A stretch of 39,500 nucleotides of DNA from Phycisphaeraceae bacterium (GTDB lineage Bacteria; Planctomycetota; Phycisphaerae; Phycisphaerales; Zrk34): NCBI GenBank assembly GCA_028282685.1, contig JANQHK010000136.1, positions 1-39,500 of the forward strand. The letters run 5' to 3'. The first letter of the stretch is position 1. Every line of letters starts with the position of its first letter. The notes under the pieces are model-generated. The model was not told the DNA's origin and searched no databases. It saw nothing but the letters and a program-made list of their open reading frames with translations. This document shows positions 1 through 39,500 of this stretch, piece by piece. The translations under genes and the position numbers were made by a program.

Positions 1-99
1 CCGGCGTCACAACCCGCCGACCATCTGTCGCGCCGTCCTGCGTCGCGCCGGTGTTGAGCCCGGTTTTGTTGCCGAGCGTATAGGTCGACGTTGCCTCAG
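1..99. repeat. Terminal direct repeat, left copy
   Basis: The first 99 bases are identical to the last 99 (39402-39500). Together with a gene that reads through the joint without a frame break, this shows the sequence closes into a circle. A repeat of this length could be the residual overlap of an assembler at one k-mer size, or less likely a true short terminal redundancy. Confidence 0.95.
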
Positions 100-205
100 T
101 ATAGGTCGTGGGCGCCTGCGAACAGACGTCCATCCGCGTGCCGTTCGTGTCCGCCCAATCAAGCCCTTGGTCGCGAACCTCGTCATTGATGAACTCGCCG
201 GCCAT
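1..205 (-). CDS. Origin-spanning virion-associated protein, N-terminal part
   Basis: This gene starts at the ATG at 205, after a GGAGA ribosome-binding site that lies over the stop of the gene at 209-427. It runs off the left end of the window in frame and continues at 39401 down to 39226. Joined across the circle it encodes 126 residues beginning MAGEFINDEV, rich in Thr, Gly and Ser, with no Cys-rich or enzymatic motif. I recognise the type (TYTLGNKTG and DGRRVV segments) as a small protein common beside head genes of alphaproteobacterial phages and prophages. Its function is not established. Its place between the portal-proximal genes and the repeat protein suggests a minor head or decoration component, which is inference. 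Confidence 0.85.
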   Translation of the reverse strand, partial: MAGEFINDEVRDQGLDWADTNGTRMDVCSQAPTTYTEATSTYTLGNKTGLNTGATQDGATDGRRVVTP

Positions 206-208
206 CGA

Positions 209-427
209 TCAGTCTCCCGTGGCCGCCTCAAGCGCGGCGTCATAGGTATCGAACGTCTCCACGAGCGCCCAATAGGTTTCCTTCACGGTCTTGTTGTGTT
301 TGTCCTTCCAAGACCGTTCGCGTTGTTGATAGAACCGCCACTTGCCGCCAAGCCTCTCCGGCTGTTGCTCGATGCGCTTGATGCCATCGATCTCATAGGC
401 TGCGGGACCGACCCTTTTTACCGCCAT
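209..427 (-). CDS. Small hypothetical head-region protein
   Basis: 72 residues, starting at ATG 427 after a GAGGGG ribosome-binding site a few bases upstream. It sits 7 bases after the portal stop and 3 bases before the next start, so it is part of the head operon. The sequence is mixed charge, with aromatic residues in its central part (RFYQQRERSWKDKHNK) and an acidic C-terminus, and no recognisable domain. Its compact position between portal and the following small gene suggests a minor virion or assembly role. I do not recognise the family with confidence. Confidence 0.8.
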   Translation of the reverse strand: MAVKRVGPAAYEIDGIKRIEQQPERLGGKWRFYQQRERSWKDKHNKTVKETYWALVETFDTYDAALEAATGD

Positions 428-434
428 TTTCCCC

Positions 435-2669
435 TCACTGCGTCGTCATCGTGTAGGAAACCGCGCCGATGGCCCGGCCGTTCTCGTCACGCTGCAACTC
501 AACTTGCTTGGGCGCCGCTTGCGCCGCCTGCATGTTCGACAGCGCCGCGACCAGACCTTGGAGCAACGCCACCAACTGCGCGTGCATCTCGTCCTGGCGC
601 GATACTACACGCGGATTGCCGTTCTCGTCCATGTCTTGGCGTAGATTGTTTTCTGCCATGAACCGCTCTTGCTCCAAAACCATCTTGTCGCGCTCGAAAT
701 CCATTTTCTCGCGCTCAAGATCGATTTTCTCGCGGTCGACCGACATTTTCGCCTTATCTGTTTGCGCCTTGATCGCATCGCCTTGCAGACCACGTTTCAG
801 TTCGGCGTTCTCCGCTTCCGCCTGTTGCAGGCGCTTGACGATCTCCTGCATCTGCTTCTGGATTTCCGGCGGAACCTTCTGCGCGGCCGGATTGATTTTC
901 TCAAGCCGCTTGGCGATCTCATCAGCCCCCGGCCAATCGAAATTCTTGGCCATCAGGTCGCCAATCACCGGTGCTGCCGCCGGGAAGGCGCGCACAAGTT
1001 CCGTCATCTGCGCCGCCGCTTCCTCGCGCCGCGTCGTGAAGCTCGGTCCTGACGTCACAGTCAGATCGTACTTGCCGGCCGTCACGTCGTGCATGTCAAT
1101 AATCGCGTCACCCTGATCGTCCCTTGCCGGCTGGCCATTATCACCGATACGCGGCACCGGTTTGTTGATCTGCGCCGCGCGTTCCGTTCCATCCTCGCCA
1201 ATCAAGCGCACCACGCGCGGCCTGTCATAGACCTGTGGAATGAGATCAATAAGCACCCGGCCACCATGACGGATCGCGCGCACCAGATTGTCGATGAAAT
1301 GGAAAGTGGCAACATCGCCCTCACGCTGACGGGCAAGGATTGCGCGCCCCGACGTCTCGTTGGAGCGAGCCCCAAGCGACGCATCGTACAGCCCGATGAT
1401 GGCTTTCATGTCATCGGATGCGTTCAACGCCTCCTGCAAAGCACCCGCCGCCGCGCCGCTGTCAAGTGGCTGTCTGGTCGGTGGCGCCGCACCCGCGACC
1501 GGATCGTATTCGAGGTAGGGGTGATTGTCTGTGTTCGCGGTCGACCAGTTGTCGGCGTCGGTCGCAAAAGAACCTGTCGGCCCGATATAGGGGACACGCG
1601 GTGCCAGCGCGACAAGTTCGGTCGAGGCGCTGCGCCAATAGTTCATCATTCGCTGCGCGTCTTTGGCGTGGTGGATCAGCGAGCGGAAATAGCGTTTGCC
1701 CTCAACGTCGAACTCGTCGCCATAAACCGGGATGATCGGGATAAACCGGCCCGGCCACTCGTTCGTTTCCAGCACGTCAACACCGCTGACGATATACTGT
1801 GTCACGCGATGCGTCCTGGCCATCCGGCGCGACATGATCTGCACCGCACCAGCTATAATCGACATTGCGACAGGCGCCAAATCAGGATCGATTTTTTTTG
1901 GATCAACCGCGCCAAGCCCATCCTTGATGCTGGTCACGCCGAAAAGGTCTTCGACGGCGAATGTGCGGCCACTGCTCAACAGGACAATTTCTCGCTCGGC
2001 CTCGACCCGCTTCCAAAATTCGGCCTTCAACACGTTTTCTTCGGTCAACCACGGGTCGCTGATACCGCTCCACGCGGCCGCCGAAAAATCGACCGCAGCC
2101 CTACTGTCATATTCCTCCTCGAAAAGCTTGCGCGGAACGGGCTCGACCACCAGAGACGTGTTCCAGTCGGAGCTATCGGCTTCAACCGAATGCGGGTCGC
2201 CATAGACCGAATACGGATTGGCAATGCGATCAATCCGCAAATCCATCTCAAACGCATCGTCATAGGCGTAGTCCATGGAGACCCGGAAATATCCCACACC
2301 ACCGGTCACGGCGCACTCGACCGCCGTATCGTAGGCGACGTCCGCGTTGGACGAATATTCGATGTTGCGGATCATCCCATTCATGATGTCCGCTGTTTCC
2401 GTGTCGGCGGCGCTGTCGACAGGGTGAACCTTGATGCTCGGCTTGTTCTGCCGGGCGTCGTTCACAACTTGGCGGATGAAGGCCGGCATTTTGTTGATGG
2501 TCAAGCAGGGGCGAGACTTGTTCTCGCGTTTCACGCGAACGTCATCGGGCCACTGTTCGCCAAGCCGCGCGAAACGGACGTCCTCAACCGACTGCGTGCG
2601 CCATTCCTGCTCGTTGCTCGTGGCAGTCTCAAGCGCGTCCTTGGCCTCTTTGAGAATATCGTCAGCCAT
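435..2669 (-). CDS. Portal protein, P22 type
   Basis: 744 residues, the size expected for a P22-like portal, which forms the dodecameric ring at the single head vertex through which DNA enters and leaves. The N-terminus (about residues 1-110) carries the family signature: an acidic helix, then RPCLTINKMPAFIRQVVNDA, then KPSIKVHPVD. The centre holds the clip and stem region. The C-terminal part (about 590-700) is a long charged coiled coil in which EKMDFERDKM-like heptads repeat, comparable to the barrel of P22 portals. The start at 2669 overlaps the end of the preceding gene by 8 bases. It lies after TerL and two small genes, in normal order. Confidence 0.93.
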   Translation of the reverse strand: MADDILKEAKDALETATSNEQEWRTQSVEDVRFARLGEQWPDDVRVKRENKSRPCLTINKMPAFIRQVVNDARQNKPSIKVHPVDSAADTETADIMNGMIRNIEYSSNADVAYDTAVECAVTGGVGYFRVSMDYAYDDAFEMDLRIDRIANPYSVYGDPHSVEADSSDWNTSLVVEPVPRKLFEEEYDSRAAVDFSAAAWSGISDPWLTEENVLKAEFWKRVEAEREIVLLSSGRTFAVEDLFGVTSIKDGLGAVDPKKIDPDLAPVAMSIIAGAVQIMSRRMARTHRVTQYIVSGVDVLETNEWPGRFIPIIPVYGDEFDVEGKRYFRSLIHHAKDAQRMMNYWRSASTELVALAPRVPYIGPTGSFATDADNWSTANTDNHPYLEYDPVAGAAPPTRQPLDSGAAAGALQEALNASDDMKAIIGLYDASLGARSNETSGRAILARQREGDVATFHFIDNLVRAIRHGGRVLIDLIPQVYDRPRVVRLIGEDGTERAAQINKPVPRIGDNGQPARDDQGDAIIDMHDVTAGKYDLTVTSGPSFTTRREEAAAQMTELVRAFPAAAPVIGDLMAKNFDWPGADEIAKRLEKINPAAQKVPPEIQKQMQEIVKRLQQAEAENAELKRGLQGDAIKAQTDKAKMSVDREKIDLEREKMDFERDKMVLEQERFMAENNLRQDMDENGNPRVVSRQDEMHAQLVALLQGLVAALSNMQAAQAAPKQVELQRDENGRAIGAVSYTMTTQ

Positions 2670-2853
2670 CGTCTCGATCTTTCAATTCGATATGGACGTT
2701 GCCCAACTCGCAACGGTAACTGCGCACCATCGGCAGTTTTTGGCCAGTCAGGTCTTCATACTGCTTGAACAACTCGTGAATGGCCGGCGCGATCACGCGC
2801 GGCAGCATTTTGTCACTGAGATGGTCCGCGCTGATCTCGACGCGGGCGATCAT
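2662..2853 (-). CDS. Small hypothetical protein between TerL and portal
   Basis: 63 residues, starting MIARVEIS at ATG 2853, which shares one base with the preceding stop (TGATG). An in-frame extension further upstream would lie inside the zinc ribbon gene and has no ribosome-binding site, so the coupled start is preferred. The protein looks helical (VIAPAIHELFKQYEDLTG) with no catalytic motif. Its end overlaps the portal start by 8 bases. It is probably co-expressed with the portal. Function unknown. Confidence 0.75.
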   Translation of the reverse strand: MIARVEISADHLSDKMLPRVIAPAIHELFKQYEDLTGQKLPMVRSYRCELGNVHIELKDRDDG

Positions 2854-3128
2854 CAATCGGGCTCCGGTGTTAAGCCGCAGTTCGGGCACACCGGCCCTTC
2901 CGGCGTCAGGAAAAACAACGTTTCGCCACAAGCGCAGTACCAGACTTCATCCGGTTCGACGTAATGAAACGGACGGCTATTGTTCGCGCCACACGACGGG
3001 CAGGTTGCCGCCAATTCGCCAACTTCAATTCGTCCTTCCCAATGATCGCCGCATGTCCGGCAAACCATCTCGCCGGAAACAAGGTCCCTTGACCTGTGAT
3101 CATCGAGGCAAATGACGTCCGCTGTCAT
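2853..3128 (-). CDS. Double zinc ribbon protein
   Basis: 91 residues, starting at ATG 3128 in an ATGA overlap with the TerL stop. Four cysteine pairs are visible: C23-x2-C26, C43-x2-C46, C65-x-C67 and C81-x2-C84, giving two likely zinc-binding ribbons. Zinc ribbons of this kind bind nucleic acid or proteins and have no enzymatic motif. Its position between TerL and portal suggests a DNA-packaging or early head accessory role, but this is inference from location only. Confidence 0.82.
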   Translation of the reverse strand: MTADVICLDDHRSRDLVSGEMVCRTCGDHWEGRIEVGELAATCPSCGANNSRPFHYVEPDEVWYCACGETLFFLTPEGPVCPNCGLTPEPD

Positions 3129-4447
3129 CCCATCCATCCCTGCGAACTGGCAGTTGTGCGCGCGCGCTGCTGCGGTGCAACCGGTGGCGTGTGGTCGATA
3201 CATACCAGACCGAACGCATCTGCGCCATGGCTCGACCAATCGTGTTCCGGCCCCAATCCCACATTTCGCTTGTCGTCAATTCTTTCGTGATACCAGCCAA
3301 GCGCCGAACGTCCCGGTCCCGTCGTTTCTTCATTGAACCAGCATCGCGAAAAGACCTTCCGCATCGCCTCGACACGGCGCATCGCCGCGCCCTTACCACC
3401 ATGCGGAACCGTCTTGGTGCGAAACCCGGCGTTTTTCACATGCTGCACGTACTGGATAGCAAAGATTTTTTCGCGGTGCTCGCCATCATGCGGCAGCACA
3501 CACAACGCATTTTCATATCCACTATCCCGCAGCCAGTTTAGATGCGCCTCTAGCGGCTGGCCGACCGCCTCATAATAGTCGAGTACGAGAATGGATTGAC
3601 CGACAAACTGCACGATCCAGATCGCAGTCGCGTCACCGACGCCAATATCCCAATAGGCGCGAAGCTCAACAGTCGGTTCACGCGACACGCGACCAATGCG
3701 ACCGGCCGCCTGCGCTTCCGCCAGATGCCGCGCCAGATACGCGCCGGCAACAACCTTCACATAGTCGCCCTCCCATATGTGGGCGTATTGCTCCGGGTTG
3801 TCTTTGAGACAGTCTAGCCGCTCCTGCTCAAGGACCTCTGGAAACCAAGGGTTGTCATTCCAGTTGATATGCACCACGGAAGCACTCGTCGGCCTCTGGG
3901 TGGGATTTGCGAAGATCGCATCGACCGCATCTGTCGGGAAGCGCGGATTGTAGGAATACCACAGTTCGGACGCGAGCCCGAGGCGTGGAGCATCCCAGCG
4001 CAATGTCGGACGCAAAAGCTCGACTGACCGCCCCGACAGTGTGTGCGCTTCCTCTGTCCATGCGCCGTGAAACCCTTCCAGTGATTTCACACTTTCCGCA
4101 TTGTGGTCGGCCATGCCCTGAAACAGGAATAGGCCGTCGCCTGGCGTCTCGATGCGATCCGCGAAAACGCGGAACCCGTCAGCCTCGCCGAAGCCGAACT
4201 TAGCTATTTTCGTCTCGATAAGGTGCTTGGCGCTTTCCTTGAGGGTCTTTTGCACTTCACGGGTGCAGAAAAACCGCAACCCCTCGCCCGCCACCGATGG
4301 CCAATCGGCTGCTCGCTCAACGGCGCGCTCAGCAAAGAAATGCGATTTGCCCGAGCCCCGTCCACCCTTTGCGATCTTGTGTCTGTTCGGGGCGAGGAGC
4401 GGCTTGAACGCCCTTGCGACCTCAACCCGACGTCGCCTCACTTGCAT
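3125..4447 (-). CDS. terL: Terminase large subunit
   Basis: 440 residues from the ATG at 4447, chosen because a GAAGG ribosome-binding site lies 7-8 bases upstream; it overlaps the end of TerS by 26 bases. This is the packaging motor and nuclease. The N-terminal ATPase shows Walker A GGRGSGKS (about 28-35) and Walker B AWTEEAH (about 129-135). The C-terminal RNase H-like nuclease shows YWDIGVGDAT (first metal-binding Asp near 267), PHDG, and SSHGADAFG near the end, which supplies another acidic residue. The overall pattern is that of Terminase_3 (PBSX/P22-like) proteins. It acts with TerS at the portal to fill the prohead. Confidence 0.95.
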   Translation of the reverse strand: MQVRRRRVEVARAFKPLLAPNRHKIAKGGRGSGKSHFFAERAVERAADWPSVAGEGLRFFCTREVQKTLKESAKHLIETKIAKFGFGEADGFRVFADRIETPGDGLFLFQGMADHNAESVKSLEGFHGAWTEEAHTLSGRSVELLRPTLRWDAPRLGLASELWYSYNPRFPTDAVDAIFANPTQRPTSASVVHINWNDNPWFPEVLEQERLDCLKDNPEQYAHIWEGDYVKVVAGAYLARHLAEAQAAGRIGRVSREPTVELRAYWDIGVGDATAIWIVQFVGQSILVLDYYEAVGQPLEAHLNWLRDSGYENALCVLPHDGEHREKIFAIQYVQHVKNAGFRTKTVPHGGKGAAMRRVEAMRKVFSRCWFNEETTGPGRSALGWYHERIDDKRNVGLGPEHDWSSHGADAFGLVCIDHTPPVAPQQRARTTASSQGWMG

Positions 4448-4859
4448 CGATTGCCTTCGGGTCAACGATCTCGTACTCGACCACGGTCTTGACGGGCCTG
4501 TCCGGGTTGCCCTCGATCACCGATGTTTTGCGTTCGGTGTAATCGTCGCGGAACCGGGCCTGCATGGACGTTTTCCAGAGCGCCGCCTGAAAGAATTTCT
4601 TACCAAGCCCCTCCTGGCCTACCTCTTCCCACCAAGCCTGCTCCAGTTCCTTCGCGCGATTGAGCGCAGTCCGAAACTCGGAGTGTTTTTCACCCCATCT
4701 CAGAAGTGTGGTTCTGGGAATATCCAGAATGGCACTGATTTGGGTCAGTGATTTTCCACGAGCGCCAAGTTCGGTCACCATCTCGCAATATCTCGGATCG
4801 TAGGTTGTCGGGCGTCCGAGTGGTTCTTCCCATGGTTTGTAAATGGCCGTGCCAGCCAT
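4422..4859 (-). CDS. terS: Terminase small subunit (probable)
   Basis: 145 residues from ATG 4859, preceded by GCGAGG about 7 bases upstream. A longer reading from 4883 would begin inside a strong hairpin and is rejected. The N-terminal third holds a helix-turn-helix (GKSLTQISAILDIPRTTLLRWG), and the middle is helical and rich in Glu and Trp. This fits a TerS that recognises phage DNA and stimulates TerL. It lies directly before TerL with overlapping ends. The C-terminus (VVEYEIVDPKAID) is short and acidic, as in other small terminases. Confidence 0.85.
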   Translation of the reverse strand: MAGTAIYKPWEEPLGRPTTYDPRYCEMVTELGARGKSLTQISAILDIPRTTLLRWGEKHSEFRTALNRAKELEQAWWEEVGQEGLGKKFFQAALWKTSMQARFRDDYTERKTSVIEGNPDRPVKTVVEYEIVDPKAIDASEATSG

Positions 4860-4879
4860 GATCAACCTCGCTGAACGCA

Positions 4880-4915
4880 ACACGGGGCCGGGAGGGTGTC
4901 TCTCCGGCCCCGTGT
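4880..4915. other. Strong 12-bp inverted repeat upstream of TerS
   Basis: ACACGGGGCCGG at 4880-4891 pairs perfectly with CCGGCCCCGTGT at 4904-4915, leaving a 12-base loop. No run of T follows on the minus strand, so it is not a classical terminator. It lies in the leader of TerS, between it and the HTH gene at 4981. Possible roles are an attenuator, an mRNA-stabilising hairpin or part of a packaging site. Confidence 0.8.
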
Positions 4916-4980
4916 CACATCAAAAGGAAACCTCTTGGGAGGAGGCATCACAACCCTATTACAGACGATTGAGAATACTG

Positions 4981-5202
4981 TCAACCAGAGGCCGCCCAGT
5001 CATCCGGCCTGTAACCAGAAAGATAGGCCCGCATCAAACGAATGTATCGGGGTGGGGGTGTTCGGGCTGTGCTCGCGCTGGCGGGTGCCTCGAAAGCACG
5101 CTGTGACCTTGGGTCGGTGTCCATGAGACGCGCCATCTCAACAAGCGTCAGGCCCAACGTGTGCCGGGCCTGCTTGATCTTTTGGGGAGATATATTAGGC
5201 AT
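4981..5202 (-). CDS. HTH DNA-binding protein upstream of terminase
   Basis: 73 residues. The N-terminal half reads as an XRE-type helix-turn-helix (SPQKIKQARHTLGLTLVEMA then RLMDTDPRSQRAFE), and the end is helical (YIRLMRAYLSGYRPDDW). This resembles small phage regulators that pair an XRE fold with a short C-terminal helix. It starts at ATG 5202, overlapping the preceding gene by 8 bases, and is the last gene before the TerS leader. It could regulate packaging genes or help TerS bind DNA. The helix spacing after the first two helices is irregular, so DNA binding is likely but not certain. Confidence 0.72.
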   Translation of the reverse strand: MPNISPQKIKQARHTLGLTLVEMARLMDTDPRSQRAFEAPASASTARTPPPRYIRLMRAYLSGYRPDDWAASG

Positions 5203-5377
5203 CTAACCAGTCGTCATCATTCTCCCATATGCGTTGAAATTCCTCGGCGGTCGGGGCTTTGGCGGCGATGCGCTCGATCTCGGTGCGGGTGATGTTGTAG
5301 GCATAAAGCTGCTCGACGGCGCGCACGAAACCGCTCGATCCGATCTGATACGTTTCGTATATTTCAGCCAAGGTCAT
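5195..5377 (-). CDS. Small hypothetical protein, first gene of the packaging operon
   Basis: 60 residues, starting MTLAEIYETY at ATG 5377. An AAAGGGAAG ribosome-binding site lies 6 bases upstream, and a good promoter lies just beyond it (5412-5440). The longer in-frame start near 5440 would overlap the promoter and is rejected. The protein is helical and acidic at the end (RIWENDDDWLDA). It is the first cistron of the operon leading into the HTH gene and terminase. Function unknown. Confidence 0.75.
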   Translation of the reverse strand: MTLAEIYETYQIGSSGFVRAVEQLYAYNITRTEIERIAAKAPTAEEFQRIWENDDDWLDA

Positions 5378-5411
5378 CGGTTCTTCCCTTTGTTTCCTGT
5401 TTGATGATTTC

Positions 5412-5440
5412 AATATAGGGGCATATGCGCCTATTGTCAA
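5412..5440 (-). promoter_or_regulatory. Sigma70-like promoter with embedded operator, packaging operon
   Basis: On the minus strand: -35 TTGACA (5435-5440), a 17-base spacer, -10 TATATT (5412-5417). The spacer and -10 region contain a near-perfect palindrome at 5415-5434 (ATAGGCGCATATGCCCCTAT as read on the minus strand, one mismatched pair). The predicted start of transcription lies about 25-30 bases before the ATG at 5377. It would drive the terminase and head genes. Confidence 0.82.
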
Positions 5441-5455
5441 TGGCTTTCGTGAAAA

Positions 5456-5481
5456 CCCCGGCTGAATTTCTTCAACCGGGG
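5456..5481 (-). terminator. Rho-independent terminator after the VWA gene
   Basis: CCCCGGTTGAA pairs with TTCAGCCGGGG (one G-U pair) around a 4-base loop. It is followed on the minus strand by TTTTC (5451-5455). It lies 44 bases after the stop of the VWA-domain gene and just before the promoter at 5412-5440, so it separates the two minus-strand transcription units. Confidence 0.82.
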
Positions 5482-5524
5482 CTGCTGAATTGTTCCCACA
5501 CAGTCTACTACATTGGCACCCCCG

Positions 5525-6106
5525 TCACTTAGCGGCCTCGCGATCCTCGTCGGACCATGCCACCTTGTTGTCGCCGGTCTTGGCGTAGTTCGTGGCCCGC
5601 ATAGCCATAGCCGTCATCGTGGCGCCGATATTGTCCTTGCTGGTGTTCATGGTTTGGGCTCTCGCGATACCCAAACTGCCGGCCTCGTCAAATGCGTCAA
5701 AATCAGCGCCAATAAACACAACGTCATAGCCGCTCGATTTCCATTGCTCGATCAGACCGCGTGCGCTGTCCCTGGTCATCTCGCGTGAGGCATTTTCCTT
5801 GCCATCGGTCAGTATGCAGATCGACACCCGCTTGCCCTTGACCAGTCCGCCGAGCTTGCCAATCGCATCAAGAAGTGGCGTCATCGAGCGCGGTGTGATC
5901 TCGTCAGGATAGATCGTAGACCAATCCTTGGCCTTCACGCCGTCGCGCACGACATCAAAGCTCTGGCTGTCAAAGCTTGCGATGGTGATCTTCGCCTTGG
6001 GCTCGCTTTCGGCGAGCTTTTCGGCATAGGCATTGAGTGCGCCGATAGTTTCAACCCAATGAGTTGCCATGGACCCGGAACGGTCCAGCAGAATGAATGA
6101 TTTCAT
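5525..6106 (-). CDS. VWA-domain protein with intact MIDAS site
   Basis: 193 residues, starting at ATG 6106 with AAGGAG about 9 bases upstream. The whole protein is one von Willebrand factor A fold. The metal-ion-dependent adhesion site is complete: D8-R-S10-G-S12, Thr near 76 (SMTPLLDAI) and D101 (CILTDGKEN). There is no signal peptide or membrane segment, so it should be cytoplasmic. VWA domains bind partner proteins through a divalent metal, and in bacteria they often work with AAA ATPases, but no such partner is visible here. It is the last gene of the 8.3-5.5 kb unit. Its role in a phage cycle is unknown. Confidence 0.9.
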   Translation of the reverse strand: MKSFILLDRSGSMATHWVETIGALNAYAEKLAESEPKAKITIASFDSQSFDVVRDGVKAKDWSTIYPDEITPRSMTPLLDAIGKLGGLVKGKRVSICILTDGKENASREMTRDSARGLIEQWKSSGYDVVFIGADFDAFDEAGSLGIARAQTMNTSKDNIGATMTAMAMRATNYAKTGDNKVAWSDEDREAAK

Positions 6107-6123
6107 TTTCAGTTTCTCCTTTT

Positions 6124-6288
6124 TCAGTTGCGGTCAGTTTCGTTTTCAAGTGCATCACGCATTTCTTCATAGCTCGGCAAGATCGTTGACCACCCGCGCC
6201 GATTAAATTCCTCGAAAGCAAGTTGTGCACAGTCGCAGGCGTGAATATCTATCCAATCAGTGGAGTGGATTTTGGGATGTTTTGGCAT
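6124..6288 (-). CDS. Small hypothetical protein
   Basis: 54 residues beginning MPKHPKIHST. The start codon shares one base with the stop of the gene before it (TGATG), which supports translation by coupling. The sequence is acidic at its end (SYEEMRDALENETDRN) and includes a CDC motif in the first half. It lies between the Tat-like protein and the VWA protein, so all three are likely co-expressed. Function unknown. Confidence 0.72.
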   Translation of the reverse strand: MPKHPKIHSTDWIDIHACDCAQLAFEEFNRRGWSTILPSYEEMRDALENETDRN

Positions 6289-6698
6289 CATAACCCTTTC
6301 TTGAACTGGTGGATCAAATTATGGATTGCCTCTTGTTGCTGATACCGGCGCCATTGTCTTTCAAGATCGCGATCAATCATGCCCTGCTTGTGGACGCCTG
6401 AAACCGATCTCAGCGCTTCCACGCGGGCAATGGCGTGCCTACCAGTCACCGCTTCCTGGCGAAGGTTCTCAACCGCTCGCTCGGAAATCTCCGCATCCGT
6501 CGCCTTACCGGAAGCGCGCCGCCGCAGCCATTCGATATGATCGAAGGGTATATCCACTTCCGGCACTGGTTGAACCGCGCCATATAGGTCAGTCGAAAAC
6601 TCACCGGAAAAGCTGGTGATACCCTGCCGCGCAATCGAAGGCGCGGAGGTGACAGCACCAGCGGCGGCCTTGAAAAGATTGCGTCTATTCAACCCCAT
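6288..6698 (-). CDS. Protein with Tat-like N-terminus
   Basis: 136 residues starting MGLNRRNLFKAAAGAV. The N-terminus has the layout of a twin-arginine export signal: R5-R6, then NLFK, a short Ala/Gly-rich stretch and then polar sequence. The hydrophobic stretch is short, so export is plausible rather than certain. The rest is charged and helical (ERAVENLRQEAVTGRHAIAR) with no enzyme motif. A promoter lies about 150 bases upstream (6852-6880). The gene ends in a TGATG overlap with the next small gene. Possible roles are a periplasmic or membrane-associated phage protein, or a virion protein whose N-terminus only resembles a signal. Confidence 0.8.
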   Translation of the reverse strand: MGLNRRNLFKAAAGAVTSAPSIARQGITSFSGEFSTDLYGAVQPVPEVDIPFDHIEWLRRRASGKATDAEISERAVENLRQEAVTGRHAIARVEALRSVSGVHKQGMIDRDLERQWRRYQQQEAIHNLIHQFKKGL

Positions 6699-6851
6699 AG
6701 CTCAACTCATTGTGATCACGCGTGCAACTGCCAACAGGGTGCCATTGCCCACCGCTCGCAACGCGAACGCCTCTCGATGGAGAACCTCCATGAGAAACAG
6801 GCTCCAATAGAAACTGACGATCCGGCAAACCTCATTCCCTTTGATGACTGC

Positions 6852-6880
6852 ATCATAGCCTATTATAGGCTATTGGTCAA
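6852..6880 (-). promoter_or_regulatory. Sigma70-like promoter with perfect 19-bp operator palindrome
   Basis: On the minus strand: -35 TTGACC (6875-6880), 17-base spacer, -10 TATGAT (6852-6857). Inside lies a perfect palindrome at 6855-6873, ATAGCCTAT and ATAGGCTAT around one central base. It would transcribe the Tat-like, small and VWA genes. The roughly 150-base leader from here to 6698 holds only short, doubtful reading frames. Confidence 0.82.
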
Positions 6881-7103
6881 CAAGAGGGCGCTTCATCTGC
6901 ACGACGTTATCGGGTGCAGGCTTGGCCTTGCGTGGCGTGGGCTTCGGCTTGTGTTCGCCACACCAATCCTTCGAAAGCGTCCTCACAAAGCTGTCGGCGG
7001 TATGATGGTTCATCGCCCGGCTTGGAGGAAAACGACGGCACTGACCGTTCATCCCATCCGTGAGCTTCCAGAAAGCGCATGTTTTGCAACTCTTACCCTT
7101 CAT
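6870..7103 (-). CDS. Small Cys-motif protein (CKTCAFW)
   Basis: 77 residues from ATG 7103, chosen over an upstream in-frame ATG because AAAAGG lies at the right distance. It begins MKGKSCKTCAFW and has further cysteines (GQCRRFPPS and DWCGEH), giving a C-x2-C ... C ... C pattern that could bind zinc. The C-terminus is basic and Pro-rich. I recognise this as a type of small Cys-rich protein frequent in rhizobial phages. Function unknown. Its 3' end overlaps the promoter at 6852-6880. Confidence 0.75.
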   Translation of the reverse strand: MKGKSCKTCAFWKLTDGMNGQCRRFPPSRAMNHHTADSFVRTLSKDWCGEHKPKPTPRKAKPAPDNVVQMKRPLVDQ

Positions 7104-7186
7104 TGCCTTTTCCCCGATTTTCCCATTATCCCCGATTTCCACAGACTAATAATAGTAACCTTGTTTTCTGTATCTGTTATCTTGGC

Positions 7187-7201
7187 ACGTTTCAGAAACG
7201 T
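7187..7201. other. 15-bp perfect palindrome
   Basis: ACGTTTC and GAAACGT around one central base, between the stop of the gene at 7206 and the start at 7103. It could be an operator or a small transcript hairpin. No promoter of good quality was seen beside it. Confidence 0.55.
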
Positions 7202-7205
7202 TTCA

Positions 7206-7556
7206 TCAGCGCTTCAAGGCCGTAAACCTTTGTTTTTCCCTGAATTTCCGAACGCGATCACTGCTAAGGTCGCTTTTGAACTGCAATTCATCCCACGCCA
7301 GAGGGTGACCATTCGCATCGGTTAGGCCGACTTCCTCCAAGCGCCGGAAAACCTCCTCAAGCTCGCGCACTTGGAGGCCCATTTTCACGGCGACCTTGCG
7401 GCTTTTCCAGTTTTCATCGGATTGGTCGAGCAGGCCGGACGCCTTCAAGCAGCACAGGGCAATAAAATGCCACCGGTCCTCGAATGCCAGAACGCGCAGT
7501 TTTTCATCATCAATGATGCGATGGTAAAGCCGAAACCATGGCGGGCTATTCGGCAT
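7206..7556 (-). CDS. Replication-initiator-type winged-helix protein (probable)
   Basis: 116 residues from ATG 7556, beginning MPNSPPWFRLYHRI; the start overlaps the preceding gene by 11 bases. The pattern WFRLYHRIIDDEKLRVL, then WHFIALCCLKASGL, then VAVKMGLQVRELEEVFRRLEEVGL reads as the winged helix found at the N-terminus of phage replication proteins (lambda O or DnaD-like). The C-terminus (SSDRVRKFREKQR) is the short basic tail these proteins carry before a variable domain that is missing here. It is the only replication-type gene I can find, so it may mark the origin or load host replication factors. Moderate confidence in function. Confidence 0.72.
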   Translation of the reverse strand: MPNSPPWFRLYHRIIDDEKLRVLAFEDRWHFIALCCLKASGLLDQSDENWKSRKVAVKMGLQVRELEEVFRRLEEVGLTDANGHPLAWDELQFKSDLSSDRVRKFREKQRFTALKR

Positions 7557-7905
7557 TGCGTTTTTTCCTGCGCCGCTTCCTGACCAGATCGGGCGGGTCA
7601 AAGCGCTCGCTGTAGAAAGCGCACGATCCAGCTTGCGGCGGAACTCGCCGCGCCGCCTTATTCATGATCGGATAATGGCATTTCGCGGGCTCCAGGGCCA
7701 TCATTCCCATACCGTCGTCGGCATAATCAAAACCACGCCATTCCCCGGCCTGTGTTTTATTGCCCCAATGAACACATTGACGACAGGTTGTGTTTTCCGG
7801 CCCCGTGCCGGCGAAATGCGCCTGCCCAAGGTACGTGCCCCTTGCAGCCTCCAACGTCTCCGGCATGGTGTGGTGGTCGCTGCCGCCGTCAAATTTTTTG
7901 GTCAT
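7546..7905 (-). CDS. Hypothetical Cys-containing protein
   Basis: 119 residues starting MTKKFDGGSD at ATG 7905, in an ATGA overlap with the stop of the preceding gene. Cysteines occur as CRQCVHWG in the centre, then KCHYPIMN and SCAFYS, a possible zinc site. The C-terminus is strongly basic (VRKRRRKKRN). This layout resembles small regulatory-region proteins of alphaproteobacterial phages. The basic tail suggests nucleic acid binding, which is inference. Confidence 0.75.
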   Translation of the reverse strand: MTKKFDGGSDHHTMPETLEAARGTYLGQAHFAGTGPENTTCRQCVHWGNKTQAGEWRGFDYADDGMGMMALEPAKCHYPIMNKAARRVPPQAGSCAFYSERFDPPDLVRKRRRKKRNAE

Positions 7906-8114
7906 CTGACACCCTCATACGGTATGGGCAGATGGTGGACGATGCACCTGCCGAGCGTCACAAGCCTGAGCGCGCGCGCCTCACTAGTTTCCAATGCCCG
8001 CGCTATATCTCGCGTCGAAAACCAATAGAGATCGAACAACTTATAAGCGGCTAGACAGTCTGATACAGGCTCGCCGGCAACCGCGCTCATGTCCTGCGGT
8101 GGGCTCCCGCCCAT
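7902..8114 (-). CDS. Small HTH-like protein
   Basis: 70 residues if the start is ATG 8114; ATG 8090 (62 residues) is also possible, as neither has a strong ribosome-binding site. The segment STRDIARALETSEARALRLV looks like a helix-turn-helix. The gene lies between the Cro-like regulator and the Cys-containing gene, with an ATGA overlap at its 3' end, so it is translated. It may be a second small regulator of the immunity region. Confidence 0.65.
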   Translation of the reverse strand: MGGSPPQDMSAVAGEPVSDCLAAYKLFDLYWFSTRDIARALETSEARALRLVTLGRCIVHHLPIPYEGVR

Positions 8115-8121
8115 CTGGCCG

Positions 8122-8325
8122 CTATTCGCGCTCAGCGGGCTTCTTTTCGCGCGCTTCGCTCCTGTAGGCATCCATAGCCGTTTTGAGACGCGTCTTTGTT
8201 GCTGGGTAGGGCATACGGCCCTTACGCACCTCAAACACGAACATGGGATCACTCATGAAGCGCCGGCCGAAATCAGTCGGGTTCATGTTCTGCTCAGTCA
8301 GGAATTTTTCGATTTCTTTCAGCAT
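8122..8325 (-). CDS. Cro-like transcriptional regulator
   Basis: 67 residues. The sequence LKEIEKFLTEQNMNPTDFGR, then MFVFEVRKGRMPYPATKTRLKTAM, is a known small alphaproteobacterial phage repressor type in which a short helix-turn-helix is followed by a charged tail. It is the first gene read leftward from a divergent promoter region (8341-8383) that contains the ATAGCCTAT element, so it probably controls its own transcription and the opposing early operon. As the nearest regulator it is the best candidate to bind the shared operator found at three other promoter regions. Binding is inference. Confidence 0.78.
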   Translation of the reverse strand: MLKEIEKFLTEQNMNPTDFGRRFMSDPMFVFEVRKGRMPYPATKTRLKTAMDAYRSEAREKKPAERE

Positions 8326-8340
8326 ATCGGTTTTCCACGC

Positions 8341-8383
8341 TTGCCCTGTGTGAGTAAATAGCCTATCAGTGGGAATTGTTCAA
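8341..8383. promoter_or_regulatory. Divergent overlapping promoters with shared operator half-site
   Basis: Leftward: -35 TTGAAC (8378-8383), 17-base spacer, -10 TATTTA (8355-8360). Rightward: -35 TTGCCC (8341-8346), 17-base spacer, -10 TATCAG (8364-8369), a weaker match. The element ATAGCCTAT (8358-8366) lies over both -10 regions, so one bound protein could block both. This is the typical plan of an early/immunity switch. Confidence 0.72.
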
Positions 8384-8401
8384 CATCGAAAGGAAACCAT
8401 C

Positions 8402-8806
8402 ATGAACATGCCGAAAGAGTTTGTTGAGGCGCTGGCCCACGCTGCTCAGCAGGAGCAGGAAATTCCCTCGCTTTCGAGGATGCAACGCGAGGCCGCTATC
8501 ATGGATATGCGGCAAATCCTCAACGACTACAAGGATGGGTGCCGCTTCAACGTCGGCGACCTGATCACGCCAGCCCAAGGGGCATTCATCAAGTGGGCTG
8601 GTGAACCGCACTTGGTTATCGAGGTGCTCGAAACCCCTGTGCGCATGTTCGATCTTGTCGAGGAGATGGGGGACGTCGCCGACCCGAACTTTGGTGCGCG
8701 CTATGACATGCGTGTGCTTTCGCCTGTGGTGAGGCCGAATGACGGATTGATGGGCATCCGCGCCTATATGGCGGAAAGCTGGCTTTACAAGCCCTATGAG
8801 GGTTAA
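8402..8806 (+). CDS. Early hypothetical protein
   Basis: 134 residues from ATG 8402, with AAAGGAAA well placed upstream. It is the first gene of the plus-strand early operon. The N-terminal third is helical and charged (EFVEALAHAAQQEQEIPSL), followed by a beta-rich part (FNVGDLITPAQGAFIKWAGE). There is no catalytic motif. I do not recognise a named function. The rightward promoter at 8341-8369 lies about 30 bases upstream. Confidence 0.78.
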   Translation: MNMPKEFVEALAHAAQQEQEIPSLSRMQREAAIMDMRQILNDYKDGCRFNVGDLITPAQGAFIKWAGEPHLVIEVLETPVRMFDLVEEMGDVADPNFGARYDMRVLSPVVRPNDGLMGIRAYMAESWLYKPYEG

Positions 8807-8845
8807 TGCCGTGCAACCGGGTTTGGCACCGTAAAAGGAAGTCCA

Positions 8846-9178
8846 ATGAGCATTGATGACATGAAAATCGGAGAGGCCAAGGCTATTGCGGCCATGTTTG
8901 GCGGCGCAGCCGACGCGACGGCACCGTGGAATATTGGGGCAAACTATTTGATCCGCACGGTCACCATGATTGACACAGGCCGGCTGGTCGCCGTTACGGC
9001 AACTGAACTGGTTGTCGAAGATGCCGCATGGATCGCCGACACCGGGCGTTTTTCGGATGCCCTCAAATCTGTCGAATTTAGCGAGGTTGAGCCGTTCCCC
9101 GATGGGCGTGTGATTATTGGGCGCGGATCGGTGATTGACGCCATCGAAATCTCCAAACTGCCCCGGAGCAAGAAATGA
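8846..9178 (+). CDS. Early hypothetical protein
   Basis: 110 residues from ATG 8846 with AAAAGGAAG upstream. The sequence is beta-rich with repeated Val/Ile/Thr strands (YLIRTVTMIDTGRLVAVTAT) and ends in a short basic tail. It is a type I have seen in early operons of rhizobial phages, without assigned function. The stop overlaps a following ATG (ATGA at 9175), so a small downstream peptide is coupled to it. Confidence 0.78.
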   Translation: MSIDDMKIGEAKAIAAMFGGAADATAPWNIGANYLIRTVTMIDTGRLVAVTATELVVEDAAWIADTGRFSDALKSVEFSEVEPFPDGRVIIGRGSVIDAIEISKLPRSKK

Positions 9179-9276
9179 ACGCGGTGTTATTACGGCGTGG
9201 CTATGACCGGTCACGGTCGGGGTCACGGTTGGGGTCGTGGTCGTGGTCGGGGTCACGGTCACGGTCGTGGTCGTGA
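9175..9276 (+). CDS. Ser/Arg-rich 33-residue peptide over a hexamer repeat
   Basis: The frame begins MNAVLLRRGYDRSRSGSR and continues with Ser, Trp, Gly and Arg. Its ATG overlaps the upstream stop (ATGA) and its TGA overlaps a downstream GTG (GTGA at 9273). This double coupling argues that the frame is translated. The second half is encoded by a GGTC-based six-base repeat. The peptide itself may have no function, and the repeat could instead be the remains of a longer reading frame. Confidence 0.5.
   Translation: MNAVLLRRGYDRSRSGSRLGSWSWSGSRSRSWS
9208..9276. repeat. Six-base tandem repeat tract (GGTCNN)
   Basis: About eleven imperfect copies of GGTCAC, GGTCGG, GGTCGT or GGTTGG in a row. The tract is low complexity on both strands and all six frames are open for part of it. 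Changes in copy number would keep the frame. Confidence 0.85.
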
Positions 9277-9473
9277 GGCATTTTCAAAATCAGAAGGGTG
9301 TTACCGTCAGCCTCGATGCGCTGAGCACCATCGCTGTTTGCGTGCAGTATTATGGTGCGCGCATGAATGCGCGTGGGGCCGATATAATCGGTGATCGCTG
9401 CGCGGAAATTTACCGCGAGGCCCGTGAAATCCTGATCAAAGAGGGTGTTTGGCCAGATGAACGGCGAATGTGA
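9273..9473 (+). CDS. Small early hypothetical protein
   Basis: 66 residues from GTG 9273, the start that overlaps the stop of the Ser/Arg peptide. The later part (IYREAREILIKEGVWPDERR) is helical and charged. A longer reading into the repeat from 9237 would add only low-complexity Val and Thr. The next gene begins inside its 3' end (ATG 9457). Function unknown. Confidence 0.65.
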   Translation: MRHFQNQKGVTVSLDALSTIAVCVQYYGARMNARGADIIGDRCAEIYREAREILIKEGVWPDERRM

Positions 9474-9690
9474 AACCACAATTCGCGGTGGCCTGCCGAT
9501 CACGGTTGCCTATGTGATGGAGGCGCCGCAACCCGACGTTGGTTTTGATGCTCCATGGGTCGATGATTTCGACATCGTGTGCGTTGGTCGCAACGATGGC
9601 CGCTGGCTGATGGATCAACTGACGGCCGATGAAATCCGTCAGATCGAAGCGGCTTGTTTGGAGGATTTCGAGACATGGAGATGCCCATGA
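9457..9690 (+). CDS. Small early hypothetical protein
   Basis: 77 residues, beginning MNGECETTIRGG. It overlaps the upstream gene by 17 bases and the downstream gene by an ATGA. The sequence is acidic, with a Trp/Asp-rich centre (APWVDDFDIVCVG) and a helical end (TADEIRQIEAACLEDFE). Function unknown. Confidence 0.72.
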   Translation: MNGECETTIRGGLPITVAYVMEAPQPDVGFDAPWVDDFDIVCVGRNDGRWLMDQLTADEIRQIEAACLEDFETWRCP

Positions 9691-9953
9691 ATTTTCGCGT
9701 TAGGGGACATTCGGCGAAGTTCGTTCAGAACATGACCGCTCTCAATGAAGCCATTAACGATGCCGAAACAGCCGTCATTCAAAGCAACCCCAGCGAGCAA
9801 AATTATGCCCATCTCGGCGGCGATGCGATGGCGGATGCGCTCGCCGAGGACGCCGAAAAATATAAGATGGCAATTCAGGCGCTCTATATCCTTCGCGAGT
9901 TTACCCGCGCCTACACCTTGACCGTGAGAGGTCAAGTCGATGCCTCAGAATAA
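9687..9953 (+). CDS. Small early hypothetical helical protein
   Basis: 88 residues from ATG 9687 (MNFRVRGHSA), the start in an ATGA overlap with the upstream stop and with GGAG six bases before it. ATG 9675 is a possible alternative. The protein is mostly helical (MTALNEAINDAETAV; DALAEDAEKYKMAIQAL). No catalytic motif. Its end overlaps the next gene by 14 bases. Confidence 0.72.
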   Translation: MNFRVRGHSAKFVQNMTALNEAINDAETAVIQSNPSEQNYAHLGGDAMADALAEDAEKYKMAIQALYILREFTRAYTLTVRGQVDASE

Positions 9954-10161
9954 GCGGCTCCGAACCCTGCAAAAACTGGCCCGGCGCTATAGCCGGTGCT
10001 TTGAGATTGGCGTGACCGGCAGCGGCCATTATCGGGTCACGCTTTACGGCCCCGCCGGCAAGCGAAGCGTGATCGTATCCGCAACACCATCCGATCAGGG
10101 TGCCAAAAGGCAAGTCGAAAAAGATTTGAAAAAAGCAGCCATCGAGCTTGAATTGAGATAG
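9940..10161 (+). CDS. Small basic protein, HicA-like fold suspected
   Basis: 73 residues starting MPQNKRLRTLQKLARR. The core GVTGSGHYRVTLYGPAGKR, then VIVSATPSD, then a helix resembles the short beta-beta-beta-alpha layout of HicA or YcfA-like RNA-binding proteins, with a His after SG as in HicA toxins. No HicB-like antitoxin gene follows. It may bind RNA as an early regulator. The assignment rests on pattern only and is weak. Confidence 0.6.
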   Translation: MPQNKRLRTLQKLARRYSRCFEIGVTGSGHYRVTLYGPAGKRSVIVSATPSDQGAKRQVEKDLKKAAIELELR

Positions 10162-10176
10162 CCTATTTGCTATGGC
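10148..10176 (+). promoter_or_regulatory. Internal promoter with operator element, before Gp157/RecT
   Basis: -35 TTGAAT (10148-10153), 17-base spacer, -10 TATGGC (10171-10176). ATAGCCTAT lies in the spacer at 10158-10166. The position just before the recombination genes suggests a second start for them under the same regulator. The -10 match is modest. Confidence 0.62.
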
Positions 10177-10199
10177 CCTCGCATCAAAAGGAAGTCATC

Positions 10200-10706
10200 A
10201 TGAGTGTGGAGCGCAAAGTCGCGATTGAAAAAGAGAGCGCGACTGATCTTCTGAAATCCCTTTCCGACGAACTTGGTTGTGATGCTGATTTGATGGCGGC
10301 CACAATCGAGGGGGAAACGGGTCTTTTCGAGGCCATTGGCCGCGCGGTTGACGAGATCGATCAGATCGAAGTTCTGATTGTCGGGCTCAAGGCCAAGGAA
10401 AAAGCATTCATCGACCGCCGCCGGCGCTTGGAGGCGAAGAAAGATCGTATTCGGGCGCAGATCGAGCAGGCGATGGACGCGACCGAACAAAAGGCCGTCA
10501 CACTGCCTACGGCGACGCTTTCGCTGCGTGAGGTCAAGCCCGGCTTGATTGTGAGCGAGGAGGCCGACATTCCGGCCCGGTTCTGGAAAGCGCAGCCGCC
10601 CAAACTGGATAAGACCGCCCTGCTGGCCGAACTCAAGGCCGGAGAACAGGTGCCCGGCGCGGGTCTTGACAATGGCGGCTTTGCGGTTGCGATCAGGAGG
10701 GCGTGA
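10200..10706 (+). CDS. Gp157-like protein
   Basis: 168 residues from ATG 10200, with AAAAGGAAG upstream. The pattern matches the Siphovirus Gp157 family: a long helical N-terminus with a charged coiled coil (KAKEKAFIDRRRRLEAKKDRIRAQIEQAMD is its core, quoted in part: LEAKKDRIRAQIEQAM), then LPTATLSLREVKPGL, and a C-terminal LDNGGFAVAIRR. In many phages this gene lies directly before a single-strand annealing or recombination protein, as here. Its biochemical role is not settled. The stop overlaps the RecT start (TGATG), after a strong AGGAGG. Confidence 0.88.
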   Translation: MSVERKVAIEKESATDLLKSLSDELGCDADLMAATIEGETGLFEAIGRAVDEIDQIEVLIVGLKAKEKAFIDRRRRLEAKKDRIRAQIEQAMDATEQKAVTLPTATLSLREVKPGLIVSEEADIPARFWKAQPPKLDKTALLAELKAGEQVPGAGLDNGGFAVAIRRA

Positions 10707-11668
10707 TGAACAAGGTCGCTCAGTTTCAGCCGCGCCAGATGCAATTGATCCGCGAGACAGTCGCGGCCGATTGCACTGCCGCCGAGTTCGATTTGTATAT
10801 GGCGGCGGCGCAGTCCTATGGCCTCGATCCGTTTCGCCGGCAGATCATTCCACTCGTCTTCAACAAGACAGATCAGCGGAAACGTCGCATGGCGCTTGTC
10901 GTCGCCCGCGATGGCCTACGGGTGATTGCATCGCGTTGCGGCGATTACCGTCCGGCCAGTGAGCCGGCGGAGATCGGCTATGACGAAAAACTCGTGTCCG
11001 ACAACAACCCGAAAGGCATTGTTTCGGCCACGGTGCTCCTGTGGAAACAGGACAACAAGGGCGACTGGTATCCCGTCATCGGGATCGCTCATTGGGACGA
11101 GTTTGCTCCGCTGACATTTACGCCAGACGCCTATGAATATGTCGACAGGGGTGAGGTTTGGGCCGACAGCGGCAAGCCGAAGAAAGCCCGCGTTTTGAAA
11201 AAGGATGTGGTTAAGACGCTGGATCGTGACGGCAATTGGGGCAGAATGCCGGTCCTGATGATCACCAAGTGCGCCGAGGCGCAGGCGTTGCGGGCCGGCT
11301 GGCCCGACCAATTTGGAGGTCTCTACGCCGAGGAGGAAATGGATCAAGCCGTGGCGGAAGACATGACTGCTTCGGAAGTGGTTGCCGCCGAGGAGGAGGC
11401 CTATCGGCTCCGGCTGGTCGAGGGCGACAATGCGCTTCTGGTGCAATGGGATTTGGAGCAGCCCCTTGTGCCGGTGAAAGTTGGGGCGTTCTTTGATGAC
11501 GTCGACGCTTGGACGCGCGCGCTTGAGCCCGAGGAGGTCAAGGGCTGGATGGTCCGCAACCGCGAGACCTTGAAACAGTATTGGGCGCGCGCGGCCGGCG
11601 ATGCGCTTGAATTGAAAAAAGTGCTTGAGGAACGGATTGCCGGTGCGCCAGATCATAACGGAAAATGA
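10706..11668 (+). CDS. recT: Single-strand DNA annealing protein, RecT/Bet family
   Basis: 320 residues from ATG 10706, preceded by AGGAGG. The N-terminal two thirds carry the RecT/Bet pattern: AEFDLYMAAAQSYGLDPFRRQI, a core region around RMALVVARDGLRVIA, and MPVLMITKCAEAQALRAGWP. These proteins pair complementary single strands and drive phage recombination. The C-terminal third (about 220-320) is acidic and more variable, as is usual. I see no RecE, lambda Exo or YqaJ-type exonuclease beside it, which is unusual. The gene overlaps the next by about 26 bases. Confidence 0.9.
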   Translation: MNKVAQFQPRQMQLIRETVAADCTAAEFDLYMAAAQSYGLDPFRRQIIPLVFNKTDQRKRRMALVVARDGLRVIASRCGDYRPASEPAEIGYDEKLVSDNNPKGIVSATVLLWKQDNKGDWYPVIGIAHWDEFAPLTFTPDAYEYVDRGEVWADSGKPKKARVLKKDVVKTLDRDGNWGRMPVLMITKCAEAQALRAGWPDQFGGLYAEEEMDQAVAEDMTASEVVAAEEEAYRLRLVEGDNALLVQWDLEQPLVPVKVGAFFDDVDAWTRALEPEEVKGWMVRNRETLKQYWARAAGDALELKKVLEERIAGAPDHNGK

Positions 11669-11987
11669 CGTTGATGACGCGCTTCACGTGCTGCGCGAGC
11701 GTGCCAAGATCGCGGCGGAAGTCAAAGCGCAGCGCGTTTACATCGAGGAGACGTTGAAGACGGTCAAGGCGCGGCTCATGAAGGGCTACCAGTTGAGCGG
11801 CATTCAGTCGGTGTCCGCGCAGGAGCGTGAAGCGCTGGCCGACCCTGAATATCTGGCCCATCTCGAACGAGTGAAAGAGGCCGTCGAGGCCGATGAACTG
11901 GAACGGATTTATCGCGTCAACGCGACCATGACGATTGAAGCATGGAGAACGGAACAGGCAAATTTTCGGGCAATGGAAAAATTGTGA
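11643..11987 (+). CDS. Small early helical protein
   Basis: 114 residues starting at GTG 11643 (VRQIITENDVDD), with GAGGAA about 10 bases upstream, inside the end of RecT. A TTG at 11625 is less likely. The protein is almost wholly helical and charged (ERAKIAAEVKAQRVYIEETL; ERVKEAVEADELERIYRV). It resembles small coiled-coil proteins found after RecT in rhizobial phages. Its stop overlaps the next ATG (TGATG). Function unknown. Confidence 0.75.
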   Translation: MRQIITENDVDDALHVLRERAKIAAEVKAQRVYIEETLKTVKARLMKGYQLSGIQSVSAQEREALADPEYLAHLERVKEAVEADELERIYRVNATMTIEAWRTEQANFRAMEKL

Positions 11988-12126
11988 TGATTGAACATCC
12001 GCGCCACCATCTTTTAGAGGCGCATCTTTTGCGCCGGGCTTTGAAGCGCTCAAAGGGGGGGGGGTGCGGGGTCCTTTGACGCCCTTTGAGAGGGCGATTA
12101 TCGCACTGAATAGGAGGGCGCCTTAA
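11987..12126 (+). pseudogene. Small gene split by a run of ten G
   Basis: An ATG at 11987 overlaps the upstream stop (TGATG), so a gene should begin here. As written, the frame codes 30 residues and stops at 12077-12079, just after ten G at 12055-12064. If the reading shifts by -1 in the G run, it continues as VRGPLTPFERAIIALNRRAP to a TAA at 12124-12126, giving about 45 residues. That TAA overlaps the next ATG (TAATG). Both ends of the shifted version show normal coupling, so the intact gene probably has a different G count, or the run is slippery. Sequencing error in the homopolymer is also possible. Confidence 0.6.
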
Positions 12127-12167
12127 TGCCAACAGGCGATCCGTGGAAAGATGGCGGGCAAAGGTAG
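12126..12167 (+). CDS. Very short reading frame (13 residues)
   Basis: ATG 12126 overlaps the TAA of the split gene and reads MPTGDPWKDGGQR, then stops 6 bases before the next gene. It may be a leader that keeps ribosomes in place for the gene at 12174, or it may be chance. Confidence 0.3.
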   Translation: MPTGDPWKDGGQR

Positions 12168-12173
12168 GCTGGA

Positions 12174-12446
12174 ATGAAGGCGATGGACCGTATTCTTACG
12201 CTCACACGTGACGAAAGAGGCGTGCATGTTGATAGGGACACGCTTGATCAGCTCTGGCAAGAGGCTCAGTCGTTAGGTGACGTGAAGGTCAATGATAAGG
12301 TATTTCGGGATAATGGCGAAGGTGTCCATATTGTTTTCCAGGCATCCAGCGGTTCACGTATTTACGCCTACAGTGAGCATACAGAAATCCGCGAGGCGTT
12401 CCGGCGCGCGATCGCTGAGGCTCGCAGATTGGGGGCTGGTCAATGA
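12174..12446 (+). CDS. Small early hypothetical protein
   Basis: 90 residues from ATG 12174. A second ATG in frame at 12183 is possible, as no strong ribosome-binding site decides. It contains a beta-rich middle (GVHIVFQASSGSRIYAYSEH) and a helical end (IREAFRRAIAEARRLG). Base composition is slightly lower in GC than the neighbours. Its stop overlaps the next ATG (ATGA). Function unknown. Confidence 0.7.
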   Translation: MKAMDRILTLTRDERGVHVDRDTLDQLWQEAQSLGDVKVNDKVFRDNGEGVHIVFQASSGSRIYAYSEHTEIREAFRRAIAEARRLGAGQ

Positions 12447-12577
12447 AATGCGCCCCGCGCGCCTATGATATTCGCGTGGCCAAGCAAATCGCTTTGCTGA
12501 CGAAGCTCCGGATGGCGGTTCATATCACACGCACGGGCATTCGTTTTCGGCGTGTTAAGCCATGGTGGGATAGGTGA
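12443..12577 (+). CDS. Small basic protein
   Basis: 44 residues, MKCAPRAYDI at the start and FRRVKPWWDR at the end, very basic. Its ATG overlaps the upstream stop (ATGA) and its TGA overlaps the next ATG (TGATG). This tight packing on both sides supports a real gene. It may bind nucleic acid because of its charge. Function unknown. Confidence 0.68.
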   Translation: MKCAPRAYDIRVAKQIALLTKLRMAVHITRTGIRFRRVKPWWDR

Positions 12578-12792
12578 TGGCTAGGCGCTCCAACGAGCAG
12601 ATATTGCAGGAGATCATGGCGGCGCGGCGCGGCGACAGTGATCAGGCTCGCGTGAGTGTGCCGCTGTCCCTGCTCCGGTGGGCCTCGCGAACCATCAACC
12701 GCAAGGAACGGCAGTTGCGGCGCTTGGAGAAAGAGCTTGCACGCGTCGGGATTGCCGGCGGATGGGAAGAACGGGAAGTTGCGGAGAAATGA
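12577..12792 (+). CDS. Small basic helical protein
   Basis: 71 residues starting MARRSNEQILQ at ATG 12577. A long basic helix (TINRKERQLRRLEKELARVG) suggests coiled coil or nucleic acid binding. Start and stop are coupled to the neighbours (TGATG and ATGA). It lies directly before the HNH-like nuclease gene. Function unknown. Confidence 0.72.
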   Translation: MARRSNEQILQEIMAARRGDSDQARVSVPLSLLRWASRTINRKERQLRRLEKELARVGIAGGWEEREVAEK

Positions 12793-13199
12793 CCGGTTTT
12801 CGGATCAAGCTTCCCGATCAGGAAGTTACCTACGGCAAGGGCAAGACTGATCGTGTGAAGGACCCGCAATATCTCGATTTCATCCGTACCTTGCCCTGCA
12901 TCATTTCAGGCTATCGCCCGGTCGACGCCGCACACATTTCATTCGCCAATCGCGCCTGTCTTGCTCCGGGTAGGGGATTGCGACGGAAGGTGTCCGACAG
13001 ATGGACATTGCCACTTGCCCGCCACCTTCACGACACGCAACACGGCATGAACGAGGCCAAGTTCTGGGAGCATTGGGGTGTCGATCCGCATCATTGCTGC
13101 CTCGTCATCTGGGGCGCGTGGCAAGAACGCGGCGAAAACAGCCGGTCGCTCATTGAGCACTGGATGATCGAACTGCGCCAGACGATGCGCCGTGGCTAG
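12789..13199 (+). CDS. HNH-like nuclease, DUF968-type (probable)
   Basis: 136 residues from ATG 12789 (ATGA overlap). The pattern DPQYLDFIRTLPCIISG, then VDAAHI, then DRWTLPLARHLHDTQH, then FWEHWGVDP is the layout of a phage family annotated as DUF968 or HNH-type nuclease. The His residues in AAHI and RHLHDTQH are in the expected positions. The usual second Cys pair is absent or changed, so the zinc site may be incomplete. It sits in the recombination operon with RecT and a PD-(D/E)XK-like protein, where such enzymes may process recombination intermediates. Activity is inference. Confidence 0.75.
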   Translation: MTGFRIKLPDQEVTYGKGKTDRVKDPQYLDFIRTLPCIISGYRPVDAAHISFANRACLAPGRGLRRKVSDRWTLPLARHLHDTQHGMNEAKFWEHWGVDPHHCCLVIWGAWQERGENSRSLIEHWMIELRQTMRRG

Positions 13200-13668
13200 C
13201 CCACTCTACGAAAACGAAATCAACCGCGAGAACGAGAGGCGCGTTGCGCGCGTGCTTGCCGAACGCTGGAAATCCATTGGGTTGCAGTGCATTCAAATGC
13301 CGCGCAAGAGCCCGATTGATTACCGGATGGATCGCGACGGTAAGCCTTTCTACTGGCTCGAAGTCAAAGTGCGACCGGAAATCACATGGTGGCGCATCGA
13401 GCGCATGGGTGGCTACATGCTGGCACGATCCAAGCTTCAAGCCATAATCGAGGCCATAAAACGAGACCGGATTAGCGCCATTCTCGCGGTCGAAGCCAAG
13501 GGGGATTTGCGCATCCGCTTTTGGCAATTGAGCGAAATGCCTCTGACCTACGATGTCGCCCGAACCGGTCGGACCGATCGCGGCGACAGAAGCGACGTGG
13601 AGCCCTGCGTTTTCATTCCGGTGCCCGAGTTCGACAAGCTCAAGAACCTTGACAAGGACCCTACCTGA
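13192..13668 (+). CDS. PD-(D/E)XK-like nuclease (probable)
   Basis: 158 residues from GTG 13192, overlapping the HNH-like gene by 8 bases. The N-terminal helix with Glu (ENERRVARVLAERW), then KSPIDYRMDRDG, then YWLEVKVR gives the E ... D ... E-x-K set of a PD-(D/E)XK nuclease, followed by a helix (MLARSKLQAIIEAI) as in holiday-junction or VRR-type enzymes. It may be a resolvase-type enzyme or the missing nuclease partner of RecT, though it is short for an exonuclease. Function is inferred from the motif alone. Confidence 0.7.
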   Translation: MASPLYENEINRENERRVARVLAERWKSIGLQCIQMPRKSPIDYRMDRDGKPFYWLEVKVRPEITWWRIERMGGYMLARSKLQAIIEAIKRDRISAILAVEAKGDLRIRFWQLSEMPLTYDVARTGRTDRGDRSDVEPCVFIPVPEFDKLKNLDKDPT

Positions 13669-13672
13669 CACT

Positions 13673-13688
13673 AACTGTCTAGACAGTT
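13673..13688. other. Perfect 16-bp palindrome AACTGTCTAGACAGTT
   Basis: It lies in the short gap between the nuclease gene and the zinc-finger gene at 13708. Its core GTCTAGAC recurs at 25608-25615 and 28428-28435; the last has a longer shared stretch, ACTGTCTAGAC. It may be a binding site for a dimeric regulator. Confidence 0.65.
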
Positions 13689-13707
13689 GAACGTGAAGGG
13701 GTTTGAG

Positions 13708-14064
13708 ATGTCCGTCAAGACCGTCCGCTACAAGGACCGCTATTGTGACGAGTGCGGCGCTGCGTACACGCCTGGGCGTAAAGATGAACGTTTTTGCTGC
13801 TTGGGTTGCCGGAAGGCGTTCGAGAACCGCAGGATGAAGCGGGGTGCGCAAATTTATGATCTGTTCTGCGTCATGCGGCGCGAGCGGGACTTGGCCCAGA
13901 AATTGGGTATTTGGAAAGAAATGTGCCGCGTCGAACAGCGATGGCGCGAGGAAGACAAGTTGGAGCGCGGTGACCGGCGATCATATCGCGCGCCGGGCGT
14001 AGCGCTGGAAAAGCTGCGTGGTGACGGCCGATTGCGAATTGCAGATCGTGTCGGATGGATTTGA
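13708..14064 (+). CDS. Zinc-finger protein, last early gene
   Basis: 118 residues from ATG 13708, with GAAGGGG about 8 bases upstream; the longer TTG reading overlaps the palindrome and is rejected. The N-terminus YCDECGAAYTPGRKDERFCC, then LGCRKAF, gives a C-x2-C ... C-C-x2-C zinc-finger pattern. The rest is helical and basic. Zinc-finger proteins of this kind in phages often act on transcription or DNA. It ends one base before the stop of the converging lysis gene at 14066. Confidence 0.75.
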   Translation: MSVKTVRYKDRYCDECGAAYTPGRKDERFCCLGCRKAFENRRMKRGAQIYDLFCVMRRERDLAQKLGIWKEMCRVEQRWREEDKLERGDRRSYRAPGVALEKLRGDGRLRIADRVGWI

Positions 14065-14065
14065 C

Positions 14066-14731
14066 CTACTTGATGGTGAACCGGATTTCAGGCGATGATT
14101 GCCTGACCACCTCTCGCGGGCCAGCGAAATCGCAGCCTGTATAGGCCAGTTCGGCGAGATAGACGGCATCGCCGGGAGTGGCGATGCGTGGAACAACAAA
14201 CAGGTGTTCAATCGTCAGCCAATCCCGCACAAACCGCGCTGATGGCGTGGGGTGATCAGGATTGGGGTTTTCGGCCGGATAGACCACGCCGTCACCATCG
14301 CGAACGAAGCGTGCCACCGTCGGCGTTCTGTCGCAGGTGTTTCCGTCCGGGGTGCGTTTCACAACCATCTCGACGGTGCAGACTTGGCCGCGCTCGCAGA
14401 CACCACCGATAATTCCGGTGCGCAACGTGTCCCATTCAACAGCATCGGGGCGGAGCGCGGTGTTCACCCGCCCTTCAACCCTACCGATGCGTTCCGCCTG
14501 CTCGTCAAAACCTGTTTCAACACGGTCAGCGAGGATCGTCACATTGTCCTCGATACCGTCGACCTGATCTGGAAGCTCCACATAAGGTTGAACATCATCG
14601 CCGATGAAAAACCAGATGATCGAAGAAAGGATCGTCGCGGCGGCGGAAATGGCGATGATAAACCGTGCCTGTTCGCCTAGGAACGCAAGGCCATGCTGGC
14701 GGGCGGCGGTCCTCAATTGTTGAGAGTTCAT
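14066..14731 (-). CDS. Membrane protein of the lysis region
   Basis: 221 residues from ATG 14731 (ATGA overlap with the lipoprotein gene, GGAGCGG upstream). One clear membrane segment lies near residues 24-45 (FIIAISAAATILSSIIWFFI), followed by a predicted coiled-coil stretch (VDGIEDNVTILADRVETGFD) and a C-terminal domain with several Cys (VCERGQVCTVEMVV; NTCDRTP; YTGCDF). The C-terminal part would face the periplasm. As last gene of the lysis cluster it may be a holin-associated or envelope protein. Unknown family. Confidence 0.75.
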   Translation of the reverse strand: MNSQQLRTAARQHGLAFLGEQARFIIAISAAATILSSIIWFFIGDDVQPYVELPDQVDGIEDNVTILADRVETGFDEQAERIGRVEGRVNTALRPDAVEWDTLRTGIIGGVCERGQVCTVEMVVKRTPDGNTCDRTPTVARFVRDGDGVVYPAENPNPDHPTPSARFVRDWLTIEHLFVVPRIATPGDAVYLAELAYTGCDFAGPREVVRQSSPEIRFTIK

Positions 14732-14937
14732 TTTTCCGCTCCACAAATCGCGTCATAGACCGCGTTGAAGCCGCGAGCCTGTTGAATGGTTTCCGGCGTA
14801 TCGTTGGAACCCGAAAACCGGATTGGATCGACCGACACACACGGGATTGCGTCACGTGTCGCGGTTATAGGGATCGTCGTGCACCCCGTCAGGATCAACA
14901 CGGCCGCGAGCCCGGCCAGCCTTTTCAACTGCGTCAT
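14728..14937 (-). CDS. Outer-membrane spanin lipoprotein (Rz1-like)
   Basis: 69 residues. A signal peptide ends in the lipobox LTGC with the lipidated Cys at 19 (LAGLAAVLILTGC). The mature part is short. It starts inside the preceding gene in another frame and overlaps it by 86 bases, the arrangement known for Rz/Rz1 pairs. With the inner spanin it should join the inner and outer membranes at lysis. Confidence 0.82.
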   Translation of the reverse strand: MTQLKRLAGLAAVLILTGCTTIPITATRDAIPCVSVDPIRFSGSNDTPETIQQARGFNAVYDAICGAEK

Positions 14938-15079
14938 TGTATCTCTTTTCCGCTTTGGCGCGCTGCCGCTCCGCGCCTTCCCTGCGGCCTTTCCAGTATG
15001 CTATGAAAGGCCCGACCAGCGGCTTGATGATAGGCCAGACAGCCCGCCCGATTGCCCCCAATGCAGCCAGCCAGCCCAT
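14852..15079 (-). CDS. Inner-membrane spanin (Rz-like)
   Basis: 75 residues from ATG 15079. An N-terminal hydrophobic segment (about 3-28; AVWPIIKPLVGPFIAYW) is followed by a basic coiled-coil helix (EGAERQRAKAEKRYNDAVEK). This is a short inner spanin, shorter than lambda Rz. The frame overlap with the lipoprotein gene supports the assignment. Confidence 0.72.
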   Translation of the reverse strand: MGWLAALGAIGRAVWPIIKPLVGPFIAYWKGRREGAERQRAKAEKRYNDAVEKAGRARGRVDPDGVHDDPYNRDT

Positions 15080-15080
15080 G

Positions 15081-16349
15081 CTATTGCCTGTTCAGCCGTG
15101 CGCGTTTTGCCGCGCGCGCCTTGCGCACCCGCTCACGGATAATCCATGCGCCGGCCCCAACAACGACAACAGCCACAATCGCCCACGGCGCGGCCTGCCA
15201 CAATGGAGAGGCGACCTCGACCGCCTCGCCTGTCGCCTCGGCCGCGCGGCCGGCAACATCAACCGCTTCCTCGTAAACCTCGACCGCTTTGCTAGCGGCG
15301 GCCGTCAACCCGCCCGCAGTTGCCGTCGCCGACGCGATGGCTGTAGTCGACGTCACCGGTGACTTGTCGTGATCGGCGAGCACTTCGTCAATCTGACGTT
15401 CGCGGTGAGCGCGATTGTCTTTGTCGAGCGCACGCGCAATGTCGCGCTCGATTTCCTCATCAATTGACGGCTCGAACGTCTCGCGCAGAAGCTTCACCGT
15501 CGCCGTGTCAAGCTCGCCAGTGACAGACAGCCCCATGTGTTCCTGATACGCCTTGGTCGCCTGGCGCGTCTTCGGACCTACAATGCCATCCGCCAAGCCG
15601 GGGGAATGACCAGCGCGCATCAAAAGCCGTTGCAAGTAGGCAATCCGTTTGTCGGGAATGTGTGCGGTGGAGGGTTGTGGGGTGTGGCCTCGATCACGCA
15701 CAAGGCTCGCATACTCCGAACGGGCGTCGAAGCTCGGGCAGGCTTTGGCCGCATAATCCCGGTGGCCTGAAATTTTCGTAATTTTCGGGTAGGTTTCGAG
15801 CAGTTCGGAAAGCAATTCGACAAGAGCCCGCTTCTGGGCCGGCGTGCGCGTGTCCTTCGGCGTCACACCATCCTTCGCCACACCGCCGACATAGCAGATG
15901 CCAACGGTTCCAGTATTACGGCCAGCCACATGCGCACCGACTTTTTCGACCGGGCGGCCCTCATGACGCGACCCGTCAATATAAATCACATAGTGGTAGC
16001 CGATGTCATTCCAGCCGCGCCCGCCTTGCGACTTGGGCTTGGTGTGCCAATCGCGGATTGTGCCGACCGTCACATGCCGGCCTTCGGGCGTGGCGCTGCA
16101 ATGCACGATCACTTCATTGATTTTTCTCATAGCCTCAATCCGCAAATAAATCGGTCTAAACAAAAAGATACCTACAAGCATCACCGCGCCGAGAATGAAA
16201 AACAGCGGGTGTTGCGCCGCGACACAGGCAAACAACTCTACATCAGAACCGCCCAGATCATGGGCCACGCAACAATGATTGATGTTAACGCCAAAAAACT
16301 CATCTGGCCACCAAGTGCATTCGAGGTCAGGGCCACCTTCTATCGTCAT
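15081..16349 (-). CDS. N-acetylmuramoyl-L-alanine amidase with membrane segments and peptidoglycan-binding domain
   Basis: 422 residues from ATG 16349; a TTG three codons earlier and an internal ATG at 16130 are alternatives. Order of parts: (1) about 1-45, a Cys-rich module with ECTWWP and CCVAHD; (2) a membrane segment near 49-70 (PLFFILGAVMLVGIFLF); (3) an Amidase_2 domain from 77 to about 215 with zinc ligands His83, His140 and Cys204 (VHCS, GAHVAGRN, KACPSF) and the HRD motif; (4) a peptidoglycan-binding domain about 232-290 (GIVGPKTRQATKAYQ); (5) a C-terminal Ala-rich part and a second membrane segment (AAPWAIVAVVVVGAGAWII). It would cut the peptide from the glycan at lysis. If translation begins at 16130, the enzyme starts cleanly at MRKINEV. 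Confidence 0.87.
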   Translation of the reverse strand: MTIEGGPDLECTWWPDEFFGVNINHCCVAHDLGGSDVELFACVAAQHPLFFILGAVMLVGIFLFRPIYLRIEAMRKINEVIVHCSATPEGRHVTVGTIRDWHTKPKSQGGRGWNDIGYHYVIYIDGSRHEGRPVEKVGAHVAGRNTGTVGICYVGGVAKDGVTPKDTRTPAQKRALVELLSELLETYPKITKISGHRDYAAKACPSFDARSEYASLVRDRGHTPQPSTAHIPDKRIAYLQRLLMRAGHSPGLADGIVGPKTRQATKAYQEHMGLSVTGELDTATVKLLRETFEPSIDEEIERDIARALDKDNRAHRERQIDEVLADHDKSPVTSTTAIASATATAGGLTAAASKAVEVYEEAVDVAGRAAEATGEAVEVASPLWQAAPWAIVAVVVVGAGAWIIRERVRKARAAKRARLNRQ

Positions 16350-16815
16350 CAAAATCAACAGGAATAGGGTTCATGGCCTCGATCGCGTCGGATGCAGCGC
16401 GGATCGCTGCCACCTGCGACCAGATCGCAAAACCCGCATTCCAGTCCCTCAATTCGTCGGCCGTCCACGCCGAACGGCCCTTTTCGGCGAGGAGGGTTGC
16501 TTGCGCCGTCAAATTCCGCTGTTTCCATTCGGGTACGACTGCCACGATGCGCCTATGCGCCTCGCGCTTGACCATCTGCGGTGTGACCGTGACGGGCTCA
16601 AGCTCGCGATATTGGCGAACGCCGTTCGCGGTGATTTCCGTTTTCGGAGCCGAAAACCGGTAGCCGCGCCCCGGCAAGGCGGGGGCCGGGTCGACCGTTA
16701 CCGGAACCCAATAAGGCTTGTGGTCGGCAATCTCGCCGGGCGCCTTGGGCGGGCGCTCGAAATATCGACGCTCACCCGTATCTTTCAAATCGCGTGTGAT
16801 CTTGGCGTAAAGCAT
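16327..16815 (-). CDS. Tail-fibre-associated protein (possible assembly chaperone)
   Basis: 162 residues from ATG 16815. The N-terminus is beta-rich with Pro and Tyr (MLYAKITRDL; HKPYWVPVTVD), and the C-terminus is helical (AIWSQVAAIRAASDAIEAMN). The position after two fibre-like genes, and the helical C-terminus following a Trp-rich stretch (TADELRDWNAGFAIW), resemble tail-fibre assembly or tail-chaperone-type proteins. I cannot name a family with certainty. Its end overlaps the amidase start by 23 bases. Confidence 0.6.
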   Translation of the reverse strand: MLYAKITRDLKDTGERRYFERPPKAPGEIADHKPYWVPVTVDPAPALPGRGYRFSAPKTEITANGVRQYRELEPVTVTPQMVKREAHRRIVAVVPEWKQRNLTAQATLLAEKGRSAWTADELRDWNAGFAIWSQVAAIRAASDAIEAMNPIPVDFDDDRRWP

Positions 16816-16818
16816 TGT

Positions 16819-17487
16819 CTATCCCCATGTCGCGGCAACCATGGCATTAACACTATCGCCTAAAACCGCTGATGAATAAGTGATGGAGCCGCTCGGTGGC
16901 GCATCGTCATAACCGTAGTTGAAATCAAAATTGACGGTATTATCAATCATATTGCCGCCCCCTGTGATCGCGGCACTACCGGTTCCCGGATCGGCCACGT
17001 GAGCCGCAAAACCTACCGTCGCGCCTGTCCCGCTGACCGCAAGATAATTGTAGTGTACAGTGTTGGTGTCAATTGGGGTTGTGCTGTTGAGGCCGCTCAG
17101 CGTGAATACCGCAAACCCGGACTTGTCGAAAGTGCCGCCGAAAGAGAAGCTGCCCGACAGGCTGACGCTGGTTTCTCCTCCGGAAGCGACCTTGCTGAAA
17201 ATTCCCGCGTAGCAAGTTAGACTGCCATCACTGTCTTCTTCTTCCACGACCAAGGAAAACCCGGTGATAGAAGCAGTGACCGTGCTATCAGCGTTATCGT
17301 TATCGTTCGCCATGACCAGAGCCACGATCAGATCGCCGGTCTTGGCGGTCGTGTTCAGGTTCAGCGTTTGATTGATCGTGTCGGTTTGGAGCGCGGTGCC
17401 CGTGTCACCAACAGTAATGGGCGCCCCGGCGGCGGCGGCGGCGGCGGCGGCCCATGCAATCGGCTGTTGTGGCGTCCACGGCTGCAT
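16819..17487 (-). CDS. Beta-rich virion protein, fibre or receptor-binding type
   Basis: 222 residues from ATG 17487, overlapping the upstream stop by one base (TGATG). The N-terminus carries a run of eight Ala from a GCC-type repeat (IAWAAAAAAAAG). The rest is nearly all beta strand with Ser, Thr and Gly (GDLIVALVMANDNDN; VSLSGSFSFGGTF). The layout resembles the N-terminal domain of the repeat protein at 37159. It probably forms part of the tail tip or a decoration. No catalytic motif. Confidence 0.68.
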   Translation of the reverse strand: MQPWTPQQPIAWAAAAAAAAGAPITVGDTGTALQTDTINQTLNLNTTAKTGDLIVALVMANDNDNADSTVTASITGFSLVVEEEDSDGSLTCYAGIFSKVASGGETSVSLSGSFSFGGTFDKSGFAVFTLSGLNSTTPIDTNTVHYNYLAVSGTGATVGFAAHVADPGTGSAAITGGGNMIDNTVNFDFNYGYDDAPPSGSITYSSAVLGDSVNAMVAATWG

Positions 17488-18605
17488 CAATCATGCACAT
17501 CGTCAAGGGTGAAGAACACGACAATGCCACGCAAAAGCGCGTCTTCGGTCATCACGTCGTTCGCGTCGGACACGTCGCGGAACAACCGGAATTGCAACAT
17601 CTCGCCTGCCGCCGGCGAGCCCGCGATGGTGACCGCCGAGCTTTCCGCCGTCACCAGCACGTCATCTGCATTCGATTGCGCGTCATCCGTCACCACAACA
17701 GCCGTGCCATAGGCCACGTCGCTGTCGTCGCCATCGGCCACGCCCACGCCCTGCAAGGCCCACGCAACCCCGTCCGCGTCTGTGGCTGTCGTGGTCCAAA
17801 GCGCCTGAAACGTGACAGTCCCCTCGTTCCAAGACGCGGGAGCCCAGACCTCGAAGCACGCATATTCGTCGGTCGAGGCGTCGAATGCCAATGTTGAAAA
17901 ATTGTGCGCGTTCGTCGTCATCTCAGACGAACCGCTTTCGGCCCCATTCGTGCTCGCGGCCGTCATCGCGCCAGCGGGAATGAACACACCCCACTTGCCG
18001 GCTTGGAGGTGGGCGTGTGCGGCAGACCCGTCACCGACAACCAGCTTGTTATCGGTCGTGTCCCACTGAATATCGCCCTCAGCGGTAGGCGCGGCTCCCG
18101 CCGATTGTTTGAGCGTGAGCGTGGGCGTCGTCAGCGTCTTGTTGGTGAGCGTCTGCGTTCCCGTCGTCGTGACAGTAAGGCTGCTTGCATCGGTATAGAC
18201 AGCCACGCGCCAGTTGCCCGAGCCTTCGGAAACAGCCCACATCATGTCCCCGGCAGCCGTGGTGATGTTGGCCCCGCCGGGCAAAATGAGCGACGTGCCG
18301 TTATGCGTGACCGTAACCGCTCCGGCGAACAATAGCAGTTTCCACGTACCGGCCTTCACCGTGCCAAAAGCTGTGATCGTCGTGGTCCCCGTGACGTTGA
18401 GAAAGACCTCTTTTTCTCCACCGATGTCACAGGTGGTGGCCGACGCAATCGTGCCCTCGGAAAAGTGTTCCGCGATATGCGTCATCAATTCGCGCAAAGC
18501 GTTGTCGAAATTGCTCGGCGGGTCGGTGCCCTCAATACCAACACTTCCGACGTCGGTGTTGCTGGCTTCGGTGGCGGAATAGTCGCTGAACTTGTCTTTG
18601 GGCAT
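17487..18605 (-). CDS. Tail fibre protein
   Basis: 372 residues from ATG 18605 (TGATG overlap). The N-terminus FSDYSATEASNTDVG, then FDNALRELMTHIAEHF, is typical of the virion-binding part of phage fibres. The middle has the fibre pattern TGTQTLTNKTLTTPTLTL and GDIQWDTTDNKLVVGDG. The C-terminal half is a Ser/Thr/Ala-rich beta domain, likely the receptor-facing head. Together with its position after the tail lysozyme this supports a host-recognition role. Confidence 0.82.
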   Translation of the reverse strand: MPKDKFSDYSATEASNTDVGSVGIEGTDPPSNFDNALRELMTHIAEHFSEGTIASATTCDIGGEKEVFLNVTGTTTITAFGTVKAGTWKLLLFAGAVTVTHNGTSLILPGGANITTAAGDMMWAVSEGSGNWRVAVYTDASSLTVTTTGTQTLTNKTLTTPTLTLKQSAGAAPTAEGDIQWDTTDNKLVVGDGSAAHAHLQAGKWGVFIPAGAMTAASTNGAESGSSEMTTNAHNFSTLAFDASTDEYACFEVWAPASWNEGTVTFQALWTTTATDADGVAWALQGVGVADGDDSDVAYGTAVVVTDDAQSNADDVLVTAESSAVTIAGSPAAGEMLQFRLFRDVSDANDVMTEDALLRGIVVFFTLDDVHD

Positions 18606-20694
18606 CAAAACAGTCCCGCTTGCCCGCTCAGAACCGCTTGCGTTGCGGCCGGGCTGATAGAGTTCATACGGTCAATGTCCGATTGGCTGTAAGTGACCGG
18701 CGTGGTCGGGCCGCCCGGCGGCGCTGCGGGAAAGCCCGGAACCGGCGAATAATTGCTTTGCCGAACAGGCGCAGCGGTAAATGCACCGCCGGCCGGCCGC
18801 GTCATGACGGGGGCCGTCAAAGCCCTGATACCGCGTCGCATCGTGTTCCCCACTTCCGGCTGCGCCATGATCATCCCCGGCACGCCGCCAAGAGCATAAC
18901 CCAAACCGGTTCTTGCTGCACGCCTCAAAATCCCGCCATCGGACGGCGCGTCGATGAAACCCGAAAGAATACCTCGGTCACCAGGGCGCCATTGATTTTC
19001 GTCGGGGTGATACACGCTCACATAGTCATATTCGGGCGTGTAGCGGTGCACCTTTCCATCAGCATCGCGCCAAAGCGTGTGGCCGCGATTGGTCATGCCG
19101 AAATCGCTTTCGCCGCTCCACACCGCCGAACCTGTCGGAACTTTCCAGACTTTCGGCTCCGGTGGCGGCGCGGTTTGCGTTGGCTGCGCCGCTACCTGTG
19201 GTGCAATAGGTTGAGGCGCAGGCGCGAACGACTGAGGAGCAATTTCCTCAACGGACAATTCCGGCCAAAATTCGCCCGGAGCAGGGACAGGTTGAGGCGT
19301 CGCGGGTGTAATTGGCGCGACGGGGGCGCCAAGCGCGGGGTCCATCAAGGCCGGGTCTATCGCGACCGAAGCAGGGATGGGTGGTGTGGACGCTGACACC
19401 GGCACTTCAACGGCTGGCGGGAAAAGGTATGGCGTTACGGGATTGTATGCGCCAGTATCATCGCGAGAAGAAATAGCCGGGTCGCGGCGACGCACTTCCG
19501 GCAACAATCCACCGGATGACCTTTGCTGCTCAAGTTCGGGCGTTACCCAATGGTAGGGGATTTGCCGAAGTTGGCCCGTGTTGGGGTCAAAGATTTCCAA
19601 AGGCGGAACCGCGTCCCGCAGGACACCGCTATAAAAACGCCCGCCACCACCGCGCTCCCGATAGGGAATGACTTCATCGTCTGAGGATGCTCCCAAAATA
19701 CCTGTTGCACTGATCGGCTGCGCCGATGCCGTTGACACAGGAACCCCAACGGCATTTGGATTGCGCGGCCGATTGTCGGGAATGGGCGGATTTTGCACGT
19801 AGGTCGCCGGCCGTGGTCGCGGGACCGGAACGCCCGGCGCGGCACGCGATGGACGCTGCCCCGGAACCGGATAATCGCGAGGCGCAGGCGTCGGAATGGG
19901 ATACGAGCGAGGTGCCTCTTGGGGAACCGGATAAGGACGCGGTGTCGGCACCGGGTAGTCGCGCGGCGCGGGTGTCGGAATGGGATAGGACCGATCACGC
20001 GGAACCGGATAAGGGCGGGTGCGCGGAATAGGAAAACTGGTTGCCCGATCATTGAATGTTTCATCGGCAAGCGGGCGCGGTGTCGGAATGGGCAGTTCAT
20101 CGTCCGACAAGCCCAAAAGACCCGGCGCAGGCTCAGCGGCGGCGGGTGTGACGCCAAGCAAGCCAGCCAGAATACTCGTAGGGCGCTCTTGCGGAATAGG
20201 CAGGCGCCCCCCTTTCTCGGCGCGCGCAATTTGCGTTTCCGTGACCGGTCCAAGCGGATCATCGGCGATCAGTTCGGCAAAGCGAATGCGGCTTTTGTCG
20301 TGAGGAATGCCCGGTCGCAAAAACTTCCTGCGAACAATCAAGGCTGCTTCACGGGCCGATCTCGCCTTGCGCAACTGCGTCAAAACCGACCGTTCCTGCG
20401 TGTTCGTCAACTCATGTTTCAAGAACCCGTAATTGGCTTCATATGAAGCCGGATTGAGCCCCCTCTCGCGCGACCACCTTTCATACTGGCGGCGGCGGCC
20501 GCCAGTCCATTGCGCATAACCATACCCACCGCGTGATCCGGGGATAAGCGGGCTGATTTCTTGCAACGTGTTGAAGCCACCACTTTCATGCGCCAAATTT
20601 CCGACAAAGCCCGCCGCTTGCGGGCGCGTCAGACCGAAATCGCGCATCAGATCGGACATCAGCCGTCCGGCAATCTGCTGATCATACCGCGCCA

Positions 20695-20695
<1 letters not shown>
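18605..20695 (-). CDS. Virion protein with tail lysozyme domain and Pro-rich linker
   Basis: 696 residues from ATG 20695 (TAATG overlap). Residues about 8-165 are a phage tail lysozyme domain: MRDFGLTRPQAAGFVGNLAH followed by ESGG (likely catalytic Glu37), then GYAQWTGGRRRQYERW. From about 185 to 330 there is a long Pro-rich linker with repeated YPIPTPAPRDYPVP-type units. The C-terminal part is Pro/Ala-rich with a Gly-rich stretch and ends near residue 696 without further motif. The enzyme would open the cell wall during DNA entry. The linker may reach through the periplasm. It belongs to the ejection gene set. Confidence 0.85.
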
Positions 20696-22757
<2,062 letters not shown>

Positions 22758-22770
<13 letters not shown>

Positions 22771-24035
22771 AATGATCGCTCCTCAGGCGTCATGTCCCGC
22801 CACAATGATCGCTCCTCAGGCGTCATGTTCCGCCACAATGATCGCTCCTCAGGCGTCATGTTCCGCCATTCTTCCGATGTCACGCGCTGTGGAGGAAGGT
22901 CCAATGTAGAAGCGCTGCCGCCATTAGAGGCACCGCCACCAATTGCAATCAAAGGTTCAAGGCCCCAAGCCTGGATTTGCTCAGGCGGCACCGTTTCCAT
23001 AATTTGACGAGCGACACTTTTTGCCCGCGCCTCAACACGATCAAGTGTTGGCAAAATCACGTCTTCCGACGCATTCAAATTGAGCGCACCAATGTCATTT
23101 ATCAGCAGCTCCAACTCTCGCAAGTTCATCTGACCGAAGCCAGTTGCTCCGGTCGCAGATGCTTCCTTCAATCGCATCATTGCGCCCAACGCCACGCCAG
23201 ATGTAATGTGCCTCATGTGCGCCGCGACCTTAGCTTGCGGTGTCTCGCTGTAAATCCGGAGAGGAATGGACTGCGTTCCAAATACAGGAACAGCGCTCTC
23301 ATTTGCCAATTTGCGAATTTGCTCAATCGTATCCATAAGATTGACGGTTTGCTCGCCTTGATTTCGCAAGCGTAGAGCGTCTTGCTCCGATGTATCCTCT
23401 GGCCCCCCCGGAATGGGGCGCATACTATACGCTCCATTCCGGGGGTCTTGGTGAAGTTCGTACCCTTGCGGAATGGTTCCAACTTGCGGCATGTTTATTT
23501 CCACGCCCGGCTTGCCGATGCCTGCCGCCGCCTGATCGTACTGCGCGCGAGAAATCCGGCCGGCCTCCAAGTCAGCTTGCAGCTTTCCTATTGAGGTCAT
23601 GGGGCGCTGCGCCTTGCGGCCCTCCATGATCGAGCCGCCAATCTGCTCCGGCGTGATCACCCCGGCCTGATAGGCGCCGACCAATTCGGGATGGTTGTGC
23701 TGCAACCATTCCGTCATGCTGGCGCGCTGCTTGTCCTGTGACCTCTGGCCAAAAAAACCGCCAGCCATGCCGGCCAATTGCGCGCGTGGCGTGTTACCGG
23801 CAAGACCGCCAAGACCCGCTGCCAACAGCGCATCGGAATTGCGCGACAGGAAGCCCGGAACCCGCCCCATAGGGGGCTGTGATTGCTGCGCGCCCGGCGT
23901 GAAAGGCGCAGGTGCCACCGTGCGTTGCGGAAGGTCCGCAAGCGTCAAGACAGGGTATCCATAGCCATAGCCCGGAACCGGTCCCGTAGGCGGCGGCATA
24001 AGCGAACCGCCGAAACGGCGCGGATCAATCGTCAT
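22758..24035 (-). CDS. Ejection/internal virion protein with C-terminal 11-residue repeats
   Basis: 425 residues from ATG 24035, overlapping the upstream gene by 11 bases. The N-terminus is Pro/Gly-rich (PPPTGPVPGYGYGYP). A Gly/Ala segment follows (LLAAGLGGLAGNTPRAQLAG), then a helical C-terminal half (HMRHITSGVALGAMMRLKEA; DRVEARAKSVARQIMETVPP). It ends in three copies of NMTPEERSLWR. The gene lies among ejection proteins, so it is probably carried in the head and released into the cell. No enzyme motif seen. Confidence 0.72.
22765..22863. repeat. Three tandem 33-bp repeats carrying a ribosome-binding site and start codon
   Basis: Copies at 22765-22797, 22798-22830 and 22831-22863 differ by one base. 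On the minus strand each copy reads TGAGGAG, 8 bases, then GTG. In the upstream gene it encodes an 11-residue repeat (NMTPEERSLWR). The copy nearest the downstream gene gives its real start at 22770. Confidence 0.92.
23405..23445. other. Perfect 12-bp inverted repeat inside a coding region
   Basis: CCCCCGGAATGG at 23405-23416 and CCATTCCGGGGG at 23434-23445, separated by 17 bases. Three more pairs can form inside after one bulged base. It lies in the middle of the gene at 22758-24035, where it encodes part of DPRNGAYSMRPIPGG. Confidence 0.8.
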
Positions 24036-24309
24036 TTTTCTTGCCCCTGTACCTGTCTGGATCAGGCGGCTTGGTGATGATCGGTATATGAGATGTCGGC
24101 GCGAACCGGGCCAAGATCGACCCTACGTCGACCTGCGGATAGCCGCGCTGCAACTGGCCGCCCAAAAGATCGAGGATCGAAGGCGTTCCGGCCCCGAACT
24201 GACGTGTGATCAGCGGCGTCGAAGGCGTGTCGGGCCGAATGTCGCGTCGCGTGTCGCGCCGTCCTTCGTCCTCGTCTTCCTCGTTGGGTTTCTCGGACTG
24301 GTCGCCCAT
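24025..24309 (-). CDS. Small acidic virion-operon protein
   Basis: 94 residues from ATG 24309 (MGDQSEKPNEEDEDEG), with AAGGTG 5 bases upstream; a longer upstream reading would lie inside the preceding gene. The N-terminal third is very acidic then basic (RRDTRRDIRPD), and the rest holds LITRQFGAGTPSILDLLGGQ. It starts 9 bases after the stop of the gene at 24318 and overlaps the next start by 11. Possibly a small ejection or scaffolding protein. Unknown. Confidence 0.68.
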   Translation of the reverse strand: MGDQSEKPNEEDEDEGRRDTRRDIRPDTPSTPLITRQFGAGTPSILDLLGGQLQRGYPQVDVGSILARFAPTSHIPIITKPPDPDRYRGKKNDD

Positions 24310-24317
24310 GTCACACC

Positions 24318-25187
24318 TTAAAGAAAGGACCCGATGCCGCCCAAGGCGGCAAGGCCGGTTGAAATTCCTGTCAGCCATGGGCTCGGCTGCGGCTGCCCCG
24401 GACGTTCCGAGCGGGTTGTCTGTGTCCCGAACTGGCCGGCCCCGGTCGCAATCGCGTTCATCCGCGCGAGGTTTTCCCACGGCAGCATCTGCGTCTCGTT
24501 GAACAACCTCAACTCGTCATCGAGAATGCGCCGATAAAGGTCTTCGTCCATCTGCCCGACGCGCATCAAATCCTCAGCCGGCAGGCTCGCCGACATATAG
24601 GCTTCACCGACATTGCCCATGCCCTGCTGGCCCAGATTGAATCGCTGCGAGTTGAGCGCGTCCATCCGGCTCATCTGCGCAAGGTCCATTTCATCACCAC
24701 GCCGCCCAAGCTCGCGAACGAGACTTTGCGTGTGCATATTGGAGCCGGCCCGCCCCCGAGCCCCGACTTCTTGGGCAATCCGGGTTTGCAGATCGTCAAG
24801 CTGCGCCGTCTTGTAACCCTGATAGGCGGCGTTTTGACCTAGATCAAACGGGTTGTCTCCCACCTTGGAGAGATAGTCCCGAGACTGCGCTTGTTCGGGC
24901 GTGAAACCACCGCGCCCAATGATGCCCTGCATGAAGCCACTGACACCCTGCCCGCCGGTGTTCGCGCCAGCAAGCGCCAGAATGTCGTCTTGAGCACCAA
25001 TCGTGTTCTGCGACCACGGCGTAACCGTCGTGCCCGTATAGGGCTGCGCGCCAATGCCTTGATCGAACAAGTCTTGTGCATGGTTCACGCCCTTTTTGAG
25101 CGCCGGCAATGCGTATTCGGGCGGCTCGTTTGAGCTTTCCGTTGTGATAACTTCTCGCGTTGTCTCGCCGCCGCCACCACCGCCCAT
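24318..25187 (-). CDS. Internal virion/ejection protein (gp7-like position)
   Basis: 289 residues starting MGGGGGGETT. The main part is helical with many Gln and Arg (LDDLQTRIAQEVGARGRAGS; ELGRRGDEMDLAQMSRMDAL). The C-terminus has a Gly/Ala/Leu segment (WLTGISTGLAALGGIGSFL) that could insert in a membrane. I know this pattern from proteins found after the adaptor and stabilisation genes in alphaproteobacterial podoviruses. It is likely ejected with DNA. Function inferred from position. Confidence 0.72.
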   Translation of the reverse strand: MGGGGGGETTREVITTESSNEPPEYALPALKKGVNHAQDLFDQGIGAQPYTGTTVTPWSQNTIGAQDDILALAGANTGGQGVSGFMQGIIGRGGFTPEQAQSRDYLSKVGDNPFDLGQNAAYQGYKTAQLDDLQTRIAQEVGARGRAGSNMHTQSLVRELGRRGDEMDLAQMSRMDALNSQRFNLGQQGMGNVGEAYMSASLPAEDLMRVGQMDEDLYRRILDDELRLFNETQMLPWENLARMNAIATGAGQFGTQTTRSERPGQPQPSPWLTGISTGLAALGGIGSFL

Positions 25188-25607
25188 CTATAACCCCATT
25201 TCCAAATCCTTGCCCCGCCGATAGGCGTCGGGAAAGAGCCGCGCCCATGCGCTTCGGCCTCGCGCCACAACATACCTCGCGCCATTGTCGCGGGCGAGCT
25301 TGAAGACATATTCCCGCACAGGGTCTAGCCACTCGCTCATATTCTTGCCTGTCAGCATCCGACAGCGGAACACGGGTCTTTCATCAAGTTTTTCAAACGC
25401 CCACACAGAAGCCATGACGACCTCGGTTTCAGAGAACACGATGATTAGGAATGATCGACCCGACCTGCATTGTGTCCACAGGCTACCGGCAGTGAGTTCG
25501 CCGCACCGCTCACATGCACGTTGCATGTCTGTCGCGATAAGAGGCCAGATTTGATCGACCTCTACACAATTGGCGATGGCTATTTTTAGACCGGCTTCAT
25601 GGCCCAT
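25188..25607 (-). CDS. Virion-operon protein, GNAT-like fold suspected
   Basis: 139 residues from ATG 25607 (MGHEAGLKIA); TTG 25634 is a possible earlier start, and neither has a clear ribosome-binding site. The pattern VVMASVWAFEKLDERP and VREYVFKLARDNGARYVVAR suggests an acetyltransferase-like alpha/beta fold without a clear acetyl-CoA motif. It overlaps the upstream stop by 11 bases. The same kind of gene follows stabilisation proteins in related phages, so it may be a virion component rather than an enzyme. Confidence 0.65.
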   Translation of the reverse strand: MGHEAGLKIAIANCVEVDQIWPLIATDMQRACERCGELTAGSLWTQCRSGRSFLIIVFSETEVVMASVWAFEKLDERPVFRCRMLTGKNMSEWLDPVREYVFKLARDNGARYVVARGRSAWARLFPDAYRRGKDLEMGL

Positions 25608-25950
25608 GTCTAGACGTTTGAGGCGTCTGCTCAACGATTACGCCAACAACATCGATGATGTTCGCGCCAGATGCCTGCACTTTCAGGGTGTCACCGTTTT
25701 CAATCGTGGCCGGCACGTCCATGAACGACGTCACGCCGTTCACCGTGAAGCCCTTCATGAAATAGAAGTCCGACGAGCCGTCATTAATCCACAAATCGAC
25801 GGTCACCGCGCCGCCGGTGATGTTGCAAAAGTTGATTGCCGCGATGATAGCCCTGATTTTCGCCGAACCTGTGTAGATCGTCGTCGCATTCGCTGTCGTG
25901 AGCTTTTGGCGAATGTCGTGGCGCGTGCCTTCGGCGGGCGTCCTGATCAC
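25597..25950 (-). CDS. Small beta-rich virion protein
   Basis: 117 residues from ATG 25950 (ATGA overlap with the gene before). The sequence is mostly beta strand: KIRAIIAAINFCNITGGAVT, then VDLWINDGSSDFYFMKGF, then GDTLKVQASGANIIDVVGVI. This resembles small tail or head-completion proteins with a beta-sandwich. It lies directly after the gp10-like gene, so a place in the tail stem is plausible. Confidence 0.68.
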   Translation of the reverse strand: MIRTPAEGTRHDIRQKLTTANATTIYTGSAKIRAIIAAINFCNITGGAVTVDLWINDGSSDFYFMKGFTVNGVTSFMDVPATIENGDTLKVQASGANIIDVVGVIVEQTPQTSRHGP

Positions 25951-27416
25951 AGATTGCCCCCCCGTGGCCCTTCAAGATAAATGCCCGTCATCAATTCCCA
26001 ATTCGCGCCAGCGGCAAGGTTGATGCGCGCTCGATGCGTCAGGCCGTCAGCATAGACGGGAAGTCGGCCCGAGGTCGAAGACGGTGACACGGCGTCGCGC
26101 CAGCGAATATCGTCGCCGTGGTGATCTTTGGTCCCGATCTGAGCCGTAAAATCGATTGAGTTGCCGAGCACGCGCCCGTCATTGATCAGCGAGCGACGGC
26201 CTGGAATGCGCTCAATGTCCGCCGTTTCCAGCGTTGCCGCCATCGGATCACCGGTGAAAAACCCCATTTTGTGATCTGTGTTGAAGGCGGCAAAGGCAGG
26301 ACGGCCGCCCTTGAAGGCACGGCTATCCCAAGGCGCGGTAAAATCATCGATGGTGGCATAAAAATCGTCCATGCCATCCCATGTGAGCGCGCTCGATGCG
26401 AGAACGGCAGCCTCCTCGATTACCGAGTCTGTTCTACACCAGCGGTCCAAGGGCCATTTCCAGCCCACCATCTCAAAACCACTCGTGACCAACGGGTATT
26501 TCCACCACACGATCTTTTCAAACGGGTCGACCACCGCCCTGATATTCTCAAGGTTGTCGGTGTCAACGCGGGCCTCAAACCACCTGTCAATGCGCTCATT
26601 CCCGATAGGGACACCCTCCACGCCTCTGAAAAAACCATCCTCGCTGTAATAGACGAAATCGAGCGGCCCGATCTGAGCGATAGAAAGGCCCGACACGGTT
26701 CCGCGTGTGTCGTTGGCCGGCGCGATGGAAAACGTGAAGCCACTTGAAGGGTCCAAGACTTGATAAACCATCCGATCTCTAAGAAGGATGATTGCGCCGC
26801 GCTCGTGACCAACAGCCCCATGTATCTCGCCGCCAAACGGAATGTCCTGAATATCGCTACCGCGCTGACCGAACGTGAAAAAGGTGCCGTCGCCAATCCC
26901 AGACCATGCGAAGCTGTATGCCTCATAAGCCGTGAGGTTGCCGACGCAAACATAGTCGCCGGCCCGCCACATATAGCGCCCCTGCGGCATGTCTGTATTG
27001 TCGGAAAATTTGCTGTCGACGCCAATCTGAAACTTTTGCGGCGTGGTGCCCAGATTGTTCGCGTAGACATAATCGCCGTGCACCAAAAAGGTCACCCGCT
27101 GATCCGTTGGGATAGAGTAAGCGGCTGTCGACTTGGAAACCTCAGTCCACGTGTAAGGCGAGGACGCCGTTGACATCTGATAAATGTCAGTCGCCGTCGC
27201 CGCGAACACCGCCACATTGCCCGACGCGTCCTTGAAATAGATCGCGCCCTTACACTCTGATCCAAGAGCAGCGGTCAGGATTTCAAGGCAGGGAAATGGT
27301 CCCCACCCATCCGCGCGCGGCAACGCGTTCAGCGTGTTATCGGTGGCGCGAGCGTTAAACTCAATCTTGTCCGGCTCAAAAGGCGGGAAGGGGTGAACCC
27401 GGTTAATTTGTGCCAT
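25947..27416 (-). CDS. Tail stem/DNA-stabilisation protein (P22 gp10-like)
   Basis: 489 residues from ATG 27416, overlapping the adaptor gene by 14 bases. The protein is beta-rich throughout with Trp/Gly-rich turns (SFAWSGIGDGTFFTFGQRGS; ERGAIILLRDRMVYQVLDPS; FVYYSEDGFFRGVEGVPIG). This pattern is that of the hub or packaged-DNA stabilisation proteins of P22-like and related alphaproteobacterial podoviruses, which seal the portal after packaging. Order (adaptor, then this gene) agrees with that role. Confidence 0.82.
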   Translation of the reverse strand: MAQINRVHPFPPFEPDKIEFNARATDNTLNALPRADGWGPFPCLEILTAALGSECKGAIYFKDASGNVAVFAATATDIYQMSTASSPYTWTEVSKSTAAYSIPTDQRVTFLVHGDYVYANNLGTTPQKFQIGVDSKFSDNTDMPQGRYMWRAGDYVCVGNLTAYEAYSFAWSGIGDGTFFTFGQRGSDIQDIPFGGEIHGAVGHERGAIILLRDRMVYQVLDPSSGFTFSIAPANDTRGTVSGLSIAQIGPLDFVYYSEDGFFRGVEGVPIGNERIDRWFEARVDTDNLENIRAVVDPFEKIVWWKYPLVTSGFEMVGWKWPLDRWCRTDSVIEEAAVLASSALTWDGMDDFYATIDDFTAPWDSRAFKGGRPAFAAFNTDHKMGFFTGDPMAATLETADIERIPGRRSLINDGRVLGNSIDFTAQIGTKDHHGDDIRWRDAVSPSSTSGRLPVYADGLTHRARINLAAGANWELMTGIYLEGPRGGNL

Positions 27417-28053
27417 CGTACCACCCGGAACGCTCGCCCATGGTCAGCCTGACAATTGACGGGTCGGGTTGAAGTTGGCCACGTTTTTTTTGAGCCTGCT
27501 CGCGGCGGGTCTTGGCAACAAAATTGAACAAAAGGTTCGCGTATCGCGTCACCAATTCATCGTTCTGTGTTTTGAGGCCGCCCCACAACATGCACGCGCC
27601 AAGATAGACGTCCGGGTGATTGGTCAGAAGCTCGTTCGTTGACACTGCGTCAGACAACGCAAACCGCCCTTCATACCGCAGCCGAAACGAATACGCCTGA
27701 TCGAGCGGGCAGTTGAATGTGAGTGTGTCGTCATCCCAAGAAAACTTGGTCGGCTTATCGTTGTCATCTGTCAGGGGGAATGAGCCGGGCGCCTGCTTTG
27801 CAACCCCTTCCTCGTCACCGCTGCTCAGGTCTGTCAGCCAAAGTCTTTTGGGGTTGACGATCGTATAGGAGGACGTATCGATTGTGCGGCTCGAAACCGC
27901 GCCGGCGAGAGTTGCTTCCGTTTCGACCGTCTCAAGCTCGCGGTTCAAGCCGGCCTCGGCAAGAGAAATGATCTCCTGCGGATCAATGTTCGGGCGGTCG
28001 CTCCACGTTAGAAGTGTGGCTTGAAGCTCGCTGTAATTCGTGAAGAATGCCAT
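27403..28053 (-). CDS. Head-tail adaptor protein (P22 gp4-like)
   Basis: 216 residues from ATG 28053. The N-terminal helices (YSELQATLLTWSDRPN; EIISLAEAGLNRELETVETE) and the following beta part (LRYEGRFALSDAVSTN) match phage adaptor proteins that bind under the portal ring. The C-terminal helix is basic (RREQAQKKRGQ). In P22-type phages this gene stands next to the gp10 gene, as here. No strong ribosome-binding site precedes it; translation may be coupled to the small gene at 28095. Confidence 0.82.
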   Translation of the reverse strand: MAFFTNYSELQATLLTWSDRPNIDPQEIISLAEAGLNRELETVETEATLAGAVSSRTIDTSSYTIVNPKRLWLTDLSSGDEEGVAKQAPGSFPLTDDNDKPTKFSWDDDTLTFNCPLDQAYSFRLRYEGRFALSDAVSTNELLTNHPDVYLGACMLWGGLKTQNDELVTRYANLLFNFVAKTRREQAQKKRGQLQPDPSIVRLTMGERSGWYDGTN

Positions 28054-28094
28054 GGCAGGAGCCTATACGAAAACCCCAAAAACCGAAAGCCTCC

Positions 28095-28250
28095 TCAAAG
28101 CTGCCTCAAAACATTATCGTCAGGCGGATCGGCATATGCCCAAGCCCTGCGCTGATATTCGCTATCGACATCCGACAAAAACCATCCGTCTGCTGGCCAA
28201 TGATCTGGGCGCTCCCCAGAGGCCGAAGGGGTGGGTGATGGTGATGCCAT
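28095..28250 (-). CDS. Small protein, first gene of the tail operon
   Basis: 51 residues from ATG 28250, with CAGGGAG 4-5 bases upstream. It begins MASPSPTPSASGERPDHWPA and contains DGWFLSDVDSEYQRRAW. The good ribosome-binding site and its place at the head of the operon, directly after the structured leader, support it. It is followed by TGAGGAGG, which may help the next gene. Function unknown. Confidence 0.68.
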   Translation of the reverse strand: MASPSPTPSASGERPDHWPADGWFLSDVDSEYQRRAWAYADPPDDNVLRQL

Positions 28251-28254
28251 TAAC

Positions 28255-28420
28255 TCCCTGCACGGTCACGGGCTGAAGTGCACCAAGCCGTAGCCGTCAA
28301 CTCCGTTGGGGGCAAAGGTCAAGGCGGGCGTCCCCGCGCTTGACCGTCTAGCGTCCTGCCCCCTTCCAAAAGGGGTAAGAGCAACAGCGTCGTTCAGATT
28401 CCAACCCGGCGGCGCTGTTG
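28255..28420 (-). promoter_or_regulatory. Structured leader of the tail operon with competing hairpins
   Basis: Read on the minus strand. Hairpin 1: CAACAGCG with CGCTGTTG (28413-28420 and 28382-28389, 8 bp). Hairpin 2: CCCCTT with AAGGGG (28360-28375, 6 bp, 4-base loop). Hairpin 3: outer GGGGGCA/TGCCCCC (28357-28363 and 28308-28314) and inner GGTCAAG plus GCGGG pairs (28317-28345, 12 bp, one bulged base). Hairpins 2 and 3 share bases 28360-28363, so they exclude each other. This is the layout of a switch or attenuator. No known riboswitch class recognised, and no protein-coding frame fits here. Confidence 0.65.
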
Positions 28421-28471
28421 TGCTACTGTCTAGACGATGCGGACGAATCTGTAAATCTTTGAGGCACGTCT

Positions 28472-28537
28472 TTAGTCGGCAACGCGTAGGCGTCTCCCGT
28501 CAACCCAATCGTGGCTTTTCATCAACGGTTCCTTCAT
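28472..28537 (-). CDS. Very short reading frame (21 residues)
   Basis: MKEPLMKSHDWVDGRRLRVAD, in an ATGA overlap with the stop of the gene at 28534. The coupling is its only support. It could be a small peptide or chance. Confidence 0.3.
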   Translation of the reverse strand: MKEPLMKSHDWVDGRRLRVAD

Positions 28538-28728
28538 GATGCCTGCTTCAACCAAGGCGCCCGCAGGCGAGCCCAATTCCAAATCGGCGTCACAGTCTGT
28601 CGACCCCCGCCCCTTCTGTCTATCAGCATCGTCGGCCACGCTACGCCGTAGCGATCAACCATCGGCATAAGGCCCTTGATCCGCACCAAACGTTCGTCGT
28701 CCTCAAGAAACCATCGCCGCAGACGCAT
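28534..28728 (-). CDS. Small hypothetical protein
   Basis: 64 residues from ATG 28728, with TAGGAGCC upstream. It begins MRLRRWFLEDDERLVRIKG and continues with Trp and Arg-rich segments (GVAWPTMLIDRRGGGRQTV). The ribosome-binding site belongs to a repeated GGGTCAACGATAGGAGC leader seen again at 29160-29185. Function unknown. Confidence 0.68.
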   Translation of the reverse strand: MRLRRWFLEDDERLVRIKGLMPMVDRYGVAWPTMLIDRRGGGRQTVTPIWNWARLRAPWLKQAS

Positions 28729-28737
28729 GATCGGCTC

Positions 28738-28927
28738 CTATCGTTGACCCCGATTGCCCAGCCCGACCAGCCACCTAACCAACATACTGGCACCTGGTCC
28801 CGCCGGTATCCTGGCAACAAGCTCGCCATCATAGCGGGCCATCGACATGACCTTCACCCGGCCCTTGGCTTCCTCAAGACTGTCGGCCGGGACCTCCATG
28901 CCATAGTGATTGCGTGCGGTTCATCAT
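28738..28927 (-). pseudogene. Small gene with a one-base frame break near its start
   Basis: A strong site, TAGGAGCACATGATG, marks ATG 28927, but that frame stops after 17 codons. One base over, a coherent protein begins near codon 8: MEVPADSLEEAKGRVKVMSM followed by ARYDGELVARIPAGPGASML, ending at TAG 28738-28740. Two stop codons lie in that frame just upstream, so it cannot start at the ribosome-binding site. A single inserted or deleted base between 28927 and 28903 would explain it. Either the gene is broken or the sequence has an error here. It could also start without a good site at the internal ATG. Confidence 0.62.
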
Positions 28928-28933
28928 GTGCTC

Positions 28934-29104
28934 CTACCGCCGTGCCGAAGGGCGTTCGAGAACTTCAATCCGGGCCGTGGTGTCAGAGAGCATCTTGATC
29001 ACCTTGTAAGGGTGATCGCATTTTAGCAGATCAAGCCAGCCATCCGGCGCACCGACGATTATCAGCCCGTCCGGTCCATCGAGTACTTCGACATTAATTT
29101 GCAT
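28934..29104 (-). CDS. Small hypothetical protein
   Basis: 56 residues from ATG 29104 with GAGGAGCGCAGGCG upstream. It begins MQINVEVLDGPDGLIIVG and ends TTARIEVLERPSARR; short beta strands around a helix. The gene is followed closely by the broken gene at 28738. Function unknown. It is one of a set of tiny genes after the methyltransferase. Confidence 0.72.
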   Translation of the reverse strand: MQINVEVLDGPDGLIIVGAPDGWLDLLKCDHPYKVIKMLSDTTARIEVLERPSARR

Positions 29105-29106
29105 CG

Positions 29107-29185
29107 CCTGCGCTCCTCTATGTGACCCATGTTGATGTCAGAACAACGTTGGAGGGAACGCCTGCGCTCCTATCGTTGACCCTAT
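29107..29185 (-). repeat. Duplicated translation-leader sequence
   Basis: On the minus strand, GGGTCAACGATAGGAGCGCA and GGGTCACATAGAGGAGCGCA occur about 53 bases apart and both continue as GGCG. Only the second is followed by a gene (ATG 29104). The first leads to TTCCCTCC without a start codon. A third related copy precedes the gene at 28728. It suggests that a gene was lost or moved here. Confidence 0.7.
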
Positions 29186-29898
29186 ATCTTCCGCCACACG
29201 GCTTCTCGACTGCTCGTCCCTTCGCGCCGACCCCGCTTTGACACAACCTCGCAAAGCGGCTCAAACGGCAGCCAGTCGGCGCCCTCATTTTCGCACACAT
29301 CTACCGCACCCGGCAACTTGCGGCACCAATGGCCTAGCGACGCATAATCGATTTCTGAAAACGGATAGCGGCTGCCCGGAACATTATTGTACGGCGGATC
29401 AACATGCCAATGGGCGTCCTCGACGGGGATTTGATCCCAAGACATCTGATCAATAGTCCATCGTTCAATCCCTGGTTTTTGCGCAATGATACGCGCCTTG
29501 ACTGCCGGACCCCACACGCGACAATCCCGAGCGTTACGATATTCAAAATACCAAGGCGATAATTTCCCGCTAACCTCCGCGCGCGCCTTGCTCACCCAGA
29601 AACCACAGAGAAGGCGTGGGCCGCGAGGAAGGGCTAGGAACTCATCGTTATGTTCAAAGGCGTCTGGAATCGATGCTATGTCGCGCGCCGAACTATTGAT
29701 TAGGAAGTCCCACAGATCGCAGATATCGGGTGATACATCATAAAGACGAACAAAGGGCGCGTTCCATCGCGTCGAGTAGGCCGCAGACCCGGCAAACGGC
29801 TCAATGACCAGATCGCGCCGTGGCTTTCCGAGATAACCTGCGACTGTGTATTTCGCACCGTAATATGAAAAAAACGGACGCACTCGCCATCGCTCCAT
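29182..29898 (-). CDS. D12-class DNA adenine methyltransferase (orphan)
   Basis: 238 residues from ATG 29898 (TAATG overlap). Motifs of Dam-like N6-adenine methyltransferases are present: FFSYYGAK (about 9-16), EPFAGS (33-38) which binds S-adenosylmethionine, and catalytic DPPY (167-170). No restriction gene is beside it, so it probably protects phage DNA from host restriction or changes regulation. The specificity cannot be read from sequence. The C-terminus is rich in Arg and short. Confidence 0.9.
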   Translation of the reverse strand: MERWRVRPFFSYYGAKYTVAGYLGKPRRDLVIEPFAGSAAYSTRWNAPFVRLYDVSPDICDLWDFLINSSARDIASIPDAFEHNDEFLALPRGPRLLCGFWVSKARAEVSGKLSPWYFEYRNARDCRVWGPAVKARIIAQKPGIERWTIDQMSWDQIPVEDAHWHVDPPYNNVPGSRYPFSEIDYASLGHWCRKLPGAVDVCENEGADWLPFEPLCEVVSKRGRREGTSSREAVWRKI

Positions 29899-30290
29899 TA
29901 TGTTGAACGTTGATCGGGATCAAAGCCGCCAATAGCATCGCCGCATTTTTCGACGATCGCAGCATGAAACCGATCACGCATTCCTCGCCACTCGTCCGCA
30001 GGAAGGCAAGACGCAAACGAAAGATCGTGGTTGCTCATCTCGACATCCTTCACCGCAACCTTAAACACGCGCGTTTCGTCAACGCCGCATTGGATCACGT
30101 TCAGCACATCCTGAATTTTACCCAAGCGCACCGGGTCCGTTCCGGTTCCAGTTTCGATCCCATGATCGATTGGAACCGATGCGGCATGTGACGACTGAAG
30201 AAGGCCCACAACCTTGTGCAAGTACATCTCGTTCGGCGCTCCGTAGCGCTTCATTTCGATGCGAACGTAATCGCCAAATCCAGGTTTCAT
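29898..30290 (-). CDS. Hypothetical protein before the methyltransferase
   Basis: 130 residues from ATG 30290 (MKPGFGDYVRIEMKRY), with AAGGGAG 6 bases upstream. The N-terminal half is beta-rich, the middle includes LGKIQDVLNVIQCGVDETRV, and the end is helical (MRDRFHAAIVEKCGDAIGG). It overlaps the methyltransferase gene by one base. I do not recognise a family. It may assist the DNA modification genes on both sides. Confidence 0.72.
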   Translation of the reverse strand: MKPGFGDYVRIEMKRYGAPNEMYLHKVVGLLQSSHAASVPIDHGIETGTGTDPVRLGKIQDVLNVIQCGVDETRVFKVAVKDVEMSNHDLSFASCLPADEWRGMRDRFHAAIVEKCGDAIGGFDPDQRST

Positions 30291-30301
30291 ATCCGCTCCC
30301 T

Positions 30302-30985
30302 TCATTGCGCGTGTCGCGCCAACTCAATCAATTCGTCGCGAAAGGCGATTGGCGTCGCCGCGGCTTCAATCGGGCAAAGCGTCGGCTTATTCGCGGCCTT
30401 GCCGCGTTGATCCTGGAACCCAACTTGATGCGTCCCGACCGGGCGATCCCATATCATCGATCGAGGCAACGCCTTGCCCGCGTAGAATAGCCATGTGGCC
30501 TTATTCGCGCGGTGCCCATACGCCGACTGCCAAACCTCACAAACCCACCCGTTCTCGGTCCGCGTCCAGCCGCCAGCGACCGGCCTATCGATCCCATGTG
30601 CCGCCCAAGCGCGCGTTGCCTTGGGGTGCTCAAGCACTCCACCGAACGTGAGAACGGCTTGCAGCGCAGCGGCGAAGCATCCACCGTCATTGCCCGGTCG
30701 GTTGTGCTCGCCGCCCCATCGCGCGTAATTGACTGCCGCCATCGCGCCCCAACGCTGGCAGGGCGGGTGCGCCACGACAGGCCACGGACCATCGTACAGT
30801 CGTGCATCGCGGCTTTCGTCCCACGGGTCAACGCCGTCGAGGCCGAAGTAACAGCCATCTGTTTGGACGTAGAGCGCGGCAATAGGGCTTGCTTCCGCAG
30901 CGGCGATTTCGCGCTGCTGTTCGTGATAGTCCTGCTGGCGCATGGCTTCGAAATATGCTTCCTCGCTCATGCCGTGGATGCCCAT
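30302..30985 (-). CDS. HPPC-motif protein of phages, methyltransferase-like
   Basis: 227 residues from ATG 30985 (TGATG overlap, AAGGGAT upstream). The centre carries YVQTDGCYFGLDGVDPWDES, then VVAHPPCQRWG, then GGCFAAALQAVLTFGGVLEH, and WLFYAGKALP. I know this family as a widespread phage protein without proven function. HPPC resembles the catalytic Pro-Cys of cytosine-5 methyltransferases, and GGVLEHP fits a following motif, but no clear S-adenosylmethionine site is visible. It lies between a recombinase and a methyltransferase. Confidence 0.78.
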   Translation of the reverse strand: MGIHGMSEEAYFEAMRQQDYHEQQREIAAAEASPIAALYVQTDGCYFGLDGVDPWDESRDARLYDGPWPVVAHPPCQRWGAMAAVNYARWGGEHNRPGNDGGCFAAALQAVLTFGGVLEHPKATRAWAAHGIDRPVAGGWTRTENGWVCEVWQSAYGHRANKATWLFYAGKALPRSMIWDRPVGTHQVGFQDQRGKAANKPTLCPIEAAATPIAFRDELIELARHAQ

Positions 30986-31605
30986 CACTCAATCCCTTCG
31001 AAGCCATCTTTGCGCCAGCGCCGATACGTCTCATGACTGGCAATCGGCTTTGCGTCTGGGTCCGCTGCGTTCAGGATTTCCAGCGCTTCACGCGGCACCA
31101 TGGTCAGTGCCGATCCGTCATCGACGTGAGGCCGAAACGCATCAAGGCGAAGCTGATTGTCCTTGATACTGTGCGGCTGCCCGAACCGGACGCCCTGCGC
31201 GCGCCGAATAGCAATGCCGGCCTTGGTCCGCTCCGATATCAGGTCGCGCTCAAGTTCTGCAAAAATCAGGCCCATGCGAAAGAACGCCTTTCCCATAGCG
31301 CTTTCGGTGTCGATTTTTTCAGTCAGACTCACAAAATGAACGCCTTCCTTTTCCATCTGTTCGACGGCCTCGATGACCCCGGTCAACGTGCGCCCCAACC
31401 GATCCAACTTCCAGACAACAATCGTATCTTGCGGGCGCCGCATCTTGATAACACGCTTCCAGCCTGGCCGATCCATCTTGGAGCCCGATCCGGTTTCCTC
31501 GATGATGCGATCACAACCATATTTCTCAAGGGCTGCGATCTGCATGGCCATGTCCTGATCATCGGTCGAAACGCGCGCGTAGCCGATTTTCCAAATCTCT
31601 GACAT
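30985..31605 (-). CDS. Small serine recombinase (resolvase/invertase family)
   Basis: 206 residues from ATG 31605. The catalytic domain has YARVSTDDQD with the nucleophile Ser13, then VVWKLDRLGRTLTGVIE, then FFRMGLIFAELERDLISERT with the E helix. The C-terminal part (from about 148) is where resolvases carry a helix-turn-helix; here the sequence ALEILNAADPDAKPIASHET, then YRRWRKDGF may be a related DNA-binding domain. It could invert DNA, resolve multimers or integrate the phage. No tyrosine integrase is present. It is the first gene of its unit. Confidence 0.9.
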   Translation of the reverse strand: MSEIWKIGYARVSTDDQDMAMQIAALEKYGCDRIIEETGSGSKMDRPGWKRVIKMRRPQDTIVVWKLDRLGRTLTGVIEAVEQMEKEGVHFVSLTEKIDTESAMGKAFFRMGLIFAELERDLISERTKAGIAIRRAQGVRFGQPHSIKDNQLRLDAFRPHVDDGSALTMVPREALEILNAADPDAKPIASHETYRRWRKDGFEGIE

Positions 31606-31669
31606 GTTTTCGACATACAGCACGCGCGATTACATTGCAATGCTTGTGTGACTTTTTGTGGAATGCATG

Positions 31670-31698
31670 TTGACGGCATTAAAGTGAAATGCTATATG
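31670..31698 (+). promoter_or_regulatory. Strong sigma70-like promoter of the accessory operon
   Basis: -35 TTGACG (31670-31675), 17-base spacer, -10 TATATG (31693-31698). The spacer begins GCATT and ends AATGC, an inverted repeat, and CATTGCAATG occurs as a palindrome at 31633-31642. These could be operators of a regulator different from that of the early promoters. The promoter faces away from the serine recombinase gene. Confidence 0.78.
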
Positions 31699-31731
31699 AC
31701 AGTCAACGAACAATCCGAAAGGGACAAGACG

Positions 31732-31926
31732 ATGAACCGGAAATGCCATGACTGCCACGCACAAGAAGACGACTTCACGATGCTGGCGCTTGCCGATGAC
31801 AACAGCGGCGACTTGATTTGCCAGGATTGCAACAGCGCGCGTGAGCGCGAGTACATCGCCCAGAACCCCGGCGCCCTGCATTCTCTTGACACGCTTTGCC
31901 CGGCCGCTGGCGGGCGTGATTGGTAG
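31732..31926 (+). CDS. Small zinc-finger-like protein
   Basis: 64 residues from ATG 31732 with GAAAGGGACA upstream. It has CHDCHAQEDD and ICQDCNSARE, two C-x2-C pairs likely to bind zinc. It is the first gene of the accessory operon. Function unknown. Confidence 0.72.
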   Translation: MNRKCHDCHAQEDDFTMLALADDNSGDLICQDCNSAREREYIAQNPGALHSLDTLCPAAGGRDW

Positions 31927-31959
31927 CACCTGAAAGGACAACAAGGGAAGGACAAACCG

Positions 31960-32223
31960 GTGGACGAGCGCCCCGCGACAAATCAGGAAATCATCCATCA
32001 CTTTCGCGCGCATCGCCGCGTGAGCTTTGATCATTGGGCTCGCGAGTGCCTCGACCGCCGCACCGAACACGGTGTCCGTCACAAGACACGCGGCAATTCC
32101 ACGTTGCGTGTTCGCGATGGCGTGCCCATGGTCCGCCACCTTGGCGAGGACTACCCGTTGAAAGCTACGCACTACACGCTGCCGTCGGGTCGGACGTTCG
32201 TCGCCAGCGCAACGATCATCTGA
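31960..32223 (+). CDS. Small hypothetical protein
   Basis: 87 residues from GTG 31960, with AGGGAAGGACA upstream. It contains NQEIIHHFRAHRRVSFDHWA, then VRHLGEDYPLKATHYTLPSG. A winged-helix-like reading is possible but uncertain. It belongs to the small-gene operon. Function unknown. Confidence 0.68.
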   Translation: MDERPATNQEIIHHFRAHRRVSFDHWARECLDRRTEHGVRHKTRGNSTLRVRDGVPMVRHLGEDYPLKATHYTLPSGRTFVASATII

Positions 32224-32236
32224 AAGGGACATTGAG

Positions 32237-32422
32237 ATGCCAAGACCAACTCAAGACGAATGCCGCCGCCGATATGTGGTTGCGCTTGATAAGTTCGCTC
32301 GTGAGCTTCGGCTGATTGATGACGAAACGCCGGCGTCGCCGACAATGGAGCCTGAATGGTGGCGCAATCTGATGGCGGATATTCGCCATGCCGACAAACG
32401 CCTTAAAGCACTTCAATTCTGA
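32237..32422 (+). CDS. Small hypothetical helical protein
   Basis: 61 residues from ATG 32237, with GAAAGGGACA upstream. Mostly helical (DECRRRYVVALDKFARELRL; WWRNLMADIRHADKRLKAL). No motif recognised. Confidence 0.68.
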   Translation: MPRPTQDECRRRYVVALDKFARELRLIDDETPASPTMEPEWWRNLMADIRHADKRLKALQF

Positions 32423-32433
32423 GGGACAAACCG

Positions 32434-32634
32434 ATGACACGCTCTGAACTGATCGCAGAAGTCGCCGAATATCTCGCTGGCAAGGTTTTGGCCAACCTTG
32501 ACCGCAACAGCCTTGCGGAGAGTTTGGTGGAGGAAGGCCGCATCAACGGTGATGCAATTTCATTCGAGGTGCCGGCCCGCTACACCATTCTCAACGATCC
32601 CATCGCGTGCGAATTTGACGCGCCGACCGACTGA
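32434..32634 (+). CDS. Small hypothetical acidic protein
   Basis: 66 residues from ATG 32434, with GAGGGACA upstream. It begins TRSELIAEVAEYLAGKVLAN and ends in an acidic stretch (IACEFDAPTD). No motif recognised. Confidence 0.68.
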   Translation: MTRSELIAEVAEYLAGKVLANLDRNSLAESLVEEGRINGDAISFEVPARYTILNDPIACEFDAPTD

Positions 32635-32659
32635 CGCTTCAACATAGAGGGACAAGACG

Positions 32660-32899
32660 ATGAGGATCACAGAAAACCAGCGTGCCGCCTTAACGGCGAT
32701 GGCCATTTCCCCCAAAGGGCTCGGGTCGGCATACAGTCTCAAAGTGAAAACCGGACGGCGAATTTCAGTGAGCACGATGTTCGGCCTTTCACGCCGTGGG
32801 CTGATCCGGCCAACGCGCGATTTGGGCGGCTTGGCATTTCCGCAGAACCACAATTACCAGATTACCGACGCCGGTCGCGCCGCGTTGAAAAACATTTGA
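32660..32899 (+). CDS. Small winged-helix-like protein
   Basis: 79 residues from ATG 32660, with GAGGGACA upstream. The pattern MRITENQRAALTAMAI, RRISVSTMFGLSRRGLIRPT, then YQITDAGRAALKN is that of a compact winged helix like MarR-type or phage antitermination helpers. It may bind DNA. Family not certain. Confidence 0.7.
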   Translation: MRITENQRAALTAMAISPKGLGSAYSLKVKTGRRISVSTMFGLSRRGLIRPTRDLGGLAFPQNHNYQITDAGRAALKNI

Positions 32900-32913
32900 A
32901 AGGGACAATTGGA

Positions 32914-33348
32914 ATGCAAATTTATCTTGCCTCGCGCTACTCACGAGCTTCACAGATGCGCGATTGCCGAACCGATCTCGAAAACATGGGGCACAACATC
33001 ACGTCTCGATGGATCGACGGCGGTCACGAGTTGACAAAGGAAGGATCAACGGAAGCTGCGCAGCGTGAGCGAACGCGTTTTGCCCAAGAGGATTGGGCCG
33101 ACATGGAAGCGGCCGATACCATCATTTCATTCACGGAAGAACCGCGAAAAACAAACACACGCGGTGGTCGTCATGTCGAATTTGGCGGCGCCCTCGCGCT
33201 AGGCAAACTGTGCATCGTCATCGGCTGGCGCGAGAACGTTTTTCATTGCCTGCCACAGGTGCGCTTTTTCGAAACATGGGAAGCATGCCGGCGCAACATG
33301 CAGAAGGCCGCAGATGAACGCGCCTTTATGACAGCGCACAACGGTTAA
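32914..33348 (+). CDS. Nucleoside 2-deoxyribosyltransferase-like protein
   Basis: 144 residues from ATG 32914, with GAAAGGGACA upstream; a start in frame at 32896 lacks a site. The pattern MQIYLASRYSRASQMRDCRT, then DWADMEAADTIISFTEEP, then GGRHVEFGGALALGKLCIVIG is that of nucleoside 2-deoxyribosyltransferase-like proteins, with the Asp and Glu (HVEFG) expected in the site. These enzymes transfer or remove bases from deoxynucleosides, so a role in nucleotide change or defence is possible. Activity is inference. Confidence 0.8.
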   Translation: MQIYLASRYSRASQMRDCRTDLENMGHNITSRWIDGGHELTKEGSTEAAQRERTRFAQEDWADMEAADTIISFTEEPRKTNTRGGRHVEFGGALALGKLCIVIGWRENVFHCLPQVRFFETWEACRRNMQKAADERAFMTAHNG

Positions 33349-33364
33349 CCGAAAGGGATAAAAC

Positions 33365-33667
33365 ATGGGCGAGATCACCGCGAAAGAGATCAGAAAGATC
33401 GACGGATGGACGGCAGACGCTCGTTTGTTCAAGCTTTCCGAGCCCGTGCCCTACGGCTGGGATTGGGATGAAGAAAACACCAAGGGGCTGACGGATTACG
33501 TCATCATTTCCGCCGCCCTTGTGCCATTCAGCGGCGCCGAGACGTACATTTTCCCGGCCAAGAAAGACGGTACGGCTATTGAGATGCTTGAAATGCCCGG
33601 CAGCTTTCAGGGCGGTTTGGATCACGCGGCAGCCATAGCAGGTGCCGGCTGGGCGCTGGCCGCATAG
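33365..33667 (+). CDS. Small hypothetical protein
   Basis: 100 residues from ATG 33365, with GAAAGGGATA upstream. It includes KLSEPVPYGWDWDEENTKGL, YVIISAALVPFSGAETYIFP, and GSFQGGLDHAAAIAGAGWAL. I recognise similar small proteins in other phage accessory operons, without function. Confidence 0.7.
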   Translation: MGEITAKEIRKIDGWTADARLFKLSEPVPYGWDWDEENTKGLTDYVIISAALVPFSGAETYIFPAKKDGTAIEMLEMPGSFQGGLDHAAAIAGAGWALAA

Positions 33668-33687
33668 CCACCAAGAAAGGGACACCG

Positions 33688-33900
33688 ATGTCGATCATTG
33701 TCGCGCCTGCGGGCAACGCATATGTTGGCCGCGAGGTCGAAAAAATCATCTTGCAACACGGTTACGGATTGGATCGGGATGCCCTGAAGCGCGTCAACAT
33801 CCAAACACCGGCCGGCGTCATGGATCACAGCTTCCGATGGCTGGTTGAACGCGATTACTGTGCTCGACGGCGACAGCACGATCGCGCGACGATCATCTGA
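33688..33900 (+). CDS. Small hypothetical protein
   Basis: 70 residues from ATG 33688, with GAAAGGGACA upstream. It includes AYVGREVEKIILQHGYGLDR and a basic C-terminus (RDYCARRRQHDRATII). Function unknown. Confidence 0.68.
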   Translation: MSIIVAPAGNAYVGREVEKIILQHGYGLDRDALKRVNIQTPAGVMDHSFRWLVERDYCARRRQHDRATII

Positions 33901-33912
33901 AAGGGACGCAGC

Positions 33913-34161
33913 ATGAAGAAGCCGCCCAAAATCCAAGCGCTTGAAACTGCCATCGAATGGCTTGAAGTCAACGAGGGCGAGGACGGCGAGGCAGATGATT
34001 GTCAGAGCGTCGCCGATTGGCTGCGCCATGTCTCGGCAGCGGCGCTGAAAGACGCCGCGAAACGGGCCGCCGAAAAAGAATTGGCAGCGAAACACGGTAT
34101 CTCCGTTGCCCATCTCAAACGCATTCTGACCGGCCGCAATCCACGGCCTTCAAATTGGTAA
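33913..34161 (+). CDS. Small HTH-like protein, last gene of the accessory operon
   Basis: 82 residues from ATG 33913, with GAAAGGGACG upstream. A helical N-terminus (KIQALETAIEWLEVNEGEDG), then basic helices (ALKDAAKRAAEKELAAKHGI) and SVAHLKRILTGRNPRP, which resembles a helix-turn-helix. It may regulate the operon. Similar short proteins occur in rhizobial phages. Confidence 0.7.
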   Translation: MKKPPKIQALETAIEWLEVNEGEDGEADDCQSVADWLRHVSAAALKDAAKRAAEKELAAKHGISVAHLKRILTGRNPRPSNW

Positions 34162-34380
34162 TCGAAAAGGGACACTCGGCAGATACAAAGGACCCTGCGG
34201 AAACCCGGACCAAAGAATTGCCGGGCGCTATCGAGAAAGGCGGTGTGGCGCTTCTCGCTTCTACGGTTGAGGCCCATCACCAACGGCGGACCAAACCTAA
34301 GGGAAACGGCCTAGTACCTTGGTCAATCGACCCGCCCCGCAGGAAACACAGAAAGGGACATTTGGCAATTCCGGTGGCTT
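34162..34380. other. Gap of 219 bases without a clear gene
   Basis: Two plus-strand GAAAGGGACA-like sites occur (near 34165-34173 and 34351-34360), followed by similar sequence (CTCGGCAGAT and TTTGGCAATT), but no start codon stands at a good distance. The plus frame that crosses this stretch is open but has no usual start here. The site may be remnants of small genes. The minus-strand trailer of the tRNA gene also falls here. Confidence 0.5.
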
Positions 34381-34454
34381 TGGTTGCAGTGGCCGGACTT
34401 GCACCGGCGTCTCTTGGGTATGAACCAAGCGGGGTGCTGCTCCCCCACACTGCG
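34381..34454 (-). tRNA. tRNA with CAT anticodon, initiator (fMet) type
   Basis: A 74-nt cloverleaf on the minus strand. Acceptor CGCAGTG pairs with CACTGCA except for C1-A72; discriminator A73 and CCA are encoded. D stem GGGG/CCCC with a 7-base loop AGCAGCA; anticodon stem CTTGG/CCAAG with loop TTCATAC (anticodon CAT, 34420-34422); variable loop AGAC; T stem GCCGG/CCGGC with loop TGCAAGT. The C1-A72 mismatch and the purine-11/pyrimidine-24 pair (G11-C24) are hallmarks of bacterial initiator tRNA. Of the three G-C pairs in the anticodon stem two are kept (30, 31) and pair 29-41 is T-A. The D loop lacks the usual G18-G19. It could otherwise be elongator Met or an Ile tRNA needing lysidine. The structure is clear; initiator function is inference. 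Confidence 0.85.
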
Positions 34455-34461
34455 CCAAATG

Positions 34462-34489
34462 AAAAGGGCGACCGCGTGACAGGCCGCCC
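34462..34489 (-). terminator. Rho-independent terminator after the head-fibre gene
   Basis: GGGCGGCC (34482-34489) pairs with GGTCGCCC (34466-34473) with one G-U pair around an 8-base loop, followed on the minus strand by TTTTC. It lies 54 bases after the stop of the head-fibre gene and 7 bases before the 5' end of the tRNA, so the tRNA needs readthrough or its own start. Confidence 0.82.
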
Positions 34490-34542
34490 CTTCCACGTTC
34501 CCCCGTCCGGGGCCTCTCGGAAGCAAACAGACCCTATCAGGT

Positions 34543-34857
34543 CTAGTTCGCCGTGACAAGCCCAAGCTCTTCAAGCCGGGCCTCGACCTCGGCCAGCCGG
34601 GCTTGCAGGTTCGCGATCACGCTCAGGACCGTGTTGCCCTCGTCCTGCGACACAAAGCCGTAAGGGGTCGTGGTCGTGAGGTCCTGAATGGCGTAATCCG
34701 GCGTGCCGGGCGCGGTGTGCGTGATCGTCGTCAACTGCGCCGTCAACGCATCGGGCTTGTCGACCGGCGTCGCGCCGTAAAAGGCAACCTTGTCGGAACT
34801 GTCCTGCCCGAGCACGGTGCCGTTGGCGTTGCCGTCAGAAAGCTGTTTCACAGTCAT
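34543..34857 (-). CDS. Head fibre protein (phi29-like type)
   Basis: 104 residues from ATG 34857, with GAGGAA upstream. It begins MTVKQLSDGNANGTVLGQ and SSDKVAFYGATPVDKPD, then has TTTPYGFVSQDEGNTVLSVI and a short coiled coil ending (LQARLAEVEARLEELGLV). This is the known pattern of small phage head-fibre proteins that bind the capsid by a beta part and trimerise by a coiled coil. It follows the coat gene after a hairpin (34883-34903). Confidence 0.82.
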   Translation of the reverse strand: MTVKQLSDGNANGTVLGQDSSDKVAFYGATPVDKPDALTAQLTTITHTAPGTPDYAIQDLTTTTPYGFVSQDEGNTVLSVIANLQARLAEVEARLEELGLVTAN

Positions 34858-34882
34858 CGTTCATTCCTCGTCAATTGAAGGG

Positions 34883-34903
34883 CCGGGGCTCAAGGCCCCG
34901 GCT
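34883..34903 (-). other. Hairpin between coat and head-fibre genes
   Basis: GCCGGGGC and GCCCCGGC (8 bp) around a 5-base loop. No T run follows on the minus strand. It may reduce readthrough so that less head fibre than coat is made, or protect the coat mRNA end. Confidence 0.72.
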
Positions 34904-34914
34904 GTTGTTCATCC

Positions 34915-36168
34915 CTACGCGGTGCCGGACAGCCTCAGGGCAAGGCGCCCGTCGATGGCCTTGGTGCCGTAGAGAACATCAAACCTCCATGCCGACACAT
35001 CATTGACGCCGTTGTAGACCGGGATGACGCGCACGCTCAGACCCTTGTAGGTCTGTCGTGAGACGTCGACCGCGCCGGGCGGGCGCACCATCGGAACCGT
35101 GACAAGCGCAAACGCGTTCTTGTGAAAGAACAGGTTCTGCGGATACGCCGTCGACGCCGTACCCATGAACGTCACCGCCTGATCATTCAGGTCGGTGACA
35201 CCCGACGTCACGGACACGTTCTGAAACGCACCCGACCAGATCAGTGCCGGCCAGATCGTCAAGTCCACCTCGTTGGAGACCGCCGCAGACGGGTCCTCGA
35301 CCACCACGAACATCTTGAGGTAGTCCTTGGCCTCCTTGGTCACCGGGTTGACGTCATAGACATCAGCGATGGTGAACACGTCGCCCTTTTTCAACTGCGC
35401 CGTCGCTCCGGTCAGGCCGTCGATATGGAGCGTCTGCGTCATCGTGTCTTTGACGGACGTGTACGTCGTGGTCGCCGTCGTCAAGGTCTGGTCGACAAGA
35501 ACCGTACCACCGAACGCGCCGTTGGTGTGGCGCTTGACGTTCTGCGTCGAGTAGTTGTCGATACCGCCGATCATGCCCATCTGGCCGTCGCGGTACGCCG
35601 GCTTGACGATGCTGTCGGTGTAAAGCGCCGTCTGTGAGCCCAGAAGCCCCCAATTGTCCGCCGGCGACAGCATCGAGCACCGGTCCTCGGTCGGCACAGA
35701 CATCTCGTCCATGCGCTCCGGCGCCTTGGCGAAGTCGGAGAACGCGATGATCGTTTGGCCCGGCGTACCGACCCAATTCGGCACGTACTTGTAGAGGTCG
35801 TGCAGATCGCTGTCGATACGGTTTGCAAGCTGGACCATCGCCGGCTTGATCACCCGCTCCGACAGCTTGTCGATGTCCATCGTCAGTTCTTCGGACGTGA
35901 ACTCGAAATCAACGCCACGCTGCTTGTCGACGGTGATCGAAGTCGAGCCCTCGATAACCTCCTGCACGTTCATCACCGCGCCCTCGCGCACGGTGAAGTC
36001 TGTCGGCTTGCGGATCGTCACCGTGTTGCCGACCTTGTAACCGTTCACGTTCTTGGCAAATTCCTCCTCATAGCCACGGAACACCTTCCGGGCCATAACG
36101 AGTTCATTGTCCAGAACGCGCACGCCTTCTTTCGCGATGATGCTCGCGTTAAGAATGGTCTGCGTCAT
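34915..36168 (-). CDS. Major coat protein, P22 type
   Basis: 417 residues from ATG 36168, with AAGGGAT upstream. The sequence MTQTILNASIIAKEGVRVLD, then NELVMARKVFRGYEEEFAKN, then GNTVTIRKPTDFTVREGAVM is the N-arm and E-loop pattern of P22-type coat proteins with an HK97 fold. Middle and end include the inserted domain (TVLVDQTLTTATTTYTSVKD) and a beta C-terminus (AWRFDVLYGTKAIDGRLAL). It follows the scaffold gene by 17 bases. It builds the icosahedral head. Confidence 0.93.
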   Translation of the reverse strand: MTQTILNASIIAKEGVRVLDNELVMARKVFRGYEEEFAKNVNGYKVGNTVTIRKPTDFTVREGAVMNVQEVIEGSTSITVDKQRGVDFEFTSEELTMDIDKLSERVIKPAMVQLANRIDSDLHDLYKYVPNWVGTPGQTIIAFSDFAKAPERMDEMSVPTEDRCSMLSPADNWGLLGSQTALYTDSIVKPAYRDGQMGMIGGIDNYSTQNVKRHTNGAFGGTVLVDQTLTTATTTYTSVKDTMTQTLHIDGLTGATAQLKKGDVFTIADVYDVNPVTKEAKDYLKMFVVVEDPSAAVSNEVDLTIWPALIWSGAFQNVSVTSGVTDLNDQAVTFMGTASTAYPQNLFFHKNAFALVTVPMVRPPGAVDVSRQTYKGLSVRVIPVYNGVNDVSAWRFDVLYGTKAIDGRLALRLSGTA

Positions 36169-36185
36169 GATTTATCCCTTGGCAG

Positions 36186-37145
36186 TCAGCGCCTTTGCGT
36201 TTTACGGCGTTTCGCTTCCTGCGCATCCCTTGTCCGCGCGTATTCAGCCATCGGCATTTCGGCCAAGGGCTTCTGCCCGCCACCACGCCCCTTCGGGCGC
36301 ACTTTCGACGTCGGCTTGCGTTGTCCATTGGACTTCGGCCGCGCGGCGCGTTGCTGTTTCAGAACCTTGTCGCCAACGCTGGCGAGATAGAGCATCTCGT
36401 AAACCTGCGGCGTGTAGGCCGCAGTCAGTTGTTCACGCGAAAACCCCTTTTCGCTAGCGAACTTGATCAGGTCGCGGTCAAGGTCCTCCGACCAGTTGGG
36501 AATGTTTTCCCGCGCAAATTTGGCGGTCGCAGCAAGCCGGGCCTTGTCGGCTTCTTGTTGTTGCGTCACGCGCTGCCCGCGCAGGGAACCCAACCGTTTT
36601 TGCTCGTCCTGCGACGCGTCCTTCAACTGCTGGTATTGCCGCCAATGCTGGTGGGCCAGTTGAGGGTCCTGCTGCTCAAGGAATTGCCAGTCGACATTCG
36701 CGTACTGCGCAATCTGCCCTTCGAGCGCCTGCACCCGAGCATAGGAACTCAATTCTTCCTGTGTGATTTGGGCGACCTTTTCAAGGTTCCCACGCTCTAC
36801 CTCGGTAGCGCGCAACTGTTCGGCGAGCGCTTCGGTCTTCTGACTGTAGTCAGACGTCCGCATGAAGGCATCTTTGAAGTTGGGCGGAACGGCAAGCGTC
36901 TCCCCGTCCAACTCGATTTCGATCAGGTCCTCGCCTGGCTCGCCTTCGCCCTGATCTTCGCCTTCCTCCTCCTCATGGAGGTCTTCACCAACTTCCTCGG
37001 CGTCGAGCGAGACCGGCAATTCCTCATCGCCGGCTACCTCCTCGATTGCGTCGAGATCGACGTTTGCGCTCTGCAAGTCGGTGTCCCGGTTCGGGATTGC
37101 AGAGCCGTTTTCGGCAACTTCCTCAGCGGTCGCCGGTTCGGGCAT
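36186..37145 (-). CDS. Scaffolding protein
   Basis: 319 residues from ATG 37145. The N-terminal third is very acidic (DLHEEEEGEDQGEGEPGEDL), the middle is a long helix or coiled coil (TQEELSSYARVQALEGQIAQ; EQKRLGSLRGQRVTQQQEAD), and the C-terminus is basic (QRAARPKSNGQRKPTSKVRP), as needed for binding coat. This charge order and the place directly before the coat gene are those of P22-like scaffold proteins, which leave the head on packaging. Confidence 0.88.
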   Translation of the reverse strand: MPEPATAEEVAENGSAIPNRDTDLQSANVDLDAIEEVAGDEELPVSLDAEEVGEDLHEEEEGEDQGEGEPGEDLIEIELDGETLAVPPNFKDAFMRTSDYSQKTEALAEQLRATEVERGNLEKVAQITQEELSSYARVQALEGQIAQYANVDWQFLEQQDPQLAHQHWRQYQQLKDASQDEQKRLGSLRGQRVTQQQEADKARLAATAKFARENIPNWSEDLDRDLIKFASEKGFSREQLTAAYTPQVYEMLYLASVGDKVLKQQRAARPKSNGQRKPTSKVRPKGRGGGQKPLAEMPMAEYARTRDAQEAKRRKTQRR

Positions 37146-37158
37146 GTCGAAACCTCAT

Positions 37159-39213
37159 TCAGGCTGCCGCCAACGTAAGCAGCAGCAGTTCGACACCCTC
37201 TGCCTCGTCTATAGCATCGCGAATGAGTTGCTGTAAAGCAGCTAGACGCTCCGTCACACGGCGATCAATGCGCTGCTTTTGCATCTGCTCCAACAGGCGG
37301 GCTGTATTGTCGACCTCCTCAACTATCCGGTCAATCTGGGGCGTTTTCGCTTCCCACCCCAGACGCTCCAAAAGCTCGTCAATATTTTCTGCCAGACGAA
37401 TGACCCTCTGGCGTGGTTTTCGTTTCTTTTTTGCCCCTTCGAGTGCGATCTGAAACCGCCTCTGCGCCTTCCGGCCACGGCCCTCGACCCGGCGACGGGC
37501 CTGCTCGCGCCTCTCTCTAGACGCCCGCTCGTTCAGCCACGACGGCCATGATCGCTCGGGAGTGATGGACACCAGAACAGGCATGGAAACCTCTTGTGCC
37601 TGTTCGACATTGACAGGTTTCAGCGCATGGGCTTGCGCGATAGAAGGTGACGTGACCTCCATTGCCTGCTCGACGTCTTCCCCGTTCAAATCGTGCTCTT
37701 GGCCGATGGCGGGCACGGAGACTGCCATCGCTTGCTCGACGCTGCCGGCAAACAATTGGTGAATTTGGCCAATGGCGGGCGATGAAACTTCGGTGGCCTG
37801 CTCAATACTGGTGGCAGACAGCGCGTGAACCTGAGCGATGGAGGGTGAAGACACCTCCTGCATCTGCTCGGCATCATTTGCCAAAAGCGCATGGGCCTGA
37901 CCAATTTCGGGGCGCGTGACTTCGCCGGCCTGCTCAACACTCTCACCTGTGAGGTCGTGAGATTGGCCAACATTGGGCGAGGAAAGTTCCTGTCCCTGCT
38001 CGACGTCGGCCGCGAGTAGGGCATGGGCCTGACCAACGCTTGGTTGCGTGACCTCCTGCGCACCTTCAACGTCAGACGCAACCAAGGCATGGGCCTGACC
38101 AAGCGCCGGCGCGGAAACCTCCTGCGCCTGCTCCGCGTCAGCGGCGGTCAAGGAATGGGCTTGGCTAATGGTCGGCGAGGAAACGTCGCCCGACTGTTCT
38201 ACATCATCCGCCGCAAGCGCATGGACCTGCGCGATAGAAGGTGACGTGACCTCTTGATTTTGTTCGACGTCAGCAGCCTGTAATGCGTGAACCTGCCCTA
38301 CCGCAGGTTGTGTGACCTCTTGAGACTGCTCGACGTCCTCGGCGAGGAGATCGACCGTGCCGATTTGCTCGGTGAGAGAAGGGGCTCCGGCGCTGTCGAA
38401 TGTGATGTCTGTAACATCGTCAATGGTCGCATAACTGCTGTCGAGCGCATCCCAATCGAGATCGGTGACGCGCATCTCCATTTCGACGTCGTCGCCCGCC
38501 AGATTGTGGATATGCCCGATGGCAGGCTTGGAGACCTCCTGTGCCTGCTCAACGTCTTCCCCGTTCAAGGCAACGCTCGCCTCAATGGCAAGTGCGAGCG
38601 TGCCGGCGTACCAAGCATCGCTGTGAGACGTATCCCATACACCGGGGTTTTCAGCGCCGGCCGTGGCCACCTCTTTCGAGGCAATCATGACCGTGCAGCT
38701 TGAGCCCGCCGCCGCATTGGCATTTTGCAGTATCGCGTTGGAGTAGCCCGTTGGAGGGTTGTTCAGCGTCGCGCTGTCGTCATCCAACAGGCCGAAGGAC
38801 AGGACCAGCGCGTCATCAGACGTGGTTGTAATAGACGGGCTGTTCGGGTCGCCACTGCCTCCGCTTGCGGTGACAAGAGCCGCGTCAGGCTGCGAGCTAT
38901 CGCCACCGCGCCACACCTGAACAGCCCAACATGTATTGTAGGCCCTGTTGGTCCGCTCGATGGCGACGGAACTATCTGGGGAAGCCCCAAGGCGTTTCCA
39001 GCCAATAACCCCCCTTGGGAAATTGTTGCCCGTCAGCCATTTCGTATAGCCGGACGTTGAAATGTCGACCGGCGTGCCGCCGTCAGCCTGGTCAGAGGCG
39101 GCAACGACAACAACAATGTCACCTTCCTGCGGCGTGCCGGGAAGGGTAACCGTTTCTGTTCCGTCCTGAGTGGACGAGTAGTTGGAGGTCGAGCCAACAA
39201 GAGACCACGCCAT
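37159..39213 (-). CDS. Virion protein with 22-residue tandem repeats
   Basis: 684 residues from ATG 39213. Residues about 1-215 form a beta domain (MAWSLVGSTSNYSSTQDGTE; VVVVAASDQADGGTPVDIS). From about 215 to 540 there are about 14 copies of a 22-residue unit with consensus L-x4-DVEQxQEVSxPxIGQxHA, one of them degenerate. The C-terminal 140 residues are basic then helical (ERREQARRRVEGRGRKAQRR; NTARLLEQMQKQRIDRRVTE). I recognise such VE/EVS-P-IGQ-H repeats from rhizobial phage and prophage proteins without known function. It lies in the head operon before scaffold, so it may be a long decoration or head protein. Function unknown. Confidence 0.82.
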   Translation of the reverse strand: MAWSLVGSTSNYSSTQDGTETVTLPGTPQEGDIVVVVAASDQADGGTPVDISTSGYTKWLTGNNFPRGVIGWKRLGASPDSSVAIERTNRAYNTCWAVQVWRGGDSSQPDAALVTASGGSGDPNSPSITTTSDDALVLSFGLLDDDSATLNNPPTGYSNAILQNANAAAGSSCTVMIASKEVATAGAENPGVWDTSHSDAWYAGTLALAIEASVALNGEDVEQAQEVSKPAIGHIHNLAGDDVEMEMRVTDLDWDALDSSYATIDDVTDITFDSAGAPSLTEQIGTVDLLAEDVEQSQEVTQPAVGQVHALQAADVEQNQEVTSPSIAQVHALAADDVEQSGDVSSPTISQAHSLTAADAEQAQEVSAPALGQAHALVASDVEGAQEVTQPSVGQAHALLAADVEQGQELSSPNVGQSHDLTGESVEQAGEVTRPEIGQAHALLANDAEQMQEVSSPSIAQVHALSATSIEQATEVSSPAIGQIHQLFAGSVEQAMAVSVPAIGQEHDLNGEDVEQAMEVTSPSIAQAHALKPVNVEQAQEVSMPVLVSITPERSWPSWLNERASRERREQARRRVEGRGRKAQRRFQIALEGAKKKRKPRQRVIRLAENIDELLERLGWEAKTPQIDRIVEEVDNTARLLEQMQKQRIDRRVTERLAALQQLIRDAIDEAEGVELLLLTLAAA
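37579..38570. repeat. Tandem 66-bp repeat array inside the virion gene
   Basis: The DNA copies of the 22-residue unit are diverged at third positions but keep the order of charged and Pro residues. About twelve copies stand in a row, with one interrupted by a 45-residue insert. Divergence shows the array is old and not a recent slippage product. Confidence 0.85.
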
Positions 39214-39225
39214 GGCGCGGCCCTA

Positions 39226-39500
39226 TCAGGTCACAGTCGCATCACGCGTCGTGATGGAAATGGCGTCGAGCGTGAAGGTGTTGCCGGACGTAAGCGCCTG
39301 AGAGGCGGACAAAGGTCCGGTCGAGATCAGATTGGAGACGCCATCTGTCAACGCCCAATGCGTCGCCGTGCCGGTGCCGGTGACCGAACCGTCCGTGACC
39401 GCCGGCGTCACAACCCGCCGACCATCTGTCGCGCCGTCCTGCGTCGCGCCGGTGTTGAGCCCGGTTTTGTTGCCGAGCGTATAGGTCGACGTTGCCTCAG
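39226..39500 (-). CDS. Origin-spanning virion-associated protein, C-terminal part
   Basis: This is the rest of the gene that begins at 205. The frame enters from the joint and reads VTPAVTDGSVTGTGTATHWA, then LTDGVSNLISTGPLSASQAL, then TSGNTFTLDAISITTRDATV, and stops at 39226-39228. Bases 39402-39500 repeat 99-1. It ends 12 bases before the start of the repeat protein gene. See the entry at 1-205 for function. Confidence 0.85.
   Translation of the reverse strand, partial: EATSTYTLGNKTGLNTGATQDGATDGRRVVTPAVTDGSVTGTGTATHWALTDGVSNLISTGPLSASQALTSGNTFTLDAISITTRDATVT
39402..39500. repeat. Terminal direct repeat, right copy
   Basis: Identical to bases 1-99. Removing one copy gives a 39,401-base circle. 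Confidence 0.95.

Follow-up and report, generated by a model that had tools for sequence, protein, structure and literature searches.

The window analysed here, a stretch of 39,500 bases, is a whole contig that carries a 99-bp direct terminal repeat, and because of this repeat it is probably a complete circular phage genome. The leftward genes run from the gene of a Cro-like protein through small ORFs and a VWA-like gene (5525-6106) to the gene of an HTH protein and then to the terminase, and the rightward genes run from 8402 on to Gp157 and RecT (Table 1). The family matched by the HTH protein, phrog_14076, is annotated as a transcriptional regulator. The Cro-like gene is divergent from 8402-8806. 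No CI-type repressor gene was found among the ORFs scanned, which were a part of the total.

Predicted promoter A is followed by 5195-5380, the HTH gene and, further on, the terminase, and promoter B by the genes 6288-6698, 6124-6291 and 5525-6106. Neither Pfam nor PHROGs gave a match for the Cro-like protein. AlphaFold2 modelled it with four helices at low confidence (the pLDDT values of the AlphaFold models were 72, for this protein, and 64); when the model was used in fold searches, Foldseek gave no match at E 0.001 and VIA-align a single row with Z 2.0. No close relative of the phage across the 5-10 kb region was found, nor were confirmed relatives of RecT and of the 5525-6106 protein found in viral contigs. 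The relatives detected through the terminase have an early region almost wholly unlike that of this phage, and their loci (946 kb) were used as a background set only.

Table 1. Genes, promoter-like pairs and candidate operators of the early region.
Feature	Position	Strand	Remarks
XRE-like HTH protein	4981-5202	-	phrog_14076, PHROGs E 1e-14
Small ORF, first gene of promoter A	5195-5380	-	ORF; no family match (Pfam, PHROGs)
Promoter A, TTGACA-17-TATATT	5412-5440	-	11/12 consensus match; predicted
Site A, HTH-class candidate operator TAGGGGCATATGCGCCTA, nested in promoter A	5416-5433		rank 1/78967, matrix from other phages
Promoter B, TTGACC-17-TATGAT	6852-6880	-	10/12 consensus match
Site B, perfect 19-bp palindrome ATAGCCTATTATAGGCTAT	6855-6873		two ATAGSCTAT copies 10 bp apart
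Cro-like protein, small, 67 aa	8122-8325	-	homologues found in genomes and in viral contigs
Region C, between the Cro-like gene and the rightward genes divergent from it	8341-8383		weak promoter-like pairs, both strands
ATAGCCTAT copy	8358-8366	+	over both possible -10 elements
Cro-family-like site AGTGGGAATTGTTCAACA	8368-8385		rank 6/39483, Cro-homologue matrix
First rightward gene of the divergent pair	8402-8806	+	ORF; no confident family
Possible further Cro-family site AGCAGGAAATTCCCTCGC	8454-8471		within first rightward gene; rank 1/39483
Promoter-like pair D, TTGAAT-17-TATGGC, before Gp157 and RecT	10148-10176	+	weak; not selected by scan
Site D, ATAGC-CTATTT-GCTAT, 16 bp	10158-10173		contains ATAGCCTAT; Cro-family 5-N6-5 geometry
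Gp157-like (Pfam Sipho_Gp157, phrog_253) and RecT genes	10200-11668	+	3' of site D

The ATAGSCTAT word and its promoters

A first-pass annotation had placed ATAGSCTAT, or a close palindrome, within four promoters with 17-base spacers. The -35/-10 pairs are present, those of A and B with the consensus matches listed in Table 1, but those of C (8341-8369 on the plus strand and 8355-8383 on the minus strand) and D are weak, and the promoter scan did not select them. Exact copies of the word begin at 6855, 6865, 8358 and 10158, so that three promoter regions contain it. The fourth, 5412-5440, has no copy even when one mismatch is allowed; it holds a different, imperfect 20-bp palindrome, TAGGCGCATATGCCCCTA, which has only the outer ATAGG/CCTAT in common with the other sites. 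The perfect palindrome at 6855-6873 is real, and a hairpin or terminator function was rejected for it, since it is followed by a T-run on neither strand.

The expected number of ATAGSCTAT copies in the contig was 0.04 in dinucleotide shuffles, 0.015 under a first-order Markov null and 0.042 when scaled from the rate in the terminase-related phage loci. ATAG-S-CTAT tops the odd 9-bp palindrome families of the window (Poisson P 2.5e-5, uncorrected for about 500 families). All four copies are intergenic or at gene boundaries in a contig whose non-coding share is about 5% (hand-made gene map), although some avoidance of coding DNA is to be expected anyway from the stop codon within ATAG. The word was singled out retrospectively from the many that were possible, and multiple patterns and scans preceded those reported here; nevertheless, with four copies against about 0.04 expected in shuffles and in natural phage DNA, and with this placement outside genes, recurrence by chance is highly improbable.

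A search of the whole 2.94-Mb assembly found the word only in this contig. This adds little weight, since TTAGSCTAA, a word of similar build, is likewise missing and the assembly may not be that of the phage's host. The word was also absent from five searched records with Cro homologues. In viral contigs, exact ATAGSCTATNATAGSCTAT was found in eight loci, none of which has a homologue of the HTH or the Cro-like protein, and the copies of L091 and L094 sit inside a reading frame; these loci were rejected as evidence.

Alternatively, ATAGSCTAT could belong to the promoter itself rather than be an operator, if the polymerase prefers an extended -10. In B and C, the word overlaps the -10 with its right half, and promoters of other phages likewise have, as the right half of their palindrome, a SCTAT that opens the -10. 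The spacer copies of B and D are, however, clear of any -10, and the assembly, possibly not the host's, has no copy elsewhere, so that this explanation appears quite improbable.

Site A and the putative operator class of the HTH protein

A search of viral contigs with the HTH protein gave 50 related loci. In a first loose scan, promoter-nested palindromes were detected upstream of the HTH homologues in 13 of 43 loci against 8 expected, a weak excess. A stricter scan over all the loci then in the set returned 35 nested palindromes against 16 expected; among them were sites A and B of the window and near-alike palindromes in five HTH loci (Pkon1, L127, L143, L159 and L166). The enrichment of ATAGSCTAT and the homologous loci back the earlier proposal that repressor-type operators lie within the promoters.

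The HTH operator class was derived from the stricter scan and a pattern search, and was then examined by leave-one-out and with reduced matrices. Palindromic TAGS-N9/10-SCTA occurred seven times in 269 kb of HTH loci and twelve times in 1.22 Mb of other loci, all twelve within contigs that had been fetched by the ATAGSCTAT pattern. In the leave-one-out analysis, 14 of 42 HTH loci reached a score of 14 (a threshold of our choice), and all 14 hits lay upstream of the HTH gene; owing to kinship among some of the 42 loci, these 14 are not fully independent. The class was not found in the other 28 of the 42. The terminase-related loci gave five hits, weaker than those of the HTH loci. Where a phage with an HTH homologue matches the class pattern, it has a single site of this kind.

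The operon p72-p71 of Paracoccus phage Pkon1 (MK291442.1) resembles the one described here in that a phrog_14076-type HTH gene follows a small ORF. The Pkon1 homologue is preceded by TTGACA-AC-TAGCGCCATTGGCGCTA-AATC, in which a 17-bp palindrome is nested in the promoter spacer with an N9 gap, the gap of site A being N10.

A half-site matrix built from eight operators, taken from palindromes upstream of the HTH homologues, gave site A a score of 21.5, the first of 78,967 positions, with the next position at 11.9 and a maximum of 16.2 in 50 simulated sequences. When the two closest homologues were removed, site A was still first (16.3 against 11.4). The TAGS...SCTA pattern by which four of the eight operators had been collected was itself suggested by sites A and B, which makes the outer letters partly circular. 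With the four operators found without the TAG pattern, site A again held rank 1, where 0.02 such hits were expected. Inner positions alone placed it between ranks 126 and 252 of 78967, that is, in the top 0.4% but not unique, and the assignment therefore rests on the outer letters, the inner letters and the place before the HTH operon taken together. On these grounds, site A is most likely the operator of the HTH protein, which is likely to be an autoregulator of promoter A.

The first-pass annotation had inferred that a single phage protein, likely the Cro-like one, controls the early, accessory and packaging operons. This was not supported in that form, as the site on the packaging side fits the HTH protein better. 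A single Cro-like regulator of all four sites would account for the outer ATAGS/SCTAT and the promoter location common to them, and TAGG half-sites do occur in the Cro homologues. Nevertheless, site A is far better explained by the HTH class, having only rank 2044 with the matrix of the Cro homologues, and the gap between half-sites differs (N10 in A, N9 in B and N6 in D); a single regulator is thus unlikely.

The Cro-like protein and sites B, C and D

Single-sequence searches with the Cro-like protein gave few relatives and an order-wide search several; an alignment of six sequences then led to 17 loci, some of them in genomes and others in viral contigs. Duplicates (L119, L120), two loci of a different subtype (L112, L114) and one without a site (L117) were left out, which gave 12 loci. 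Both L112 and L114, despite their subtype, bear a TTGG-N6-CCAA palindrome. Perfect TNGG-N6-CCNA was counted 18 times within 150 bp upstream of the Cro gene, in 11 of the 12 loci, against 0.33 expected from mononucleotide shuffles; this pattern was picked by eye on the same 12 loci, and the count is descriptive. In the remaining locus, L105, the match is no better than 5/6, which chance alone often produces. A leave-one-out scan with the Cro matrix was the fairer test: for 9 of the 12 loci, the best site anywhere in the locus fell upstream of the gene at a distance of no more than 130 bp. The Cro homologue gene of L099 is divergent from a repressor-like gene, whose product may read the operator of this locus as well. 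The sister contig IMGVR_UViG_3300007734_000641 encodes homologues of the HTH protein and of the Cro-like protein, and there a Cro-type site fills a promoter spacer.

When the Cro matrix was applied to the window, 13 positions scored at least 5.5 against 7.5 expected in simulated sequences, and single hits, those of C and D included, are therefore not significant. Four positions reached 9.4 where 1.5 were expected, and for this reason the hit at 8454 may be due to chance. Site D came tenth and thirteenth of 39483, once in each of two registers that overlap, and it is the sole TAGS-N6-SCTA of the window. Inside C, the matrix favours the sequence adjoining ATAGCCTAT and not ATAGCCTAT itself. The plus-strand pairs of C and D each carry a 16-bp N6 site, placed equally relative to the -35 and the -10. 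Both had been named by the first-pass annotation before the scan and were then among the top hits of the Cro matrix. These observations are no more than suggestive of Cro-family sites in the 8340-8385 region and at 10158.

Site B is the best palindrome of the set, but it scores poorly with both matrices (rank 409 with the Cro matrix). Its form, TAGC-N9-GCTA, equals the operators of Pkon1, L143 and L166 in length and promoter register, so that the HTH protein might read A and B and leave only C and D to the Cro-like protein. The core of B is nevertheless unlike the HTH class, with rank 606 that falls to 6329 with the pattern-free matrix, and the single site per phage in the class-matching homologues also speaks against a second site here; this arrangement is rather unlikely. 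C and D (ranks 1246 and 38 with the HTH matrix) likewise fall outside the HTH class. Site B was grouped with C and D on account of the exact 9-mer common to them, although its half-sites are spaced differently from those of D. Of the action earlier proposed for the Cro-like protein, the part at 8340-8385 and 10158 thus has moderate matrix support, and the part at 6855 fits neither matrix. The Cro-like protein is the leading, if unproven, candidate regulator for 6855, 8358 and 10158.

Two putative operator systems

The reading we favour, with a probability of roughly 0.55, is that all four serve as operators for phage repressors, lie between the -35 and the -10 and belong to two systems, an HTH system at A and a Cro-like system at B, C and D. 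Two operator systems are ordinary phage gene control. What the data show is the motif with its enrichment, together with a strong response of site A, and a weak one of C and D, to the matrices derived from other phages. Binding and repression, and above all the reading of site B by the Cro-like protein, we infer from these comparisons of sequence. The HTH protein, once made, would cover the spacer and the -10 of promoter A, and would lower the expression of its own operon and the readthrough toward the terminase. The second set comprises the ATAGSCTAT copies of 6855-6873, 8358 and 10158. Most likely the Cro-like protein would read them, and it would then turn down both its own leftward promoter and the early and recombination genes on the rightward side.

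A possible reason for the likeness of the two sets is that each lies over the SCTAT at the start of the -10, so that the same letters are mirrored in their palindromes. If promoters favour SCTAT, any palindrome lying over it has ATAGS opposite, which would explain why A had been joined to the other sites.

Among known systems, the operators bound by Cro in lambda-like and telomere phages, PY54 OR3 for instance (PMC4488713), are similar in the small Cro or Cro-like protein, the divergent gene pair and the palindromic site, here a candidate operator, of about 16 bp close to promoters. Unlike in these phages, no CI-like gene was seen here among the scanned ORFs, and candidate sites also occur 1.5-1.8 kb to either side, at further promoters. 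Mycobacteriophage stoperators are likewise repressor sites at several places of a phage genome, but they are asymmetric and numerous (PMC9283540), whereas the sites described here are few, palindromic and located at promoters (four copies in three promoter regions) and do not qualify as stoperators. It is proposed tentatively, as a possibility on the doubtful side, that a class of about TAGGGCCAATGGCCCTA, nested between the -35 and the -10 and unmatched to those described, serves phrog_14076 operons in many phages, next to a separate CI-less Cro-type early circuit in this one.

Outside model phages, operators are seldom assigned to proteins from sequence alone. The cross-phage comparison provided one concrete putative pair of protein and site, 4981-5202 with 5416-5433, and one further candidate pair; with proteins of about 70 residues, both are open to tests with short oligonucleotides. 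Furthermore, sites that are apparently shared may have different regulators, since both overlap the same letters of the -10.

Genome ends and origin of the contig

Since the contig (1-39500) was found to carry a direct terminal repeat of 99 bp, it probably represents a complete circular phage genome. This phage contig may have been mis-binned in its assembly. Its GC content was 0.58, as against 0.61-0.63 in most of the sampled contigs of the assembly; the hosts of the annotated phage relatives were Alphaproteobacteria, whereas those homologues of the Cro-like protein that lie in genomes labelled with the same order matched contigs titled Phycisphaerae or Planctomycetota.

Recombinase region and simple repeat

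A motif search of the window detected no copy of the candidate operator word ATAGSCTAT in the block adjoining the recombinase gene. Elsewhere, GGTCACGG/GGTCGTGG units formed a simple repeat at 9200-9277, with small ORFs on both sides.

Recombinase gene and adjoining block
Feature	Position	Orientation
Serine recombinase, DNA-invertase or resolvase type	30985-31623	
Second block of small ORFs	31648-34161	Rightward, divergent from the serine recombinase gene

Motifs at related loci

The promoters upstream of phrog_14076 HTH genes in other phages (L122, L143, L147, L157, L159, and L166) had in common GGGCAA or GCGCAA about 20 nt past the -10 element, a position that would lie in the transcript leader. 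Additional operator-like copies were observed 0.9-2.2 kb away from the Cro-homologue gene in L115, L118, and L121, an arrangement that would be expected of a left and a right operator on either side of a repressor gene.
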